NCBI RefSeq assembly: GCF_947036865.1
Contig: NZ_CAMQSF010000003.1
Location: 62,001-126,000, forward strand
Source: an uncultured Caulobacter sp.
GTDB taxonomy: Bacteria; Pseudomonadota; Alphaproteobacteria; Caulobacterales; Caulobacteraceae
DNA length: 64,000 nt
Direction of reading: 5' to 3'
The notes beneath the pieces were generated by a model that saw nothing but the letters and a program-made list of their open reading frames with translations, was not told where the DNA came from and made no database searches. This document shows, one piece after another, positions 1 to 64,000 of the stretch; position 1 is the stretch's first letter; each line of letters opens with the position of its first letter. The translations under genes were made by a program, and so were the position numbers.

Positions 1-1
1 A

Positions 2-640
2 TGGCAGCTTCGACACCTGCACCGGGCCGGCGTGACCGAGGCGGTGGTCGTCACCGGTTTCCGCGCCGATCTGGTCGAGGCCGAGGTGGCGCGCTTGACC
101 TTGCCGGGCCTTACGATCCGCACGCTCTACAATCCGTTCTACAGCGTCACCGACAATCTCGCGACCTGCTGGCTGGCGCGCGAGGAAATGCGCGGCGGGC
201 CGTTCATGATCCTCAATGGCGACACCCTGTTCGAACCCGCCATCGCCGAGCGGCTGATCGGCGCGCCGCCGGCCCCGATCACCGTCACCGTCGATCGCAA
301 GGCCGAAGGCTATGACAGCGACGACATGAAGGTGCTGACCGACGGCGACGCCCTGCGCGCGATCGGCAAGACCATCCCCGAGTACGACGCAGAATCGATC
401 GGCTTCCTGCGCTTCGACACCGAAGGCTCGGCCCTGTTCGTCGAGACTCTGGAGAGGATCATGCGCGGGCCGGAAGGTCTCAAGCGCTGGTATCTCAGCG
501 TGATCCACGAGATCGCCCAGGCTCACGACGTCGTGCGGGTGCGCTCGATCGAAGGTCTGGACTGGGCCGAGATGGACTTTCCGGAGGACCTTGTCCGCAA
601 CCGCGCGCTGACCGCGCTGTGGGCGGCCGAGGCCGTTTAG
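2..640 (+). CDS. Nucleotidyltransferase (LicC-like), 5' end cut off by the window
   Basis: The reading frame is already open at base 2, with residues LRHLHRAGVTEAVVVTGF before any start codon, so the N-terminal GxGxR nucleotide loop lies outside the window. The visible 212 residues look like a sugar-phosphate or choline-phosphate nucleotidyltransferase: a short Rossmann strand, the NPFY...NLATCWLAREEM stretch, and the metal/NTP motif LNGDTLF. Such enzymes join an NTP to a phosphorylated small alcohol. A phosphoglycerate cytidylyltransferase (CpgD) is reported for ceramide diphosphoglycerate synthesis in Caulobacter; this gene, at the edge of the sphingolipid island, is the better of two candidates here, but that link is inference. 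It converges with the next gene across 37 bases. Confidence 0.8.
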   Translation, partial: WQLRHLHRAGVTEAVVVTGFRADLVEAEVARLTLPGLTIRTLYNPFYSVTDNLATCWLAREEMRGGPFMILNGDTLFEPAIAERLIGAPPAPITVTVDRKAEGYDSDDMKVLTDGDALRAIGKTIPEYDAESIGFLRFDTEGSALFVETLERIMRGPEGLKRWYLSVIHEIAQAHDVVRVRSIEGLDWAEMDFPEDLVRNRALTALWAAEAV

Positions 641-677
641 GCCAGGCTGGGGGCGACGAAGGGCGAGGCTTCGCGGC

Positions 678-1439
678 TCAAGCCTTCTCGCCGACGATCC
701 GCCGCACGAGGTCGAGGTCCGAGGGCTTGTCGACGTCCACCGCCGCCAGACCGTCGTGCGCCCGGACGGCGGCGGCCTTGACCCCCGCCAGGCGACCCAG
801 GCGCAGCACGGCCTCGTCCAGGGTCAGTCGGTTCAGGAGATAGCGGAAGAGGAACGAAGGCCCCAGCAGGGCTGCGATCTTCCAGGGCTGTTTGCGCATC
901 GCCTCGACCTTGCGCCAGACGTGGACGACGTTCAGCGCGGCCTCGTTGCGCAGGACGAAGAGGTTGCAGCCCGAATAGCGGCCGTCCTGGAAGCGCAGAT
1001 AGGTCCGCTGGGTCCCCGGCGCGGCGGCCTGGACCTTCTCCTCGGACGCCAGCAGCACGGCGACATCGGCCCAGTCGGGACAGTCCGCCAGGAAGCTCGT
1101 GATCCACTCGGGCTTGAGCAGCGCGTGGTCGACCGTGGTCACCAGCAGCGGAAAGCCCAGCGCGCCCGCGGCGGTCTCGACGCTCTGGCTGGGGCCGGAC
1201 GCGGGGGGGAGGATGACCACGTCGGCGTCCGCCAGGCGCGTCTTGATCGCCTCGTCATTGGCCGCGACGCCGATCGTCTCCGGCCCCGCCGCGCCGACCG
1301 CGCTCAGGACCCGGTCGAGCAGCGCGCGCCCCTCCAGCGTGATCAGCGCCTTGTGGCTCACCCCGGCATAGGCGGCGACGGGATCGACCTCGCCGCCGCG
1401 CGATCCGGCCAGGATCAGGGCCTTGAACCCTTGGTTCAA
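678..1439 (-). CDS. MobA-like NTP transferase family protein
   Basis: A 253-residue protein that begins NQGFKALILAGSRGG, the classic Rossmann start of the MobA/NTP_transf_3 family, with a later VTTVDHAL segment corresponding to the metal-binding region. The start is probably the TTG whose bases overlap the TGA of the ceramide synthase gene; longer in-frame starts would run inside that gene. It is the last gene of a run in which every junction overlaps by 4 bases, so it is translated together with ceramide synthase and the two Lpt-like permeases. Family members transfer nucleotides to phosphorylated substrates; the substrate cannot be read from sequence. A headgroup-activating role in sphingolipid synthesis is inferred from position only. 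Confidence 0.75.
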   Translation of the reverse strand: MNQGFKALILAGSRGGEVDPVAAYAGVSHKALITLEGRALLDRVLSAVGAAGPETIGVAANDEAIKTRLADADVVILPPASGPSQSVETAAGALGFPLLVTTVDHALLKPEWITSFLADCPDWADVAVLLASEEKVQAAAPGTQRTYLRFQDGRYSGCNLFVLRNEAALNVVHVWRKVEAMRKQPWKIAALLGPSFLFRYLLNRLTLDEAVLRLGRLAGVKAAAVRAHDGLAAVDVDKPSDLDLVRRIVGEKA

Positions 1440-2593
1440 AGCGCCTTCTCGTAGATCCGATAGGTCTTGTAGTGCGTGCCGCCGACGTTCTCGGCGATGT
1501 GGGTCATCGCCTTGTTGTCCTCGAGCACCCACGAGATTTCATAGCGGTTGTAGCCGAGCGACATCGCCATATCGCGGCTGGCCTTCATCATCCAGAACGG
1601 CAGCATGCGGCCGCGCTGGGTGGACGAGAACTTGCGCTTGACCCCCATCAGCGGAATCCGCGCCGACTTCACGCCCTTGACCTTCAGTCGCCACAGCAGC
1701 TTGGCCCAGCCGAACGGCAACAGCTTGCCGTTCAGGTCGGCGATCGCCTCATTGACATTGGGCAGGAAGACGACGACGCCGGCGGCCTCGCCGTCGATCT
1801 CCGCGAACCAAACCAGGCGCTGGTCGATCACCTGCTTCAAGGCCTTGGCCAGTTGGCGGGTCTCGGCCTCGGTCGTGGGGGTGAAGCCCCAGTTGTCCTT
1901 CCAGGCGTCGTTCAGGATCTCGGTCAGGGTCTGGACCTCGGCGTCGTAGCGCTTCATGTCCAACTGGCGCAGCACGACGCCCGCCGGCAGGCCGCGCTTG
2001 ACGCGGCGCTGGGCGATCTCGGGGATGTCGCCGGTCTCGTCGGCCGTATAGGCGAAGATGTCCTTGGCCTTGGCGTAGCCCTGCTCCTCGACCCGCTTGC
2101 CCGTATAGATCGGATCATGACCCATCATCACCATGGGCGGCGTGTCGAAGCCCCAGACCAGCAGGCCGACCTCTTCGTTGATCGACAGGTTGAAGGGTCC
2201 GACGACATGGGTGCGGCCGCGGGCGCGCAGCCAGTCCTCGGCGCTGCGGAACAGGATCTGGAACACCGCCGGATCGTCCTCGGCGGCGATCATGCCGAAG
2301 TGCCCGTCCAGGCGACCGGGCGCGGGCTGCGGCGTCAGCTGGTCGATCTGGGCGCTGATCCGGCCGACGTCGCGGCCGCCGCGCGTGGCCAGGAACAGCT
2401 GCACCTCGGCGTGGGCGAAGAACGGATTGGTCTTCGGCGTCAGCGCCTCCAGCCGCTCCAGGGTCAGGGGCGTGATCCAGTTGGGATCCCTGGCGTTCAG
2501 GCGCGCGGGCAGGGCGACGAAGCGCTTGAGCTCGTCCTGCGTCTTGACGGGGATGACCGTCAGATCGGCGTTCGCGGAGTCGAAAGGCATCAC
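1436..2593 (-). CDS. bcerS: GNAT-fold bacterial ceramide synthase (bCerS)
   Basis: A 385-residue GNAT-type acyltransferase. It opens with DLTVIPVKTQDELKRFVALP and carries conserved stretches such as NPFFAHAEVQLFLA, VGPFNLSINEEVGLLVWGF and, near the end, YEISWVLEDN. This is the profile of the Caulobacter ceramide synthase, which N-acylates 3-ketosphinganine with an acyl-CoA (or acyl-ACP) in the cytoplasm and is unrelated to eukaryotic ceramide synthases. The call rests on recognition of this family plus the presence of spt, acpR and cerR about 7-10 kb away. The gene overlaps both neighbours by 4 bases (permease upstream, MobA-like transferase downstream). Confidence 0.85.
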   Translation of the reverse strand: MMPFDSANADLTVIPVKTQDELKRFVALPARLNARDPNWITPLTLERLEALTPKTNPFFAHAEVQLFLATRGGRDVGRISAQIDQLTPQPAPGRLDGHFGMIAAEDDPAVFQILFRSAEDWLRARGRTHVVGPFNLSINEEVGLLVWGFDTPPMVMMGHDPIYTGKRVEEQGYAKAKDIFAYTADETGDIPEIAQRRVKRGLPAGVVLRQLDMKRYDAEVQTLTEILNDAWKDNWGFTPTTEAETRQLAKALKQVIDQRLVWFAEIDGEAAGVVVFLPNVNEAIADLNGKLLPFGWAKLLWRLKVKGVKSARIPLMGVKRKFSSTQRGRMLPFWMMKASRDMAMSLGYNRYEISWVLEDNKAMTHIAENVGGTHYKTYRIYEKAL

Positions 2594-3651
2594 CCCTCCA
2601 GGGCTAAGAAGGCGCGGACGGCGAGCGCGCCGAAGATCGCGGGAGCGGCCCAGACGGCCAGGAACGGAGACAGGGCGCCCGACTCGCCCAGCGCGGTCAG
2701 CATGCCGTTGGCCACCAGGAAGAACAGGCCCGCCGCCAAGCCGGTGGTCAACAGCATCGCGCCTTGCCCGCTGCGGAAATTGGCCAGCGCCACCGGCGCG
2801 CTCAGCAGCAGCATCACCAAGGCCACGAACGGACCAGCGAACGCGGCCTGCAGATGGGTGGCGTAGAAGCTTTCGGGACGGTCCGAGCCGCCGTTCGCCA
2901 GCGCGCGACGGGCCGAGGCCGCGGTCGGCGCGGCGTCCTCGGCGAACAGGCCTTGCACGTCAGCGGGCCGAAGGGCGGTCGGCCAGGTGGTCGAGGTGGC
3001 GGTGGAGGTCTGGGCCAGGTCGCCGGCGAAGCGCGTCGTGCGCGGCTGATCCAGTGTCCAGGCTTCGTTGACGAACCGCGCGCGCGGCGCCTCGACCTTC
3101 TCGACCAGGATGCCCTTGTCGTTGCGGCGGAAGAGGGTCAGCGTGTCGATCGTGCGACCGTCCGCCGAGGCCTTGGCGGCGATCACGAGGTCGGCGCCCG
3201 CCCGGAAGGTGCGCGGCGGCGCGACCTTGCGCTGGGCGACGGGGGTCGTGTTCTTCCACCATTCGGCCAGGGTCGGGTCGGCGCGCGGGGCCAACACCTG
3301 GCCGCAGAGGACGTCCAGCAGCATCACCGCGACGGCCGCCGGCATGGCCATGGCCACGATGCGGTAGCCTGAAATGCCCGTGGCGCGCATGGCCACGACC
3401 GCGTTCTCGCGGGCCAGTTGCGAGAAGGCGAACAGGCCCCCTGCCAGGACCGACAGCGGCGCGACTTGCTCAAAAAGGCGCGGCAGACGCAGGGCCGCGT
3501 AGTAGAGGACCCCCGCGACGCCCAGGCCTCGGTCCAGAATGTCGGTCGTCACGTCCAGCAGATCCAGGATCTGCAGGATGGACATCAGGATCACGGCCGC
3601 GCCCAGGATATGCGTGGCCACGGTCCGCAGGACGTAGAGGTAAAGCTTCAT
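2590..3651 (-). CDS. LptG-like YjgP/YjgQ family permease
   Basis: A 353-residue inner-membrane protein with the LptF/LptG layout: N-terminal helices (MKLYLYVLRTVATHILGAAV onward), a conserved ARENAVVAMRATGIS coupling-helix region about residues 85-100, a soluble periplasmic beta-jellyroll of about 150 residues, and three C-terminal helices (FAGPFVALVMLLLSAPVAL). LptG pairs with LptF and the LptB ATPase to extract lipopolysaccharide from the inner membrane. Here it lies between an LptF-like permease and ceramide synthase, with 4-base overlaps on both sides, which suggests a sphingolipid cargo. Whether the genome also has the normal lptFG pair cannot be told from this window. Confidence 0.85.
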   Translation of the reverse strand: MKLYLYVLRTVATHILGAAVILMSILQILDLLDVTTDILDRGLGVAGVLYYAALRLPRLFEQVAPLSVLAGGLFAFSQLARENAVVAMRATGISGYRIVAMAMPAAVAVMLLDVLCGQVLAPRADPTLAEWWKNTTPVAQRKVAPPRTFRAGADLVIAAKASADGRTIDTLTLFRRNDKGILVEKVEAPRARFVNEAWTLDQPRTTRFAGDLAQTSTATSTTWPTALRPADVQGLFAEDAAPTAASARRALANGGSDRPESFYATHLQAAFAGPFVALVMLLLSAPVALANFRSGQGAMLLTTGLAAGLFFLVANGMLTALGESGALSPFLAVWAAPAIFGALAVRAFLALEG

Positions 3652-4868
3652 GCGGGAAGTCGCTTCCGGGGCAAGGGTAGGGCGCGAACGACGCGCGTGA
3701 CCAGCTTGTTGATCCGGCGAACCAGACGCGACACCGGCGTGTCGCCGGGCCGCGTGCGGCTGCCGACGAACAGCCAGACCGCCAGGCCGGTGAAGATCAG
3801 GAACGGGACCCAGATGGCGGGCAGGGCCGCCACCTTGCCGGTCTTGGCCAGGCTCTGGCCCAGTTGCAGCGCGTGCTGGAAGGCGATCAGCAGCAGGCCC
3901 GCCATGATCAGGCCCGGCGCGCGATTGCCGCGCTTGGACGCCAGGCCCAGGGGGAAGGCCAGAAGCGGCAGGAACGGCAGAAACGCGGCCCGCGCCCAGC
4001 GGCCGTAGAACTCGCTCATCAGCGTGCCCTTGGAGACTACCGGGTGAGGCGACTTGGCCTGATCCAGCAGTTCGCCCATGGTCAGCTCGCGCTCGTCGCC
4101 GCCGCGCGCGCGCAGCAGAACGGCGGCGGCGGCCAGCGGAGTCTGGGTGGTCAGGCGGCTGAAGGCGAGGTTGCGATAGGCGCCCCCGCCGTCCATCGCG
4201 ATGCGGCGGCCGTCGCGCAGACCCATTGTCACGGTTTTGCCGTCCGCGTCGATCCGAAGATCGGCCGAGGCGGCGGTGATGATCTCTTCGTGGCCGCGCG
4301 CGTCCTTGCGGCGGATGAACACCCGCGTCAGCCGCTGGCCGGCGAGGTCGGCGCTGTCGGCGGTGAGCAGCGATCCGGAGTCGTCGATGAACGCGCCGCC
4401 GGCGAGCTTACCGTTCCATCCGGCGTTGATCGCGGCGTGCATGACCGCCCGGTAGGCGTAGCGGCTGTAGGGCTGCATGTAGCCGAACACCACGACGCTG
4501 AAGACGCTGAGGAAGACGGCGACGGCCAGGAAAGGCGCGGCGATCCGCTCCAGCGACTGACCGCTGGCCAGCAGGGCGTCGATCTCCGAGCCGTCCGAGA
4601 GCTTGGTGATCACGATGAACAGCGCCAGGAAGAACGCCATCGGCAGGGCCAGGCCCAGATAGTGCGGCACCAGGTTGAAGGCCAGCTGCGAGACGTAGTC
4701 GAACCGCGCGCTGCTTTGCGACAGCGCGTCCAGGAGCCGCAGGACGCGCTCCAGCAGCAGCGCGACGACGGTGACGCCCAGGCAGGCGATCAGCGGCCAG
4801 AACAGCAGGCGCAGCAGATAGCGGTCGATCAGGCGCCCCGGCGCGACCGTGAGGTCCTGAACGCTCAC
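3648..4868 (-). CDS. LptF-like YjgP/YjgQ family permease
   Basis: A 406-residue permease of the LptF/LptG family. The start is a GTG that overlaps the TGA of the upstream HIT gene (GTGA), giving MSVQDLTVAPGRLIDRYLL. Helices follow at about residues 19-40 and 60-100; the coupling motif LSDGSEIDALLASGQSLERI sits near residue 90; a periplasmic beta-domain occupies the middle; three helices close the membrane part before a basic tail (RLVRRINKL...LPLPRKRLPA). Together with the next gene it would form a heterodimeric lipid extractor. The unusually long basic C-terminal tail of about 35 residues could face the cytoplasm; its role is unknown. Confidence 0.85.
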   Translation of the reverse strand: MSVQDLTVAPGRLIDRYLLRLLFWPLIACLGVTVVALLLERVLRLLDALSQSSARFDYVSQLAFNLVPHYLGLALPMAFFLALFIVITKLSDGSEIDALLASGQSLERIAAPFLAVAVFLSVFSVVVFGYMQPYSRYAYRAVMHAAINAGWNGKLAGGAFIDDSGSLLTADSADLAGQRLTRVFIRRKDARGHEEIITAASADLRIDADGKTVTMGLRDGRRIAMDGGGAYRNLAFSRLTTQTPLAAAAVLLRARGGDERELTMGELLDQAKSPHPVVSKGTLMSEFYGRWARAAFLPFLPLLAFPLGLASKRGNRAPGLIMAGLLLIAFQHALQLGQSLAKTGKVAALPAIWVPFLIFTGLAVWLFVGSRTRPGDTPVSRLVRRINKLVTRVVRALPLPRKRLPA

Positions 4869-5302
4869 GCGCGCACCCAAGCCTCGGCCAGGCGTTCGGC
4901 CAGTTGTTCGACGGTTTCCGGCGACAGCTCCACGGCCGTGCTCAGCGCCGGAGCGGCGGGCCAGCCGGCGTCGGGGAACGACATGCCCGCGTGCTCGCGC
5001 GTCCCGGCGTAGCGCGGGATCACGTGAAAGTGGACGTCCCTGTCGACCATCATCAGCATCAGGTAGTTGATCTTCTCGTAGTCGACGGCGGCCTTGAGCA
5101 GGCGCTCGATCCCCGCGACCGCGACCTGGAGGTCGGCGAAAGCGGCGGGACTCACGTCGGAGAACGCCTGCGCCGCTTCCTTGCACACCAGCACCAAAGA
5201 CCCAAACGTCGGCTGCTTGGGGCGGACCAGAATCAGCCAGTGATCGGTCTCCGCGATCTTGGAGCGGGGATAGCCGAACGCGAGGGCCGTGGGATTGGTC
5301 AT
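4865..5302 (-). CDS. HIT-family (histidine triad) hydrolase
   Basis: A 145-residue HIT-fold protein with an HIT-like N-terminal region (WLILVRPKQPTFGSL) and the signature RDVHFHVIPRY near residue 90. The usual pattern is H-x-H-x-H; here the first position is Asp, while the central (nucleophilic) and third His are kept. HIT enzymes hydrolyse or transfer nucleoside monophosphates from nucleotide-linked substrates. It is translationally coupled to the LptF-like permease, so it is the first gene of the overlapping run that ends with ceramide synthase and a nucleotidyltransferase; acting on a CDP- or NDP-linked headgroup intermediate is a guess from context. Confidence 0.85.
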   Translation of the reverse strand: MTNPTALAFGYPRSKIAETDHWLILVRPKQPTFGSLVLVCKEAAQAFSDVSPAAFADLQVAVAGIERLLKAAVDYEKINYLMLMMVDRDVHFHVIPRYAGTREHAGMSFPDAGWPAAPALSTAVELSPETVEQLAERLAEAWVRA

Positions 5303-5360
5303 GGGAAAGCCGGAACCGTGGGCGGACGTCGCCCTGGCGTAACAATAGGGACGCGGCCTT

Positions 5361-6296
5361 TTACAGGGAAGCACGATCCGTGTGGAGCGTCGCCTTCCTG
5401 GCCAGATCGACCAGGCTGTAGCGGCCAAGCTCCGCCAGCCCGTCGCGGCCCGGCTCGATCCCACGGACCACGATCCGCGCCCGCCGGCCGCCGTCGGGGC
5501 CGTCCTCGATCTCGATCGCGTGCCAGCGCGCGGGCGAATGACCGCCGGGGCGGGCCGAGGCCGAGGGGACGCCCAGCACCGGAATGACCGAGCCGTTCGG
5601 GCCGAGAACGGCGCCGACCAGGGCCTCGTGCGCGTGGCCGTGCAGGACGAGGTCGGCGCCCCTGCGCGCCAGCACGGCGCGCAGGGCGTCCTGGTCGTCG
5701 AGGGCCTTGCGCCTGGACACCGCGCCCTTCTGCGGCGGGTGGTGCAGCACCACGATCCGGAAGCGCTCGGCATGGACGGGATCGGCCAGGGCGGCGTCCA
5801 GGCGCTCCAACTGCTCGGCGCCCAGCCGGCCGGTGGCGAGGTGGGGCGCGGTCGGCACGGCAGAGCAGAGGTTGAAGATGGCCGCCGGCCCGCGCACGCG
5901 GACTTGCGGGAACGCCGCCTCGCCCGCGTCGCCCAGCCAGGGCGTCCAGGCGGCGAAACGCTCCGGGCCGCCCGCGCCGGCCAGGGCGTCGTGGTTGCCC
6001 GGACTGACCGTGAAATCGCTGGCCGGACCCAGCGATTCCAGCCAGGCGCGCGCCGCCATGATCTCCGTATGCGAAGCAAAGTTGGTGAGATCGCCGCTGA
6101 TCACCACATGGTCTGGGTTGGCGGCCTTGAGGTCGGCGACAAGGGCCGCCAGCACTTCGGGCCGGTGGACCTTGCGCTTCCTGCGCCAGGCGACGCGGCT
6201 CAGCAGGCGCTTGGTGACGACGTCCTTCCAGCCGAACGCGTCCGGCGGCGGCGGCAGATGGGGGTCCGAAAGGTGCGCGATGCGGTAAATGGACAA
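5361..6296 (-). CDS. Calcineurin-like metallophosphoesterase
   Basis: A 311-residue metallophosphoesterase with all standard metal motifs in order: HLSDPHL (D-x-H, residues 8-14), VVISGDLTN (G-D-x-x-N, about 65), SPGNHDAL (G-N-H-D, about 98), VVLHHPP (about 187) and HGHAH (about 217). Such proteins hydrolyse phosphodiesters or phosphomonoesters using two metals. The start appears to be TTG, since no in-frame ATG or GTG is close upstream. It lies 58 bases upstream of the HIT gene and is divergent from the CDP-alcohol phosphotransferase gene, so it may belong to the sphingolipid island, for example in dephosphorylating a headgroup intermediate, but this is unproven. Confidence 0.88.
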   Translation of the reverse strand: MSIYRIAHLSDPHLPPPPDAFGWKDVVTKRLLSRVAWRRKRKVHRPEVLAALVADLKAANPDHVVISGDLTNFASHTEIMAARAWLESLGPASDFTVSPGNHDALAGAGGPERFAAWTPWLGDAGEAAFPQVRVRGPAAIFNLCSAVPTAPHLATGRLGAEQLERLDAALADPVHAERFRIVVLHHPPQKGAVSRRKALDDQDALRAVLARRGADLVLHGHAHEALVGAVLGPNGSVIPVLGVPSASARPGGHSPARWHAIEIEDGPDGGRRARIVVRGIEPGRDGLAELGRYSLVDLARKATLHTDRASL

Positions 6297-6453
6297 GAGG
6301 GCTCGGGTCGTTCTGGTGGAAGCGGTCGAAGCTGCTTATCAATCGCTCCGGGTTGCAAGGGTAGATCTGTCGTTGAGTAGTGGAAATCAAAGCCGAGCCA
6401 ACCTCGAGCCGCGCGCTCTGACGGTCGGGCGGGGCGGCGGCCGGATCTGGGGC

Positions 6454-7512
6454 ATGACCTCGCCCGAGCGCCTGTCGCGGATCTATCGGCGTATCGGCTT
6501 GATCGAGACGCCGGCCGTCGACCTGTCGCATGCGGTGGTCGCGGTCGACGCCGGCTGGGTGTTCGACGAGTCGCTGATCAAGGCGCTGGCGGGCCGAGAA
6601 GGCGCGGTGCTGGTCGACGAGGCTGGCCGCGCGGTGGCCGTCCACGCGCCGGCCGACCTGGCCTACGCGGCTTCGGACGCCCTGGCGGCGGGACAGGACC
6701 CCTCGACGCTGGATCCGCGACTGACGCGTCTGACCGCGCTGGAGCTGGGCTCGGCCTATAACAGCGCCCTCCGCAAGCGCGAGCCGCCGGTTCTGGAGCG
6801 GCTGACGCCCGAGACGGTCCGCGCCGTCGAGAAGCGCCTGTTCCAGGGCTCGTACAAGGGCGTCACCGACCTCGTCACCAAGTATGTCTGGCCGACGCCG
6901 GCGCGGATCGTCACCCGCTGGTGCGCGATCGCCAGGATGACGCCGAACCAGGTCACCGGGATCGGCTTTCTGCTGGTGCTGGCCGCCATGGCCCTGTTCT
7001 GGACCGGCCACTTCGGCTGGGGCCTGGTCTGCGCCTGGATCATGACCTTTCTCGACACCGTCGACGGCAAGCTGGCGCGGGTCACCCTGACCTCGTCCAA
7101 GTGGGGCAACGTCTTCGATCACGGCATAGACCTGCTGCATCCGCCGTTCTGGTGGTGGGCCTGGTTCGTCGGCGTCGGCGCGGTCGGTCAGACGATCCCG
7201 TACGCCAATCTCTGCCTGTTCATCGTGATCGCCGGCTATGTCGCCCAGCGCGTGGAGGAGGGGATCTTCCTGGCCCTCTTCAAGCTGGAGATGCATGCTT
7301 GGCGACCGTTCGACAGCTTCTTCCGCCTGATCACCGCGCGCCGCAATCCGAACCTGATCCTGCTGACCGCCTGCGCCTTGTTCGGGCGACCGGATCTTGG
7401 CTTCGTGCTGGTCACGGTCTGGACCGCCGCGTGCTTCGTGGTGCACGCTGTCCAGATCCTGCAAGGTTTGATCGCGCCGAAGGGCTCGATCCGCTCGTGG
7501 CTGTCGACATGA
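6454..7512 (+). CDS. cpgA: CDP-alcohol phosphatidyltransferase family protein (ceramide phosphoglycerate synthesis)
   Basis: A 352-residue membrane enzyme. A soluble N-terminal part of about 160 residues (SRIYRRIGLIETPAVDLSHA) precedes a CDP-alcohol phosphotransferase domain with the full motif D-x2-DG-x2-AR-x8-G-x3-D-x3-D, seen as DTVDGKLAR and GNVFDHGID, followed by hydrophobic helices. The family moves a phospho-alcohol from a CDP-linked donor to a lipid acceptor, or the reverse. I start it at the ATG at 6454; an upstream in-frame ATG (6289) would overlap the divergent phosphoesterase gene. The next two genes overlap it by 4 bases each. In Caulobacter three adjacent genes of this kind (cpgABC) are reported as needed for ceramide phosphoglycerate; the letter assigned here is from memory. 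Confidence 0.8.
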   Translation: MTSPERLSRIYRRIGLIETPAVDLSHAVVAVDAGWVFDESLIKALAGREGAVLVDEAGRAVAVHAPADLAYAASDALAAGQDPSTLDPRLTRLTALELGSAYNSALRKREPPVLERLTPETVRAVEKRLFQGSYKGVTDLVTKYVWPTPARIVTRWCAIARMTPNQVTGIGFLLVLAAMALFWTGHFGWGLVCAWIMTFLDTVDGKLARVTLTSSKWGNVFDHGIDLLHPPFWWWAWFVGVGAVGQTIPYANLCLFIVIAGYVAQRVEEGIFLALFKLEMHAWRPFDSFFRLITARRNPNLILLTACALFGRPDLGFVLVTVWTAACFVVHAVQILQGLIAPKGSIRSWLST

Positions 7513-8426
7513 GGCGCATCGGGGTCGTTCGCAATCCGAGAAGCCACGGCAACCGGGTGCACCCGCCCGGCCCGCCGCCAGAGGGCGTGCGTCTCGTCGA
7601 GCCGCTGGGGCGCGACGCCTTGAGAGCCGAATTGGAGACCTTCGCGCGCGAGGGCCTGGACCTCCTGGTCATCGACGGCGGCGACGGCACGGTGCGCGAC
7701 GTCATCAGCCTCTTGCCGCACACGTTCGGCGAAGCGCCGCCGCTGCTGGCGGTGTTGCCGTCCGGCAAGACCAACGTGCTGGCCATCGATCTGGGAACGT
7801 CCGCCGCCTGGGGCCTGGAGCAGGCGCTGGCCGCCGCGCGCGGCGAAGAACCGCGCATCAAGTCGCGACCGCCGCTGCGGATCAGCTGGGCCGACGGGCG
7901 CCGCCCTTGCCTGCAGGGCTTCTTTTTCGGCGTCGGCGCTCCGGTCAAGGCGACCAGCCTGGCGCAGAAGGCCCACAAGGTGGGAGTCTTCCACAATTTC
8001 GCGGTCGGCCTGACCATCTTCACCGCGACGCTTGGCGCCCTGTTCGGCGGCGCGCGCGACGAGTGGCGCGAGGGCGTGCCGGCCAGGCTGGTGCTGGACG
8101 GCCAGGAGCAGCCTCCCGGCGAACGCTTCGCCGTGGTCGCCACGGCCCTCAAGCGCCTGCCGTTCGGACTCAAGCCGTTCGGCGATCCGCGCGAGGGGCT
8201 CAAGCTGCTGGACGTCGACGCCCCGCCGCGCCGGCTCTGGAAAGCGATGCCCCTGGTGCTCAGCGGCAAGGCCGAGCCGCGCCTCGAGGGGCTGGGCTAT
8301 CGACGTCGCGATCCCAGCGTCGTCGAACTGGGCGGCGGCGCGCCGTTCGTGCTGGACGGCGAGACCTTCGAGGGCGGCGACCTGACGATCGGCTTGGGTC
8401 CGTCGCTGCGGTTCCTGGTCGGATGA
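7509..8426 (+). CDS. cpgB: Diacylglycerol-kinase-like lipid kinase, ceramide kinase
   Basis: A 305-residue protein of the DAGK catalytic family. Residues 1-12 (MRRIGVVRNPRS) form the first strand, and DGGDGTVRDVISLLP near residue 58 carries the nucleotide-binding GGDGT loop; LPSGKTNVLA near residue 80 matches the family G-T-x-N region, with Lys in place of the usual Gly-Thr. The Caulobacter member of this family is reported to phosphorylate ceramide rather than diacylglycerol. The ATG overlaps the stop of cpgA (ATGA), and its own stop overlaps the next start. Product: ceramide 1-phosphate, which then receives glycerate. Confidence 0.82.
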   Translation: MRRIGVVRNPRSHGNRVHPPGPPPEGVRLVEPLGRDALRAELETFAREGLDLLVIDGGDGTVRDVISLLPHTFGEAPPLLAVLPSGKTNVLAIDLGTSAAWGLEQALAAARGEEPRIKSRPPLRISWADGRRPCLQGFFFGVGAPVKATSLAQKAHKVGVFHNFAVGLTIFTATLGALFGGARDEWREGVPARLVLDGQEQPPGERFAVVATALKRLPFGLKPFGDPREGLKLLDVDAPPRRLWKAMPLVLSGKAEPRLEGLGYRRRDPSVVELGGGAPFVLDGETFEGGDLTIGLGPSLRFLVG

Positions 8427-9301
8427 GCCGGCTGCGCGGCCTGGTCGCGGCCGAGCTCGGCGCCCCGACCCCCGCGCCGATCACCGCCTTCGCCGAGCGC
8501 TTGTCGCGCGTGTTTCCCGAAGCCCGCGCGGTGCTGTTCTACGGCTCGATCCTGCGGACCGGCGACCTGTCGGGGGTCCTGGACTACTACGTGCTGACCG
8601 AGCATCCGCCACGGGGGGTGCTTGGGGCCGTTTCGCGCGTCCTGTGGCCCGATGTCAGCTATCACGAGCTGACGCTGGACGGCCAGACGCTGCGCGCCAA
8701 GGTGGCGTCGATGACCCTGGCCCGGTTCCAGCGCGCGGCGAGCGGCGCCGGACTGGACACGACCATCTGGGCGCGTTTCGTGCAGCCCAGCGCCCTGGTC
8801 TGGGCGACCCCCGAGGCTCGCGGGACGGTGGTCGACGCGGTGACCGACGCCTGCCTTACAGCGGCGCGTTTCGCTCGCGCCCTCGGGCCGGTCGATGGAA
8901 CCGCGCAAGCGCTTTGGACGGCGCTGTTTCGCGAGACCTACAAGGCCGAGCTGCGGGTGGAGAAGGCCGGTCGGGAGGTCTCGATCCTGACCTTCGATCC
9001 AGAGCGCTACGAGGCCGTCATGGCGGCGGTCGAGGCCGACGACGGCCCCTTGTCGGCCGAGACCCGCGCGCGCCTGCTCGAGGCTTGGACGCCGCGAAGG
9101 CTGTTCGGCAAGCCGCTGAATGTCGCGCGGCTTATCAAGGCCGCCTTCACCTTCCGGGGCGCGTCGCGCTACGCGGCCTGGAAGATCGAGCGTCACACCG
9201 GCGTGCCGGTCGCCGTGACCCCCTGGCGCGAGCGTCATCCGATCCTGGCGGCGCCGGGCGTGCTGCTCAGGGTCTGGAGAAACCGGCGGCGGGCAGGCTG
9301 A
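8423..9301 (+). CDS. cpgC: Nucleotidyltransferase-like protein (ceramide phosphoglycerate synthesis)
   Basis: A 292-residue protein with no transmembrane helix. An N-terminal segment LFYGSILRTGDLSGVLDYYVL resembles the minimal nucleotidyltransferase loop (GS-x10-D-x-D), though the second acidic residue is replaced (D-Y-Y), so catalysis in the usual way is doubtful. The rest is unlike domains I can name. It is coupled by a 4-base overlap to the lipid kinase gene and ends the three-gene operon just before a strong terminator. The third gene of the corresponding Caulobacter cluster is reported as required for ceramide phosphoglycerate, which is the reason for the symbol; its reaction is not evident from sequence. 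Confidence 0.7.
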   Translation: MSRLRGLVAAELGAPTPAPITAFAERLSRVFPEARAVLFYGSILRTGDLSGVLDYYVLTEHPPRGVLGAVSRVLWPDVSYHELTLDGQTLRAKVASMTLARFQRAASGAGLDTTIWARFVQPSALVWATPEARGTVVDAVTDACLTAARFARALGPVDGTAQALWTALFRETYKAELRVEKAGREVSILTFDPERYEAVMAAVEADDGPLSAETRARLLEAWTPRRLFGKPLNVARLIKAAFTFRGASRYAAWKIERHTGVPVAVTPWRERHPILAAPGVLLRVWRNRRRAG

Positions 9302-9309
9302 AACGAAAA

Positions 9310-9332
9310 ACGCCCGGGCGAAGCCCGGGCGT
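9310..9332. terminator. Bidirectional rho-independent terminator between cpgC and spt
   Basis: A perfect 10-bp GC-rich stem (ACGCCCGGGC / GCCCGGGCGT) with a GAA loop. On the minus strand it is followed by TTTTT, so it should stop the spt operon well; on the plus strand it is followed by CTTCGTTC, a weaker U-tract, and lies 8 bases after the stop of cpgC. It separates the two convergent halves of the sphingolipid island. Confidence 0.85.
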
Positions 9333-9355
9333 CTTCGTTCGGCGAGGCGAGGGCG

Positions 9356-10570
9356 TTACGCGCGGGCGCGCTTCAGCGGCTCGATCACGCCCAGGGCCGC
9401 GCCCACCTCGGCGAAGGTCTTCAGGACCGCGTCGATCTGGTCGTCGGTGTGGGCGGCGCTGACGCTGGCGCGCAGCAGCGGACGGCTGTCCGGCGTCGCG
9501 GGCGGCAGGGCCAGGTTCAGGTAGACGCCGGCCTGCAGCAGGCCGTTCCACATGGCTATGGCGCGCTCCTGGTCCGGCATGGCCGAGGCGACGACGGGGC
9601 TCGCCGTCGGGCCGGTGTGGAAGCCCAGCGCCGTGAGGCCGTCATAGAGGCGCTTGGCGTTGTGGTTCAGGCGATCGCGCAGCTGCGGCTGCTCGATCAT
9701 CCGGCGCAGGGCGGTGATGGTCGAGGCGACCACGGCCGGCGGCAGCGAGGCGGTGAACATGTAGGGGCGGCAGACGACGCGCATGACGTCGAAGTCGTCC
9801 AGGTTCGAGACGCAGAAGCCGCCGATGGCGCCCAGGCTCTTGGAGAAGGTGCCGACGATGAAGTCGACGTCGTCTTCCACGCCGGCGGCCTCGGCCAGGC
9901 CGCGGCCGGTCGCGCCGAGCACGCCCATCGAGTGGGCTTCGTCGACCAGCAGGTAACCGCCCAGCTCGCGCTTCACGGCGGCGATTTCCTTCAGCGGCGC
10001 GACGTCGCCGATCATCGAATAGACGCCCTCGACCACGATCAGGCGCTCGCCCGGCGCGTCGCCGAGGCGGCGCAGGCGCTTGGCCAGGTCCTCGGGGTCG
10101 TTGTGGCGGAAGCGGATGACCTCGGCCTGGCCCAGACGCGAGGCGTCATAGATCGAGGCGTGGCTGTCGGCGTCGAGGATCAGGTGGTCGCCGCGGCCGA
10201 CCAGCGTCGACAGCACGCCCAGATTGGCCTGGTAGCCGGTCGTGAAGACCATGGCGTGCTTGCGGCCGTAGAACTTGGCCAAATCGCGCTCGAGCTCGAC
10301 GTGCGCCTCGAACGAGCCGTTGGCGATGCGCGACCCGGTCGTGCCGGTGCCGCGTTCCTGGACGGCCTTGACGGAAGCGGCGATCGCCTCTTCGTCGAAG
10401 GTCAGGCCCAGATAGTTGTTGGTGCCGAGCAGGATCGTCGGACGACCCTCGACGACGCCTTCCGTTGGCGAATGCACCGCGTCGAAGCGGACCTTGAACG
10501 GGTCGGCGCCCGCTTGCTGGATGGCCTTGTACGCGTCGCGATAGGCCAGGTGCTTATCGAATAGCCCCAT
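9356..10570 (-). CDS. spt: Serine palmitoyltransferase
   Basis: A 404-residue PLP enzyme of the alpha-oxoamine synthase family. Visible landmarks are the substrate-entry region GTNNYLGLTFDEEA, GTGTTGSRIANGS, the cofactor-stacking DADSHASIYDASRL, the aspartate segment LLVDEAHSMGVLG and the Schiff-base lysine in GTFSKSLGAIGG near residue 240. The enzyme condenses L-serine with an acyl thioester to give 3-ketosphinganine, the first step of sphingolipid synthesis. It is preceded by a dedicated acyl carrier protein gene 3 bases away, which points to acyl-ACP as donor. Other family members (KBL, BioF, ALAS) look alike; neighbouring cerR, acpR and bcerS decide the call. Confidence 0.93.
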   Translation of the reverse strand: MGLFDKHLAYRDAYKAIQQAGADPFKVRFDAVHSPTEGVVEGRPTILLGTNNYLGLTFDEEAIAASVKAVQERGTGTTGSRIANGSFEAHVELERDLAKFYGRKHAMVFTTGYQANLGVLSTLVGRGDHLILDADSHASIYDASRLGQAEVIRFRHNDPEDLAKRLRRLGDAPGERLIVVEGVYSMIGDVAPLKEIAAVKRELGGYLLVDEAHSMGVLGATGRGLAEAAGVEDDVDFIVGTFSKSLGAIGGFCVSNLDDFDVMRVVCRPYMFTASLPPAVVASTITALRRMIEQPQLRDRLNHNAKRLYDGLTALGFHTGPTASPVVASAMPDQERAIAMWNGLLQAGVYLNLALPPATPDSRPLLRASVSAAHTDDQIDAVLKTFAEVGAALGVIEPLKRARA

Positions 10571-10573
10571 TAG

Positions 10574-10825
10574 TTAAGCCCTAGTCCGGAGATCGTTGAT
10601 CAGTTTGGAAAGGTCGCCGGCGGTCTCGACAGAGGCCAGGCGGTCGAGCGGAATGGAGATATCGAAGGTGTCTTCGAGCTCCATGATGATGTTCATGAGG
10701 GCTAGCGAGTCCACGGCGAGGTCACGGCCGATGTGCGACTCTGCGCGAACCTCGACGGGTCGTCCCAGAACCTTGCTCGCAGCCACCCCGATCTCGCGCA
10801 AGCTGAGATCCGTCACCGTTTCCAT
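10574..10825 (-). CDS. acpR: Sphingolipid-specific acyl carrier protein
   Basis: An 83-residue acyl carrier protein. The phosphopantetheine attachment site is the Ser in LAVDSLALMNI (Ser40), followed by the acidic helix MELEDTFDISI typical of ACPs. A GGAGG ribosome site sits 11 bases before the ATG. It lies between the ceramide reductase and serine palmitoyltransferase genes and downstream of an acyl-AMP ligase, so it most likely carries the acyl chain consumed by Spt. It is clearly not the housekeeping AcpP, which normally sits with fab genes. Confidence 0.92.
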   Translation of the reverse strand: METVTDLSLREIGVAASKVLGRPVEVRAESHIGRDLAVDSLALMNIIMELEDTFDISIPLDRLASVETAGDLSKLINDLRTRA

Positions 10826-10880
10826 TCTAAATCAAACCTCCGGGAGCCCCACCCGTGACACTACTGTAACGGCGAGTCTG

Positions 10881-11852
10881 TCAGTTTTCCGCCGTTTTCG
10901 AACTCGGCGACGATAATTCGGGTAGCCAGCCTTGCTTTCGATACCAACCAACGGTGTGAGCAAACCCATCGGTCAAATCGAACCGGCTGGGTACTCCCTC
11001 CGACATCGGAGCGCTAGATAGGGACCAATCGCGGTGAAGCAACTCCCGAGCTTTGCCGGAACCAAAGACCGAAGGGGTTTTCGTAGCAGAAGACCAAGCA
11101 TCTGCAAGGGTTCCAGCGAATAACAGCACGCCGTCGGGTAAGCGAAACAGGCGCGGAGAGCGGCCCATCACCGCCCCCGCGGCGCTCATGATTTCCGACC
11201 AAGTGTATCCGTCGCGCCGCACATCGGACAGCTCCACAACCCCCGGAACGGGGGTTCGGGAGAAGGCGACCAGCTTGGCGGCGGCGTCCTCGACGTGAAT
11301 CATGGCGATCCGCGTGGCCGGGGAAAGGACGGGCAGAAGGGGGCTCTTGGCCGCCATCGCGAACAATCCCAGCGTCTCGGTGTCGCCCGGGCCGTAAATG
11401 GCTGGGGGCCGAACGATCAGCGCGCCGGGGTAGGCCTCCAGCACGGCCTCTTCGCCCGCCCGCTTGCTGGCGGCGTAGTTCGACAGCTGGGGCTCGCGCG
11501 CCGCCAGGCTGGAGACGAGGATGAACCGCGCCCCGGCGGCCTTGGCGGCGAGGGCGGCGGCTCGGGCGCCGTCTCGATTGATCAGATTGAAGGCGGCTAG
11601 CGACGCGGCCTTGATCAGGCCCGCGACGTGGATCACCACCTCCGCGCCTTGGCTGAGTCGGTCCAGTGCGCCAGGCGTATTGAGGTCGCCGACGACGATC
11701 TCGACCTCGATGTCCCGCCAGAGCGGATGGATCGGGTCGCGGCGGACCAGCACCCGCGGCCGCCAGCCGTCGTCCGCCAGGGCGCGCACCAGATGGCGGC
11801 CGAGGAAGCCGGTGGCTCCGGTGACGGCGACGATCCCCCTGTCGTGCGGCAT
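10881..11852 (-). CDS. cerR: Ceramide reductase, extended SDR family
   Basis: A 323-residue NAD(P)-dependent short-chain dehydrogenase of the extended type. TGATGFLG at residues 11-18 is the dinucleotide-binding loop; SNYAASKRAGEEAV holds the catalytic Tyr-x3-Lys; the substrate side follows with VRPPAIYGPGD. In Caulobacter this enzyme reduces the 3-keto group of the oxidised ceramide. A periplasmic location has been reported for it, but no N-terminal signal or membrane helix is visible here; the only markedly hydrophobic patch is LPDGVLLFAGTLADAW near residue 245. It starts one base after the acyl-AMP ligase stop. Confidence 0.9.
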   Translation of the reverse strand: MPHDRGIVAVTGATGFLGRHLVRALADDGWRPRVLVRRDPIHPLWRDIEVEIVVGDLNTPGALDRLSQGAEVVIHVAGLIKAASLAAFNLINRDGARAAALAAKAAGARFILVSSLAAREPQLSNYAASKRAGEEAVLEAYPGALIVRPPAIYGPGDTETLGLFAMAAKSPLLPVLSPATRIAMIHVEDAAAKLVAFSRTPVPGVVELSDVRRDGYTWSEIMSAAGAVMGRSPRLFRLPDGVLLFAGTLADAWSSATKTPSVFGSGKARELLHRDWSLSSAPMSEGVPSRFDLTDGFAHTVGWYRKQGWLPELSSPSSKTAEN

Positions 11853-11853
11853 G

Positions 11854-13557
11854 CTACTCGCCGTAGGCGCCGGACAGATACGCCGCCTTGGCCTTGGAGC
11901 GGCTCAGCTTGCCCGAAGATGTCTGGGGCAGGGCGTGGGCGCCGACCAGCTTCACCTTGGCCTCGACCCCGTGACGGGTGCGCAGCAGCGTGGCCACCGA
12001 CTCCGCGAGCGCCGCGCGGCTGTCGGCGTCGCCGCCGCGCGCCTGAACCAGCACGACGATCTGGTCTTCCGGCTCGGCGGGAATGGCGAAGGCGCAGACG
12101 TCGCCGCTGCGCAGGCCCTCGATCTCGTGATCCGCCGTCCATTCAAGGTCTTGCGGCCAGATGTTGCGGCCGTTGAGGATGATCAGGTCCTTGGCGCGGC
12201 CGGTGATCACGATCTCGCCCTCGATCACGAAACCGATGTCACCGGTGTCCAGCCAGCCGTCCGGCGACAGCACCCGGGCGGTCTCCTCGGGGTTGGCGAA
12301 ATAGCCGCTCATGACCGAGGGCCCCTTGGCGAAGATGCGGCCGACGCCGCGCTCGGGCAGGACCGCGCCGTTCTCATCGCGGACTTCGAGGAAGTGGTCG
12401 GGCAAGGCGGGACCGCAGCGGGCGAAGTCGCGGGCGCGCTCGGAGCCTTCCGGCGCGTCGACGGCCAGGTTGTCGCGCTCGAGCCGTTCGACGTCCAGCG
12501 TCTCGGCCCGCAGGCCCTTGCCCAGCGGGGCCATCGACAGGGCCAGGGTCGCCTCGGCCATGCCGTAGCTGGCGACGAAGGCCTTGTCCGAGAACCCGGC
12601 GGGGCCGAACGCTTCGACGAAGGCCTTCAGGGGCGGCATGCGGATCATGTCGCCGCCCAGGCCCGCGCTGCGCCAGTGGGCGAGGTCGTAATTCTCCAGC
12701 GACTGGCCCTGGACGCGGCGGGCGCACAGCTCGTAGCCGAAGGTCGGGCTGTAGGCGATCGTGGCCTTGTTGCGGGTGATCAGGTCGATCCACAGCAGCG
12801 GCCGGCGGACGAAGGCGCCGGTCGGCAGCAGGTCGACCGACATCTGGCAGGCCAGCGGGCTCAGCAGAAAGCCGATCAGGCCCATGTCGTGATAGAGCGG
12901 CAGCCACGAGATGGCGCGGTCGGACGGCTTGACCTGCAGGCCATCGCGCGTGATCGCCACGCAGTTGGCCATCAGCGCCTTGTGGCGGACCAGGACGCCG
13001 GTCGGTGTCCGGGTGCTGCCCGACGAGAACTGCAGATAACAGGGATCTTCCGGCGTGATCGCGGGCAGCGCCGCGCCGCCGTCCTCCGGCAGGTCGGCCA
13101 GGACGCCGGCGAAGTCGAGGCCGGCGCGGGCGCCGATCTCGGCGACGAAATCCTTCAGACCGACCGGGCCGATCAGGATCCGCGCCTGGGCGGAGCGGGC
13201 CAGATTGGCGATCTGCTCGATATAGGCCTCGCGACCGCCCAGCGGGGTGGGCAACGCCATCGGGGCGGGCAGCAGGCCCGCGTATTGGCAGGCGAAGAAG
13301 GCGCGAACGAAGTCGCCGTCGGTCTCGGCCAGCAGGGCGACGCTGTCGCCGACCTTGGCGCCCGTGGCCAGCAGGCGGCGGGCCAGGACCTGTGCCTCCT
13401 CACGCAGCGTGGCGTACGGCAGGGCCTCGACCAACTCGCCGCGCAGCGAATGGAGGTTGATCCCCGTCTCGCCCGTGGCGGCGAAGTCCAGGGCCTCGGT
13501 CAGGGTCGGGAAGTCGGCGAACCGGACAGTACGCTCAGACGCCGTGGGGGTGATCAT
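11854..13557 (-). CDS. Fatty acyl-AMP ligase / acyl-ACP synthetase
   Basis: About 567 residues of the ANL adenylating superfamily. The phosphate loop is LQFSSGSTRTPTGV; the next motif WLPLYHDMGLIG is characteristic of the FAAL branch, followed by YGMAEATLALS, GWLDTGDIGF and GRAKDLIILNGRNIWPQD. FAAL enzymes activate fatty acids as acyl-AMP and hand them to an acyl carrier protein. With acpR two genes downstream, the likely job is loading AcpR for serine palmitoyltransferase. Two ATG starts are possible, 13557 (used here) and 13572; both overlap the end of the flippase gene and neither has a strong ribosome site. Confidence 0.9.
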   Translation of the reverse strand: MITPTASERTVRFADFPTLTEALDFAATGETGINLHSLRGELVEALPYATLREEAQVLARRLLATGAKVGDSVALLAETDGDFVRAFFACQYAGLLPAPMALPTPLGGREAYIEQIANLARSAQARILIGPVGLKDFVAEIGARAGLDFAGVLADLPEDGGAALPAITPEDPCYLQFSSGSTRTPTGVLVRHKALMANCVAITRDGLQVKPSDRAISWLPLYHDMGLIGFLLSPLACQMSVDLLPTGAFVRRPLLWIDLITRNKATIAYSPTFGYELCARRVQGQSLENYDLAHWRSAGLGGDMIRMPPLKAFVEAFGPAGFSDKAFVASYGMAEATLALSMAPLGKGLRAETLDVERLERDNLAVDAPEGSERARDFARCGPALPDHFLEVRDENGAVLPERGVGRIFAKGPSVMSGYFANPEETARVLSPDGWLDTGDIGFVIEGEIVITGRAKDLIILNGRNIWPQDLEWTADHEIEGLRSGDVCAFAIPAEPEDQIVVLVQARGGDADSRAALAESVATLLRTRHGVEAKVKLVGAHALPQTSSGKLSRSKAKAAYLSGAYGE

Positions 13558-14917
13558 AGGATAGTCTTTCATCGTCTGTGCCGGGGCGCGCGGAGCCTTC
13601 CTCCGCCGCGAGTCGGGCGAGCCGGTGGCGCGCCATGAAATACATTCCAACCGCCATGGCCAGGGCTGACGCCACCAGAGCGGCGCCCGCGCCGGCCAGG
13701 CCGAACGCCTTGATAAGCGGCGCGAGCGTCGCGAGATAGGCGATAACGACCACAAGGCGAACCGCCAAGGCGGCGCCCGCCGCGCGCATGGAGACCAGCA
13801 TCGGCTCCAGCGGCAGGGTCACCACGCCGACGGCCGCGGCGGCGACCTGCCAGTTCATCACGTCGGCGGCGGCGCCGAACGCCTGGCCCATCACCAGCTC
13901 CAGGATGGGGCGGCCGGCCAGCAGGCTGACCAGCAGAAGGACGCCCGCCGCCGCGCCGCCGATCAAGGCGATCTGGACGGCCAGCCGGGTCATGGCCTGC
14001 TGGCCGCCGGCGGCGCGCATCTTGGCCAGTTCGGGATAGAGGGCCGGAATCATCAGGCGCGCGGGCTTGGCCATGCCGTCGGCCACCTGCTTGCCGACCC
14101 GCCAATAAGCGGCTTGCACGGGTCCCAGGATCGCGCCGACCACCAGGGTCAGCACGTGGGTGAAGCCGACGTCGATCGTGCTGGAAAAGTTCGTGGCGAT
14201 CGCGAACCGCCAGACGCCGGGCAGCCCCTCGGCCAACGGGCCCACCAGGCTGAAGCCCTTCAGGAGGCCGCGCGCGCGAAGATCCCAGACCGCGATGACG
14301 GCGATGTAGAGGAACGAGACGATGGTCCCGGCCGCCCAGGCCATCAGGAACCATTGGATCTCGGCGTGCAGGAGCGCGCAGATCGCGCAGCCGATCATCC
14401 GCACCAGCGAGCTCACCGCCTGCTCGGCGGCCAGATAGCGGAAGCGGTCGAAGAGTCGCAGGAGCCCGACGCCGGTGGCCGAGGTCATGACCCCGATCGA
14501 CAGCGCGTAGAGCGCGCCGTAGCCGCTCATGCCGGGCGGCCATTTCAGCGCTTGCCAGAACAGGAACGCCCCGGCCACGCCCAGGGCGACGCCGAGCAGG
14601 CCGCTGATCAGGTCCAGCAGCAGCGACAGGCGCAGCACCTGCTGGAACTTGGGCCGGTCGCCGTCGAGGGCGGGCCCGGCGCCGAAGGTGATCAGGGTCT
14701 GCCAGGACTGGAAATGGGCCACCTCGCCGAGGAATTGGGCGAAGGCGTTGATCAGCACGACCACGCCCATCAGCTCCTCGCCCAGGCTGCGCGCGGTCAA
14801 GGCGATATAGGCCAGGCCGACCACGGCGTTGACGACGCGGCCGCTCAGCAACTGACCGGCGTTGCCCAGCACCTTGGCCAGCGGACCGGGCGGGGTCTCG
14901 GAAGGCGCGCCGGTCAC
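13535..14917 (-). CDS. Polysaccharide/lipid flippase-like membrane protein (MOP superfamily)
   Basis: A 460-residue polytopic protein with about 12 hydrophobic segments and the layout of Wzx-type flippases in the MOP superfamily (LLSGRVVNAVVGLAYIALTA at the start, IPALYPELAKMRAAGG after mid-length). Such proteins move lipid-linked molecules across the inner membrane. It starts with a GTG that overlaps the stop of a 49-codon frame and runs into the acyl-AMP ligase gene. Inside a sphingolipid operon, and given a reported periplasmic ceramide reductase, it is an attractive candidate to translocate oxidised ceramide or the headgroup-bearing lipid; the substrate is inference. Confidence 0.82.
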   Translation of the reverse strand: MTGAPSETPPGPLAKVLGNAGQLLSGRVVNAVVGLAYIALTARSLGEELMGVVVLINAFAQFLGEVAHFQSWQTLITFGAGPALDGDRPKFQQVLRLSLLLDLISGLLGVALGVAGAFLFWQALKWPPGMSGYGALYALSIGVMTSATGVGLLRLFDRFRYLAAEQAVSSLVRMIGCAICALLHAEIQWFLMAWAAGTIVSFLYIAVIAVWDLRARGLLKGFSLVGPLAEGLPGVWRFAIATNFSSTIDVGFTHVLTLVVGAILGPVQAAYWRVGKQVADGMAKPARLMIPALYPELAKMRAAGGQQAMTRLAVQIALIGGAAAGVLLLVSLLAGRPILELVMGQAFGAAADVMNWQVAAAAVGVVTLPLEPMLVSMRAAGAALAVRLVVVIAYLATLAPLIKAFGLAGAGAALVASALAMAVGMYFMARHRLARLAAEEGSARPGTDDERLSYDHPHGV

Positions 14918-15063
14918 CCCGCGCGCTCCGGCTTGTCGACAATGGCGCGCGCCGCGCGCCGTCCGGCCGGAACGCCGGCCATGGCCGCGGCCACCGACGG
15001 GCCGTGCCAGACCTGATGGTGTCGCGCGATATAGAGAAAGCAGACGCGTTCGCCGTCGATCAC
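14914..15063 (-). CDS. Small coupled ORF (49 aa) between LptC-like and flippase genes
   Basis: A GTG-started 49-residue frame, IDGERVCFLYIARHHQVWHG near its start and PAGRRAARAIVDKPERAG at its end. Its start lies one base after the LptC-like stop (TGA-C-GTG) and its TGA overlaps the flippase GTG start (GTGA). Such exact junctions on both sides are what a translated operon gene shows. The peptide has no transmembrane helix and is rich in basic residues and His. I do not recognise it. It could be a real small protein or a leader that couples translation of the two neighbours. Confidence 0.55.
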   Translation of the reverse strand: MIDGERVCFLYIARHHQVWHGPSVAAAMAGVPAGRRAARAIVDKPERAG

Positions 15064-15064
15064 G

Positions 15065-15697
15065 TCAGCGTCCGGACTCAAGCCGCGTGCGCACGCGGCC
15101 CTTCAGCACGACCCGGTCGCCCTTGTCCGTGACTTGATAGCTGTTGGCCTTGGTGCTGCCCTTGGGACCCGCGCCGGCGATCCCGGACTGGCCGCTGACC
15201 TCGCCCGTGCGCATGTCGATCAAGGCGCTGGGCGCGTCGAAGTCGTAGCCGTCGCTGCTGGTGATCTGGACGTCGTCCTGCAGCAGCAGGGTGTGCTCGG
15301 CCTCGCGGAACAGGCCGGTCTTGGCGGTCGCCTGGCTGGGATTGGGCGCGCCGTAGCCGCGAACGAGGACGGGCGTGACCAGATGCAGAAGGTTCTCGTC
15401 CTTGGCGTCGCGCTCGGCGCTCTGGGCCGTGATCAGGAAGGCGCGGCCGTCCTTCAACACGCCGGTGAAGCGCGGCTTGTCCAGTTGCAGCGGCGTCTTG
15501 GCGGCCTGGGTCTGCACCTTGTTCGAGGCGAGCCCGCGCCAGGAGGCCTGGACGACCACCGCCAGGCCGATGCCGATCGCGAACACGGCCAGCCCCAGGC
15601 GCAGCCGGCGGACCGGCTCGCGGCGGCGATTGCGCGCCCGCTCCGCGGCGCTTTCGGTGGGGGGAGCGGCGCGAGCGCCTTCGGTCTGGGTGAGCAT
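15065..15697 (-). CDS. LptC-like periplasmic bitopic protein
   Basis: A 210-residue protein from the ATG at 15697 (an in-frame GTG lies 33 bases further upstream). A basic cytoplasmic stretch (RNRRREPVRRLRLGL) precedes one transmembrane helix at about residues 33-53, then a periplasmic beta-jellyroll: LDKPRFTGVLKDGRAFLITA, LLLQDDVQITSSDGYDF, SGQSGIAGAGPKG and VVLKGRVRT match the LptC/LptA repeat. LptC receives lipid from LptFG and passes it along the LptA bridge. As first gene of the spt-cerR operon it pairs naturally with the LptF/LptG-like permeases of the other operon. It could also be the only LptC of the cell; the window cannot decide. Confidence 0.82.
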   Translation of the reverse strand: MLTQTEGARAAPPTESAAERARNRRREPVRRLRLGLAVFAIGIGLAVVVQASWRGLASNKVQTQAAKTPLQLDKPRFTGVLKDGRAFLITAQSAERDAKDENLLHLVTPVLVRGYGAPNPSQATAKTGLFREAEHTLLLQDDVQITSSDGYDFDAPSALIDMRTGEVSGQSGIAGAGPKGSTKANSYQVTDKGDRVVLKGRVRTRLESGR

Positions 15698-15851
15698 CGG
15701 CGAATGAAATAGTCCCGCGTCGTCGATCACCCAAGACCTTTGTTTCCCGGGCGCGCGCTACACACCGCCCGGTCGTCTCTCGGCGCGGGCTCCGCTGGGC
15801 GGCCCGGAGAAGCGCGTGATCCGCCGTCGCGAGGCGTGTAAGGTCGCCGCC

Positions 15852-16916
15852 ATGTTCGATCGCCCCGCCCAGCACAAGGATTTCGGCGTCTTCCTGCCGG
15901 TGGCCAACGGCGGCTGGATCGTCTCGAAGGCCACGCCCGTCCTGGACGGCCTCTATGCCCAGAACCGCGCCGCGGCGGTCGCCGCCGACCGGATCGGCAT
16001 GGATTTCGTGATGTCGATGGGCAAGTTTCGCGGCTTCGGCGGCGAGACCGACCACTGGGGGACCTCGCTGGAGTCGGTCACGCTGATGGCCGCGATCGCC
16101 GAGGCGACCCGCCGGGTGCGCATCTGGGCCACCGTGCATCCCCTGCTGCAGAACCCCGCCGTCGCCGCCAAGATGGTCGCCACCCTGGACCACATCAGCG
16201 GCGGTCGCGCGGGTCTCAACATCGTCGCCGGCGCCTACAAGGCCGAGTTCGACCAGATGAGCGCCTGGGACGACTCGCTGTCGCATGACGATCGCTATGC
16301 CCTGGCCGAGGAGTGGACCACGATCGTCAAACGCCTCTGGGCCGAGGACAGCGTCGACTTCGCCGGCCGTTACTTCACGATGAAGGACTGCCAGTCCAAG
16401 CCCAAGCCACTGTCTCGGCCGCGTCCCGAGCTGATCTGCGCCGGCATGTCGGATCGCGGGTTCCAGTTTTCCGTGCGCGAGGCCGACGCGTGCTTCATCG
16501 GCGGCCGCTCGCGGGCCGGGCATCGCGACGCCTCTCGCCGCGCCAAGGCCCTGGCGGCGGCGCTGGGCAAGTCGGTTCGCGTCTACGCCATGTGCACGAT
16601 CATCCACGCCGAAAGCGACGCCGGCGCCGAGGCCCGGGTCCGCCGCTACGCCGACGGCGCGGATATCGGCGCGATCCTGTCCATGCTGGCCAGCTGGGGC
16701 GTGCCCGCCGATCGCCTCGACGCGACGGCCAAGGCGCAGGGTCCGTTCATGACCGAGACCGTTATCGGCTCGCCCGCCACCTGCCGCGAGCGGGTCGAGA
16801 GCTTCATGACCGAGTGCGAGCTGGACGGCTTGATGCTGATCTTCCCCGACTATGACGAGGGCCTGGCCATGTTCGGCGGCGAGATCCTGCCCGGCCTGCG
16901 CGCGGTGTTCTCGTGA
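15852..16916 (+). CDS. RutA-like LLM-class flavin monooxygenase
   Basis: A 354-residue luciferase-like monooxygenase. It resembles pyrimidine monooxygenase RutA throughout: KDFGVFLPVANGGWIVS at the start, MSMGKFRGFGGETDHW, LESVTLMAAIAEAT, LDHISGGRAGLNIVAGAYK and FTMKDCQSKPKPLS. RutA opens the uracil ring with FMNH2 and O2. The next gene, overlapping by 4 bases, is a RutB-like amidohydrolase, but no other rut gene is nearby, so the pair may act on a different amide or ring substrate. The start at MFDRPAQHKD is chosen because the family begins there; an earlier ATG would add an unrelated 12 residues. Confidence 0.82.
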   Translation: MFDRPAQHKDFGVFLPVANGGWIVSKATPVLDGLYAQNRAAAVAADRIGMDFVMSMGKFRGFGGETDHWGTSLESVTLMAAIAEATRRVRIWATVHPLLQNPAVAAKMVATLDHISGGRAGLNIVAGAYKAEFDQMSAWDDSLSHDDRYALAEEWTTIVKRLWAEDSVDFAGRYFTMKDCQSKPKPLSRPRPELICAGMSDRGFQFSVREADACFIGGRSRAGHRDASRRAKALAAALGKSVRVYAMCTIIHAESDAGAEARVRRYADGADIGAILSMLASWGVPADRLDATAKAQGPFMTETVIGSPATCRERVESFMTECELDGLMLIFPDYDEGLAMFGGEILPGLRAVFS

Positions 16917-17536
16917 GCCTGAAGGCCTGGATCGCCCCGGCGCGAACCGCGCTGTTGATCGTCGACATGCAGGTCGATTTCGCCTCGCCCCAGGGGGCGG
17001 CGGGCCGCTGGGGCCTGGACCTTTCCACGGTTCCTGAAGCGCTGGCGGCGGCCGAACGCTTGGCCGGCGCCGCTCGCGCGGCGGGTGTTCCGGTGATCTT
17101 CGCCGGCCTGTTCACGACGGCGGAGACCGACTCACCGGCCTTGATCGAACGTCTGCGCCGTCGCGGCGACGCGATCGACGCCGATGTCGCCATCTGCCGC
17201 GCGGACGCCTCCGGAAGCGACTTCGTCGGGCCGCTGCCCGCGCCGGGCGAGACGGTGATCCGCAAGACGCGCTACAGCGCCTTCTGGCGGACCGAGCTGG
17301 ATGCCCGCCTGCGCGTGTTGGGCGTCGACACCCTCGTCCTGGCCGGCCTGACCACCGAATGCTGCCTCGCCGACACCGCGCGTGACGCCTTCAGCCACGA
17401 CTACCACGTGTTCGTCGCCGCCGACGCCTGCGCGGCGTATGAGCCGGACCTGCACGCCGGCGCGTTGAAGATGCTCGACCTGAACACGGCGATCCTGACC
17501 GACACGGCCAGCGTCGCGCGGGCCTGGACGGCCTAG
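16913..17536 (+). CDS. Isochorismatase-family cysteine hydrolase (RutB-like)
   Basis: A 207-residue hydrolase with the family triad: Asp in ALLIVDMQVDF (near residue 20), Lys in VIRKTRYSAFW, and the nucleophilic Cys in GLTTECCLADTARDAF. It starts with GTG overlapping the stop of the RutA-like gene (GTGA). In the Rut pathway the partner amidohydrolase RutB cleaves the ring-opened product, and the tandem order here suggests a similar two-step degradation. It converges with the next gene so tightly that their stop codons share the palindrome CTAG. Confidence 0.85.
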   Translation: MSLKAWIAPARTALLIVDMQVDFASPQGAAGRWGLDLSTVPEALAAAERLAGAARAAGVPVIFAGLFTTAETDSPALIERLRRRGDAIDADVAICRADASGSDFVGPLPAPGETVIRKTRYSAFWRTELDARLRVLGVDTLVLAGLTTECCLADTARDAFSHDYHVFVAADACAAYEPDLHAGALKMLDLNTAILTDTASVARAWTA

Positions 17537-18849
17537 GCGGTCGCGGGCGCCATCGCCGCGCGGATGTCCTCTTCCAGCATCCACAAGCGGTCCTGGCCCC
17601 AATGGGCCTCGTACCCGCTGACGCGGACCGTCGGCGCGCCCCAAAGACCGGCGTCGAGCAGGGCGGCGCGGTTGGTCTCGGCGCGGTCACGCCAGCTTTC
17701 GTCGGCCAGAGCGGCCGTGGTCTGGTCGTCGGTCAGGCCCGCGCGCCGCGCGGCTTCGTAAAGACCCTCGTCCTCGGCCAGGGCGATTCCGTCGGCGAAG
17801 GCGGCTTTCAGGCCCGACTCCGCGAACGCCTCGCCGAGCCCCAGGTCGATGGCGTGATGCAGCACCGCCAGCGCCCGCTCGGCCCCGGCCCCGACCGGGT
17901 CGACGATCCTGCCGAATGGCAGGCCCAGCCGCTCGGCTTCGCGCTTGCAGTCCAGCGTGATGTAGAAGGTCTTGATGCGAGGCACGGCCAGGCCGCGCAT
18001 GACCATCGGCAGGATCGGCCGCAGCTCGAGCCGGGCGCGATGGGCCCGCGCCAGCTCGCGAATGCGCGGCATGAAGAGCCACGAATAGGGGCTGCGGAAC
18101 GAGAACCAGGCCTCGATCGTCGGACCCGGGCCTTCGTGCGACGGGATGAGACTCGGCTCGAACGCGGGCGCCAGCGGCGGGACGCCGGCCTCGCGATCCA
18201 GGCCGCGCGCCGCCAGGCGGCTTTCCAGCCAGCCCAGGCGGTCGACGCCCCAGAACCACTCGCCCTCGAAATGGAACATGCCGCCGAGATAGTGGCCAAG
18301 CTGCTCGCGGCGCGCCTCGCCCGCGCTCAGCAACCGGTCGGGTAGGGCAGGGTCCTGGGCGCTGGTCGCGGCGGCCATGCGGGCCAGGCTCTTGTCGTCG
18401 CCGGACCACAGGGCCGCGCCCGCCGCCGAGGCGATATCCGCGAAGCGGTCGCGTTGCAGAGCATCGGCCAGCACGGCCTGCAACTGGCGTACGGCGCTCG
18501 CGTCCGGCAGCTTGGCCCCCGCGGGGAAGCCGAGACCGCGCGCCTTGGCCAGCCGGGCCGCGTCCCCCAGGCCGTAGGCGCGAAGCCGCTCGCGATCGGG
18601 CGCGGCCGAGTCCGCCGGCGGCGGGACCAGAAAGATCTCGACATCCACGGCGTAGCGGTCGCGCAGGCGCGGCAGGACCTGGGCGGCCAGATGGGAGTAG
18701 GGGTCGTCGGCCTGATGGAAATAGCGAACGGTCGGCCGCTCGCCGCGCAGCCTCGCGTCCAGCGCGGCGAAGTCGCGCGCCATCCGGCGTCGGGTGGGGC
18801 TGGTCATGGCGCTGGTCACGGTTCGCATGATCTGGGTGCGCAGGGACAT
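17533..18849 (-). CDS. Tandem DsbA / 2-hydroxychromene-2-carboxylate isomerase-like protein
   Basis: A 438-residue cytoplasmic-looking protein made of two thioredoxin-fold units of the DsbA/HCCA-isomerase (GST kappa-like) type. Unit one starts at VRYFHQADDPYSHLAAQVLPRL (about residue 40), unit two at IEAWFSFRSPYSWLFMPRIREL (about 240); both show the xSxYS-like turn where HCCA isomerases hold glutathione and neither has a CxxC motif. The end, LWGAPTVRVSGYEAHWGQDRL, is the typical HCCA isomerase close with its cis-Pro region. The start at 18849 has a GGAGG ribosome site 9 bases upstream. Substrate unknown; divergent from the sulfatase gene. Confidence 0.75.
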   Translation of the reverse strand: MSLRTQIMRTVTSAMTSPTRRRMARDFAALDARLRGERPTVRYFHQADDPYSHLAAQVLPRLRDRYAVDVEIFLVPPPADSAAPDRERLRAYGLGDAARLAKARGLGFPAGAKLPDASAVRQLQAVLADALQRDRFADIASAAGAALWSGDDKSLARMAAATSAQDPALPDRLLSAGEARREQLGHYLGGMFHFEGEWFWGVDRLGWLESRLAARGLDREAGVPPLAPAFEPSLIPSHEGPGPTIEAWFSFRSPYSWLFMPRIRELARAHRARLELRPILPMVMRGLAVPRIKTFYITLDCKREAERLGLPFGRIVDPVGAGAERALAVLHHAIDLGLGEAFAESGLKAAFADGIALAEDEGLYEAARRAGLTDDQTTAALADESWRDRAETNRAALLDAGLWGAPTVRVSGYEAHWGQDRLWMLEEDIRAAMAPATA

Positions 18850-18876
18850 TCGAAGACGCCTCCATCGGTCGCGCGA

Positions 18877-18903
18877 TGACATCTAGCGGCACGGTGAATG
18901 TCA
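18877..18903. promoter_or_regulatory. Possible operator: TGACAT inverted repeat in divergent promoter
   Basis: TGACAT and ATGTCA are separated by 15 bases in the 87-base gap between the divergent DsbA-like and sulfatase genes. The right half runs into TCAATATATGG, which resembles the right half of the stronger palindrome upstream of the haloalkane dehalogenase (AGTGTCATTATGG). A shared TetR-type regulator, such as the one encoded at 24167-24826, could bind both. The match is short, so this is tentative. Confidence 0.3.
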
Positions 18904-18936
18904 ATATATGGTTTGGGTAACGAGAGGGAGGCGTGC

Positions 18937-20589
18937 ATGAAGGCCTGGAAGGTTCTCGCGACGATCGTCGTCGCGCTGGTCGTCGCCGGCGCGGCGGCCT
19001 GGCATTTCCGCTTCGACCTGATCATTCTGCTGGCCAAGTCCAAGCAGCCGAAGATCGAGGCCAACCATCCGGTGACCTGGGCCAAGGGCCCCGAGGCGCC
19101 CGCGCCGGGTCCCCGTCCGCCGAACGTGGTGTTCATCCTGGCCGACGACCTTGGCTATAACGACATCACGCTGAATGGCGGCGGCGTGGCGAACGGCGCG
19201 GTGCCGACGCCGAACATCGACTCCATCGCCCATCAGGGCGTGACCTTCGCCAACGGCTACGCCGGCAACGCTACCTGCGCGCCCTCGCGCGCGGCGATCA
19301 TGACCGGCCGCTACGCCACCCGCTTCGGGTTCGAGTTCACCCCGACCCCCGTGGCCTTCTCGCGTGTCGTGGGCGGTCATGGCGGGGATCCGCTGCATCC
19401 CTCGCGCTTCAACGCCGGCGAGGTGAAGAACGCGCCGAGGGACGACAACACCGAGGCGGTGCCCTCGACCGAGATCACCATCGCCGAGGCGCTGAAGACC
19501 AAGGGCTATCACACGATCCATCTGGGCAAGTGGCACCTGGGCGGCGTCAAGGGCTCGCGGCCCGAGGACCAGGGCTTCGACGAGAGCCTCGGGTTCATGG
19601 CCGGCGCCTCGCTGTTCGCGCCGGTCGGCGACCCCTCGGTCGAGGAATCCCGCCAGGACTTCGACCCGATCGACAAGTTCCTGTGGGGCGCGCTGCCTTA
19701 CGCCGTGCAGTACAACGGCTCGAAGATGTTCCACCCCAACGCCTACATGACCGACTATCTGACGGACGAGGCGGTCAAGTCGATCGGGGCCAACCGCAAC
19801 CGGCCGTTCTTCATGTACCTGGCCTATAATGCGGTGCACACGCCGCTGCAGGCGCCGAAGGCCGACTTCGACGCGCTTTCGGGGATCAAGGATCACCGCC
19901 TGCGGGTGTACGGCGCGATGGTGCGCAATCTCGACCGCAACATCGGCCGCGTGCTGCGGGCGCTGAAGGATCAGGGGCTGGACGACAACACCCTGGTGAT
20001 CTTCACCTCCGACAACGGGGGCGCGAACTATATCGGCCTGCCGGACATCAACCGGCCGTATCGCGGTTGGAAGGCGACCTTCTTCGAGGGCGGCATCCAC
20101 GTGCCGTTCCTGCTGCGCTGGCCGTCGCAACTGCCGGCGGGCGCGGTCTATCGCAGCCCGGTCGGTCACGTCGACATCTTCGCCACCGCCGCCGGCGCGG
20201 CCGGCGCGGCCACGCCCAAGGATCGGGTGGTGGACGGCGTCGACCTGGTTCCCTTCGTGAAGGGCAAGGCCTCGGGCGACCCGCACAAGGCCATGTACTG
20301 GCGCTCGGGCCGTTACAAGGTGGTGCTGGCCGGCGGCTGGAAGCTGCAGGTGGCCGAGGAGCCCGATCGCGTCTGGCTGTTCGACCTGTCGGCCGATCCG
20401 ACCGAGCGGCATGACCTGTCCAGGAGCCGGCCCGACAAGGTCAGGGAACTGCGGGCGACGCTCGCGCAGCTGGACGGCCAAATGGCCAAGCCGGCCTGGC
20501 CGTCGCTGCTGTCGGGCGCGATCTATGTCGACCACCCCGGCGGCGTGAAGGCCACGCCCAGCGACGAGTACATCTATTGGGACAACTGA
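18937..20589 (+). CDS. Cys-type sulfatase, membrane-anchored or exported
   Basis: A 550-residue type I sulfatase. An N-terminal hydrophobic segment (residues 5-22) exports or anchors it, followed by the metal site NVVFILADDLGYND and the signature CAPSRAAIMTGR with Cys114, the residue that must be converted to formylglycine. HLGKWHLG and FTSDNGG complete the active site. Its Shine-Dalgarno GAGGGAGG lies just upstream of the ATG at 18937. The next gene encodes the formylglycine-generating enzyme and overlaps it, so substrate enzyme and activator are made together. The hydrolysed ester is unknown; aryl or alkyl sulfates are possible. Confidence 0.93.
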   Translation: MKAWKVLATIVVALVVAGAAAWHFRFDLIILLAKSKQPKIEANHPVTWAKGPEAPAPGPRPPNVVFILADDLGYNDITLNGGGVANGAVPTPNIDSIAHQGVTFANGYAGNATCAPSRAAIMTGRYATRFGFEFTPTPVAFSRVVGGHGGDPLHPSRFNAGEVKNAPRDDNTEAVPSTEITIAEALKTKGYHTIHLGKWHLGGVKGSRPEDQGFDESLGFMAGASLFAPVGDPSVEESRQDFDPIDKFLWGALPYAVQYNGSKMFHPNAYMTDYLTDEAVKSIGANRNRPFFMYLAYNAVHTPLQAPKADFDALSGIKDHRLRVYGAMVRNLDRNIGRVLRALKDQGLDDNTLVIFTSDNGGANYIGLPDINRPYRGWKATFFEGGIHVPFLLRWPSQLPAGAVYRSPVGHVDIFATAAGAAGAATPKDRVVDGVDLVPFVKGKASGDPHKAMYWRSGRYKVVLAGGWKLQVAEEPDRVWLFDLSADPTERHDLSRSRPDKVRELRATLAQLDGQMAKPAWPSLLSGAIYVDHPGGVKATPSDEYIYWDN

Positions 20590-21590
20590 GGGCGCTGCCG
20601 ATCCTGATGGTCCTGGCGCTGGCGGGCTGCGGCAAGCCGGCGCCGAAGGCCTGTCTCGTCGGCCAGCCGGTCGCCGATCCGGCTCATCCCACCGCCGGCA
20701 TGGTCCGCCTGGCCGGCCGCGACTTCCAGATGGGCGCGGCGCCGATGCGCGCCGAGGAGGGGCCGCCCCAGACGGTGAAGGTCGCGCCGTTCTGGATCGA
20801 CCGCACCGAGGTCACCAACGCCGCCTTCGCGCGGTTCGTGGCGGCCACCGGCTATCGCACCCTGGCCGAACGTCCGCTGGATTCCGGCCGCTACCCCCAG
20901 CTGACCGAGGCGCAGCGGCGTCCGGCCTCGCTGGTCTTCGTGGGGGCGAAGGGCGCGCGGTCGGACGATCCCTCGCAATGGTGGCGGGTGATCCCCGGGG
21001 CCGACTGGCGTCACCCAGAGGGCCCAGGCTCGAACATCCGCGGCCGCGAGGCCTGGCCGGTCGTGCACATCGCCTGGGAGGACGCCATGGCCTATGCGCG
21101 ATGGCTGGGCCGCGACCTGCCGACCGAGGCCGAGTGGGAATACGCCGCGCGGGGTGGCCTGGTCGGCAAGCGCTATGCCTGGGGCGACCAGCCGCAGGAC
21201 GCCAAGCATCCGCGCGCCAACACCTGGCAGGGCGTCTTCCCGGCCCAGGATCTCGGCACGGACGGCTTCAAGGCCAGCCCCGCGCCCGTCGGCTGCTTCC
21301 CGCCGAACGGCTATGGCCTGGTCGACATGGCCGGCAATGTCTGGGAGTGGACCAAGGACTGGTTCAAGCCGGGCCTGGCCCCCGCCAGCGTCCTGGAGAC
21401 CGGCGGTCCGCCCGAGATCCGCGCCCTTGACCCCGAGGAGCCGAACGCCCCCAAGCATGTGATCAAGGGCGGTTCGTTCCTGTGCGCCGACGACTACTGC
21501 TTCCGCTACCGGCCCGCGGCCCGAACGCCTGGGCCGCCCGACAGCGGGGCCTCGCATATCGGCTTCCGGACGGTCTATCGCGCGCGCTAG
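20577..21590 (+). CDS. Formylglycine-generating enzyme, predicted lipoprotein
   Basis: A 337-residue FGE-sulfatase-domain protein. It keeps both copper-binding cysteines in KGGSFLCADDYCFRYRPAAR (Cys303 and Cys308), which distinguishes true formylglycine-generating enzymes from EgtB-like relatives. NVWEWTKDWF and PTEAEWEYAARGG are other family landmarks. The N-terminus reads RALPILMVLALAGCGK, a lipoprotein signal with Cys18 at the lipobox; to include it, translation must start at the TTG at 20577, inside the last codons of the sulfatase gene. This would place sulfatase maturation in the periplasm. Its stop shares a CTAG with the convergent DUF1330 gene. Confidence 0.88.
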   Translation: MGQLRALPILMVLALAGCGKPAPKACLVGQPVADPAHPTAGMVRLAGRDFQMGAAPMRAEEGPPQTVKVAPFWIDRTEVTNAAFARFVAATGYRTLAERPLDSGRYPQLTEAQRRPASLVFVGAKGARSDDPSQWWRVIPGADWRHPEGPGSNIRGREAWPVVHIAWEDAMAYARWLGRDLPTEAEWEYAARGGLVGKRYAWGDQPQDAKHPRANTWQGVFPAQDLGTDGFKASPAPVGCFPPNGYGLVDMAGNVWEWTKDWFKPGLAPASVLETGGPPEIRALDPEEPNAPKHVIKGGSFLCADDYCFRYRPAARTPGPPDSGASHIGFRTVYRAR

Positions 21591-22003
21591 AAGCCCGCCG
21601 CCGGCTTGGTGCGGATGTTCAGCTGACCCGCCAGCCCCGCCTTGCGGTGGTGCTCGATGGCGTGCATCTCGGGCGACAGGGCCATCTTCTGGAAGGCGGC
21701 CAGAGACGGATATTCGGCCAGGGCCACGGCGTCCCACAGCTCCTCGACCTCGCCGATCATCAGGCCGGTGACGGGCCCGCTGTAGCGGATCTTGCCGCCC
21801 AGGGCGGTGACCAGCTTGGCCACCTCGGCGCCGTAGCGCGCATAGGCCTCGCGCCCGGACAGTTCTGGCTCAGAGCCATCCTCGTACTCGGCCTTCTCCT
21901 TGAACTTCAGCAGGTTGACCATCACGAACGGCCCATCCTCGGGCGCGCCGAAGAAGGCCTGGAACTGCTCGGGCGTCGGGAAGACGGTGTTGACGACTTT
22001 CAT
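21587..22003 (-). CDS. DUF1330-like small protein
   Basis: A 138-residue protein of the DUF1330 / dimeric alpha-beta barrel type: DGPFVMVNLLKFKEKA near residue 25, ELSGREAYARYGAEV and a closing AEYPSLAAFQKMALSPE stretch. Function is not known; members often accompany catabolic enzymes. It lies 12 bases downstream of the haloalkane dehalogenase gene in the same direction, so both are probably on one transcript. Confidence 0.75.
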   Translation of the reverse strand: MKVVNTVFPTPEQFQAFFGAPEDGPFVMVNLLKFKEKAEYEDGSEPELSGREAYARYGAEVAKLVTALGGKIRYSGPVTGLMIGEVEELWDAVALAEYPSLAAFQKMALSPEMHAIEHHRKAGLAGQLNIRTKPAAGF

Positions 22004-22015
22004 GGCGCGGGACTC

Positions 22016-22918
22016 CTAGGCCAGGGACGCGACGAGGCCGTCCAGCAGGGCGGCGATTTCGGCGGGGCTGTCTTCCTGGATGAAGTGGCCGCCCTTGAGC
22101 GTTGTGTGAGCGGCCTTTTTCGCGCCCGGCACGCGCGCCTGGAACGGCGCCTCGCCGCCGCGCGTGATCGCGTCGGCGTCGCTGAAGGCGGTGACGAAGG
22201 GCTTGTCGAACCGTTCCAGCACCGCCCAGGCCGCCTTGTTCTCGGCGACCGAGGCGTGTTCCGGAGTGATCGGCACCAGGGTGGGGAACTGCCGCGCGCC
22301 TTCCTTGTAGGTCTCGTCCGGGAACGGGGCCTCGTAGGCGGCGCGCTCGGCGTCCGACAGGTCGCGGGCCGTGCCGCCGTTCAGGATGAAGCCGATCGGC
22401 AGCTCCGGCACATTCTGGCTGAAGTTCAGCCAGGCCTCGAACCCGTCGGTCTTGCCGACCCCGGTCGGCAGGCCGGTGTTGGAGACCACCACGCCCGCGA
22501 ACCGCTCGGGGAAGGCCGCCACCAGGCGCAAACCGATCAGGCCGCCCCAGTCCTGGCAGAACAGCACGATGTCCTTCAGGTCGTTCTGGACCAGCCAGTC
22601 GCTCATCCAGGCCACGTGACGCTCGTAGGTGTAGTCGGTGCGCTTGGCCGGCTTGTCCGAACGGCCAAAGCCCACCAGGTCGGGCGCCACGGCGCGGCGG
22701 CTGCGCTGGACGAGATCGGCGATCACCTTGCGATAGAGATAGGCCCAGGACGGCTCGCCGTGCATCAGCAGGATCGGCCGCTCATCGCGGGGACCCTCGT
22801 CGACGTGGTGGAGTCGCAGCGTCGCCCCGTCGGCGTCGCGCACCTCGGTATAGTGGGGCGCGTAGGGCCAGTCGGCCAAGCCCTCGAAGCGTTCGTCCGG
22901 CGTGCGCAACACGTCCAT
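22016..22918 (-). CDS. dhmA: Haloalkane dehalogenase (DhmA type)
   Basis: A 300-residue alpha/beta hydrolase of haloalkane dehalogenase subfamily I. The oxyanion-region motif [17 protein letters not shown], the nucleophile Asp in [14 protein letters not shown] (near residue 123, with the halide-binding Trp next to it), and the catalytic His in [11 protein letters not shown] near the end are all present. The enzyme replaces a carbon-bound halogen with hydroxyl. The start, [11 protein letters not shown], matches the usual beginning of this subfamily. It faces the metallo-hydrolase gene across a 90-base region holding a clear palindromic operator. Confidence 0.88.
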
Positions 22919-22952
22919 GGCGTCCTCCCTGTCATCCGTCGCGGATTTGTAT

Positions 22953-22969
22953 TGACACTATGAGTGTCA
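22953..22969. promoter_or_regulatory. Palindromic operator candidate in divergent dhmA / hydrolase promoter
   Basis: TGACACT-ATG-AGTGTCA is a perfect 7-bp inverted repeat with a 3-base spacer in the 90-base divergent promoter. TTGACA at 22952-22957 could be a -35 hexamer of the rightward promoter, so a protein bound to the palindrome would block it. The size suits a TetR-family dimer; a TetR gene ends the rightward gene pair at 24167-24826 and is the natural candidate. Confidence 0.55.
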
Positions 22970-23008
22970 TTATGGAGCCTGTCGGTCAAGATCGAGCGGG
23001 AGGCGAAC

Positions 23009-24106
23009 GTGCGGAAGGTGTGGATCGGGCTAGGGACGGTGGTCGGTCTGTTGGTCGTGGGCCTTGGCCTCGCCTGGCTCTTCCGCGACCGCATCGCGCT
23101 GGTGGGGATGCGCAAGGCCTACGAACAGATCCTGGCCAGCGATCCCGTGGCCGAGCTGCCGGACGGGCTGCACGTCGGTCTGTGCGGCTCCGGCTCGCCG
23201 ATGGCCGATCCCACGCGGGCCGGGCCGTGCGTCGTCGTGGTGGCGGGCAAGGACGAGTTCGTCGTCGACAGTGGTCCCGGCTCGACGCGCAACCTGCTGC
23301 TGATGAACCTGCCGCCGCCGCGCGTCTCGGCGGCCTTCATCACCCACTACCACTCCGACCATATCGGCGATCTGGGCGAGCTGATGCTGCAGCGCTGGGC
23401 CGGCGGGGCGGCGAAGACGCCGCTGCCGATCTATGGCCCCCAGGGGCTGGACGGGGTCGTAAAGGGCTTCGAGGCCGCCTACCAGCTGGATCGCGGCTAC
23501 CGCATCGCCCACCACGGCGAAAAGGTCGTGCCGCCCTCGGGCTTCGGCGGCGCGCCTCACGCCTTCACCGCCGATCCGGACGGTCAGGACGTGCTGGTGC
23601 TCGAAAAGCCCGGCCTCAAGGTCTTCGCCTTTCCGGTCATGCACCATCCGGTGGAAGGCGCGGTCGGCTATCGGTTCGAGTACAAGGGCCGCAGCGTCGT
23701 GATCAGCGGCGACACCGGCCCCTCCGAACGCCTGGTCCGCGCGGCCAAGAACGTCGACCTCCTGGTCCACGAGGGGTTGGCGCCGAACCTGGTGGCCGTC
23801 CAGCAGGATGTGGCGACCAAGGCTGGCAAGACCAACTACGCCCACATCTTCCACGACATTCTGACCTACCACACCGCGCCCGAGACGGCGGCGCGCGAGG
23901 CCAAGACCGCGGGCGTGAAGGCGGTGCTGTTCTATCACATCATCCCGCCGCTGCCGGTCCGGGCGCTGGAGGGGCCGTTCCTGGGCCGCTCGCGCGAGAT
24001 CTTCGGCGGCCCAATGAGGGTCGGTCACGACGGCGATTTCGTTTCGCTGCCCGTCGGGTCGAAGGCGATGCATTGGTCGGACCGGCTGGCGCTGTTGAAG
24101 CTTTGA
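23009..24106 (+). CDS. Exported metallo-beta-lactamase-fold hydrolase (RNase Z / AtsA-like)
   Basis: A 365-residue MBL-fold hydrolase. The start is the GTG at 23009, preceded by GGGAGG at a 5-base spacing. A hydrophobic segment at residues 5-24 anchors or exports it. The zinc motif is ITHYHSDHIGDLGEL (HxHxDH), with further ligands in VMHHPVEG, VISGDTGPSE and a late His in LFYHIIPP. The arrangement is that of RNase Z-like and arylsulfatase (AtsA-type) MBL enzymes; export rules out a tRNA role. A hydrolase of ester or sulfate ester in the periplasm fits the neighbouring sulfatase system. Confidence 0.8.
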   Translation: MRKVWIGLGTVVGLLVVGLGLAWLFRDRIALVGMRKAYEQILASDPVAELPDGLHVGLCGSGSPMADPTRAGPCVVVVAGKDEFVVDSGPGSTRNLLLMNLPPPRVSAAFITHYHSDHIGDLGELMLQRWAGGAAKTPLPIYGPQGLDGVVKGFEAAYQLDRGYRIAHHGEKVVPPSGFGGAPHAFTADPDGQDVLVLEKPGLKVFAFPVMHHPVEGAVGYRFEYKGRSVVISGDTGPSERLVRAAKNVDLLVHEGLAPNLVAVQQDVATKAGKTNYAHIFHDILTYHTAPETAAREAKTAGVKAVLFYHIIPPLPVRALEGPFLGRSREIFGGPMRVGHDGDFVSLPVGSKAMHWSDRLALLKL

Positions 24107-24166
24107 GGTGGTCGGGGGCGCGCCGGCGGTCTAAGCAGTCGGGCTGAACAGGGAGAGTCCCAGCCC

Positions 24167-24826
24167 GTGGAACCCGCCGCGCGTTATCTTCGTCGTAGCG
24201 ACGTCGACAAGGACGAGCCCCTCGTCGACGGCCGCCGGCGCCGCTCGCAGGACAGCCGGGCGCGGATCGTTCAGGCCATGCTCGACTTGGTTCGCGAGGG
24301 GGGCGTTTCGCCCTCGGCCGAACTGGTCGCCGCCCGCGCCGACGTAGGGCTGCGCACCGTCTTCCGGCACTTCAACGACCTCGACAGCCTGTATCGCGAG
24401 ATGTCGGCGGTCATCGAGTCGGAGCTGATGGCCCTGGTCCACACCCCCTTCAAGGGAACCACGTGGCAGGCGCGGGTGCTGGAACTGGTCGAGCGGCGGG
24501 CCTGGGCCTACGAGAAGATCGGCCCGTTCAAGCGCGCGTCGGAAGTGCACCGCCACCAGTCGCCGCCCCTGGCCGCCGACCACGCCCGCATGGTCGAAAT
24601 CTCGCGCGAGATCCTGCGTCAGCAGCTGCCGACGGAGCTGGCCAAGGACCGGGTGCGCTTCGAGGCCATCGACATGCTGCTGAGCTTCGACGCCTGGAAC
24701 CGGCTGCGCCGGGACCAGGACCTGTCCCCCAAGCGCGCGACCGAAGTGCTGCAGGCGGTCATCGCCGGTCTGCTGGAGGTCGCCGCCGACGTTCCTGGGA
24801 AGGTCACGGCGCCGGGCGAGGGTTAG
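24167..24826 (+). CDS. TetR-family transcriptional regulator
   Basis: A 219-residue repressor-like protein. The helix-turn-helix lies at about residues 30-75: SRARIVQAMLDLVREGG, SAELVAARADVGLRTVFRHF, NDLDSLYREM. The C-terminal ligand domain is variable and unlike one I can name. It starts with GTG after a GGGAG site and lies 60 bases downstream of the MBL hydrolase gene, in the same direction. It probably controls its own unit and the divergent dehalogenase gene through the palindrome at 22953-22969. Confidence 0.88.
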   Translation: MEPAARYLRRSDVDKDEPLVDGRRRRSQDSRARIVQAMLDLVREGGVSPSAELVAARADVGLRTVFRHFNDLDSLYREMSAVIESELMALVHTPFKGTTWQARVLELVERRAWAYEKIGPFKRASEVHRHQSPPLAADHARMVEISREILRQQLPTELAKDRVRFEAIDMLLSFDAWNRLRRDQDLSPKRATEVLQAVIAGLLEVAADVPGKVTAPGEG

Positions 24827-24976
24827 ACGCGAAGGGCTTGCGGTTCGGCTCCTGCCACGCGGTGTCAGGAGCCGCGTCGCGGTTCCTTGTCAGTCGCGCG
24901 GGGAACACCGAAGTTCTGGGAACGTTGTCGTCGCCTGGGCCTCGACAAGGCGCCGCTAAAGCCGACGGGGGGCCGT

Positions 24977-27142
24977 ATGATTCCGGACGAAACGCTTGCC
25001 ATTGACTGGTCCACGGCGCCGGGCGAGATCCTGCTGGAGCGCTATCACGCCGTTCGCCGCCGCACCGAGACGCTGGCCGCGCCGCTGTCGCCCGAGGACC
25101 AGGCGGCGCAGTCGATGCCGGACGCCAGTCCGACCAAATGGCACCGCGGGCACACGACCTGGTTCTTCGAGACCTTTCTGCTGACGCCTTATCTGCCCGG
25201 ATACGCGGTCTATGACGAGCGCTTCGGTTATCTGTTCAATTCCTATTACGAGGCGGCCGGGCCGCGTCAGCCGAGGCCCCAGCGCGGCCTGCTGACGCGC
25301 CCGTCGGCCCAGGTGGTCGGGGCCTATCGCGCCCACGTCGACGCCGCCATGGCGCGGTTGCTGGCCGGTCCGCTGACGCCGGAGATCCGCGAACGGCTCG
25401 AGCTTGGCCTGAACCACGAGGAGCAGCATCAGGAGCTGATCCTGATGGATATTCTCCACCTCTTCGCCCAGTCGCCGCTGAGCCCGGCCTACCAGCCCGG
25501 CCCGGGCCCGGCGCGGCCGGATCCTGGACCCCAGCGCTTCCACCGCTTCGCCGGCGGGCTGGTCGAGATCGGGGCCGGGGAGGCGGGCTTCGCCTTCGAC
25601 AACGAACGTCCGCGCCACAAGACCTTCGTCGCCCCTTTCCGCCTGGCCGATCGCCTCGTCACGAACGGCGAGTGGCTGGCCTTCATCGAGGCGGGCGGCT
25701 ACGCCCGCGCCGACCTCTGGCTGTCCGAAGGCTGGGCCAGGGTTCAAGCCGAGGGCTGGGAGGCGCCCGCCTATTGGCGACGCGAGGCCGACGGCGCCTG
25801 GACCACCATGACCCTGCGGGGCCGCCATCCGGTCGATCCGCACGCTCCGGTCCTTCACGTCAGCTATTACGAGGCCGCCGCCTACGCCGCCTGGGCGGGC
25901 CGGCGCCTGCCGACCGAGGCCGAGTGGGAAGCCGCCGCCACGGCCAGCGGCATGTCCGCGGCGCTCCGCCAGCTGTGCGGCGCGGCCTGGCAGTGGACCG
26001 CCAGCGCCTACAGCCCCTATCCCGGTTTCAAGCCGGGGGGCGGCGCGCTGGGCGAGTACAACGGCAAGTTCATGGTCAGCCAGATGGTGCTGCGCGGCGG
26101 CTGCGAGGCCACGCCGCCGGGCCATTCCCGCGCCACCTATCGCAACTTCTTCTATCCCGGCAGCCGCTGGATGTTCGGCGGCGTGCGCCTGGCCGACGAC
26201 GACCGCCTGGCCGAGGTGACGCCGGGCAACACCTTCCTCGACGAGGTGGTCGCGGGCCTATCCGCCACGCCCAAGACCCTGCCGGCCAAGTACTTCTACG
26301 ACGCCGAGGGCTCGCGCCTGTTCGAGGCCATCTGCGATCTGCCCGAATACTACCTGACCCGCACCGAGACGGCGCTGCTGCGCCGCGTCGCGCCGGAGAT
26401 CGCCGCGCGCATTCCGCAAGGGGCCGCCCTGGTGGAGTTTGGCAGCGGGGCCAGCACCAAGACCCGCATCGTGCTCGACGCCGCGCCCCAGATCGCCGTT
26501 TACGCTCCGGTGGACATCAGTCCCACGGCGCTCGACGAGGCCGCCGCGCGCTTGCGCGAGGCCTATCCGGATCTGGTCGTGGCGCCGCTGGTCGAGGACT
26601 TCACCAAGGCCATGACCCTGCCGGAAGGCGCTCAGGGCCATACGCCCGTCGGCTTCTTCCCCGGCTCGACGATCGGCAACTTCGCCCCGGCGGAGGCCGA
26701 GGCGCTGCTGCGGCAGGCGCGACTGTTGCTGGGCGAGGGCTCGCTGTTCATCGTCGGCGCCGACGTCGCCAAGGACCCGGCCGTCCTGATCCCGGCCTAT
26801 GACGACGCGCAAGGCGTCACCGCCGCGTTCAACCGCAACGTCCTGGTCCACATCAATCGCGAGCTGGGCGGCACGTTCGACCCCATGGCCTTCGCGCACA
26901 AGGCGGTGTGGAACGCCGAGGAAAGCCGCGTCGAAATGCATCTGGAAAGCCGGCGCGACCAGATCGTCATGGTCGGCGACTACGGCTTCCGGTTCGCGGC
27001 GGGCGAGACCATCCACACCGAGAACTCGTACAAATATCCGTCCGAAGCCTTCGAGACCATCGCGCGGCGGGCGGGTTGGACGGTCGCCCAGCGCTGGATC
27101 AGCGAGGATCCGACCTTCGCGATCTACGCCCTCACCGCATAG
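24977..27142 (+). CDS. egtB-egtD: Fused ergothioneine enzymes: EgtB sulfoxide synthase + EgtD histidine methyltransferase
   Basis: One continuous 721-residue frame. Residues about 1-160 form a DinB-like helical domain with iron ligands in KWHRGHTTWFFE and LNHEEQHQEL; about 190-415 form the FGE-like domain of EgtB (PTEAEWEAAA, VLRGGCEATP). From about 417 the frame continues directly into a full EgtD: YFYDAEGSRLFEAIC, YYLTRTETALL, SAM-binding VEFGSGASTKT and GFFPGSTIGNF. EgtD trimethylates histidine to hercynine; EgtB adds the sulfur donor with O2. In most bacteria these are two proteins; fungal Egt1 fuses them in the opposite order. The ATG at 24977 is used because the extra upstream frame has no family match. 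Confidence 0.92.
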   Translation: MIPDETLAIDWSTAPGEILLERYHAVRRRTETLAAPLSPEDQAAQSMPDASPTKWHRGHTTWFFETFLLTPYLPGYAVYDERFGYLFNSYYEAAGPRQPRPQRGLLTRPSAQVVGAYRAHVDAAMARLLAGPLTPEIRERLELGLNHEEQHQELILMDILHLFAQSPLSPAYQPGPGPARPDPGPQRFHRFAGGLVEIGAGEAGFAFDNERPRHKTFVAPFRLADRLVTNGEWLAFIEAGGYARADLWLSEGWARVQAEGWEAPAYWRREADGAWTTMTLRGRHPVDPHAPVLHVSYYEAAAYAAWAGRRLPTEAEWEAAATASGMSAALRQLCGAAWQWTASAYSPYPGFKPGGGALGEYNGKFMVSQMVLRGGCEATPPGHSRATYRNFFYPGSRWMFGGVRLADDDRLAEVTPGNTFLDEVVAGLSATPKTLPAKYFYDAEGSRLFEAICDLPEYYLTRTETALLRRVAPEIAARIPQGAALVEFGSGASTKTRIVLDAAPQIAVYAPVDISPTALDEAAARLREAYPDLVVAPLVEDFTKAMTLPEGAQGHTPVGFFPGSTIGNFAPAEAEALLRQARLLLGEGSLFIVGADVAKDPAVLIPAYDDAQGVTAAFNRNVLVHINRELGGTFDPMAFAHKAVWNAEESRVEMHLESRRDQIVMVGDYGFRFAAGETIHTENSYKYPSEAFETIARRAGWTVAQRWISEDPTFAIYALTA

Positions 27143-27155
27143 GGGCGCAAAAAAA

Positions 27156-27187
27156 CGCGCCGGCTCCGAGGGGATGGAGCCGACGCG
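27156..27187 (-). terminator. Rho-independent terminator after the KGG gene
   Basis: A 12-bp stem with one mismatch (CGCGCCGGCTCC / GGAGCCGACGCG) and an 8-base loop. The seven A residues at 27149-27155 become a U-run on the minus strand, so it stops transcription coming from the KGG gene; it may also serve the convergent egtB-egtD gene. Confidence 0.75.
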
Positions 27188-27208
27188 TCGAATTCGGGGG
27201 CGATCGCC

Positions 27209-27415
27209 TTAAAGCCCGCGTTCGCCGGGGCGGCCGCCGCGCGAGGAAGATCCGCCCTTGCGACCGGCGTTGGCCGCCAGATCGCGGTCCTTGGCGAAGC
27301 TGCGCTTTTCGCTGGGCACGCTAGCTCCGCCCTTCCTGGCGATTTCGCGGCGGCGTTCCGGGTCCATGGCGGCGAAACCGCGACGACCGCGGGGACGTTC
27401 GCTATCGGTGTCCAT
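27209..27415 (-). CDS. KGG-repeat stress protein
   Basis: A 68-residue, highly basic and hydrophilic protein with two KGG-type motifs: GFAAMDPERRREIARKGG and FAKDRDLAANAGRKGG. This is the pattern of the KGG family (YciG / conidiation-specific Con-10-like), small disordered proteins linked to stress and stationary phase. Its ribosome site GGAG overlaps the stop of the proline-rich gene upstream, so the two are one unit. Confidence 0.85.
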   Translation of the reverse strand: MDTDSERPRGRRGFAAMDPERRREIARKGGASVPSEKRSFAKDRDLAANAGRKGGSSSRGGRPGERGL

Positions 27416-27424
27416 GTGGGGCTC

Positions 27425-27649
27425 CTAGTCGGGACTGGTCACGGGCGGTACGGGCGAGAAGGCGGCGCCGTAGGGACGATCGTCCCCTGGATCGACCGGC
27501 GGCGAGGCGGGGGGCTCCTCGACCGGGATGACGCCGGGCTCGTACTCGGGCGGTTGAGGCTCGGTCGGAGGCGGGGCGTCTGGGTCGGTCACTGGCGTCG
27601 TTTCCTGCACGTTCCGGTGAAGTAACCAGCGAAGGCGCTTTCGGTTCAC
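27425..27649 (-). CDS. Small proline-rich hypothetical protein
   Basis: A 74-residue frame from a GTG start. A basic N-terminus (NRKRLRWLLHRNVQETT) is followed by an acidic Pro/Glu/Asp-rich tail (PPPTEPQPPEYEPGVIPVEE). No signal peptide or helix is visible and I do not recognise the family. It ends 9 bases before the KGG gene, whose ribosome site overlaps its stop, which supports it being expressed. Confidence 0.55.
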   Translation of the reverse strand: MNRKRLRWLLHRNVQETTPVTDPDAPPPTEPQPPEYEPGVIPVEEPPASPPVDPGDDRPYGAAFSPVPPVTSPD

Positions 27650-27710
27650 CGTGAAACCGCACTAATTACGCCGCACCGGGACGAGCCGGGCGTGAGGGAG
27701 TCGTCGGAGA

Positions 27711-28379
27711 ATGCCTCGTAAGACCAAGAAGATGGTCGCTGGCGCGGTCGCTCATTGGCGTCTCGCCGCCGGCGTGGCGACGGGCCTCGTCGTCTGGTCG
27801 GCCGCGAAATATCTCGGCGCGCCGCGCGGCGCTCATCTTTTGTTGGGCTGGGACAGCGGGGCCATCGTCTATCTGCTGACGATGTGGACGCTGTTTCTGA
27901 CGGCGGACGAAGCCGAGGTGCGATCCCGCGCCGCCCGCGAGGACGAGGGCGTTCCCGTCCTGATGCTGATCATCATGGCCGCGATCGTCGCCAGCCTGGG
28001 GGCGGTGGTCGACGCCATGATGGCCGTCAAGAACGCCGGCGCCGCGACCAAGTTCTTCATCGGCGCCTGCGCCGGCGCGACCTTGGTGCTGTCGTGGCTG
28101 GTGCTGCAGTCGGTGTTCGTTCTGCATTACGCCCATCGCAACTTCGGCGACGGCAGCACCAAGCAGGGGATCCAGTTTCCCGGCGAACCGCCGACCTGCT
28201 ACATGGACTTCGCCTATCTGGCGTTCAGCGTGGGGGCGACGTTCCAGGTCTCGGACAACAGCATCCTGACATCCAAGCTGCGCAAGCTGGTCACCGCTCA
28301 CGCGGCCACCGCCTATTTCTACAACACGGCGATCCTGGCGCTGGGCATCAACATCATCGCCAGCCTCGTCGGCGGCTAA
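27711..28379 (+). CDS. DUF1345 membrane protein
   Basis: A 222-residue integral membrane protein with about five hydrophobic segments. The conserved centre of DUF1345 is visible: LHYAHRNFG, FPGEPPTCYMDFAYLAFSVGATFQVSD, and a closing YFYNTAILALGINIIASL. The function is unknown. Its TAA stop overlaps the TAG of the convergent EF-hand gene within CTAA. Confidence 0.88.
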   Translation: MPRKTKKMVAGAVAHWRLAAGVATGLVVWSAAKYLGAPRGAHLLLGWDSGAIVYLLTMWTLFLTADEAEVRSRAAREDEGVPVLMLIIMAAIVASLGAVVDAMMAVKNAGAATKFFIGACAGATLVLSWLVLQSVFVLHYAHRNFGDGSTKQGIQFPGEPPTCYMDFAYLAFSVGATFQVSDNSILTSKLRKLVTAHAATAYFYNTAILALGINIIASLVGG

Positions 28380-29113
28380 GACGGACGGCCGCCGCCCCGG
28401 CCGCCGCGCCCGCCCCCCGGTAAGGGGCCCGGGCGCCCGCCGCCTTCGACGGCGGCCTGGGACGGGGTCTTGGGGAGCTCCTCCAGGGTCAGCTTGCCGT
28501 CCTTGTTGACGTCGAGCAGCGCGAAGCGGGTCTTGGCCGCCTTGACCGCCTCGGCCTTGCTGACGCGGCGATCGAAGTCGCCGTCGGCCGCCATCACGGG
28601 CTCGGGTTCGGCGATCAGGCCGTAGAGCGCCGCGCCTTGCAGTACATTGGACCCTCGCGGCCGAGGCGGTCGATCCCCGCCGCCGTCCTCCTGGCCCCGC
28701 GGACCGCCACGCATCGCGCCCGGCGCGACGCCGCCTATGATCTCCGGCGCGATATGCTGCTCGTAGTTCGAGACCTCGAACCCGTCGATGATCCCGTCGT
28801 GGTCGGTGTCGAGCACGGCGAAGAAGCGCAGGGCGTCGGCGACGAACTCATCGCGGCTCAGGGCGCCGTCGTGATCGGCGTCGGCGCCGGAAAACCACGC
28901 GGCGACGGGATAGGGCGCCCCGGCCGGCGCGCGGAACGGCTCGCCGGCGGGGCTGATGAACAGCTGAGGCCCGCGAGGGCGGCCTTCGCCGGGCGGCCCC
29001 TGGCGGGCGTCCGGGCCGGGCGGGCCTTTCGGCGCGGCGGCGCCGGCGGCCAAGGCGGCGGTGATCACGGCGGTCAGGCCCAGCGAGCGAAGCATCATGC
29101 GCGAAGTCTCCAT
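28376..29113 (-). CDS. Exported EF-hand calcium-binding protein
   Basis: Up to 245 residues; ATGs at 29113 and 29098 are both possible. A signal peptide (LRSLGLTAVITAALAAGAAA) is followed by a Gly/Pro-rich stretch and two pairs of EF-hand loops: DADHDGALSRDEF, DTDHDGIIDGFEV, DGDFDRRVSKAEA and DVNKDGKLTLEEL. Three have a full set of calcium ligands; the third lacks the usual Gly and is probably weaker. The C-terminus is Gly/Arg-rich (GGGRGGRGGGRPS). It sits downstream of a two-component system in the same direction, so calcium or envelope sensing by the kinase is possible. Confidence 0.85.
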   Translation of the reverse strand: METSRMMLRSLGLTAVITAALAAGAAAPKGPPGPDARQGPPGEGRPRGPQLFISPAGEPFRAPAGAPYPVAAWFSGADADHDGALSRDEFVADALRFFAVLDTDHDGIIDGFEVSNYEQHIAPEIIGGVAPGAMRGGPRGQEDGGGDRPPRPRGSNVLQGAALYGLIAEPEPVMAADGDFDRRVSKAEAVKAAKTRFALLDVNKDGKLTLEELPKTPSQAAVEGGGRPGPLPGGGRGGRGGGRPS

Positions 29114-29220
29114 GCGGCCAAGCTTTGAAGCGCCGGCCCATGGCGCGACGATGTCATCACGATCGGACGCGTTTGCCGGGCCGCAACAAAGCCGCCCCTT
29201 TCGGCCTCAATCCCCGACGA

Positions 29221-30636
29221 TCAGGCCGGCAGGCGCACGCTCGCGCGAAGGCCGCCGCCGGGACGGTTCTGCAAGGTCACGTCGCCGCCGTGGGCGCGCG
29301 CCAAAGAGCGCACGACCGCGAGACCCAGGCCGATCCCGCCGGTCTCGCGATTCCGGGAGGGCTCGCCCCGATAGAAGGGCTCGAACACGCGCTCCAGCTC
29401 CGCGGTCGGCACGCCGGGGCCATCGTCGTCGACCTCGATGATCGCCATGTCGCCGTCGCCATAGACCTGGCCTCGCGCCGAGCCGCCGTACTTCAGGGCG
29501 TTCTCGACGAGATTGGAGACCAGGCGCTTCAGGGCCACGGGGTCGCCTTCGATCACCACCTTTTCGGCGCGCTCGACCGAGGCCTGGCCTCCGGTTTCGG
29601 CGGCCTCGTCCATGACGCTCTCCAGCAGCGAGGAGAGCTCCAGCTTCGTCCGCTCGGCCGGACGATTGGTGTCGCGGACGAAGCCGAGGGTGGCGGCGAT
29701 CATCGCCTCCATCTGGTCGATATCGGCCGCGAGCTTCGGGCGGATGTCGTCGGGCGTGGCCTCGATGCGAAACTTCAGCCGGGTCAAGGGCGTGCGCAGA
29801 TCGTGCGCGATGGCCCCGACCATGGCCGTACGGTCCTCGACATAGCGACGCAGGCGTTCCTGCATCATGTTGAAGGCGGTGGCCGCCGCCACGACCTCGC
29901 CGGAACCCGTGATGCTGAGCGGCGGGGTGCGCGGGTCCTTGCCCAGGCGCTCGGCGGCGTCCGCGAAGGCGGTGATGGGCTGCGCCAGGCGTCGGGCGAA
30001 GAGCCAGGCCAGCGGCGTCACCGCGATCACCGACAGCAACAGGATCAGCAGGATCCGCTGCTGCCAGTTGTCGAAGCGAAAGGTCGGCTTCGGCTCGACC
30101 ACCAGCCACCGCCCGTCGCTCTGGCGCACGCCCAGCTTGAAGTCTCCGAAGATCAGGGGCTCATCGCGGCCCTGCGCGCGGGCGCCGCCGGGCGCGCCAT
30201 TGCCGGGCTCCCGCGCGAACGGTTCGCGCGGACCGGAGCCGCCACGCGGCGGGTCATCGCTGGTCTTCGGCGGCGTCACGGGCGTGCGGCGGACGAAGAA
30301 GCGGGGGCCGTTGTCGATCTGCAGCTCGACGCGATCGGCGGGCACGCCGATCGCCCGGCCGATGCCCGCCTTGAAGTCGGCGCGGCGCGGGCTGTCGGGG
30401 CCGACCGAGTGAAGGGAGCCGCGTTGCTTGACCACCAGCAGGCGTCCGTCGCGGGGCTGCACGGGCTGACCGGTCTTCAGCGCCTTCACGATCTCGGCCG
30501 AGCGATAGAACTCGGGCGGCGGCGGGGGCAGGGTGAAGATGACGGCGATGGCGACGAGCTGCGCCGCCACCAGGGTGACGATCACCAGGCCGAGGGCCTG
30601 TACGAACAGCGGGGTGCCGCGCCGAACCGGCGTCAT
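29221..30636 (-). CDS. Sensor histidine kinase
   Basis: A 471-residue membrane kinase: first helix about residues 10-35, a periplasmic domain of about 150 residues rich in Pro and Arg, a second helix about 194-215, a HAMP linker (RRLAQPITAFADAAERLG), the H-box IAHDLRTPLTRLKFR, the N-box VSNLVENALKYGG, and G-boxes DDGPGVP and GGIGLGLAVV. Its start overlaps the stop of the response regulator gene (ATGA). The signal sensed is unknown; the downstream EF-hand protein is a hint only. Confidence 0.93.
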   Translation of the reverse strand: MTPVRRGTPLFVQALGLVIVTLVAAQLVAIAVIFTLPPPPPEFYRSAEIVKALKTGQPVQPRDGRLLVVKQRGSLHSVGPDSPRRADFKAGIGRAIGVPADRVELQIDNGPRFFVRRTPVTPPKTSDDPPRGGSGPREPFAREPGNGAPGGARAQGRDEPLIFGDFKLGVRQSDGRWLVVEPKPTFRFDNWQQRILLILLLSVIAVTPLAWLFARRLAQPITAFADAAERLGKDPRTPPLSITGSGEVVAAATAFNMMQERLRRYVEDRTAMVGAIAHDLRTPLTRLKFRIEATPDDIRPKLAADIDQMEAMIAATLGFVRDTNRPAERTKLELSSLLESVMDEAAETGGQASVERAEKVVIEGDPVALKRLVSNLVENALKYGGSARGQVYGDGDMAIIEVDDDGPGVPTAELERVFEPFYRGEPSRNRETGGIGLGLAVVRSLARAHGGDVTLQNRPGGGLRASVRLPA

Positions 30637-31397
30637 GGCGTGCGCACGACCTTGGCGGTGAACATGTAGCCTTCGCTGCGGATGGTGCGGATCAGCTCGC
30701 TGCCGCCGCCGTCGTCCAGCTTGCGCCGCAGGCGGCTGATCTGCACGTCGATGGCGCGGTCATAGGCGTCGCTGTCGCGGCCGCGCGCCAGGTCCAGCAG
30801 CTGGTCGCGGGTCAGCACGCGCTGGGGCCGCTCGACGAAGGCCCGCAACAGCGAGAACTCGCCGCTGGAAAGGTTGACCACCACCGACTGCGGGGAGCGC
30901 AGTTCGCGACGCACCAGATCCAGGCGCCAGCCGGCGAACTCGCAGGCCGCGCCCATGGCGTCGTCGCTCGCGCGCGGCTCCTGGCGACGCCGCAGAATGG
31001 CGCGCACGCGGGCCAGCAGCTCGCGCGGATTGCAGGGCTTGGGCAGATAGTCGTCGGCGCCCAGTTCCAGCCCGACGATGCGGTCGGTGTCCTCGCCCAT
31101 GGCCGAGAGCATGATGATCGCCGGACCGTCGCTGGCGGACGACAGACGTCGGCAGATCGCCAGGCCGTCCTCGCCGGGCAGCATGACGTCGAGCACGATC
31201 AGGTCGATCGGCCCGCGCGCCAGCGCCTGCTCCATGGTGCGCGCGTCTTGGGCGGTCTCGACGGCGTAGCCATGACGCGACAGGAAGTCCGACACCACGT
31301 CGCGAATCCCCGGGTCGTCGTCAACGATCAGAATGCGCGGCGCGGCGCCGCGGGGCGCGTCGAGATCGGCCTGAGCGCTGTTTTGGGCGTTTTCCAT
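30633..31397 (-). CDS. OmpR-family response regulator
   Basis: A 254-residue regulator. A receiver domain starts at PRILIVDDDPGIRDVV (acidic triad), with the phospho-acceptor Asp in LIVLDVMLPGEDG and the switch Lys in YLPKPCNPREL. A winged helix follows (FSLLRAFVERPQRVLTRDQL, DVQISRLRRKLDD, RSEGYMF). It is first in the pair with the histidine kinase, probably transcribed from the 186-base gap upstream. An extended N-terminal tail of about 20 residues is of unknown use. Confidence 0.93.
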   Translation of the reverse strand: MENAQNSAQADLDAPRGAAPRILIVDDDPGIRDVVSDFLSRHGYAVETAQDARTMEQALARGPIDLIVLDVMLPGEDGLAICRRLSSASDGPAIIMLSAMGEDTDRIVGLELGADDYLPKPCNPRELLARVRAILRRRQEPRASDDAMGAACEFAGWRLDLVRRELRSPQSVVVNLSSGEFSLLRAFVERPQRVLTRDQLLDLARGRDSDAYDRAIDVQISRLRRKLDDGGGSELIRTIRSEGYMFTAKVVRTP

Positions 31398-31582
31398 GCG
31401 AATTTCCTGTCACGCCCCCGTCACGGTCAGATTTCACGCCTGAAACAGCGGCGCAACCCCGTCGTGCGATTCCGCGTCGCGCCGGCGGCGGGCTTCCCCC
31501 CTTTTTGCCAGTCGACGGCCTCCGGGATCCGGTTTGTCGTCCCCCCCTGTACGGCCGGGTCCCGGGATCTCCTCGCCTCGGA

Positions 31583-32299
31583 TCAGCCCGGCGAGTGGTT
31601 CTTGGGCGCCTGATAGGCCTCGCCCTGCGCCCGCATCGCCGCGACGACGCGATCGCCGACGAAGGGATTGGACCGCCGCTCCGCGCCGAAGGTCGACATC
31701 GGGCCGTGGCCGGGCACGAAGCGGACGTCGTCGCCCAGCGGCCAGAGCTTGCCGGTGATCGCGTCGATCAGATCCTGATGGTTGCCGAGGGGGAAATCGG
31801 TCCGGCCGATCGAGCCCTGGAACAGCACGTCGCCGACCTGGGCGAACTTGGTCTCGCGGTGGAAGAACACCACGTGGCCGGGCGTGTGGCCGGGGCAGTG
31901 GAAGACCTCGAATTCGGTCTCGCCCAGAGTGACGGTGTCGCCGTCCTTGAGCCAGCGGTCGGTGACGAAGATGCGCGCCTCGGGCATGCCGTACATCTCG
32001 CCGGACTGCTGGATGCGGTCGATCCAGAACTGGTCGTCCTCGTGCGGGCCTTCGATGGGGACGCCGGCGCGGGCCTTCAGCTCGGCCGCGCCGCCGGCGT
32101 GGTCCATGTGGCCGTGGGTGATCCAGATCTTCTCCAGGGTCAGGCCCTTGTCGGCGATCGCCTTCAAGAGGCGGTCGACCTCGCCGCCCGGATCGATCAC
32201 GGCGGCCTTCATCGTCTTGGCGCACCAGACGATCGTGCAGTTCTGCTGCAGCGGCGTGACCGGGGCGATGACGGCGCCGATCGGCATGGCCTGGCTCAT
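31583..32299 (-). CDS. Glyoxalase II-like metallo-beta-lactamase hydrolase (YcbL type)
   Basis: A 238-residue MBL-fold protein. The zinc motif ITHGHMDHAGGA (HxHxDH) is followed by CPGHTPGHVVFF, the Asp ligand in QVGDVLFQGSIGRTDFP and a late His in VPGHGPMSTFG. This matches YcbL-type glyoxalase II enzymes, which hydrolyse S-lactoylglutathione or related thioesters. It stands alone between the regulator and permease genes. A terminator hairpin just upstream separates it from the permease. Confidence 0.88.
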   Translation of the reverse strand: MSQAMPIGAVIAPVTPLQQNCTIVWCAKTMKAAVIDPGGEVDRLLKAIADKGLTLEKIWITHGHMDHAGGAAELKARAGVPIEGPHEDDQFWIDRIQQSGEMYGMPEARIFVTDRWLKDGDTVTLGETEFEVFHCPGHTPGHVVFFHRETKFAQVGDVLFQGSIGRTDFPLGNHQDLIDAITGKLWPLGDDVRFVPGHGPMSTFGAERRSNPFVGDRVVAAMRAQGEAYQAPKNHSPG

Positions 32300-32317
32300 G
32301 AGCGGGCTCCAAGGAAA

Positions 32318-32345
32318 AAGGGCGGGAGCCGAAGCGCCCGCCCTT
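32318..32345 (-). terminator. Terminator of the amino acid permease gene
   Basis: A perfect 9-bp stem AAGGGCGGG / CCCGCCCTT with a 10-base loop. On the minus strand it is followed by TTTTCC. It lies between the permease stop (32372) and the start of the MBL gene (32299). Confidence 0.7.
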
Positions 32346-32371
32346 CCGACCTAGCGGCTATCGGCCGAAGA

Positions 32372-33991
32372 TCAAGAACGCTCTTCCGTCGAACCCGGCG
32401 CCGGCGCGCCCGGCATCGGGGCGACGCCGGTGGCCGGAGCGTTCGGATCGAGCTCCGGCACGTCCACCACGCCCTTGCGCACGTTCGACTGCCAGAAGCC
32501 GTAGACGAAGTAGAACAGCAGCCCGATCGCGGTCCAGACGTAGAACACCGTCTTGGATTCCTTGCCGAGGCTCAGGAACAGCACCACGCAGCCGATGATC
32601 GACAGCGGCGCCACCACGAACAGCAGCGGCGTCCGGAACGGGCGCGCGCGGTTCTTGTCGGTGAAGCGCAGGATCATCACGCCCAGCGACACCGCCGCGA
32701 AGGCGAACAGCGTGCCCGAGTTTGAGTAGTCCGCCAGCTGGCCGACCGGCAGGAACGCCGCGGCGACCGCGACGGCCACGCCGGTGATCAGGGTGATGAT
32801 CCACGGCGTCTTGAACTTGGCGTGGACGGCGCTGAGGCCCTTGGGCAGCAGGCCGTCGCGCGCCATCACGAAGAAGATGCGGGTCTGGCCGTACATCATC
32901 AGCAGCACGACCGAGGGCAGGGCGATCGTCGCCGCCAGGCCCACCGTGTAGCCGGCCAGCGGGTGGCCGACCTCGCGCAGGACGTGAGCCAGAGCCTCCT
33001 TCGAGCAGACCAGCGGCGCGTGCGCGCTGGTGCAGGCGGCGCTGGCGTAGAGGGCGGGCGAGCCGTCGGCGAAAGGCAGGCCGGTCGCCGGGTCGACCAG
33101 CGGCTGGGCGCCGAACGAACCGATCACGCCGCCCGCGACCAGCAGGTAGAAGATCGTGCAGATCAGCAGGCTGGCGATCAGGCCGATCGGAACGTTGCGT
33201 TGCGGGTTCTTGGTTTCCTCGGCCGCCGTCGAGACGGCGTCGAAGCCGACATAGGCGAAGAAGATCGAAGCGGCCGCGCCCAGCACGCCGGTGCCCGACG
33301 ACCCCAGCGGATTGCCCCAGCCGCGGGGCGTGAAGGGGTGGAAGTTCGCGCCGTGACCCAGGGCGATCGGCAGGGTGATGATCACGAACAGCGACAGGGC
33401 CGCGACCTTCACGGCCACCAGGATCGCATTGAAATTGGCGCTTTCCTTGGTGCCCAGGATCAGCAGGGCGGTCACGACCGCCGTGATCACCACGGCGGGC
33501 AGGTTGACCACGCCGCCGACCTCGCCGCCTTGGATGAAGCCGCCGATGGAGATCTTCGGGCCGACCGTCAAGGCATGGGGTATGTGTACGCCTATGGCGT
33601 CGAGGAAGCCCACGATGTGGCCGGACCAGCCGACCGCGACGGCGCTGGCGCCCAGCGCGTATTCAAGGATCAGCGCCCAACCGACCAGCCAGGCGACCAC
33701 CTCGCCCATGACCGCGTACGAATAGGTATAGGCCGAGCCGGCGACCGGCACCATCGAGGCGAGTTCGGAGTAGCAGAGCGCGGCGACCGCGCAGACCAGA
33801 CCGGCGATGATGAACGAGATCATCATGCCGGGGCCGGCTTTTTGAGCGGCGGTGGCGGTCAGGACGAAGATGCCCGTGCCGATCACCGCGCCGATTCCCA
33901 GCAGCGTCAGCTGGACGGGACCTAGCGAGCGGTGCAGGGATTTTTTCTCAGCCGTCGCCAGGATCGCATCAAGCGATTTTACGCGCCACAT
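32372..33991 (-). CDS. APC-family amino acid permease
   Basis: A 539-residue transporter with about 12-14 helices. The substrate-binding first helix reads LGIGAVIGTGIFVLTA, the family hallmark; FFAYVGFDAVSTAAEETKNPQRN is the conserved loop of the cationic amino acid transporter branch. A strong GAGGAGG ribosome site precedes the ATG. The C-terminal 25 residues are Pro/Ala-rich and cytoplasmic. An extra loop of about 50 residues (DPATGLPFADGSPALYASAA...) with two cysteines lies mid-protein, probably periplasmic. Substrate is likely a basic or neutral amino acid. Confidence 0.92.
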   Translation of the reverse strand: MWRVKSLDAILATAEKKSLHRSLGPVQLTLLGIGAVIGTGIFVLTATAAQKAGPGMMISFIIAGLVCAVAALCYSELASMVPVAGSAYTYSYAVMGEVVAWLVGWALILEYALGASAVAVGWSGHIVGFLDAIGVHIPHALTVGPKISIGGFIQGGEVGGVVNLPAVVITAVVTALLILGTKESANFNAILVAVKVAALSLFVIITLPIALGHGANFHPFTPRGWGNPLGSSGTGVLGAAASIFFAYVGFDAVSTAAEETKNPQRNVPIGLIASLLICTIFYLLVAGGVIGSFGAQPLVDPATGLPFADGSPALYASAACTSAHAPLVCSKEALAHVLREVGHPLAGYTVGLAATIALPSVVLLMMYGQTRIFFVMARDGLLPKGLSAVHAKFKTPWIITLITGVAVAVAAAFLPVGQLADYSNSGTLFAFAAVSLGVMILRFTDKNRARPFRTPLLFVVAPLSIIGCVVLFLSLGKESKTVFYVWTAIGLLFYFVYGFWQSNVRKGVVDVPELDPNAPATGVAPMPGAPAPGSTEERS

Positions 33992-34171
33992 AGTTCCTCC
34001 TCGATAGGCAAGACTCCCCCCGGGGGTCGCCTTTAGAAAATTTTGCGGACCGTGACCCTTTTATGAGCATGGGGTCAAGGCCAACTGGTGAATGGGCGTA
34101 AATGTTCTCCGGAGGCGCGGCGCGTCCAGTCCTCCTTGGCGACGCGGCCCCGCGCCGGTAAAGCGGGCGCG

Positions 34172-36613
34172 ATGTTGCCCATTTTCGAGGCCATGCCGGC
34201 GCTGAAAGACGCCTTGAGCGCGCGGGAGAGCGCCGTTCTCGTCGCGCCGCCCGGCGCGGGCAAGACCACGGCGGTCCCGCTGGCCCTGCTGCACCAGCCT
34301 TGGGCGGCCGGCCGCAAGATCATCGTGCTGGAGCCCCGGCGCCTGGCCGCGCGCGCCGCCGCCGCGCGCATGGCCGCCAATCTGGGCGAGAGCGTCGGCG
34401 ACACGGTCGGCTTCCGGGTCCGCCTCCAGTCCAAGGTCTCGGCCAGGACGCGGATCGAGGTCGTCACCGAGGGCGTCTTCACGCGGATGATTCTGGACGA
34501 TCCGGGGCTGGACGGCGTCGCCGCCGTGCTGTTCGACGAGTTCCACGAGCGCAGCCTCGACGCCGACCTTGGCCTGGCCTTCGCGCGCGACGCGCAGGGG
34601 CTGCTGCGCGACGACCTGCGCCTCCTGGTCATGTCGGCGACCCTGGACGGCGCGCGCGTCTCGGCCCTGCTTGGCGAGGCGCCGGTCGTCGAGAGCCAGG
34701 GGCGGATGTTCCCCGTCGACACCCGCTATCTCGGGCGCGACGAGCGCCAGCGGCTGGAGGAACGCGTCGGCCGCGCGGTCGAGCGGGCGCTGGCCGAGGA
34801 GACCGGTTCGATCCTGGTGTTCCTGCCGGGCCAGGGCGAGATCCGCCGCGCCGAAAGCTGGCTGAACGAGCGCCTGCGCCGGCCGGAGGTCGACATCGCG
34901 CCGCTCTATGGCGCCTTGGAGCCCGCCGCCCAGGACCGCGCCATCTCGCCCGCGTCGGCGGGGCGTCGCAAGGTGGTGTTGGCCACCTCGATCGCGGAGA
35001 CCAGTCTGACCATCGAGGGCGTGCGGGTGGTGATCGACGCCGGCCTGGCGCGCGTGCCGCGCTATGACCCCGCCTCGGGCATCACGCGGCTGGAGACGGT
35101 GCGCGTCAGCCGCGCCGCCGCCGACCAGCGCCGGGGCCGCGCCGGCCGCGTCGAGCCCGGCGTCTGCTATCGTCTGTGGGACGAGCCGGAGACCCGCTCG
35201 CTGCCCGCCTTCGCGCGGCCGGAGATCCTGGAGGCGGACCTGTCGCGCCTGGCGCTCGACTTGGCCCGCTGGGGCGCGCGCGATCCCTCGGGCCTGACCT
35301 TCCTGGATCCGCCGCCGGCCGCCGCCTTCGCCGAGGCGCGCGCCTTGCTGACCCGCGTCCAGGCGCTCGACGCCCAGGGCGACCTGACCGCCCACGGCCG
35401 GGCCCTGGCCGACATGCCGCTGCCGCCGCGCCTGGCCCACATGGTCGTGCGCGCCGCCGCCTCGGGCCAGGCGCGCGAGGCCGCCGAGATCGCCGCCGTC
35501 CTGACCGAGCAGGGCTTGGGCGGCAGGGATGTCGACCTGCGCCGGCGGCTGGAGAACCTGCACCGCGACCGCTCGCCGAGGGGACGCGACGCCATGGCCT
35601 TGGTCGAGCGCTGGGCCCGCGCGGCCGGCCGGGGGGCCGGCGCCAAGACCTTGGAGATCGGCGCGATGCTGGCCGAGGCCTATCCGGAGCGTGTGGCCAA
35701 GGCGCGCGGCAAGCCCGGCGAGTTCCAGCTGGCCGGCGGGCGCGGGGTCTATCTGGAGCCGACCGATCCCCTGGCGCGCGAGCCCTGGCTGGCCGTCGGC
35801 GAACTGGGCGGCGGCGAGGCCCGCGACCGCATCCTCCTGGCCGCCGCCGTCGACGAGGCCGATCTGCGCGAGACCTTCGCCGACCGGCTGGTGGCCGAGG
35901 ATCGGCTGGAAACGTCGGGCGGCAAGGTCCGCGCCAAGCGGCTGCTGCGCCTGGGTAGACTCGTGCTCGAGGAGCGGCTGATCGACAGTCCCGATCCGGC
36001 CATGATCTCCGGCGCGCTGCTGGACCAGGTCCGCGCCGAGGGTCTCTCGGCGCTGCGCCTGGGCGAGCGGGGCAGGGCGCTGCTGGATCGCGTGGCGTTC
36101 CTGCACGAAGTCGATGGCGAGGAATGGCCCGACCTGTCCGAGCCCGCCCTGATCGCGAGGCTGGACGAGTGGCTAGAGCCGCTGCTGGCCGGCCGCTCGT
36201 CGCTGGCGAGCCTGGACGAGGGGACCTTGCATGACGCCCTGAAGACGCTGGTGCCCTGGGACCTGCAGCGGAAGATGGACGCGCTGCTGCCCGCCCGCTT
36301 CGAGGCGCCGACCGGCAACACCTTCGCCATCGACTATTCCGCTGAAGGGGGACCGCGCGTCGAGGTGCGGGTCGGCGAACTCTATGGCCTGGCCGAACAT
36401 CCCAGCGTGGCCGGCGGTAAGGTGCCGCTGACGCTCGCGCTGCTCTCGCCCGCCCACCGCCCGATCCAGATCACCAAGGACCTGCCGCGCTTCTGGAAAG
36501 GCTCGTGGCGCGAGGTGAAGGTCGAGATGAAGGGCCGCTATCCGAGGCATGTCTGGCCGGATGATCCGGCCAGCGCCGCGCCGGTGACAAGAGCGAAGCC
36601 TCGGGGGACTTGA
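34172..36613 (+). CDS. hrpB: ATP-dependent helicase HrpB
   Basis: An 813-residue DEAH-box helicase. VAPPGAGKTTAVPLALL is motif I, FDEFHERSLDADLGL motif II (DEFH), VMSATLDG motif III, ATSIAETSLTIEGV motif V and QRRGRAGRVEPG motif VI; helicase-associated domains and the HrpB C-terminal domain (GRYPRHVWPDDPASA) follow. Length fits bacterial HrpB. The start at MLPIFEAMPALKDAL matches the family; an upstream ATG would add 28 unmatched residues. HrpB handles RNA structure in an unclear process. Confidence 0.95.
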   Translation: MLPIFEAMPALKDALSARESAVLVAPPGAGKTTAVPLALLHQPWAAGRKIIVLEPRRLAARAAAARMAANLGESVGDTVGFRVRLQSKVSARTRIEVVTEGVFTRMILDDPGLDGVAAVLFDEFHERSLDADLGLAFARDAQGLLRDDLRLLVMSATLDGARVSALLGEAPVVESQGRMFPVDTRYLGRDERQRLEERVGRAVERALAEETGSILVFLPGQGEIRRAESWLNERLRRPEVDIAPLYGALEPAAQDRAISPASAGRRKVVLATSIAETSLTIEGVRVVIDAGLARVPRYDPASGITRLETVRVSRAAADQRRGRAGRVEPGVCYRLWDEPETRSLPAFARPEILEADLSRLALDLARWGARDPSGLTFLDPPPAAAFAEARALLTRVQALDAQGDLTAHGRALADMPLPPRLAHMVVRAAASGQAREAAEIAAVLTEQGLGGRDVDLRRRLENLHRDRSPRGRDAMALVERWARAAGRGAGAKTLEIGAMLAEAYPERVAKARGKPGEFQLAGGRGVYLEPTDPLAREPWLAVGELGGGEARDRILLAAAVDEADLRETFADRLVAEDRLETSGGKVRAKRLLRLGRLVLEERLIDSPDPAMISGALLDQVRAEGLSALRLGERGRALLDRVAFLHEVDGEEWPDLSEPALIARLDEWLEPLLAGRSSLASLDEGTLHDALKTLVPWDLQRKMDALLPARFEAPTGNTFAIDYSAEGGPRVEVRVGELYGLAEHPSVAGGKVPLTLALLSPAHRPIQITKDLPRFWKGSWREVKVEMKGRYPRHVWPDDPASAAPVTRAKPRGT

Positions 36614-36656
36614 GGTGGAAGGGAGGTCTTTGCTCATCAGCGGATCTTTAAATCCT

Positions 36657-36790
36657 CCGTCATTCCCGCCCTTGTGGCGGGAACCTCTCTCTACGCCGCA
36701 GGTGCGGGAGGGGCGGACCGCTAAGCAGTCCGCTGGTGTCTCACGTGTGAGCTGAACCAGGGGTTCCCGCCACGAGGGCGGGAATGACGG
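36657..36790. repeat. Inverted pair of a 29-bp intergenic repeat
   Basis: CCGTCATTCCCGCC... (36657-36685) and its reverse complement (36762-36790) agree at 28 of 29 positions and enclose 76 bases that contain a further small palindrome, GCGGAC...GTCCGC (36713-36733). Each arm has its own CCCGCC/GGCGGG dyad. The whole block could fold into a long cruciform or RNA hairpin between the convergent hrpB and RNA methyltransferase genes. It looks like a dispersed palindromic element of the REP/MITE kind; no transposase is present. Confidence 0.75.
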
Positions 36791-36842
36791 TTGGTATGGG
36801 AGCGGTGCAGCGCCGACTTACGCCTGTGCCGCCGCTCGCGCG

Positions 36843-37634
36843 CTACCCGGTCACCGTATAGATCATGATGCCCGTGGCCACCGACAGGTTCAGGCTGTCC
36901 GCCCGGCCGCGCATCGGGATCTTCACATTCACATCGCACGCCGCCGCCAGCTCCGGCGGCAGGCCCTGTTGCTCGTTGCCCATCAGGATCAGCGAGGGCT
37001 TCACATAGTCGGCGGACTTGTGGTCGACGGTGGCGGTCAGCAGGGTGCCCACCACGCTGCCGGGCCAGGTCTCGCGCCAGGCCAGGAACTCCGGGATCGT
37101 GGCCTTGGCTATCTTCACCGCGAAGATCGAGCCCATGGTCGCGCGGACGCCCTCGACCGAATAGGGGTCGACGCAGTCGCCGACCAGGATCACCCCGCCG
37201 CAGCCGGCCGCATCGGCGGTGCGGATGACGGTGCCGAGGTTGCCGGGGTCGCGGACGGCCTGCATGGCCACCCAGCAAGGCGCGCTTTCGGGAACGATCG
37301 CCGACAGCGGCGTGAACACCTGCCTGAACACCGCGACCACGGCCTGCGGGTTGTCGCGGCGCGAGACCTTCTCGAGGATCTCGCGATTGACCTCGATGAC
37401 TTCGCCGCCGGCCTTCAGGCACGCGGCGACGGCCTTCTTCAGCATCGGATGGTCGGCGGCGTCGGGGCCGTACATGACGATCTTGGGCGCGTGGCCGCAG
37501 TCGATCGCCTCGATGACGATCTTCAGGCCCTCGGCCAGGAACAGGCCGCTCTCCTCGCGCTCCTTGCGCATGTGCAGGGCGCGGACCGCCTTGACTGTGT
37601 TGTTGGTCAGGGAGGTGACGGTCTTGGTGTTCAT
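36843..37634 (-). CDS. SpoU/TrmH-family RNA 2'-O-methyltransferase
   Basis: A 263-residue SPOUT methyltransferase. The N-terminal substrate-binding part (KREESGLFLAEGLKIVIEA) and the knot motifs VRDPGNLGTVIRTADAAG, LILMGNEQQGLPPEL and IPMRGRADSLNLSVATGI are complete, including the SLN-S-A cofactor loop. It methylates a ribose in rRNA or tRNA; the exact target cannot be told. Its ribosome site GGGGAGGG lies inside the end of the upstream methyltransferase gene, 5 bases away. Confidence 0.92.
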   Translation of the reverse strand: MNTKTVTSLTNNTVKAVRALHMRKEREESGLFLAEGLKIVIEAIDCGHAPKIVMYGPDAADHPMLKKAVAACLKAGGEVIEVNREILEKVSRRDNPQAVVAVFRQVFTPLSAIVPESAPCWVAMQAVRDPGNLGTVIRTADAAGCGGVILVGDCVDPYSVEGVRATMGSIFAVKIAKATIPEFLAWRETWPGSVVGTLLTATVDHKSADYVKPSLILMGNEQQGLPPELAAACDVNVKIPMRGRADSLNLSVATGIMIYTVTG

Positions 37635-37639
37635 GTCGC

Positions 37640-38563
37640 TTAGCCCTCCCCAGAAACATCAGAAGACCAGCGCGCGAAGAACGACAGGCCGATCTGGCGG
37701 TCGCCCCTTTCCTCGACCAAGGCCAGTTCGCCCCAGTCGATGACGCCACCGCGCCCCTGAAGCTCCTGCGCTAGCAGACCCGACATCGCCGCGCCCGAAA
37801 CCCGCGCGGCATAGGCGTTCATCAGCAGGAAGGAGGCGTCGTCCGACAGCAGCGTCGCGCAGTCCTTGGTCAGGGCGGCCAGGTCTTCGAACAGGCGCCA
37901 GACCTCGCCGTCGGCGCCGCGGCCGAACTTCGGCGGGTCCAGGATGATCCCGTCATAGCGGTTGCCGCGCCGCACCTCGCGGGCCACGAACTTGCGGGCG
38001 TCCTCGACGATCCAGCGGATCGGCTTGTCGGCCAGGCCGGCGAAGGCGGCGTTCTCGCGCGCGAAGCCCACCGACTTCTTGGAGGCGTCGACATGGGTGA
38101 CGGCCGCGCCGGCGGCGGCGCAGACCAGCGAGGCGACGCCGGTATAGCCGAACAGATTCAGGATCTTGGGCTGGCCCTCTGAGGCCTTGTTGAAGGCGCG
38201 GACCCGTTCGTCCTGCCACGCCCAGTTGGCCGCCTGCTCGGGGAAGAAGGCCAGGTGCCGGAAGGGCGTGAACTGGCCGTGGAACTTGGCCTGGCCCCAG
38301 GCCAGGTCGAACTTCTCGATCGGCTTGCCCTTGAAGCGCCAGCGGCCGGCCTCGTCCTCGTCGGTGGGATCGAAGACGGCGTCGGCGTTCTCCCACACCC
38401 TCTGGTCCAGGCGCGGCTTCCAGAAGCACTGCGGCTCGGGCCGCACCACGGTGTAGCGGCCGTAGCGCTCCAGCTTCTTGCCGTCGCCGCTGTCCAGCAG
38501 GGCGTAGTCGGCCCAGCCGGGGGTGCGCATGACGATGGGGGCGGGGGCGATCTTCGGGGCCAT
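37640..38563 (-). CDS. Class I SAM-dependent RNA methyltransferase (RlmI/RlmK-like)
   Basis: A 307-residue methyltransferase. NLFGYTGVASLVCAAAGA is the SAM loop, VDASKKSVGFARENA the acidic ribose contact, and ILDPPKFGRGADG the catalytic DPPKF motif of the RlmI/RlmK and YfiF-like group. It lacks an N-terminal PUA domain, so the target base is uncertain. The ATG at 38563 is used because the frame above it belongs to the next gene region. It is followed after 5 bases by the SpoU gene, making an RNA-modification pair. Confidence 0.88.
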   Translation of the reverse strand: MAPKIAPAPIVMRTPGWADYALLDSGDGKKLERYGRYTVVRPEPQCFWKPRLDQRVWENADAVFDPTDEDEAGRWRFKGKPIEKFDLAWGQAKFHGQFTPFRHLAFFPEQAANWAWQDERVRAFNKASEGQPKILNLFGYTGVASLVCAAAGAAVTHVDASKKSVGFARENAAFAGLADKPIRWIVEDARKFVAREVRRGNRYDGIILDPPKFGRGADGEVWRLFEDLAALTKDCATLLSDDASFLLMNAYAARVSGAAMSGLLAQELQGRGGVIDWGELALVEERGDRQIGLSFFARWSSDVSGEG

Positions 38564-38580
38564 CGCCCGCCCATACCGCC

Positions 38581-40002
38581 TTAGGGCGCCGGGCGTCCAG
38601 AGCGCGGGGCGTGCAGCGTCTTGTCCCAGCGGTGCGGGGCGGTGACGAATTGATAGAGGGCCTTGGCGGCCGCCAAGCTCTGCAGGATCCAGTAGCCGGC
38701 CATGCCGAACAGGTGCAGCGCCTTCGGCTGGCCGCCGGCGCGGACCATGCCGCGCGCGCCGGCCACGACCGCCGAGCCCCAGCCCAGGCCGTAGAGCATC
38801 AGATCCCAGATCGGGATCTCGAACCGGCCGTCCGGCACGTAGTCGATCGCCGCCAGGCCTATGGCCACAGCCATCACCGGCCCGTGCAGGTGCGACGACG
38901 CCACCGACTGCGCCAGCGTCAGGATCAGGGCGACGGCGTTGCGCGGCTGGCGCGGAATCTGGCCGCGCGCGTGGACGGCCAGGGTCTGCATGTGGCCCTT
39001 GATCCAGCGGGCGCGTTGCGGAAACCACTGGGCCGAGGTGGTCGGGGCGGTCTCCCAGGTGGGCCGGCCGATCACGCCCAGCCGATAGCCCGCGGCGGCG
39101 AGCCGGAAGCCGACGTCCGCGTCCTCGGTCACGTTGTAGGCGTCCCACGCGCCGACCTTTCTCAAGGCGGCCGTCTTGAAGTGATTGCTGGTGCCGCCCA
39201 GCGGGAAGGCCAGCCCCCAGCGGGCCAGGGCCAGCAGCAGCACCTCGAAGTGGGCGGCGTATTCCAACCGGAACTGCGAGGGCAGGAAGAGCGGGAAGGC
39301 CGGCTCCTCGATCCGCAGCGGCGCTTGCAGGCAGGCCAGGCGCGGATCCGAGGCGGCGAAGCGCGCGGCGGCCTCGCGCAGCTGACCGGGGTCGGGCATG
39401 TCCTCGGCGTCGTAGATGACGACGAGGTCGCCGCGCGCCCGCTCCAGCGCGAAATTGCACGCGCGCGGCTTGGTCTTCGGCGTCCCCGGCGGGGCGATCA
39501 GCACTTGCACGAAGGTCGGCAGGCGAAGGCGGCGAACCGCCGCCAGGGTGGTCTCGTCGTCGGCCTCCAGCACGATCAGCGCCTGGAGTCGCTCGCGCGG
39601 GTAGTCGATCGCCGAAAGGCTCGCGACCAGTTCGGCGACGACCTCGGCCTCCCGGTAAAGCGGCACGATGATCGTGTAGGCGGGGAGCGCCTCTTCGTCG
39701 AGCGGCGGCGGCTCGGCGGCCGGCAACGGCGTGCAGGCCGCGGCCAGCCGCGTGACCCCGCCCAGCAGGAACACGGCGAAGAACGCGTGGTGCGCCACGA
39801 TCAGCGCGCCCGTCGGATCCAGCGCGACGCCGATGGCGGCCAGCAGGCCGCTGATGGCCACCGTCGCCGCCTGGGCCTGGCTCAGGGTCTGGTGCGCGCC
39901 GTCGCGGCTCGCCGCCGCGCCCCACGGCGCGTCCCGTTCGATCGCCGCGGGTCCGACCGCCGGCGCGATCGCCGGTTCAAGTCGTCTGTCTTCGCGCGCC
40001 AT
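38581..40002 (-). CDS. Membrane glycosyltransferase family 2
   Basis: A 473-residue processive-type GT2 enzyme. Two N-terminal helices (about residues 42-85) precede the catalytic domain: TIIVPLYREAEVVAELVASL, the UDP-site VIYDAEDMPDP, the acceptor/base motif VTEDADVGFRL and the QxxRW signature in QRARWIKGHMQT; further helices follow. This is the plan of cellulose- or beta-glucan-synthase relatives. The start at 40002 has GGGAG six bases upstream. Product unknown; no other polysaccharide genes are adjacent. Confidence 0.9.
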   Translation of the reverse strand: MAREDRRLEPAIAPAVGPAAIERDAPWGAAASRDGAHQTLSQAQAATVAISGLLAAIGVALDPTGALIVAHHAFFAVFLLGGVTRLAAACTPLPAAEPPPLDEEALPAYTIIVPLYREAEVVAELVASLSAIDYPRERLQALIVLEADDETTLAAVRRLRLPTFVQVLIAPPGTPKTKPRACNFALERARGDLVVIYDAEDMPDPGQLREAAARFAASDPRLACLQAPLRIEEPAFPLFLPSQFRLEYAAHFEVLLLALARWGLAFPLGGTSNHFKTAALRKVGAWDAYNVTEDADVGFRLAAAGYRLGVIGRPTWETAPTTSAQWFPQRARWIKGHMQTLAVHARGQIPRQPRNAVALILTLAQSVASSHLHGPVMAVAIGLAAIDYVPDGRFEIPIWDLMLYGLGWGSAVVAGARGMVRAGGQPKALHLFGMAGYWILQSLAAAKALYQFVTAPHRWDKTLHAPRSGRPAP

Positions 40003-40203
40003 GGATGGCTCCCGATCCGCCGCTCGCCCCAACGGCGGCAGATAACGGAATCACAACCGAAGGGTGTCAATAGCCAAAAATGCGCGTTTTACGCTTGCGC
40101 CTCGCGCGCGCGAGCCTGAATTCTCCTGCCACGCACGTTCTTGCGACGGCTGAGTGATTCCCGTTTAGTGTCGGGCGGGGGAAATGAAGGGGAAGCCAGG
40201 TTC

Positions 40204-40839
40204 GTGAGCGTCGCACTGAAAAAGCCTCAGAAGTCAGCCAGAAAACCCAAGGGCGACGGGCACTTGCGACGGGGCGAGATCCTGGCCGCGGCCGAGCGGA
40301 TCTTCATCGCCGAGGGCTATTCCGGCGCGACGATCCGCAAGATCGCCGACGCCGTCGGGGTCTCGTCGACCGCGCTCTACATGCACTTTCGAGACAAGGA
40401 TCAAATTCTGCTCGAGATCAGCAACGACGCCATCGAGCGCTTGCTGGAGCTGAACACCCAGATCGCCTCGCGGCCCATCGACCCGGTCTCGCGCGTCCGG
40501 CTGATGCTGGAGGCGTACATGCGGTTCGCCCTCGACAACCCCAACACCTACCAGCTCGTCTTCTGCACGACCGGCGATCACATCTCGTCGGACAAGGTCG
40601 GCGACACCATGGCCCTGGGCGATCGCTGCTTCGAGAAGTTCAGCGAACCCGTCCATCAGATCGCCGCCCAGGGGCGCCTCCGCTCCGGCTCCGCGGTCCA
40701 GGCGGCCGAGGTGCTGTGGAGCGGCTGTCACGGCCTCGTCTCGCTGCTGATCACCAAGCCGTCGCGCACCTGGTCGGACGCCGAGGGGCTGATGAAGGTC
40801 ATGCTGGACGGCCTTCTGCACGGCCTGGTGACGGACTGA
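40204..40839 (+). CDS. TetR-family regulator, first gene of the FecCD transporter operon
   Basis: A 211-residue regulator from the GTG at 40204. The N-terminal tail is basic (KKPQKSARKPKGDGHLRR); the helix-turn-helix is AERIFIAEGYSGATIRKIADAVGVSSTALYMHF, close to the consensus. The C-terminal part resembles the TetR_C domain of WHG type (PNTYQLVFCTTGDH). It ends 4 bases before the binding-protein gene, so it is the promoter-proximal gene of the ABC operon and probably autoregulates it. Confidence 0.9.
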   Translation: MSVALKKPQKSARKPKGDGHLRRGEILAAAERIFIAEGYSGATIRKIADAVGVSSTALYMHFRDKDQILLEISNDAIERLLELNTQIASRPIDPVSRVRLMLEAYMRFALDNPNTYQLVFCTTGDHISSDKVGDTMALGDRCFEKFSEPVHQIAAQGRLRSGSAVQAAEVLWSGCHGLVSLLITKPSRTWSDAEGLMKVMLDGLLHGLVTD

Positions 40840-40843
40840 CGGC

Positions 40844-41650
40844 GTGAGTGCGGCCAGGGTCTTGCGCGCCCTCGCGGCGGCGCTGGCGTTCGCGCCGGTC
40901 TCGGCCGCGGCCGCGCCGCGCGTGATGTCGCTGGACTCCTGCGCCGACCAATACGTGCTGGCGCTGGCCCCGCGCCAGACCATCGTCGGCCTCTCGTATC
41001 GCGCGGTGGCGGCCGACAGCTATATGCGCGCTTCGGCCGGGGGCCTGCCGCTTCGGCGCGCGACCTTCGAAACGCTCGTGGCCGCCAAGCCGGACGTGGT
41101 CGTGCGCCTATGGGGCGGCGACGCGCGGCTGGTCCGGGCCTTGGACCACAAGGGCGTGCTGACCGTCACGCTCGACGACGCCAGCGATTTCAACGGCTTG
41201 CGCGCCAATGTCCGCAAGGTGGCGGCCGCGCTGAACCGTCGGCCGCAGGGCGAGGCGCTGGTCGCGCGGATGGACGCGCAACTCACCCAAGCGGCCGGGG
41301 CGGGACGAGGGCGGCCTGCGCTCTATCTGACGCCGGGCGGCTTCACGACGGGCTCCGGGACGCTGATCGACGCCCTGCTGAAAGCGGCGGGCTATGCGAA
41401 CGCGGCCAAGGGCGCGTCCTACGCCCCGGTCTCGCTGGAGGGGCTCGTGATGGCGCCGCCAGCGGCGGTGGTGCTGGGCCTGTTCGATCTGGCGCGCGCC
41501 GGGGCCGACCGCTGGGGGCCCGGCCGTCACGCCGCGCTCCAGGCCGCGATCCGCGACCGCACCGTCGCCTCCATGCCGGCCAAGCTGGTCGGCTGCCCCG
41601 GCTGGTTCGCCGCCGAGGGCGCCCTGGATCTGGCCAAGGCGTCGCGATGA
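40844..41650 (+). CDS. ABC transporter substrate-binding protein (BtuF/heme-type)
   Basis: A 268-residue periplasmic protein with a short signal peptide (residues 1-22, ending VSAAAAP). The body matches the helical-backbone binding proteins for cobalamin, haem or siderophores: RVMSLDSCADQYVLALAP, TFETLVAAKPDVVV, FTTGSGTLIDALLKAAGY. It starts with GTG. Its stop overlaps the permease start (ATGA). No TonB receptor or cobalamin riboswitch is seen nearby, so the ligand remains open. Confidence 0.85.
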   Translation: MSAARVLRALAAALAFAPVSAAAAPRVMSLDSCADQYVLALAPRQTIVGLSYRAVAADSYMRASAGGLPLRRATFETLVAAKPDVVVRLWGGDARLVRALDHKGVLTVTLDDASDFNGLRANVRKVAAALNRRPQGEALVARMDAQLTQAAGAGRGRPALYLTPGGFTTGSGTLIDALLKAAGYANAAKGASYAPVSLEGLVMAPPAAVVLGLFDLARAGADRWGPGRHAALQAAIRDRTVASMPAKLVGCPGWFAAEGALDLAKASR

Positions 41651-42633
41651 GCCTTCCTCGCCTTTGCCTCGCGATGATCCTGGCCCTGAGCGGCGTCGCG
41701 GTCGTCGCCATTTGCCTGGGAGAGACACCGCTTACCCTGGCGCAGTACGCCCAGGCGCTCGCGCACCCGGCCTCGCCGCCGGGCGAGGTGCTGTGGAGCA
41801 TCCGCGCGCCCCGCGTCCTCGTCGCGGCCCTGGTCGGCGCGGCGCTGGGCCTTTCGGGCGCGACCATGCAAGGCCTGCTGCGCAACCCGCTCGCCGATCC
41901 CGGCGTACTGGGCGTCTCCGCCGTCTCCGGCCTGGGCGCGGCGCTGGCCATTTCCATGGGCCTGGCGGTTCTGCCGGGCGCGATCGAGCTCGCGGCCCTG
42001 GCGGGCGCCTTGGTCGCTGGCGCGCTGGTCGTCGTTCTGGCCGCGCGGTTCCGCGAGCCCGAGGCGCTGATCCTGTTCGGCGTGGCGCTGTCGGCGCTGG
42101 GCGGCGCGCTGACCGCCCTGGTCTTCAACCTCTCGCCCTCGCCGGTGGCGACGGCCGAGGTGATGGCCTGGCTGATGGGCTCGGTGCAGAACCGCGACGC
42201 GCTCGACGCCTTGCGCGCCCTGGTTCCGATGACGATCGGCGCGATCCTCTGCGCGCGCGCGGGCCGGGGCCTTCGCATGCTGACCCTCGGCGAGGAGGTC
42301 GCTCGGATGTCGGGCCTGCCGATGGCCAGGCTTCGGGTCCAGGCCGTCGCCGGCTCGGCGCTGCTGACCGGCGCGGCCGTCGCGGCGGCGGGGGTGATCG
42401 GCTTCGTGGGCCTCGCCGCGCCGCACCTGGTTCGCGCGCTGGTGCGGGACGATCCCAAGCGCCTCCTCTGGCCCTCGGCCCTGGCCGGCGCGCTGTTGCT
42501 GGTGCTGGCCGACCTCGCGGCGCGTGTGATCCCGACCGAGCAGGAGCTGAAGCTCGGCGTGGTCACGGCCCTGTTCGGCGCCCCGGCCTTCGCCCTGCTG
42601 GCCTGGCGCGCCTCGCGGAGCTGGCGGTCATGA
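41647..42633 (+). CDS. FecCD-family ABC permease
   Basis: A 328-residue polytopic protein. IRAPRVLVAALVGAALGLSGATMQGLLRNPLADPGVLGVSAVSGLG is represented by its core RNPLADPGVLG; VMAWLMGSVQNRD and GFVGLAAPHLVRALV are other signatures of BtuC/FecCD/FhuB permeases. It would dimerise and work with the next gene's ATPase. It is coupled by 4-base overlaps to both neighbours. Confidence 0.93.
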   Translation: MSLPRLCLAMILALSGVAVVAICLGETPLTLAQYAQALAHPASPPGEVLWSIRAPRVLVAALVGAALGLSGATMQGLLRNPLADPGVLGVSAVSGLGAALAISMGLAVLPGAIELAALAGALVAGALVVVLAARFREPEALILFGVALSALGGALTALVFNLSPSPVATAEVMAWLMGSVQNRDALDALRALVPMTIGAILCARAGRGLRMLTLGEEVARMSGLPMARLRVQAVAGSALLTGAAVAAAGVIGFVGLAAPHLVRALVRDDPKRLLWPSALAGALLLVLADLAARVIPTEQELKLGVVTALFGAPAFALLAWRASRSWRS

Positions 42634-43385
42634 GCGCGCCCTGGGTCCTCAGCGAGGTCGCGACGCGGCACGGCGCGAACACCGTGCTGAACGGCGCGTC
42701 GCTGACCGTCGCCGCTGGCGAGGTGGTGGGGGTGGTCGGGCCGAACGGCGCCGGCAAGACCAGCCTGCTGCGCGCGGGACTTGGCCTCCTGCCGCTCGCC
42801 GCCGGGGAGGCGAGACTGGCGGGCATGAGCGTGGCGACCCTGACGCCGGGGGCGCGCGCCCGTCTCGCCGGTTACCTGCCGCAGGACCGCCGCGTCGCCT
42901 GGAACCTGCCGGCCCGCATGATCGCCGCGCTGGGCGCCGCCGACCTCGCCGAGGACGCCGCCGACGCGCGGGCCCTGGACGCTCTGGCGCGCGTCGGCGC
43001 TGATCATCTCGCCGACCGAGGCGCGCTGGACATGTCCGGCGGCGAGCGGGCCCGGGTGCTGCTGGCGCGCCTCTTGGCGACGCGCGCGCCGCTGCTGATC
43101 GCCGACGAGCCGGTGGCGGGGCTCGATCCCGACGCCCAGCTCCTGACCCTGGACCTGCTGCGCGCCGAGGCCGCCAAGGGCGCGGCCGTGGTGGCGACCC
43201 TGCACGACCTTGGCTTGGCCGCCCGGTGCTGCGACCGGATCATCGTCCTCAGCCATGGCCGCATCGTCGCCGAGGGCCCGCCCCGCGAGGCGCTGTCGCG
43301 CTTCATCCTCAGCCATGTCTTCCGACTGGACGGCGAGTTGGTGGAGACCAGCGCCGGACCCGTGCTGGCCGCGCGACGGATCTAG
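42630..43385 (+). CDS. ABC transporter ATPase (FecE/BtuD-type)
   Basis: A 251-residue ATPase with Walker A VGPNGAGKTSLL, a short Q-loop GYLPQDRRVAW, signature MSGGERARVLLARLL, Walker B LLIADEPVAGLD and the switch His in ATLHDLGLAARCC. It belongs to the iron-chelate/cobalamin importer group and completes the TetR-binding protein-permease-ATPase operon. A palindromic repeat follows its stop. Confidence 0.93.
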   Translation: MSAPWVLSEVATRHGANTVLNGASLTVAAGEVVGVVGPNGAGKTSLLRAGLGLLPLAAGEARLAGMSVATLTPGARARLAGYLPQDRRVAWNLPARMIAALGAADLAEDAADARALDALARVGADHLADRGALDMSGGERARVLLARLLATRAPLLIADEPVAGLDPDAQLLTLDLLRAEAAKGAAVVATLHDLGLAARCCDRIIVLSHGRIVAEGPPREALSRFILSHVFRLDGELVETSAGPVLAARRI

Positions 43386-43411
43386 CCTCGGGCGGCGAAA
43401 CCTCGCGCCTA

Positions 43412-43476
43412 GACAAGCTCGGGATGAGGTTTTCAGGACGGCGCGACGTTGAACAAGCCCTCACCCCGAGCTTGTC
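43412..43476. repeat. Imperfect inverted repeat between ABC and transglycosylase genes
   Basis: GACAAGCTCGGGATGAGG (43412-43429) and CCTCACCCCGAGCTTGTC (43459-43476) pair at 17 of 18 positions around a 29-base loop, and the flanks CCTCGCGCC / GGGCGAGG extend the dyad. It lies between two convergent genes and probably also ends transcription. The sequence around CTTCGACAAGCTC-type motifs suggests a dispersed repeat. Confidence 0.65.
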
Positions 43477-43496
43477 GAAGGGCGAGGGCTCGGCGC

Positions 43497-45614
43497 CTAG
43501 GGCTGCGCCGTCGGCGTATAGGCCGCCGCCACCGACGGCGTGTAGACATAGCCGCCGCGCTTGAGGTCGGCCGACAGGGTCAGCGGCGCGACGCCGCCGT
43601 TCAGTCGAGCGCGGTAGACCATCGTCGTCTCCATGGTCCGCATCACGTAGTTGCGGGTCTCGGAGAACGGGATGCACTCGATGAAATCCAAGGGATCGGT
43701 GGCCGCGCCGCGCGGGTCGCCGCACAGGCCCGCCCACTGCGCCGGACGACCTGGGCCGGCGTTGTAGGCGGCCGAGGCCATGATGTACGAGCCGCTGAAG
43801 CTGTTGATCATGTCGCCCAGATAAACCGAGCCCAGGCGCATGTTGTACGAGGCGTCGGTCAGCCGGTCGATGCTGTGCGGCTCGCCCAGCTTGCGGGCGA
43901 CGATCGCGGCGGTGGCCGGCATCAGCTGCATCATGCCGCGCGCGCCGACGCCCGAGCGGGCGGCCGGGTCGAAATTGCTCTCCTGCCGCGAGATGGAATA
44001 GACGAAGGCCGTCTCGGCCGCGCCGGGGCCCGGCGTGAAGTGATGGTCCAGCAGCGGATAGCCGCGCTCGGGCAGGATGAAGCCGCGCTGGGCGGCCGTG
44101 CGCACGGCGCGCATGGCCAGGTCCTGGTCGCCATAGCCGCGCGCCAGGTCGACGAGCAGGGCGCTCTCCTCGGCGTTAGGGAGGGTGTCGTCGATATAGA
44201 GCACCAGGCTGCGGAACAGGTCGCGATTGCCGATGTCGGCCAGGATCCGCGCCGCGCGGATCTGCTCGCGACCGAAGAAGCGGGCGCGGTCGGCCTGGGT
44301 GATCGCCGGGTCGCGATCCAGGCGCAGTTCCTTTATCCCCGCCTTCTCCGCCGAGAGCTGTCCGTAGAAGGTCGTGATGTAGCGCGCGCCCTCGCCATAG
44401 AAGGCCTGGGCGGCGATCAGGTCGCCCTGCGCCTCGGCCGCGCGGCCCTGCCAATAGAGCGCCCGGCCCTTGGTGATCGGCGAAGCGCCGACGGCGGCGA
44501 TCTGGGCGAAGTGGGCGGCCGCGGCGTCGGGGTTCTTCAGTCGGGTCAGGGCGATCCAGCCGGCGTAGAACTCGCTCTCGGCGATGTCGGCGGGGGCCAG
44601 GGCCTGGGCGTTGTTGGCCGCGGCATAGGCGCCGACGCTGTCGCCCGCCTTCAGCGCCGCGACGACGAGTTGCTTGCGCTCCTTCCAGATCGCGGCCGAG
44701 GCCTCTTCGTTCGGCGGGACGGGGAAGTTGACGACCATCGGCAGCGCCAGGGTCTCCATGCCCTTACGGCGCAGATAGGCGGCGCGCTCGAAGACGACGC
44801 CCGGCGAGGCCTGCTGGTCCGGCGTCAGGTCGTTATAGAGCGTGTTGGCGTTGGCCGAGTTGGCGCGATAGGCCATCCGCACCCGGGCGGCGGCCTGCTG
44901 GGTGTCGGACAGCATGGCGACGATGTCGCGCGCGGCCGGACCCTGCTGGCCGTACAGAAGAATGTCGGCGCGACGGTTGTAGTCGTCGGGCGTCAGCATG
45001 GCGCCGAAGCGCGCGATCATCGCGCGCTGGGCGTCGGCCTCGAACACCTTGTCGCGGAAGGTGCGGCGGATCAGATCCGTCGCCTGCTGGTTCTGACCCA
45101 GGGCCTGATAGGCCGAGGCGAGGGTCATCGCGCCCTCGGCCGTGGCGGGCTGGGCGCCGCCGAACCAGGCGACGATCCTTGCCGGGTCGAGGCCCGAGGT
45201 CGACAGGGCCTTCTCGGCGGCGCTGTCGCGGCGCGCGCTCCGCGGCCAGCCGGCCAGGTCGCGGCGGGCGGCGTCGAGTTCGAAGAAGCTCATCGCCTCG
45301 GCGTTGCCATCGACCAAGGCCCACTGGGCGATCTTCCGGGCGATCGGATCCTGCAGGCTGTCCATGGCCATGCGCGCGCCGGAGACGTCGCCGCGCTTGG
45401 CGGCCGCCAGGGCCGTCTGCAGGTTGGCCGAGTCGGTGTCGGAGAGGGCGGCCGGGACGGCGGTCGGCGGCGTGGTGATCAGGCCGGGCGCGCTTTGCGA
45501 GGGCGAGGCGTAAGGCGACGCCGTCTGGGCGTCGGCGGTCCCGAACACGACCGCGATCAAGGCTCCCCCGAGCAGAATGCGACGCGCTGCTGAAGCCAAA
45601 ACGCTCTCCTTCAT
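43497..45614 (-). CDS. Soluble lytic transglycosylase (Slt70-like)
   Basis: A 705-residue exported enzyme. Signal peptide about residues 8-29 (RRILLGGALIAVVFGTADAQ), then an alpha-superhelical U/L-domain with many TPR-like repeats (about 60-530), then the SLT domain with the catalytic Glu in YSISRQESNFDPAA, SGVGARGMMQLMPATA, and AYNAGPGRPAQW. It cleaves peptidoglycan to 1,6-anhydro products in the periplasm. The ATG at 45614 (MKESVLASAARR) gives a proper signal peptide. It is divergent from dapA across a promoter region with two GANTC sites. Confidence 0.93.
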   Translation of the reverse strand: MKESVLASAARRILLGGALIAVVFGTADAQTASPYASPSQSAPGLITTPPTAVPAALSDTDSANLQTALAAAKRGDVSGARMAMDSLQDPIARKIAQWALVDGNAEAMSFFELDAARRDLAGWPRSARRDSAAEKALSTSGLDPARIVAWFGGAQPATAEGAMTLASAYQALGQNQQATDLIRRTFRDKVFEADAQRAMIARFGAMLTPDDYNRRADILLYGQQGPAARDIVAMLSDTQQAAARVRMAYRANSANANTLYNDLTPDQQASPGVVFERAAYLRRKGMETLALPMVVNFPVPPNEEASAAIWKERKQLVVAALKAGDSVGAYAAANNAQALAPADIAESEFYAGWIALTRLKNPDAAAAHFAQIAAVGASPITKGRALYWQGRAAEAQGDLIAAQAFYGEGARYITTFYGQLSAEKAGIKELRLDRDPAITQADRARFFGREQIRAARILADIGNRDLFRSLVLYIDDTLPNAEESALLVDLARGYGDQDLAMRAVRTAAQRGFILPERGYPLLDHHFTPGPGAAETAFVYSISRQESNFDPAARSGVGARGMMQLMPATAAIVARKLGEPHSIDRLTDASYNMRLGSVYLGDMINSFSGSYIMASAAYNAGPGRPAQWAGLCGDPRGAATDPLDFIECIPFSETRNYVMRTMETTMVYRARLNGGVAPLTLSADLKRGGYVYTPSVAAAYTPTAQP

Positions 45615-45638
45615 CGACCCCCGAGGGGCCTTGTAACC

Positions 45639-45669
45639 GACTCTCACCTCAGGCCCTATGCGGCGATTC
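45639..45669. promoter_or_regulatory. Two GANTC (CcrM) sites in the slt / dapA divergent promoter
   Basis: GACTC at 45639-45643 and GATTC at 45665-45669 lie 25-55 bases upstream of the transglycosylase start. In Caulobacter, CcrM methylates GANTC and GcrA reads it at cell-cycle promoters. The sites are seen directly; regulation through them is inferred. Confidence 0.4.
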
Positions 45670-45845
45670 AGGCCTCAATAGGGTTTTAAGTCCGGTTGGC
45701 GGGCTTGACCGCGACCGGTCGGCCCCTCAAATCCGCACCCTCGTCCCACGCGCCGGTTGCGGTGCGACGGGGCAGCAACATATTGTCCGCCCCCATCCTC
45801 CTGCCGCAACACCACGCGGCGCTTCCTCACGGCAATTTGCAGGTC

Positions 45846-46733
45846 ATGGTCCAGTCTCACTTCAAGGGCGTCATCCCGGCCCTCGTCACGCCGTTCCGCG
45901 ACGGTGAGGTGGACGAGAAAGCCTTCGTGTCGCTGGTCGAGCGCCAGATCGCCGGCGGCGTGCACGGCCTGGTGCCGGTCGGCACCACCGGCGAGACCTC
46001 GACCCTGTCGCACGACGAGCACAAGCGGGTCGTCGAGCTCTGCGTGAAGACCGCCGCCGGCCGCGTGCCGGTGATCGCCGGCGCGGGGTCCAACTCGACC
46101 GCCGAGGCCATCGAGCTGACGGCGCACGCCAAGGCCGTCGGCGCCGACGCCGTGCTGGTCGTGACGCCGTACTACAACCGCCCGAGCCAGGAGGGGATGT
46201 ATCAGCACTACAAGGCGATCAACGACGCCGTGGAGCTGCCCGTCTTCGTCTACAACGTGCCCGGCCGCACGGGCGTCGATATCTCGAACGACACCCTGGC
46301 GCGTCTGGCCAAGCTGCCCAATATCGTCGGGATCAAGGACGCGACGGGCGACCTGACCCGCATCAGCCTGCAGCGCCTGATGTGCGGTCCGGACTGGGTG
46401 CTGTTGACCGGCGATGATCCCACGGCGCTGGGCTATATGGCGCACGGCGGCCACGGCGTGATCTCGGTCACCTCGAACGTCGCGCCGGACGCCTGCGCGG
46501 CCTTCATGAACGCCTGCATGCAGGGCCAGTGGGAAACCGCTCGCTACTGGCAGGATCGCCTGGTGCGCCTGCACAAGGCGCTGTTCCTGGACAGCTCGCC
46601 GGCCCCGACCAAGTTCGCCATGGCGCAGCTGGGCCTCTGCTCGGACGAGGCGCGTCTGCCGATCACGCCCTGCGCGGACGCGGTGCGTCCGGCGATCCTG
46701 GACGCCATGCGCGAGGCTGGCCTGCGGGAATGA
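45846..46733 (+). CDS. dapA: 4-hydroxy-tetrahydrodipicolinate synthase
   Basis: A 295-residue class I aldolase. [17 protein letters not shown] holds the pyruvate-side Thr-Thr pair, [18 protein letters not shown] the catalytic Tyr, [12 protein letters not shown] the Arg-containing loop and [11 protein letters not shown] the Schiff-base Lys. It condenses pyruvate with aspartate semialdehyde for lysine and meso-diaminopimelate, feeding the peptidoglycan that the divergent transglycosylase cuts. The ATG at 45846 is the family start. Its stop overlaps the smpB start (ATGA). Confidence 0.96.
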
Positions 46734-47185
46734 CCAAGCCGATCGCTGAAAATCGGCGCGCGCGCTTCGACTACTTCATCGAGGAGACGTTCGAGGCCGG
46801 GATCATGCTGACCGGCACCGAGGTCAAGAGCCTGCGGACCGGACGCGCCAACATCGCCGAATCCTACGCCTCGGTCGAAGGCCGCGAGATCGTGCTGGTC
46901 AATGCGGACATCCCGCCCTACGGCCACGCCAACCGCTTCAATCACGAGCCGCGCCGTCACCGGAAGCTGCTGCTCCATCGCCGCCAGATCGACAAGCTGA
47001 TCGGCGCGGTGCAGCGCGAGGGCCGCACGCTGATCCCGATCAAGCTCTATTGGAACGACAAGGGCCTGGCCAAGCTCGAGGTCGGCCTGGCCAAGGGCAA
47101 GAAGCTGCACGACAAGCGCGAAACCGAAGCCGCCCGCGACTGGCAGCGCGACAAGGCGCGTCTGATGAAGGGCGATCGCGACTAG
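46730..47185 (+). CDS. smpB: SsrA-binding protein SmpB
   Basis: A 151-residue tmRNA partner. [27 protein letters not shown] and [16 protein letters not shown] are the OB-fold signatures; the basic tail [25 protein letters not shown] is the helix that enters the mRNA channel. It delivers tmRNA to stalled ribosomes. The dapA-smpB pairing is common in alphaproteobacteria. No ssrA is seen nearby. arfB, a back-up rescue factor, lies at 61.9 kb. Confidence 0.96.
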
Positions 47186-47193
47186 AGCTCTCG

Positions 47194-47218
47194 GGCCCCA
47201 TGACTTGGAAATGGGGCC
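47194..47218 (+). terminator. Probable terminator after smpB
   Basis: An 8-bp stem GGCCCCAT / ATGGGGCC with a 9-base loop, 8 bases after the smpB stop, followed by GTTTCG, a short U-tract. Confidence 0.55.
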
Positions 47219-47288
47219 GTTTCGCTGGCTTCATCCAAGCCAGACAGGCTCCAGGCGCGCCTTCTCTGACCACGCCGCCCTGGGCGGC

Positions 47289-47375
47289 CTAGAAATGGAT
47301 GCCAAGCCCGATCAGGAGACCAAGGCAAAACGCGACACCCATGATGGTGACGTAGACCCGCAGACCTTTCGGCAT
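47289..47375 (-). CDS. Possible 28-residue membrane microprotein
   Basis: A 28-residue frame MPKGLRVYVTIMGVAFC... ending LIGLGIHF. Two basic residues precede a single hydrophobic helix of about 18 residues, the form of a tail-type microprotein. It lies 11 bases downstream of a hypothetical gene on the same strand. The ribosome site (GAGAACG) is weak. I do not recognise it; it could be a chance frame. Confidence 0.35.
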   Translation of the reverse strand: MPKGLRVYVTIMGVAFCLGLLIGLGIHF

Positions 47376-47386
47376 GGTCGACGTTC

Positions 47387-47725
47387 TCAGCAACGGAACT
47401 GGCTTCTCAGGCCGCGCCTGAGGAACATGTGCGCGCGATCGGTGAGCGCCCAGCCCTTGGCGCTGACGGTAATCATCTCCGGCAGCCGCAGCTGGGCCGC
47501 GTAGCCGCGATGGAGGTCGAGGGCCATGGCCAGTTCGGCGATCAGAGCCGGGGAGGCGCGCTGGCCTCCGCGACGCCGGGCCACGGTGTCGGCCACCACT
47601 CCGGCGCTGGCCACGCCGCCCGAAGCGAGCAGCGCCTCGACGATCTCGCCAATCAGAGGAGAGGCCAGGCCCTGGCTGACCAAGCGTCGGTGTCGCGCGG
47701 CGGCGATCTCGTTCGTCTCCGTCAC
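47387..47725 (-). CDS. Hypothetical protein, possible small helical regulator
   Basis: A 112-residue frame from GTG at 47725 (longer starts would overlap the upstream small gene). It contains PLIGEIVEALLASGGVASAGVVADTVARRR-like helical stretches (core EIVEALLASGG) and ends TDRAHMFLRRGLRSQFRC. Mostly helical and basic; no signal or membrane segment. Family not recognised. It follows the 63-residue gene by 8 bases, so the two form one unit. Confidence 0.6.
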   Translation of the reverse strand: MTETNEIAAARHRRLVSQGLASPLIGEIVEALLASGGVASAGVVADTVARRRGGQRASPALIAELAMALDLHRGYAAQLRLPEMITVSAKGWALTDRAHMFLRRGLRSQFRC

Positions 47726-47733
47726 GGCTGTGC

Positions 47734-47925
47734 TCAGGCCGCCTTCGCCAGCTGGCAAACGCGCGAATGGACGCCGCGCTCGAAGAGTTCCGCGCATAGC
47801 GCCAGGGCGTGCTGGTAGGCCTTTTCGACGGACTCGAACTGGTTCAGCGGTTCCCCCGCCTGACGAACCTGCCAGCCGTCACCGACCGGCGCGACCTCGA
47901 TATTCTGGCAGAGCGCTTCCCTCAT
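47734..47925 (-). CDS. Small hypothetical protein (DUF2188-like)
   Basis: A 63-residue protein: VAPVGDGWQVRQAGEPLNQF followed by VEKAYQHALALCAELFERG. The beta-hairpin with GWxV and the following helix resemble small DUF2188-type proteins. GGAG lies 8 bases upstream of the ATG. Function unknown. The 179 bases upstream contain an AT-rich stretch with TTGACA on the minus strand (near 48000) that may be its promoter. Confidence 0.65.
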   Translation of the reverse strand: MREALCQNIEVAPVGDGWQVRQAGEPLNQFESVEKAYQHALALCAELFERGVHSRVCQLAKAA

Positions 47926-48103
47926 AGCGCGTTCTCCATGCTACGCACGACCGGTGGCGGTGGTCGTGAAGCATGCATAACGCCTCGGGCGCTTTATTCA
48001 TTGTCAATCAATGTAAACAGTGGTCGGACGTTCTCGTCTTGCGCGAATTCTCCAGCAGACTGTCCGTTGCTGTAACTTTCCGGGCACGTTTCGCGAGCGC
48101 TGC

Positions 48104-49096
48104 CTAGTTTTCCAGCGCCAACAGCGCGTAGGTCGCCAGCCAGTGCTCGCCCATATAGTCACCGGAGACGTGCGGAATCGCCGCCGCCAGATGGTTCAGC
48201 GCCGCGCTGATCGCGTGCGGCTTGGCCGGGTCGGCTTCGGACATGGCGCTGGCCAGCAGCCGCCAGCACCAGGCGCGCGACAGGTTTAGGCCGTCCAGAT
48301 GCGCGATCTTGCCGTCGCTTCGGTCCGTGACCCGCGCGGGGTTGAAGAGCGTCGCCGGGCGCTTTTCTGCGAGATCGGGCAGGAAGCGCGGGAACCAGAC
48401 GTCGAAGCTCTCGCGCGGCAGCAGCCGGCGCATGGCCTCGGCCTCGATCAGGGCGGGCGAGAGGAAATCGTCCCCCGACGGCTCCCACGCCTGGCAGGCC
48501 GCGTCCTGGCCGTACCAGGTGACGGCGCGGTTTTGCAGCAGTCCGAACAGGGCCGCGTCGTCGGTCATCACCGCGTATTCGCTGGCCAGAACCAGCGCGA
48601 AGGCGGTGTTGTAGTGGGTTCCCGCCCGCACGGGGTAGTCCGCGATCGGCAGGAAGGCCTGGAACCGCTGGACGAACGCCTCGGCCAGAGGCGCGTGAAC
48701 GCCCGCCCAGGCGCGGTCGTGACGCAGCAGCTCGGCCTGCAGCATCAGGCTCCAGGCCCAGCCGTAGGGGCGCTCGAACCCGCGGCTTTCCGGGCGCGCC
48801 AGATAGGCGACCTCGAGCGCGACCTTTTCGGCGGTGAAGGCGTCGTCGAACAGGCGGACGATCGCTTCGGCTTCCGGCATGTCGGGCCGCAGCCGCAGAA
48901 GCGTCGCCAGCAGCCAATAGCCATGCACGCAGGAGTGCCAGTCGAAGCTTCCGAAGAAGATCGGGTGCAGATCGCGCGGGGACCGAACATCGTCCGCGCC
49001 GCCCATGACATGGTCCAGCTTGTTCGGATATTCGCGGGTGAGGTGGCCGAGCGCGATCTTGGCGAAGTCGGAAGCCGTGGAGCGCGCCAGGCTCAT
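48104..49096 (-). CDS. DUF2891 family protein
   Basis: A 330-residue protein of the DUF2891 family: HPIFFGSFDWHSCVHGYWLLA near residue 45, ERPYGWAWSLMLQAEL, GTHYNTAFALVLASEYA and HVSGDYMGEHWLATYALLAL at the end. The repeated helical pairs and conserved Trp/His suggest an alpha/alpha toroid, as in glycoside-processing enzymes, but activity is unknown. Its ATG overlaps the stop of the DUF979 gene, so it is the last gene of a three-gene operon. Confidence 0.85.
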   Translation of the reverse strand: MSLARSTASDFAKIALGHLTREYPNKLDHVMGGADDVRSPRDLHPIFFGSFDWHSCVHGYWLLATLLRLRPDMPEAEAIVRLFDDAFTAEKVALEVAYLARPESRGFERPYGWAWSLMLQAELLRHDRAWAGVHAPLAEAFVQRFQAFLPIADYPVRAGTHYNTAFALVLASEYAVMTDDAALFGLLQNRAVTWYGQDAACQAWEPSGDDFLSPALIEAEAMRRLLPRESFDVWFPRFLPDLAEKRPATLFNPARVTDRSDGKIAHLDGLNLSRAWCWRLLASAMSEADPAKPHAISAALNHLAAAIPHVSGDYMGEHWLATYALLALEN

Positions 49097-50049
49097 CGGT
49101 GGAAGGCCAGAAGGTTCATCAGCGCCACATTCAGAGCCAGCATCACGAACGCCGTCGGCGCCTGGGCGCGGATCACGGCGTAGCGGTCCTTCAACCGCAG
49201 CAGGGCGGCCGGGACAAGGTTGAAATTGGCGGCCAGCGGGGTCAGCAGGGTGCCGCAGAAGCCCGACAGCATGCCGATGGCGCAGACCACGGCCGGATCG
49301 CCGTGAAACCGGCCGATCACCAGGGGCAGGGCGATCCCGCCCGTCATGACGGGGAAGGCCGCGAACGCGTTGCCCATCATCGCCGTGAAGGCGGCCATGC
49401 CCACGCAATAGGCCGCGACCGCCGCGAACCGACTGTCGACCGGCGTGATCATCACCGCCAGCTCCCCGACGCTCTTGCCGACTCCGGCCAGCGCGAACAC
49501 CGCGCCCAGCGCCGCCAGCATCTGCGGCAGCAGCGCCGCCCAGCCGACCAGGTCCATCAGCCGGCGCCCCTCCTGGATCGGCGCGCTCGGCGGCTGCCGG
49601 AACATCACGCTGGCCAGGATCGCGGCGACGATCGCGGCGAAGGCCAGCGAGATCAGTGTCGCCTGCTTGGGATCCGCCAGCGGCGCGCCATGGATCGTAA
49701 GGCGCTTCAGGACCAGCGAGCCCGCCAACACCATGACGGGAATGACGAGGGCCGGGATGAACAGGCGCGGGCCGTGGCGCGTCGCCAGGGCTTCGCGCGT
49801 TTCGTCCGTCGTCGTCCTCGGCGCGCCGAGGCCGAGCCGACCGGCCCCGGCGATCACGGCCAGCAACAGGGCCAGGACGCCGTTACCGAGATCGCCAAGG
49901 CGGTCGCCGAACAGGAAGCTCACCGCGAACAGCCCCCAGAACGCGGCGTTGCCGAAACGCTTGGCGTTGTCGCGATCCGCGGCGCTCAGCCCCGCGAAGG
50001 CGGCGAACATCAATCCGGCCAGCAGATAGACGAGCGGCAGGCCGATCAT
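49093..50049 (-). CDS. DUF979 family membrane protein, transporter subunit
   Basis: A 318-residue protein with about nine hydrophobic segments: VYLLAGLMFAAFAGLSA first, and the conserved MMGNAFAAFPVMTGGIALPLVIG and GMLSGFCGTLLTPLAANFNLVP late. DUF979 proteins are always found with DUF969 and look like halves of a secondary transporter. In other bacteria the pair often sits with pyroglutamyl peptidase; here a DUF2891 gene takes that place. Overlaps both neighbours by 4 bases. Confidence 0.85.
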   Translation of the reverse strand: MIGLPLVYLLAGLMFAAFAGLSAADRDNAKRFGNAAFWGLFAVSFLFGDRLGDLGNGVLALLLAVIAGAGRLGLGAPRTTTDETREALATRHGPRLFIPALVIPVMVLAGSLVLKRLTIHGAPLADPKQATLISLAFAAIVAAILASVMFRQPPSAPIQEGRRLMDLVGWAALLPQMLAALGAVFALAGVGKSVGELAVMITPVDSRFAAVAAYCVGMAAFTAMMGNAFAAFPVMTGGIALPLVIGRFHGDPAVVCAIGMLSGFCGTLLTPLAANFNLVPAALLRLKDRYAVIRAQAPTAFVMLALNVALMNLLAFHR

Positions 50050-50705
50050 GCGGCGTCCCTGGTCTTCGCCAACCGGCGATCGAACAACAGCAGGCGGGCG
50101 CCATGGACGACGAAGGCGCAGACCGCCGTCGGGATCGCCCAGACCGACAAGGCGAGCGGCTCGACGGTAATGCCGCTCTGGTCCAGGAAGCCGACGATCA
50201 GCAGGATCGAGCCGATCGCCAGGAAGATGTCCTCGCCGAAGAACAGGCCGACATTGTCGGTGGCCGCGCTCATCGCCCGGACGCGTTGCCGCGCGTCGTC
50301 GGCCAGGGGCTCGGCGGCGGCCTCGGCCATCGGCGCCAGCAGCGGCCGCACGGTCTGGGCCTGGCCGGCCGCCTGGGTCAGGCCCAGGGCCGCCGCGATC
50401 TGGCGCAAGGCCAGATAGGCCAGCAGGATGCGGCCCGCGCTCGCGCCCTTCAGGCCCTGGATCGTCCGCCGCGCCTGTTCCTTCAGACCCGCGCGCTCCA
50501 GCACGCCGATCGCCGGCAGCACCAGCCAGGCCGCGCTGACATAGCGGTTGGTGTTGAAGGCCTTGCCGAACGCGGCCAGCACCTCGGTCGGCGACAGCCC
50601 CGCCGCCAGACCCGAGGTCATGGCGGCGGCGATGACCACGAGCAGCGGGTTGAAGCGCAGGGCGAAGCCCAGCACGATCACCGCCACCCCCAGCAAGGTC
50701 AGCAT
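50046..50705 (-). CDS. DUF969 family membrane protein, transporter subunit
   Basis: A 219-residue membrane protein: VAVIVLGFALRFNPLLVVIAAAM at the start, FGKAFNTNRYVSAAWLVLPAIGVLERAGL, and SAATDNVGLFFGEDIFLAIGSILLI. It pairs with DUF979. The gene is first in the operon; 145 bases separate it from the divergent aldolase-family gene, which probably holds both promoters. Confidence 0.85.
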   Translation of the reverse strand: MLTLLGVAVIVLGFALRFNPLLVVIAAAMTSGLAAGLSPTEVLAAFGKAFNTNRYVSAAWLVLPAIGVLERAGLKEQARRTIQGLKGASAGRILLAYLALRQIAAALGLTQAAGQAQTVRPLLAPMAEAAAEPLADDARQRVRAMSAATDNVGLFFGEDIFLAIGSILLIVGFLDQSGITVEPLALSVWAIPTAVCAFVVHGARLLLFDRRLAKTRDAA

Positions 50706-50849
50706 CCGCCGCGACTCCCCTTGTTCGCGACGACGGTCGGGCGCCGCACGCCGGCTGGCAAGTGCGCGCGCGGCGATGGTCCCTCTTGACGACCTTTCGC
50801 CTCGGCGCGACCCTCAACTCAACAATGATAACCTATCGGGAGGCCCCAC

Positions 50850-51626
50850 ATGGCCGACGGTGCTCTGCCCATCTCGTCTCTCAAGGGCAAGGTCAGCGAC
50901 GCGGAATGGCAGGCGCGCGTCGACTTGGCGGCTCTTTATCGTCTCGTGGCCCTGCACGGCTGGGACGACATGATCTTCACCCACATCTCGGCCCGGGTGC
51001 CGGGGCCTGAGCATCACTTCCTGATCAACCCATACGGCATGTTCTTCGGGGAGATCACGGCCTCGAGCCTGGTCAAGGTCGACCTTGACGGCAACGTCGT
51101 CGACAAGACGCCGTACTACATCAATCCGGCGGGCTTCACGATCCACTCGGCCATCCACGCCGCGCGCGAGGACGCCCACTACGTCATGCACCTGCACAGC
51201 GACCAGGGCGTGGCGGTGTCCGCGCACAAGGAAGGCCTGCTGCCGCTGACGCAACACGCGCTTATCGTCTTGCCTCAACTCGCCTATCACGACTATGAAG
51301 GCATTGCTCTCAACTTGGACGAGCGAGAACGGCTGGTCGCCGATCTCGGCCCGACCAAGAGGCTGATGATGCTGCGCAACCACGGCACCCTGTCGGTGGG
51401 CGGCACGGCGGCCGAGTGCTGGTTGGGGATGTTCTTCCTGGAGCGAGCGTGCGCGCAGCAGGTGATGGCTCTGTCGATCGGACGCGACAACGTCCTTCTG
51501 GCCCCGGACGCGGCCCAGGACGAAGTGCGCAAGCAGACCGGCATGGGCATGGGCATGATCGGCGGCTTGGCCTGGCCGGGCTGCCTGCGAAAACTGGACC
51601 GCGAGCTGCCCGGCTACGCGGACTAG
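50850..51626 (+). CDS. Class II aldolase/adducin family protein
   Basis: A 258-residue protein. The metal-binding His residues appear as YVMHLHSDQGVAVSA and in LRNHGTLSVGG; FTHISARVPG is the other conserved segment. The subgroup matches adducin-head-like proteins found in alphaproteobacteria, whose substrates are mostly unknown. GGGAGG lies upstream of the ATG. A very strong terminator follows the stop. Confidence 0.88.
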   Translation: MADGALPISSLKGKVSDAEWQARVDLAALYRLVALHGWDDMIFTHISARVPGPEHHFLINPYGMFFGEITASSLVKVDLDGNVVDKTPYYINPAGFTIHSAIHAAREDAHYVMHLHSDQGVAVSAHKEGLLPLTQHALIVLPQLAYHDYEGIALNLDERERLVADLGPTKRLMMLRNHGTLSVGGTAAECWLGMFFLERACAQQVMALSIGRDNVLLAPDAAQDEVRKQTGMGMGMIGGLAWPGCLRKLDRELPGYAD

Positions 51627-51634
51627 GCGCGCCT

Positions 51635-52414
51635 ATCGCCGTTTCGAAAGCCGCCGCGATCCTGGCGATCGCGGCGGCTTTTTCGTGCCTGGGGGCGGGA
51701 GCGGCGTGGGCCGGCGCCTGGGCCATGGCGCCGGGACGGACCCAGGTCATCGCGAAATACGAGGGGACCGCCGCCGACCAGGGCTTTGGGCCGGAGTCGA
51801 CGCTCGCCGACATCGACCATCGCCGCGACGAGAGCCTTTCGGTCTTCGTCGAACACGGCGTAACGCCGCGCCTGACCTTGCAGGCCAAGGCCGGCCTGAC
51901 GCGGGGCAGGGATCGTTGGGCGGACTATTCGGGACGCGGCCTGACGGAGCTGGGCCTGCGCTGGACGGTTCGACGCGACGAGCGCTCGTCGCTGGCCGTG
52001 TACCTGGGCGCTGGCGAGGCCGGCGCCGGCCGCAACGCCGGCTACGCCGCGCCGGGGCAGGGGAGTCTCGATCTCGAGGCGCGGGTGCTTTACGGCCGCG
52101 CCGGCGCGTGGCGCGGTCGCCAGGCCTTCTTCGACCTCGAGGTCGCGCGGCTGAAGCGGCGGGGTCTGGCCGACGAAACGCGGTTCGATGCGACCTTCGG
52201 CCTTCGACCTGGGCGCGACTGGCTGCTGCTGGCCCAGACCTACGCGGGCGAGGCCGATCGCCGTCCGATCCGCTCGCGCTGGCTCAAGTCCGACCTGTCG
52301 GTTGTTCGAACGTTTGGCGACTGGAGCGTCCAGGCCGGCTGGCGCGAGACGCTTTCGGGGCGGGAGACCGCCCGCGATCGCGGCGTCGTGCTGGCGACGT
52401 GGCGCAGGTTCTAG
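51635..52414 (+). CDS. Exported beta-barrel-like protein with unclear start codon
   Basis: The frame encodes a convincing signal peptide (SKAAAILAIAAAF...AWA) and a mature part with alternating beta-strands ending in WRRF, as outer-membrane barrels do: LTLQAKAGLTRGRDRWADYS, LTELGLRWTVRR, FDATFGLRPGRDWLLLAQTY. Yet no ATG, GTG or TTG precedes the signal within this gap; the first ATG is at 51725, after the signal. I draw it from the in-frame ATC at 51635. The signal-coding bases are also the terminator of the upstream gene. It may be a gene with a non-standard start, or one damaged at its start. Confidence 0.55.
   Translation: MAVSKAAAILAIAAAFSCLGAGAAWAGAWAMAPGRTQVIAKYEGTAADQGFGPESTLADIDHRRDESLSVFVEHGVTPRLTLQAKAGLTRGRDRWADYSGRGLTELGLRWTVRRDERSSLAVYLGAGEAGAGRNAGYAAPGQGSLDLEARVLYGRAGAWRGRQAFFDLEVARLKRRGLADETRFDATFGLRPGRDWLLLAQTYAGEADRRPIRSRWLKSDLSVVRTFGDWSVQAGWRETLSGRETARDRGVVLATWRRF
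51647..51683 (+). terminator. Strong terminator after the aldolase-family gene
   Basis: A perfect 15-bp stem (AAAGCCGCCGCGATC / GATCGCGGCGGCTTT) with a CTGGC loop, running directly into a T5 tract, 20 bases after the stop at 51626. It lies within the signal-peptide region of the next frame. Confidence 0.9.
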
Positions 52415-52532
52415 CGTGTTTCAGGCCTGCAATAGTCAGTCATCCTGGTGTCACTAGACGTCGCTTTAGGCTGCGGTCATATCTCGCCGCACCCTAGACC
52501 GCGCCGAATCCGCTTGGCGCCTGGAGCCTCTC

Positions 52533-53675
52533 TTGATCCGTCGGCACTTCTTCCTCGTGGTGGCCCTGATCGCCGTCGTTGTGATGCTAGTCGTGGGGGG
52601 ACTGAAGCTGGCGTTCGGGGGCAAGGACGCCGCCAAGGCGGGCGGTGGCGGTGGCGGTCGCGCCACGGCGGTCACGCAACTGGTCGTGGGCGAGCGGCCG
52701 TTCATGGACCGGATCGAGGTGCTGGGCGCCGCCAAGGGCCGCCAGTCGGTGACGATCACCTCCAACACCGCCGAACTGATCACGGCCGTGCGCTTCCGCG
52801 ACGGCGAGACGGTGCGCAAGGGCCAGGTGCTGGTCGAGCTGAAGGCCGACGCCGAGGACGCCAACATCGTCGAGGCCAAGGCGCGTCTGGCCCAGGCCGA
52901 GCGGGACTATCAGCGCTGGAAGACCCTGGCCGACAAGGGCATCGCGCCGCGCGCGACCGCCGAGCAGTATCTGGCCAGCGTCGAGACCACGCGCGCCGCC
53001 GTCGCCTCGGCCCAGGCCAATAAGCTGGATCGCGTGCTTCGCGCGCCGTTCTCCGGGCGAGTCGGCATCTCGGACGTCGCGCCCGGGACGCTGGTCGCCG
53101 CCGGCACGCCGATCGTCAGCCTCGACGACATCTCGGTGATCCGCGTCGATTTCGCCGTTCCGGACCGCTACCTGACCACGCTGCGCGTCGGCCTGCCGAT
53201 CATCGCGCGGCCAGACGCCCTGCCGGGCGAGGTGTTCCAGGGCCGGGTCGCTCAGATCGACACCCGCATCGACCCCGCCACACGCGCCATCAAGGCGCGG
53301 GCCGAGTTCCCCAACGCCAACGGTCGCCTGCGGCCTGGCATGCTGGTCAAGGTCGCCATCGACCAAGGCGTCCGCACCGGGGTGGCGGTTCCCGAGCCGG
53401 CGGTGCAGTTCGAGGGCAACCAGGCCTCGGTGTACCGGATCGTCAAGGGTCCCAAGGGCATGGTCGCGCGCCGCACGGACGTCGACACGGGGATCAGCGC
53501 CGACGGCTTCATCGAGATCCGGAACGGCCTGAAGAAAGGCGACAAGATCGTCGCCGACGGCCTGAACCGCATCCAGGACGGCGCGCCGGTCGGCGGGGGG
53601 AAGCCCGGCGGCAAGGGCGGCGACGATAAGGGCAGCCATGGACAACGAGGCGGCGCCGACCGCAAGGCCGGCTGA
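52533..53675 (+). CDS. RND efflux periplasmic adaptor
   Basis: A 380-residue membrane-fusion protein. A single N-terminal helix (residues 5-27), a glycine linker (GGGGGG), then lipoyl-type and barrel-sandwich segments: LGAAKGRQSVTITSNTAEL, a coiled-coil hairpin (EAKARLAQAERDYQRWKTLADKGIA), APFSGRVGISDVAPGTLVAAG. It begins with TTG behind a GGAG site. The C-terminus is Gly/Lys-rich. It joins the inner-membrane pump encoded next (TGATG junction) to an outer-membrane channel not seen here. Confidence 0.92.
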   Translation: MIRRHFFLVVALIAVVVMLVVGGLKLAFGGKDAAKAGGGGGGRATAVTQLVVGERPFMDRIEVLGAAKGRQSVTITSNTAELITAVRFRDGETVRKGQVLVELKADAEDANIVEAKARLAQAERDYQRWKTLADKGIAPRATAEQYLASVETTRAAVASAQANKLDRVLRAPFSGRVGISDVAPGTLVAAGTPIVSLDDISVIRVDFAVPDRYLTTLRVGLPIIARPDALPGEVFQGRVAQIDTRIDPATRAIKARAEFPNANGRLRPGMLVKVAIDQGVRTGVAVPEPAVQFEGNQASVYRIVKGPKGMVARRTDVDTGISADGFIEIRNGLKKGDKIVADGLNRIQDGAPVGGGKPGGKGGDDKGSHGQRGGADRKAG

Positions 53676-56600
53676 TGCTGTCCGATCTTTCCGTCCGTCG
53701 CCCCGTCTTCGCCGCCGTCGCGGCGATCATCCTCTGCGTCATCGGCCTGGCGGCCTTCTCGTCGCTGCCGGTGCGCGAGCTGCCCAGCGTCGATCCGCCG
53801 GTCGTGTCGATTTCCACGTCCTATCGCGGCGCCTCGGCCGAGGTCATCGAGGAGCGGATCACCCAGGTGATCGAGCGCCAGGTCGCGGGCATCCAGGGCA
53901 TCGACCGCGTCAACAGCTCCTCGCGCGACGGCCGCTCGCAGATCACCATCACCTTCAACCTGGACCGCGATCTCGACGCGGCGGCCAACGACGTGCGCGA
54001 CGCGGTCAGCCGCGTGACGTCCAACCTGCCCGACCAGGCCGATCCGCCGCAGATCGCCAAGGCCAACGCCGACGCCTCGCCGATCATCATCCTGAACCTG
54101 ACCTCGACCACGCTGGACCCGCTGCAACTGGCCGACTACGCCGACCGCTATCTGGTCGAGCGGATGTCGACCATCGACGGCGTGGCTCAGGCCAACCTGT
54201 TCGGCGCCAAGATCTACGCCATGCGGATCTGGCTCGACGCCAACGAGATGGCCGCGCGCGGGATCTCGGTGGATGACGTCGAGAACGCCCTGAATTCGCA
54301 GAACCTTGAACTGCCGGCCGGCTCCCTGGAAAGCTCCGCCAAGGACTTCACGATCCGGGTGGCCCGCACCTACGCCAAGCCCGAGGACTTCGCCCGCCTG
54401 CCGCTGAAGCCGGCGGACGCCAGCGGCTACGTGCTGCGGCTGGGCGACGTGGCCCGCATCGAAGAAGGGCCGGACGAGCGCCGCAAGCTGTTCCGCGGCA
54501 ACGGCGTCGATCAGGTCGGCATCGGCCTGACCCGCCAATCCCAGGCCAATGACGTCGCCATCTCCAAGGCCGTCCGCAAGGAGGTCGAGGCGATCAACCA
54601 GTCGCTGCCGCCAGGCACCAAGATGGTCGTCGCCGTCGACAACTCGGTCTTCACCGCCGAGGCGATCCGCGAGGTCTGGATCACCATGGCCCTGTCGATC
54701 GGGCTGGTGGTGCTGGTCAATCTGCTGTTCCTGGGCAGCTGGCGCTCGGCCCTGATCCCGTCGGTGGTCGCGCCGATCTGCATCCTGTCGACCTTCATCG
54801 TCCTGGCGCCGCTGGGCTTCTCGCTGAACCTCTTGACCCTGCTGGCCCTGGTGCTCGCCGTGGGCCTCGTCGTCGACGACGCCATCGTGGTGGTCGAGAA
54901 CATCCAGCGCCGCGTGGACGAAGGCGAGCCGGCCCTGGTGGCGGCCGAGCGCGGCACGCGCCAGGTGTTCTTCGCCGTCGTGGCCACCACGATCGTGCTG
55001 ATCTCGGTGTTCGCGCCGCTGATGTTCCTGCCCGGCTATATCGGCCGCCTGTTCGTCGAGCTGGCGGTGGCCATCGCCGCCGCCGTCGGCTTCTCGGCCC
55101 TGCTGGCGCTGACCCTGTCGCCGATGATGGCCTCCAAGCTGCTGCGGCCGGCCCATGGCGAGGGCTTCATCGCCCGCCGTGTCGACGCGGCCATGGAGGC
55201 GCTCAAGAACTCCTACCGCGCCTCGCTGGAAGGCATTCTGGGGGGCTGGTCGGCGGCGATCGCCGGCGGTCTGGTGGTCATCCTGGCCGCCTTCGCCGCG
55301 CTGCTGTTCGTCAGTCTGCCCAAGGAGCTGGTGCCGCAGGAAGACCGCGGTCGGGTCGATGTTTCCATCAGCGGTCCGGAAGGCGCGGGCTATGACTACA
55401 CCCTGGGCATCGGCCTGAAGATCGAGAAGATCGTCGCCCGGTATCGCGAGGAAGGCATCGCCGACCGCATCCTGCTGACCATTCCGCGCTTCGGCGGCAA
55501 CTCGTTCAACAGCGGCAACAGCGTCGTCGTGATGAAGCCGTGGGGCGAGCGCAAGAAGACCGCCGACGAGGTCGCCGCGGAGCTGAACAAGAGTCTGTCG
55601 AAGATCACCGGCGTGCGCGCCGTCGCCAGCGTGCGCGGGCCGTTCCAGCGGAACGGCGGCGGCGGCGGGGGCGGCACCAATGTCGACCTGATCGCCGTCG
55701 GCAACGACTATGTCCAGCTGGCTGCCTGGCTGAAGCCGATCCTGGACGCGGCCCAGGACAACCCCGGCCTGTCGCGGCCGCGCCTGGACTACGAGCCGAC
55801 CTCGCCGCGACTGTCGGTGCAGATCAATCAGGACAAGGCCGCTAGCCTGGGCGTCTCGGCCCAGTCGATCGGCCGAGCGCTGGAGACCATGTTCGGCTCG
55901 CGCAGGGCCACGACCTACATCAAGAACGGCCAGGAGTACGACGTCATCCTGCAGACCAACCTCGACCAGCGACGCAGCGTCGAGGACCTGAACCGGCTGC
56001 AGGTGCGCACCAGCTCCGGCGCGCTGGTGCCGCTGTCGACCGTGGTGTCCACGCAACTGCGCGGCGACACGCCCGATCGTCCGCGCGTCGACCGTCTGCG
56101 CTCGGTGACCCTGACGACCCAGCTCAATCCGGGCTACACCGTCGGCGACGCCGTCAAGTTCTTCCGCGAGCAAGCCGACGAGCGCCAAGCCCCTGGGGTC
56201 AGCATCAAGTGGGGCGGCCAGGCCAAGGACTATCTGGAGGGCTCGGGCGGCATCGCCGTGGCGTTCGGTCTAGCCCTGCTGCTGGTGTTCCTGGTGCTGG
56301 CGGCCCAGTTCGAGAGCTGGATCCACCCGGCGGTGATCATGCTGACCGTGCCGCTCGCGGCGCTGGGCGGCCTGTTCGGCCTGCTGGTGATGGGCTCGAC
56401 GATCAACACCTACAGCCAGATCGGCCTGATCATCCTGGTCGGCATCGCCACCAAGAACGGCATCCTGATCGTCGAGTTCGCCAACCAACTGCGCGACGAG
56501 GGCCTGACCGTCCGCGAGGCGGTGATCGAGGCGGCGGCCCTGCGCCTGCGCCCGATCATCATGACCTCGATCTCGGCCGCCATGGGCGCCTTGCCGCTGA

Positions 56601-56815
56601 TGCTGTGGGCCGGGGCCGGCGCGGGCAGCCGCAAGACGATCGGGGCGGTGATCTTCACTGGCGCGATCTTCGCCACCCTGCTGACTTTGTTCATCGTTCC
56701 GGTCTTCTACGACCTTCTGGCGCGCTTCACGAAGTCGCCGGAGTGGACGGCCCGCCAGATCGAAGAGTATGAAGCCCAGGAAAAGGCGGGCGAGGGGCAA
56801 ACCTCACCCGCATAG
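53675..56815 (+). CDS. RND multidrug efflux pump, inner-membrane transporter
   Basis: A 1046-residue HAE1-type RND protein with the usual 12 helices and two large periplasmic loops. The start LSDLSVRRPVFAAVAAIIL and PSVDPPVVSISTSYRGAS are typical; helix 4 holds the proton-relay Asp pair in VGLVVDDAIVVVENI. It pumps hydrophobic compounds by proton exchange; substrate cannot be told. The ATG overlaps the adaptor stop by one base. Confidence 0.95.
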   Translation: MLSDLSVRRPVFAAVAAIILCVIGLAAFSSLPVRELPSVDPPVVSISTSYRGASAEVIEERITQVIERQVAGIQGIDRVNSSSRDGRSQITITFNLDRDLDAAANDVRDAVSRVTSNLPDQADPPQIAKANADASPIIILNLTSTTLDPLQLADYADRYLVERMSTIDGVAQANLFGAKIYAMRIWLDANEMAARGISVDDVENALNSQNLELPAGSLESSAKDFTIRVARTYAKPEDFARLPLKPADASGYVLRLGDVARIEEGPDERRKLFRGNGVDQVGIGLTRQSQANDVAISKAVRKEVEAINQSLPPGTKMVVAVDNSVFTAEAIREVWITMALSIGLVVLVNLLFLGSWRSALIPSVVAPICILSTFIVLAPLGFSLNLLTLLALVLAVGLVVDDAIVVVENIQRRVDEGEPALVAAERGTRQVFFAVVATTIVLISVFAPLMFLPGYIGRLFVELAVAIAAAVGFSALLALTLSPMMASKLLRPAHGEGFIARRVDAAMEALKNSYRASLEGILGGWSAAIAGGLVVILAAFAALLFVSLPKELVPQEDRGRVDVSISGPEGAGYDYTLGIGLKIEKIVARYREEGIADRILLTIPRFGGNSFNSGNSVVVMKPWGERKKTADEVAAELNKSLSKITGVRAVASVRGPFQRNGGGGGGGTNVDLIAVGNDYVQLAAWLKPILDAAQDNPGLSRPRLDYEPTSPRLSVQINQDKAASLGVSAQSIGRALETMFGSRRATTYIKNGQEYDVILQTNLDQRRSVEDLNRLQVRTSSGALVPLSTVVSTQLRGDTPDRPRVDRLRSVTLTTQLNPGYTVGDAVKFFREQADERQAPGVSIKWGGQAKDYLEGSGGIAVAFGLALLLVFLVLAAQFESWIHPAVIMLTVPLAALGGLFGLLVMGSTINTYSQIGLIILVGIATKNGILIVEFANQLRDEGLTVREAVIEAAALRLRPIIMTSISAAMGALPLMLWAGAGAGSRKTIGAVIFTGAIFATLLTLFIVPVFYDLLARFTKSPEWTARQIEEYEAQEKAGEGQTSPA

Positions 56816-56830
56816 AACGGGCGAGGAAGC

Positions 56831-59185
56831 ATGGCCGACGGCTCTCTGACGGCGAAGCGGCAGGAAATAGCGCTGCTGCGTCGCCTGGAGGAACGGATTC
56901 TCTGGCTGGCCGCGTGGACGATCCACAACGCCAACCATATCCGCCCCAGCCGCGACGGTCTGAAGGTCGGCGGCCATCAGGCGTCCAGCGCCTCTCTGAC
57001 CACGATCATGACGGCGCTCTACATGAAGGCGCTGCGGCCGCAGGACCGCGTGGCGGTCAAGCCGCACGCCAGCCCCGTCTTCCACGCCATCCAGCACCTG
57101 TTCGGCCGCCAGAGCCTGGAGAACCTCAAGCGGTTCCGCGCCATGGGCGGGGCTCAGTCCTACCCGTCGCGGACCAAGGACGTCGACGACGTCGACTTCT
57201 CCACGGGCTCGGTCGGTCTTGGCGTCGCCATGACCGCCTTCGCCTCGCTGGCCCAGGACTATCTGGCCGCGCGGGGCTCGGTGAAGCCCGAGAAGATGGG
57301 CAGGATGATCTCGCTGCTGGGCGACGCCGAGCTGGACGAGGGCAACATCTACGAAGCCCTGATCGAGGCCTGCAAGCACGACATCCGCAACACCTGGTGG
57401 ATCGTCGACTACAACCGCCAGAGCCTGGACGCCACGACCCAGGACCGGATGTTCACGCGCTACGGCGAGATCTTCGAGGCGGCCGGCTGGGCGGTCGAGA
57501 CGCTGAAATGGTCCAAGCGCCAGCGAGAGGCCTTCGCCAAGCCCGGCGGCGACAAGCTGCGCGCGTGGATCGAGACGGCGCCGAACGACCTCTTCTCGGC
57601 CCTGACCTATCAGGGCGGCGCGGCCTGGCGCGAGCGGCTGAACGCCGACCTGGCGGGCGACGCCGACGCCTTGGCCCTGATCGCGGCCTACAAGGACGTC
57701 GACCTGGCCGAACTGATGACCCAGCTGGGCGGTCACTGCCTGGAGACCCTGCTGGAGGCCTTCGAGAAGGCCGGCCAGGACGACCGCCCGCGCTTCTTCA
57801 TCGCCTATACGGTCAAGGGCCTGCGTCTGCCGTTCCAGGGGCACAAGGACAACCACGCCGGCCTGATGACGCCGGCCCAGATCGCCGAGCTGCGCGCGCG
57901 GCTCGGCGTCGTCGAGGGGGAGGAGTGGGATCCGCTGTCGGGCCTGTCGGCCGCCGAGCGCACGGCGCTGAAGGGCCTGATCGCCCGCGCGCCGTTCGCC
58001 GCCGAGGTCGAGCGCGAGCACGTGGCGCCGATCATCCCCACGCCGACCGCCGACGAACTGCTGGCCGCCGTCGCCGGCGGCGGCGAGCAGTCGACCCAGG
58101 CCGCGTTCGGCAAGGTGATGTTCGAGATCGCCGCCCGCAAGGACGAGTTCGCCGGCCACGTGGTGACGACCTCGCCCGACGTGACGGTCTCGACCAATCT
58201 CGGCGGCTTCGTGAACCGCCGGGGCGTGTTCCAGCGCCGCGCCCACGAGGACGTGTTCAAGCGCCGCCGCATCCCGTCGGCCCAGGTCTGGTCCAAGGCC
58301 GAGACCGGCCAGCACGTCGAGCTGGGCATCGCCGAGAACAATCTGTTCATCGCCCTGGCGGCCCTGGGGCTGACCGCGCCGCTGTTCGGCGAGCGGCTAT
58401 TCCCGGTGGGGACGCTGTACGACCCCTTCATCGCCCGCGGCCTCGATGCCCTGAACTATGCCTGCTACCAGGACGCCCGCTTCCTGCTGGTCGCCACGCC
58501 GTCCGGCCTGACCCTGGCGCCGGAGGGCGGCGCGCACCAGTCGATCAACGCCCCGGTGATCGGCATGGCCCAGCCCGGCCTCGACACCTATGAGCCGGCC
58601 TTCGCCGACGAGACCGCGGTGCTGATGGCGCACGCCTTCGACCGCATCCAGGCCGCGGACGGCGCCTCGACCTATCTGCGGCTCTCGACCCGGGTCATCG
58701 CCCAGCCCGACCGCCAGGACGACGCCTGGCGCCAGGGCGTCATCGACGGCGCCTATTGGCTGAAGCCCCCCGCGCCCGGCGCGCGGCTGGCTCTGGTCTA
58801 CAGCGGCGCCCTGGCGCCCGAAGCGCTCGCGGCCTTCGAGGCGCTGTCGGAGGACATGCCCGAGGCGGGCCTGCTGGCCGTCACCTCCGCGGACCTGCTG
58901 CACCGGAACTGGACGGCCGCCGGACGGTCGCGCTGGACGGGGCAGGGGACCCGCGCGTCGACGATCGAGACGCTGCTGGCGCCGCTGGACCGAGATGCTG
59001 GCCTGGTGACGCTGACCGACGGCGCGCCGCTGGCGCTGTCCTGGCTCGGCTCGGTGCGCGGGCAGAGAGTGCGGGCGCTGGGCCTCGAGGCCTTCGGTCA
59101 GTCGGGCGATCTGCCGGACCTCTACGCGCGATACCGTCTGGACGCCGACGCCGTGCTCGACGCCTGCGCCGACCTGCTGAGCTAG
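56831..59185 (+). CDS. AceE/transketolase-like thiamine diphosphate enzyme
   Basis: A 784-residue ThDP-dependent protein with transketolase domain order. The cofactor motif GDAELDEGNIYEALIEACKH...DYNRQSLD replaces the consensus GDG with GDA, as in AceE-like relatives; the pyrimidine domain follows about residue 420 (STNLGGFVNRRGVF, ETGQHVELGIAENN). The C-terminal domain is present. It is closest in pattern to the homodimeric pyruvate dehydrogenase E1 / transketolase-like group but no E2 or E3 is adjacent, so the reaction is open. GAGGAAGC precedes the ATG, and only 15 bases separate it from the RND gene. Stop shared as CTAG with the convergent gene. Confidence 0.82.
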   Translation: MADGSLTAKRQEIALLRRLEERILWLAAWTIHNANHIRPSRDGLKVGGHQASSASLTTIMTALYMKALRPQDRVAVKPHASPVFHAIQHLFGRQSLENLKRFRAMGGAQSYPSRTKDVDDVDFSTGSVGLGVAMTAFASLAQDYLAARGSVKPEKMGRMISLLGDAELDEGNIYEALIEACKHDIRNTWWIVDYNRQSLDATTQDRMFTRYGEIFEAAGWAVETLKWSKRQREAFAKPGGDKLRAWIETAPNDLFSALTYQGGAAWRERLNADLAGDADALALIAAYKDVDLAELMTQLGGHCLETLLEAFEKAGQDDRPRFFIAYTVKGLRLPFQGHKDNHAGLMTPAQIAELRARLGVVEGEEWDPLSGLSAAERTALKGLIARAPFAAEVEREHVAPIIPTPTADELLAAVAGGGEQSTQAAFGKVMFEIAARKDEFAGHVVTTSPDVTVSTNLGGFVNRRGVFQRRAHEDVFKRRRIPSAQVWSKAETGQHVELGIAENNLFIALAALGLTAPLFGERLFPVGTLYDPFIARGLDALNYACYQDARFLLVATPSGLTLAPEGGAHQSINAPVIGMAQPGLDTYEPAFADETAVLMAHAFDRIQAADGASTYLRLSTRVIAQPDRQDDAWRQGVIDGAYWLKPPAPGARLALVYSGALAPEALAAFEALSEDMPEAGLLAVTSADLLHRNWTAAGRSRWTGQGTRASTIETLLAPLDRDAGLVTLTDGAPLALSWLGSVRGQRVRALGLEAFGQSGDLPDLYARYRLDADAVLDACADLLS

Positions 59186-59538
59186 AACCCGCTCAGGATC
59201 GTCATCCCCGATAGCAGGCCGTCTCGGAAGTGATAGACCAGCCGCGCCCGGCTATCGGTCCAGACGCGACCGTCGGCGGTCTTGACCGAGTACTGGGCCT
59301 CGATCAGCAACGCGTCTGGGGTCTCCTCGAGGACTTCGATCAGCTCGATATCCGCGTCGATCGTGGCGAACACCCGCGCGAAGTGGCCGAGGACCGCTTC
59401 CTTGCCGCTCAAGGGTTGGCCCATGTCCAAGGTGTTGGGCCAGACGGCCTTGGGATGAATCAGTGGGCGCAGGCGTGGCAGATCGCGCGCGTTGAAGGCC
59501 GCGTAGGCTTTTTCCAGCACGGCCCGCGGCGTTTCCAT
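59182..59538 (-). CDS. NTF2-fold (SnoaL-like) protein
   Basis: A 118-residue protein with an NTF2-like cone fold: VLEKAYAAFNARDLPRLRPL, the conserved LSGKEAVLGHFARVF, and a closing RLVYHFRDGLLSGMTIL. Such proteins are small isomerases, hydrolases or binding domains. Family fit is clear, role is not. Convergent with the ThDP enzyme gene. Confidence 0.8.
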   Translation of the reverse strand: METPRAVLEKAYAAFNARDLPRLRPLIHPKAVWPNTLDMGQPLSGKEAVLGHFARVFATIDADIELIEVLEETPDALLIEAQYSVKTADGRVWTDSRARLVYHFRDGLLSGMTILSGF

Positions 59539-59692
59539 GGCGCGTCAACCCCAGTGCTATCCGCCAGGCAAGCCGGCGTCCCGTCGGCCTCGCCGCCGGG
59601 ATCGCCATGCATGCGCCAGAACGCGCCGCGGCGACGTGTGTCACAATGCCGCAGGTACGGGTTCGATCAAGAGCGGTTCGCGGCCTTCGGGA

Positions 59693-60211
59693 TTACGGGG
59701 CCGGCTTGTACCCCGTCTCGACCATCAGGTAGGCGATCAGATCCGTGCGATCCTTGGGATCGTGCAGGCCCGCATAGGTCATCTTGGTGCCCGGCAGGAA
59801 CTCGCGCGGGTTGTTCAGCCACTTGTCCAGATGCTCGGCGTCCCAGGTGAAGCCCGCCGCCTTCAGCGCGTCCGAATAGGCATAGCCCGCCTTGGAGCCG
59901 ACCTTGCGGCCGAACACGCCGTAAAGGTTCGGACCGGTCAGGTCCGGACCGCCTTGGGTCGCGGTGTGGCAGGAGCGGCAGAAGGCGAACTTGCTCTGGC
60001 CATTCGAAACGTCGGCGGTGTTGTACGGCGCGGGGAGGGCGGCGACCGCCGCCGCCTTGGCCGCGTCGGACGGCGCGGCGGCGGGGGCCGACGCGGTCGC
60101 GGGCGCGTCGGCCGGGGCCGAGGCCGGCGCCTCGCTGGAGCTTCCGCCATCCTTCGAACAGGCCGAAACGGCCACACAAAGCGCCGCGACGGCGAGGTTC
60201 AACACGCGCAT
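59693..60211 (-). CDS. Lipoprotein c-type cytochrome
   Basis: A 172-residue class I cytochrome c. The lipobox VAVSAC gives a lipid-modified Cys18, followed by a disordered Ala/Pro/Ser linker (about residues 22-60), then the haem site FCRSCH, PNLYGVFGRKVG, and the axial Met in FLPGTKMTYAGL. This is the plan of membrane-tethered cytochrome c (CycM/c552-like) that carries electrons between the bc1 complex and oxidases. The start at 60211 gives a proper lipoprotein signal. Confidence 0.92.
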   Translation of the reverse strand: MRVLNLAVAALCVAVSACSKDGGSSSEAPASAPADAPATASAPAAAPSDAAKAAAVAALPAPYNTADVSNGQSKFAFCRSCHTATQGGPDLTGPNLYGVFGRKVGSKAGYAYSDALKAAGFTWDAEHLDKWLNNPREFLPGTKMTYAGLHDPKDRTDLIAYLMVETGYKPAP

Positions 60212-60388
60212 GGTGATCCCTGACAGACGTTTAGCCGCACGGTGTGCGACCGCGCGACGCATTGCAAGTCCTTATAAAATCAGGCCCCGCGCCCTGTCAC
60301 GGAACGGCGGTCCTTAAGGTGTCGCGCGCGGTGACGCTGCGACAATTGTGGATATCCCTGTGATTCTCCTTGTGAAAAGTGGAACCGC

Positions 60389-60435
60389 AAACCGTGGGTC
60401 TGCACATAACGGTTTGACGGATGTTAACCATAAAT
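60389..60435 (+). promoter_or_regulatory. Putative promoter of the GcrA paralogue
   Basis: AAACCG (60389-60394) and CGGTTT (60410-60415) form an inverted repeat that ends in TTGACGG (60414-60420), a good match to the Caulobacter sigma-73 -35 element. An AT-rich stretch TAAATTTT follows at about the 10-base spacing used there. A GATTC (GANTC) site lies at 60362-60366. Confidence 0.4.
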
Positions 60436-60490
60436 TTTACCCCTTTTTCCAGGGAGCGGGCTGGCTCCGATTTGGCTGGGAAACAGGATC

Positions 60491-60994
60491 ATGGACTGGA
60501 GCGAGGAACGCACCGCGACGCTCAAGAAGCTGTGGCTGGAAGGCCTCAGCGCGAGCCAGGTGGCCCGTCAATTGGGCGGCGTCAGCCGCAGCGCGGTGAT
60601 CGGCAAGGTCCATCGCCTGGGCATCACCGTCCGCGAGGTTCCCGTCCGTCAACGGACGACCGGCGCGCGCTCGCCCTCGCGGATCCAGGCGCGCCGTCCG
60701 AGCCGCGAGACCACGGTCGCGCCGCGTGTCGCGCCGCGCCCCGAGCGCGTCGAGGAGGAGCTGCCGCCGACCTCGGGCATCCTCGACCTCGGCGCCCACT
60801 CGTGCCGCTGGCCGATCGGCAATCCCGAGGGCGATGATTTCGGCTTCTGCGGTCGGCCCAAGCTGAGCACGCGCGGCGCCTATTGCGAACAGCACACCGC
60901 CGGCGCCTTCCGCCGCCTCGCGGGCGGCGCGGCCGTCGAGACCTGGGCGCTCCAGGGCGTCAAGGAAAGGCGTGTCCTGCCGCGCCAGATCTGA
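60491..60994 (+). CDS. GcrA-family cell cycle regulator paralogue
   Basis: A 167-residue protein. Residues 1-45 form the GcrA DNA-binding part (TATLKKLWLEGLSASQVARQLGG, SAVIGKVHRLG); a basic Arg/Pro-rich linker follows; the C-terminal module LGAHSCRWPIGNPEG...FGFCGRPKL...YCEQHTAGAF holds the conserved Cys/His set and the part that contacts sigma-70. The linker and C-terminus differ from the main GcrA of Caulobacter, so this is a paralogue or a GcrA-like protein. It is transcribed alone, with a GANTC in its promoter region. Confidence 0.88.
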   Translation: MDWSEERTATLKKLWLEGLSASQVARQLGGVSRSAVIGKVHRLGITVREVPVRQRTTGARSPSRIQARRPSRETTVAPRVAPRPERVEEELPPTSGILDLGAHSCRWPIGNPEGDDFGFCGRPKLSTRGAYCEQHTAGAFRRLAGGAAVETWALQGVKERRVLPRQI

Positions 60995-61051
60995 CCGTCT
61001 CGGCGCAGACCCTTCGCGATGTCCCTTCATTTCTAGATCACCGAGTCTCCC

Positions 61052-61261
61052 ATGAACATGGTCCTGATCGAGAACGCCGCCGGCAGCAGCCAAGTGATCA
61101 CCATCATCGAGGAGTTCGCCGGCCACTCGGTGTCGCGCGACCTCAACCCGGGCGACCACGCCCGCATCCCGGTGACCCAGTTCAAGTCGATCACGGTGCG
61201 CGAGACCTATCCCGACGACTGGCTTACCCGCGGCCGAAGCCGCAATCGCGCCGCCGCCTGA
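61052..61261 (+). CDS. Small hypothetical protein
   Basis: A 69-residue frame: MNMVLIENAAGSSQVITIIE followed by VSRDLNPGDHARIPVTQF and an Arg-rich end. It seems a small beta-rich domain. No signal or helix; family not recognised. It lies 57 bases after the GcrA paralogue in the same direction and is followed by a strong terminator, which supports it as a real gene. Confidence 0.65.
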   Translation: MNMVLIENAAGSSQVITIIEEFAGHSVSRDLNPGDHARIPVTQFKSITVRETYPDDWLTRGRSRNRAAA

Positions 61262-61286
61262 AACGCGGGCATGGATCGCCCCCGAC

Positions 61287-61315
61287 AACCCCGCGAAGCC
61301 CTTCGCGGGGTTTTT
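61287..61315 (+). terminator. Rho-independent terminator after the small gene
   Basis: AACCCCGCGAAG / CTTCGCGGGGTT, a 12-bp stem with a 2-base loop, followed by a T5 tract. It ends the GcrA-paralogue unit. Confidence 0.9.
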
Positions 61316-61398
61316 CATGTCCTCCGCGAGCGCCGTAGATTGCGCGCGCGTTAACCTTGTGAGACACAGAGCGCCGTTTTTGGGGGCGGAAGCGGATC

Positions 61399-61926
61399 AT
61401 GGGCGAGGGGGACGAGCGGGCGGACGTGGCCGACGACCACGCGCTGCCGCTGCCGAGCTATCTCAGTTACTTGCTTTACCAGACCGAGCAGCATCGTCGC
61501 GCGGCGGCGGCGGATCTTCTGGCGCGGCACGGGCTGACCTTCGCCAAGTGGGTGGCGATGATCTCGCTGAGGCGGTTCGGCGACCTGTCGATGACGCGCC
61601 TCGCCAAGTTGGCCGCCACCGACCGCACCACCCTGACCCGCTCGATCGACGGCCTGATCGCCGACGGTCTCGTGGTTCGCGGCGCCTCGAGCCGGGATCG
61701 CCGGATCGTGGTGATCCGCCTGACCGACGAGGGCCGTGATCTGCTGGAGCGCATCCGCGCCGAGATCCGGCCGCTGAACCGCGACATCTGCTCCAATCTG
61801 ACGACGGAAGAGCAGGCGGCCATGACCCGCTACCTGCAGAAGATGCTGACCGGGCTGATCGTCGAGCCGGACTGGAAACAGGACGTCATCGGCTTTTCCG
61901 CCCCGGCCCCGCCGGAGACGGCTTAA
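61399..61926 (+). CDS. MarR-family transcriptional regulator
   Basis: A 175-residue winged-helix regulator: LLARHGLTFAKWVAMISLRRFG, recognition helix LSMTRLAKLAATDRTTLTRSID, and the wing LVVRGASSRDRRIVVIRLTDEG. Typical MarR dimerisation helices flank the DNA part. It has its own promoter region after the terminator at 61.3 kb. Regulated genes are not evident; arfB is convergent. Confidence 0.92.
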   Translation: MGEGDERADVADDHALPLPSYLSYLLYQTEQHRRAAAADLLARHGLTFAKWVAMISLRRFGDLSMTRLAKLAATDRTTLTRSIDGLIADGLVVRGASSRDRRIVVIRLTDEGRDLLERIRAEIRPLNRDICSNLTTEEQAAMTRYLQKMLTGLIVEPDWKQDVIGFSAPAPPETA

Positions 61927-61941
61927 GGCCGCCACCGGCGC

Positions 61942-62373
61942 CTAGTCGTCGAACTTGACCCGCCCGCGCCCCGACTTCACGGTGGATCGCTTCGACTTGC
62001 CGTCCAGCCTCTTCAGCTTGCTGGAATAGGTCGGCTTGGTCGCCTTGCGCGGCTTGGGCTTTTCGGTGGCGCGGCGGATCAGGTCGACCAGGCGCTCCAG
62101 CGCGTCCTGGCGGTTCATTTCCTGGGACCGGCTCCCCTGGGCGAACAGCACCAGCACGCCGTCCTGGGTCAGGCGGCTGCCGGCCAGGGCCTCCAGCCGC
62201 GCCTTGACGTCGTCGGGCAGCGCCGGCGAGTTGCGCACGTCGAACCGCAGCTCGATCGCCGTCGAGGTCTTGTTGACGTGCTGGCCGCCCGGACCCGAGG
62301 CGCGCGTCGCCTTCCAGACGAGTTCGTCCTCGTCGATCCGCAGCCAGGAGGTGATCTCGATCATCTGCGGCAT
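61942..62373 (-). CDS. arfB: Alternative ribosome-rescue factor B (peptidyl-tRNA hydrolase)
   Basis: A 143-residue class I release-factor-like protein. The GGQ motif is in RASGPGGQHVNKTSTAIEL, and the long basic tail (KPKPRKATKPTYSSKLKRL) is the part that enters the empty mRNA channel. It frees stalled ribosomes without a stop codon, backing up tmRNA-SmpB. It sits 5 bases downstream of the DUF188 gene on the same strand. Confidence 0.95.
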   Translation of the reverse strand: MPQMIEITSWLRIDEDELVWKATRASGPGGQHVNKTSTAIELRFDVRNSPALPDDVKARLEALAGSRLTQDGVLVLFAQGSRSQEMNRQDALERLVDLIRRATEKPKPRKATKPTYSSKLKRLDGKSKRSTVKSGRGRVKFDD

Positions 62374-62378
62374 GGCCT

Positions 62379-62840
62379 TTAGCGTGGCGCCGCGCGCTTG
62401 GCCTTGACCACCAGCTGGTCCAGGGCCTGCAGGAACCGCGACCGGTCCGCGTTCGAGAAGGCCGCCGGACCCTTGGTCACTTCGCCCATAGAGCGCAGGT
62501 GCTCGCCGATCGAGCGCGAGGCCAGGGCCGAGCCGATCATGTCGGGCGTGAACATCCGCCCGTTGGGCGCCACCGCCGCGCCGCCGGCCTTCAGCACCCG
62601 GTCGGCCAGGGGGATGTCGTTGGTCACCACCACGTCGCCGCGACCGACGCGCTCGGCGATCCAGTCGTCGGCGAGATCGGGGCCCGCGTCGACGACGATT
62701 TGCTCGATGACCGGCGTCTGGGGCACGCGGATCCAGCTGTTGGAGACCACGAAGGTCTTGAAGCCATGGCGCGCGGCGACCTTGTAGGCCTCGTCCTTCA
62801 CGGGGCAGGCGTCGGCGTCGATGAAGAGGGTCGCGGCCAT
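62379..62840 (-). CDS. YaiI/YqxD (DUF188, UPF0178) family protein
   Basis: A 153-residue PIN-like protein: TLFIDADACPVKDEAYKVA carries the acidic residues, with GRGDVVVTNDIPLADRVL, and NGRMFTPDMIGSALASR following. Likely an RNase-type fold of unknown target. The ATG at 62840 is chosen because an upstream start would run into tRNA-Thr. Likely cotranscribed with arfB. Confidence 0.92.
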   Translation of the reverse strand: MAATLFIDADACPVKDEAYKVAARHGFKTFVVSNSWIRVPQTPVIEQIVVDAGPDLADDWIAERVGRGDVVVTNDIPLADRVLKAGGAAVAPNGRMFTPDMIGSALASRSIGEHLRSMGEVTKGPAAFSNADRSRFLQALDQLVVKAKRAAPR

Positions 62841-62872
62841 CGCCTTGCGCCTTGGAAAACGCCCGAGGAAAG

Positions 62873-62947
<75 letters not shown>

Positions 62948-63015
62948 GCGGGCTGGAGGCCCGAGGTCAGGGCTTATGCCGTCTGCGGGGGTGAAGGGCA
63001 AGGGCGGCCCCGCCG

Positions 63016-63120
63016 TGCGTCCTTCGAGGCTCACCTTCGGCTCGCACCTCAGGATGAGGAATGCACTACAGAGAGCCTCATCCTGAGGTGCGCGCTCTTG
63101 AGCGCGCCTCGAAGGACGCA
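63016..63120. repeat. 105-bp nested palindromic repeat
   Basis: Two perfect nested inverted repeats: an outer 15-bp pair (TGCGTCCTTCGAGGC, 63016-63030, and 63106-63120) and an inner 16-bp pair (GCACCTCAGGATGAGG, 63044-63059, and 63076-63091) around a 16-base loop. The element ends 5 bases before the stop of the aldehyde dehydrogenase gene region. It looks like a dispersed, non-coding palindromic repeat and may act as a transcription end. Confidence 0.85.
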
Positions 63121-63125
63121 GAGCC

Positions 63126-64000
63126 TCACAAATCGAACCGCACCCCCTGCGCCAGCGGCAAGGCGCCGGAATAGTTCACCGTCGCGGTCTGGCGGCGCAT
63201 GTACTGTTTCCAGCTGTCGGAGCCGCTCTCGCGGCCGCCGCCGGTTTCCTTCTCGCCGCCGAAAGCGCCGCCGATCTCGGCGCCCGAGGGGCCGATATTG
63301 ACGTTGGCGATGCCGCAGTCGCTGCCGGCCGCCGACAGGAAGGTCTCGGCCTCGCGCACGTCGTTGGTCATGACGCAGGACGACAGGCCCTGCGGAACGT
63401 CGTTCTGGATCGACAATGCGGTATCAAAGGACGTGTACGGAACAACGTGCAGCAGCGGGGCGAAGGTCTCGCTTTGCATGCACGGCGCGGGGGTGGGAAG
63501 GCGCGCCAGGGCGGGACGGACATAGTAGGCGTCGGGACGCTCGTCGGCCAGCAGCCGCTCGCCGCCGCTGACCGTTCCGCCCTCGGCGCGAACCGCGTTC
63601 ATGGCCTCGACGAAGGCGTCGTGGGCGGCCTTGTCGATCAGCGGCCCCAGCAGCGTCTCGGGAGCGCGCGGGTCGCCGACGGGCAGGCGCTGGAACGCGG
63701 TCTCGACCGCGTCGGCCAGGGTGTCGACCAGGCTCTCGTGGACGATCAGGCGGCGCAGGGACGTGCAGCGCTGGCCGGCCGTGCCGGCGGCCGAGAAGAC
63801 GATGGCCCGCAAGGCCAGGGAAAGGTCCGCCGACGGCGTGACGATCATGGCGTTGTTGCCGCCCAGCTCCAGGATCGAGCGGCCGAAGCGCTCGGCGACC
63901 AGCGGCGCGACGGCGCGGCCCATCCGCGTGGAGCCGGTCGCGCTGACCAGCGGGATGCGCGGATCGCGCGTCAGGCGCTCGCCGGCGTCGCGCCCGCCTT
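63126..64000 (-). CDS. ALDH7-type aldehyde dehydrogenase, N-terminus outside the window
   Basis: The frame is open to base 64000, so about 291 C-terminal residues are seen. SATGSTRMGRAV is the cofactor loop; ELGGNNAMIV holds the general base Glu and GTAGQRCTSLRRL the catalytic Cys; SETFAPLLHVVPY and SGSDSWKQYMRRQTATVNYS are typical of the ALDH7 family (aminoadipate semialdehyde / piperideine-6-carboxylate dehydrogenase). The likely role is lysine degradation; neighbours outside the window would decide. Confidence 0.88.
   Translation of the reverse strand, partial: GGRDAGERLTRDPRIPLVSATGSTRMGRAVAPLVAERFGRSILELGGNNAMIVTPSADLSLALRAIVFSAAGTAGQRCTSLRRLIVHESLVDTLADAVETAFQRLPVGDPRAPETLLGPLIDKAAHDAFVEAMNAVRAEGGTVSGGERLLADERPDAYYVRPALARLPTPAPCMQSETFAPLLHVVPYTSFDTALSIQNDVPQGLSSCVMTNDVREAETFLSAAGSDCGIANVNIGPSGAEIGGAFGGEKETGGGRESGSDSWKQYMRRQTATVNYSGALPLAQGVRFDL

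Follow-up and report, generated by a model that had tools for sequence, protein, structure and literature searches.

The gene for a predicted outer-membrane beta-barrel protein in the 64,000-nt stretch of uncultured Caulobacter sp. DNA that we analyzed (hereafter, the window) probably starts at a GTG codon (51449) inside the preceding aldolase gene. The two genes would thus share 178 nt; translation of the barrel would read through a terminator hairpin that is also signal-peptide code, the precursor would be exported and cleaved before GAW, and the hairpin would ration barrel expression. This reading of the aldolase/barrel pair draws on comparative sequence data, and the features to which it refers are listed in Table 1. 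The barrel gene is followed on its 3′ side by an RND adaptor gene and then by an AcrB-type pump gene. The first start codon of the adaptor in the list of open reading frames is a TTG (window 52533), and its reading frame ends at the beginning of the AcrB-type ORF (53675).

Table 1. Features of the aldolase/barrel locus (window coordinates)
Feature	Position	Strand	Description	Basis
Class II aldolase/adducin-family gene	50850..51626	+	258 aa, stop TAG 51624-51626	Pfam Aldolase_II 1.6e-47; NCBIfam PRK07044 3.4e-115
GGAG, Shine-Dalgarno-like, within aldolase gene	51440..51443	+	5 nt ahead of GTG 51449	Sequence
GTG, most likely start of barrel gene	51449..51451	+	-1 frame of aldolase, 58 codons before CTAG	
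Putative out-of-frame same-strand aldolase/barrel overlap, 178 nt	51449..51626	+	Open -1 frame	
CTAG at end of aldolase gene	51623..51626	+	Relatives with TGA: overlapping start TTGA/GTGA/ATGA at same site	
Intrinsic-terminator-like hairpin	51647..51683	+	15 bp, loop 5, then T5	
Signal-peptide hydrophobic core and c-region	51644..51712	+	SKAAAILAIAAAFSCLGAGAAWA; putative cleavage before GAW at 51713	
Putative full barrel ORF	51449..52414	+	321-aa precursor; 88 residues (extension and signal peptide) precede mature part	Open frame
Mature outer-membrane beta-barrel, predicted	51713..52411	+	233 aa, 12 long strands	AlphaFold2, Foldseek

The interval from the aldolase stop to the signal peptide contains no ATG, GTG, or TTG, and the next ATG (51725) comes after the signal peptide. 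The first-pass annotation had stated that the frame has none of these codons before the signal-peptide core. This is correct for the interval downstream of the aldolase stop but not for the frame as a whole, which continues without a stop into the aldolase gene on its 5′ side and contains both GTG 51449 and GTG 51416.

The comparison set comprised 99 loci from Caulobacter, Brevundimonas, and their kin, in all of which the barrel occupies the -1 frame relative to the aldolase. Loci that lacked a start at a distance of up to three codons from the aldolase stop were classified as start-less (45 of 99), and the other 54 had an ordinary start. When an ordinary start was present, the aldolase TGA was overlapped by TTGA, GTGA, or ATGA, or the start followed it by one to two codons (CTGATG and similar). 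The aldolase gene of start-less relatives ended in CTAG, GTAG, CTAA, TTAG, or bare CTGA. An ATG or GTG in the -58 or -68 column (57-68 codons upstream) was present in 44 of the 45 start-less loci and in 13 of the 54 ordinary-start loci (Fisher, 4e-15), and the remaining start-less locus (L066) had an ATG at -69. The combination of a Shine-Dalgarno-like motif with an ATG or GTG at -58 was restricted to start-less loci (33/45 vs. 0/54). GGAG was found in 33 of 34 relatives that have an ATG or GTG at -58 and no start at the stop, compared with 10 of the 54 with an ordinary start. In start-less Caulobacter, the upstream codon was nearly always at -58 with GGAG 5 nt before it; every start-less Brevundimonas-like member whose barrel lies in the -1 frame had an ATG, either 67 or 57 codons upstream.

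When the -1 and +1 frames were examined over the last 150 aldolase codons, -58 was the only column to behave in this way. Among 51 four-fold codon columns, -58 was the outlier in the comparison of TAG/TAA loci with the rest (7e-10; next column, 8.5e-4), and in 12 genomes this column carried the rare alanine codon GCA (3.5% of Ala codons), which creates the ATG. A separate excess was observed at aldolase codon 48 from the end (Gly, approximately 51480), where GGA occurred in 24 of 37 TAG/TAA genomes and in 4 of 29 others; the third-base A excess at this codon goes beyond that of the start column.

The -1 frame was free of stop codons over the last 56 aldolase codons in all 45 start-less loci and was broken in 17 of the 54 ordinary-start loci, whereas a control stretch was broken in 12/45 and 9/54, respectively. 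Mapped on the tree, -1-frame stop changes numbered 0 in start-less loci and 14 in the others (control stretch, 10 vs. 9). A simulation of frame openness by codon usage (37 of 37 open, 10.3 expected) was badly calibrated and was not relied on; because control stretches were also too open in the simulation, we rely solely on the difference between ordinary-start and start-less loci. Because the species share ancestry and the tree shows only approximately five changes of start type, formal statistics are limited; a sign test on four independent pairs (three in agreement, none opposed) had too few pairs to reach significance. Four-fold sites in the overlap did not evolve more slowly than those elsewhere, and the extension that precedes the signal peptide therefore shows no sign of a function or of sequence selection of its own. 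The strength of the case for an upstream start lies in the co-occurrence of start codon, Shine-Dalgarno-like motif, and open frame across many species, together with the genus-specific positions. In the light of this comparison, relocation of the barrel start into the aldolase gene is the most likely reading.

The barrel frame was also retained across inserts of approximately 110-180 nt (L020, L021, and L062). In L020 and L021, the enlarged gap (stop-to-mature distance, 200 and 209 nt) is flanked by inverted copies (CATGGCCCGGCTTGTCCGGGCC and GGCCCGGACAAGCCGGGCCATGACGGG) and resembles the insertion of a repeat element, with the barrel frame open; the frame is likewise open in L062 (260 nt). 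This retention, and the -1 position of the barrel in all but a few relatives, would also be expected if a programmed -1 frameshift near the end of the aldolase gene produced an aldolase-signal peptide-barrel fusion. We regard such a fusion as very unlikely: inspection by eye revealed no conserved slippery heptamer at the end of the aldolase gene, the -1 frame is stopped just ahead of the TTG in L011 and L013, and a frameshift gives no reason for the ATG or GTG with GGAG at -58. In a small Caulobacter group (L024, L027, L030, and L068), the barrel lies in the +1 rather than the -1 frame relative to the aldolase. L024 has a TTG at the edge of the hairpin; L027, L030, and L068 have TTC there and no canonical start before the signal-peptide core, and in these three the start may be lost or non-canonical.

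The first-pass annotation had proposed that an ATC or GTT start is used or that a start was lost. Translation from a non-canonical codon between the aldolase stop and the signal-peptide core (ATC 51635, GTT 51641, or a CTG), perhaps by termination-reinitiation, is in our judgment improbable for the window. Initiation at ATC 51635 would yield MAVSKAAAILAIAAAF, a good signal peptide, and the overlapping NTGA starts of relatives show that the gene pair is suited to reinitiation. Start usage in C. crescentus is 74.3% ATG, 14.5% GTG, 10.3% TTG, 0.7% CTG, and 0.25% other near-cognates (PMC4117421), and some probability is therefore left to a start of this kind. However, no near-cognate codon in this interval was kept at any position in relatives, and the retained -58 start, Shine-Dalgarno-like motif, and open frame would go unexplained. 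Coupling through 4-nt overlaps is standard, but reinitiation drops sharply with distance and fails by approximately 20 nt (PMC10666635), which makes reinitiation at a site well past CTAG less likely. A further candidate precedent for reinitiation (PMC4648390) was set aside because it concerns a eukaryotic system. Two other positions were rejected. ATG 51725 lies downstream of the signal peptide and is replaced by GTG, CTG, CTC, or GTC in relatives; starts inside the hairpin (GTG or TTG in L002, L003, L006, L007, and L009) are not kept and would delete the n-region and part of the core. What relatives have instead is a normal start in another place, either TTGA or GTGA on the aldolase stop or, where the ordinary start is absent, an ATG or GTG 57-69 codons upstream, with GGAG before it at -58.

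The hairpin described by the first-pass annotation, with a 15-bp stem and T5 on the 3′ side of the aldolase gene, was confirmed. It begins 20 nt past the aldolase stop and consists of AAAGCCGCCGCGATC-CTGGC-GATCGCGGCGGCTTT (51647-51681), a perfect stem (51647-51661 paired with 51667-51681) closed by a 5-base loop. The T run (51679-51683) adjoins the stem, and the GC-rich stem followed by T residues agrees with the definition of an intrinsic terminator; the computed energy of the hairpin alone was -28.8 kcal/mol. A scan with a consensus terminator model did not list the hairpin at 51647-51683, the likely reason being that its basal A-T pairs are assigned to the stem, which leaves a shorter T tail. 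In the barrel frame, the stem reads KAAAILAIAAAF and the stem with T5 reads SKAAAILAIAAAF. Across the whole hairpin region the frame encodes the segment given in Table 1, followed by GAW, so the claim that the hairpin is read in the next frame as a signal-peptide core also held.

Conservation of the hairpin was assessed in 59 loci with a stop-to-mature distance of 50-150 nt, and the null was obtained by redrawing the synonymous codons of the stop-to-mature region from the usage of each genome. A terminator-like hairpin in the signal-peptide code was present in 45 of the 59 loci vs. 11.2 expected, with per-locus P values of 0.003-0.03 where it was present. Nearly all hairpin-bearing loci were from Caulobacter, and none belonged to the Brevundimonas-like group of the 59-locus set. 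Two-sided changes were observed in 9 of the 15 stem pairs (0 of 500 shuffles were as good), a signal of which part could stem from signal-peptide codon choice and relatedness. The T run derives from TTT, a codon used for only 2 of the 62 Phe residues in the four coding stretches counted.

An alanine-rich signal peptide in a GC-rich genome could give rise to such a hairpin incidentally, and the hairpin would then terminate nothing. GCC-GCC-GCG is complementary to GCG-GCG-GCT, so runs of Ala codons form stems; the synonymous redraws themselves yielded a terminator-like structure in approximately 19% of cases, and the shuffle z-score of the region was only -2.5. We nevertheless consider an incidental origin unlikely given the excess over the redraws, the covarying stem pairs, and the retention of the T run with rare TTT codons; in addition, L021 and L022 have a different hairpin in their longer aldolase-barrel gap instead (as judged by eye). 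From the excess, the covariation, and the rare TTT, it follows that the hairpin has most likely been kept as an RNA structure in addition to its protein-coding role. The suggestion that the same bases serve two purposes is therefore borne out as far as conservation of both the terminator-like hairpin and the signal-peptide code is concerned; the hairpin presumably ends transcripts. Because upstream starts occur in Brevundimonas without the hairpin, relocation of the start needs no hairpin, and the two features are not mechanistically tied.

The features of the signal peptide (K, the core AAAILAIAAAF, and AWA before GAW) agree by eye with those of a Sec signal peptide, and the pattern K/R-AAA-hydrophobic-AxA followed by GAW was kept in relatives (also by eye). 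The core was the strongest hydrophobic stretch among the first 134 residues of the precursor. With a start at GTG 51449, the n-region would be unusually long; the location of the signal peptide, approximately 66 residues from the precursor N terminus, is also atypical and counts against the upstream start.

For the mature protein, AlphaFold2 predicted a 12-strand outer-membrane barrel (pLDDT 88.8, pTM 0.82). The top Foldseek match in the PDB was 4rl8, a COG4313 outer membrane channel (E 2.8e-9; TM 0.79-0.80 by query). The likeness is one of predicted fold, at 13% identity: the mature protein matched no Pfam or NCBIfam family, and searches of PDB sequences, Pfam, and NCBIfam gave no relevant match that would place it in the COG4313 sequence family. 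That the barrel gene is a pseudogene that has lost its start appears extremely unlikely. Barrel frames are disturbed in L027 and L030, but start-less loci have intact, conserved mature frames (approximately 70-80% identity among close relatives, without stops), and the barrel fold is predicted with confidence. A diverged barrel copy (approximately 32-37% identity) was found in another Caulobacter subgroup (L028, L029, and L069-L074) with no aldolase gene detected next to it; in several of these copies, an ATG occurs a short distance ahead of the signal peptide.

Sequence comparison demonstrated the conservation of the hairpin, of the open frame, and of the upstream start codon with its Shine-Dalgarno-like motif, and the following sequence of events is proposed. 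In the lineage of the window, the TTG or GTG start that many relatives have on the stop (NTGA) is absent, the stop there being CTAG. Translation of the barrel would begin at GTG 51449, preceded by GGAG, in the -1 frame within the aldolase gene; the ribosome would cross 178 nt of that gene and its stop codon, and then the hairpin that encodes the signal-peptide core. The N-extended precursor would be exported and cleaved before GAW. Ribosomes translating the aldolase would halt 20 nt before the hairpin, which would be free to form, and most transcripts would end there. Ribosomes in the barrel frame would unfold the hairpin and transcription would continue; by analogy with pil1, the hairpin would ration the barrel protein, whose expression would depend on translation in its own frame.

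The pil1 leader of Streptococcus gallolyticus offers a close precedent from experiment: a leader peptide that stops at least 28 nt before the terminator is associated with mostly low expression, and one that reads through it raises expression (PMC3894217). In translation-controlled attenuators such as the pil1 leader (PMC3894217) and the trp leader, the frame or stop position of the ribosome decides whether a terminator hairpin is covered, as proposed here, and the 20 nt between the aldolase stop and the hairpin fit this geometry. The hairpins of those leaders are tied to a leader peptide, whereas the hairpin of the window is the coding sequence of the signal peptide of the downstream protein itself, and its regulation is proposed by analogy. 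Tentatively, the locus might act as a frame-sorting attenuator, a possibility that we rate somewhat below even: approximately 180 nt would be shared in two frames, the frame of the ribosome would decide whether the terminator in the signal-peptide code is opened, and one hairpin would be the 3′ end of the aldolase mRNA, the code for an export signal, and a translation-dependent gate for the barrel.

The same gene pair has TTGA, GTGA, or ATGA in TGA relatives, as in the NTGA/ATGA stop-start overlaps with termination-reinitiation coupling (PMC10666635); the window differs in having CTAG, no start there, and what appears to be a 178-nt overlap with an independent Shine-Dalgarno-like start. It is accepted that long unidirectional overlaps can arise when a downstream start is lost and one within the upstream gene replaces it (PMC3887535). 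The history that we propose is the same, with disruption of the start followed by use of an in-frame start inside the upstream gene; that model is general, whereas in this gene pair several lineages show the relocation, each time at one of two to three fixed positions. Of 715 co-directional overlaps longer than 60 bp, a survey of 338 genomes judged none to be real, the longest accepted overlap being 56 bp (holD-rimI; PMC2478687), and this result counts against a real overlap of 178 nt. The combination of a long same-strand overlap with a coding terminator is what is new here, each being of a known kind.

When a long same-strand overlap is met in a bacterial genome, it is often put down to an error in start-codon annotation; the comparison across many species points here to a genuine one of approximately 180 nt, set up at different positions in Caulobacter and Brevundimonas where the ordinary start is gone. 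Annotation pipelines may miss the barrel gene or assign it a wrong start. The locus is a conserved example of a terminator embedded in signal-peptide code, and its relatives show, in replicate, a series of states (start at NTGA, a codon later, or 57-69 codons upstream) in which the origin of overlaps can be studied.
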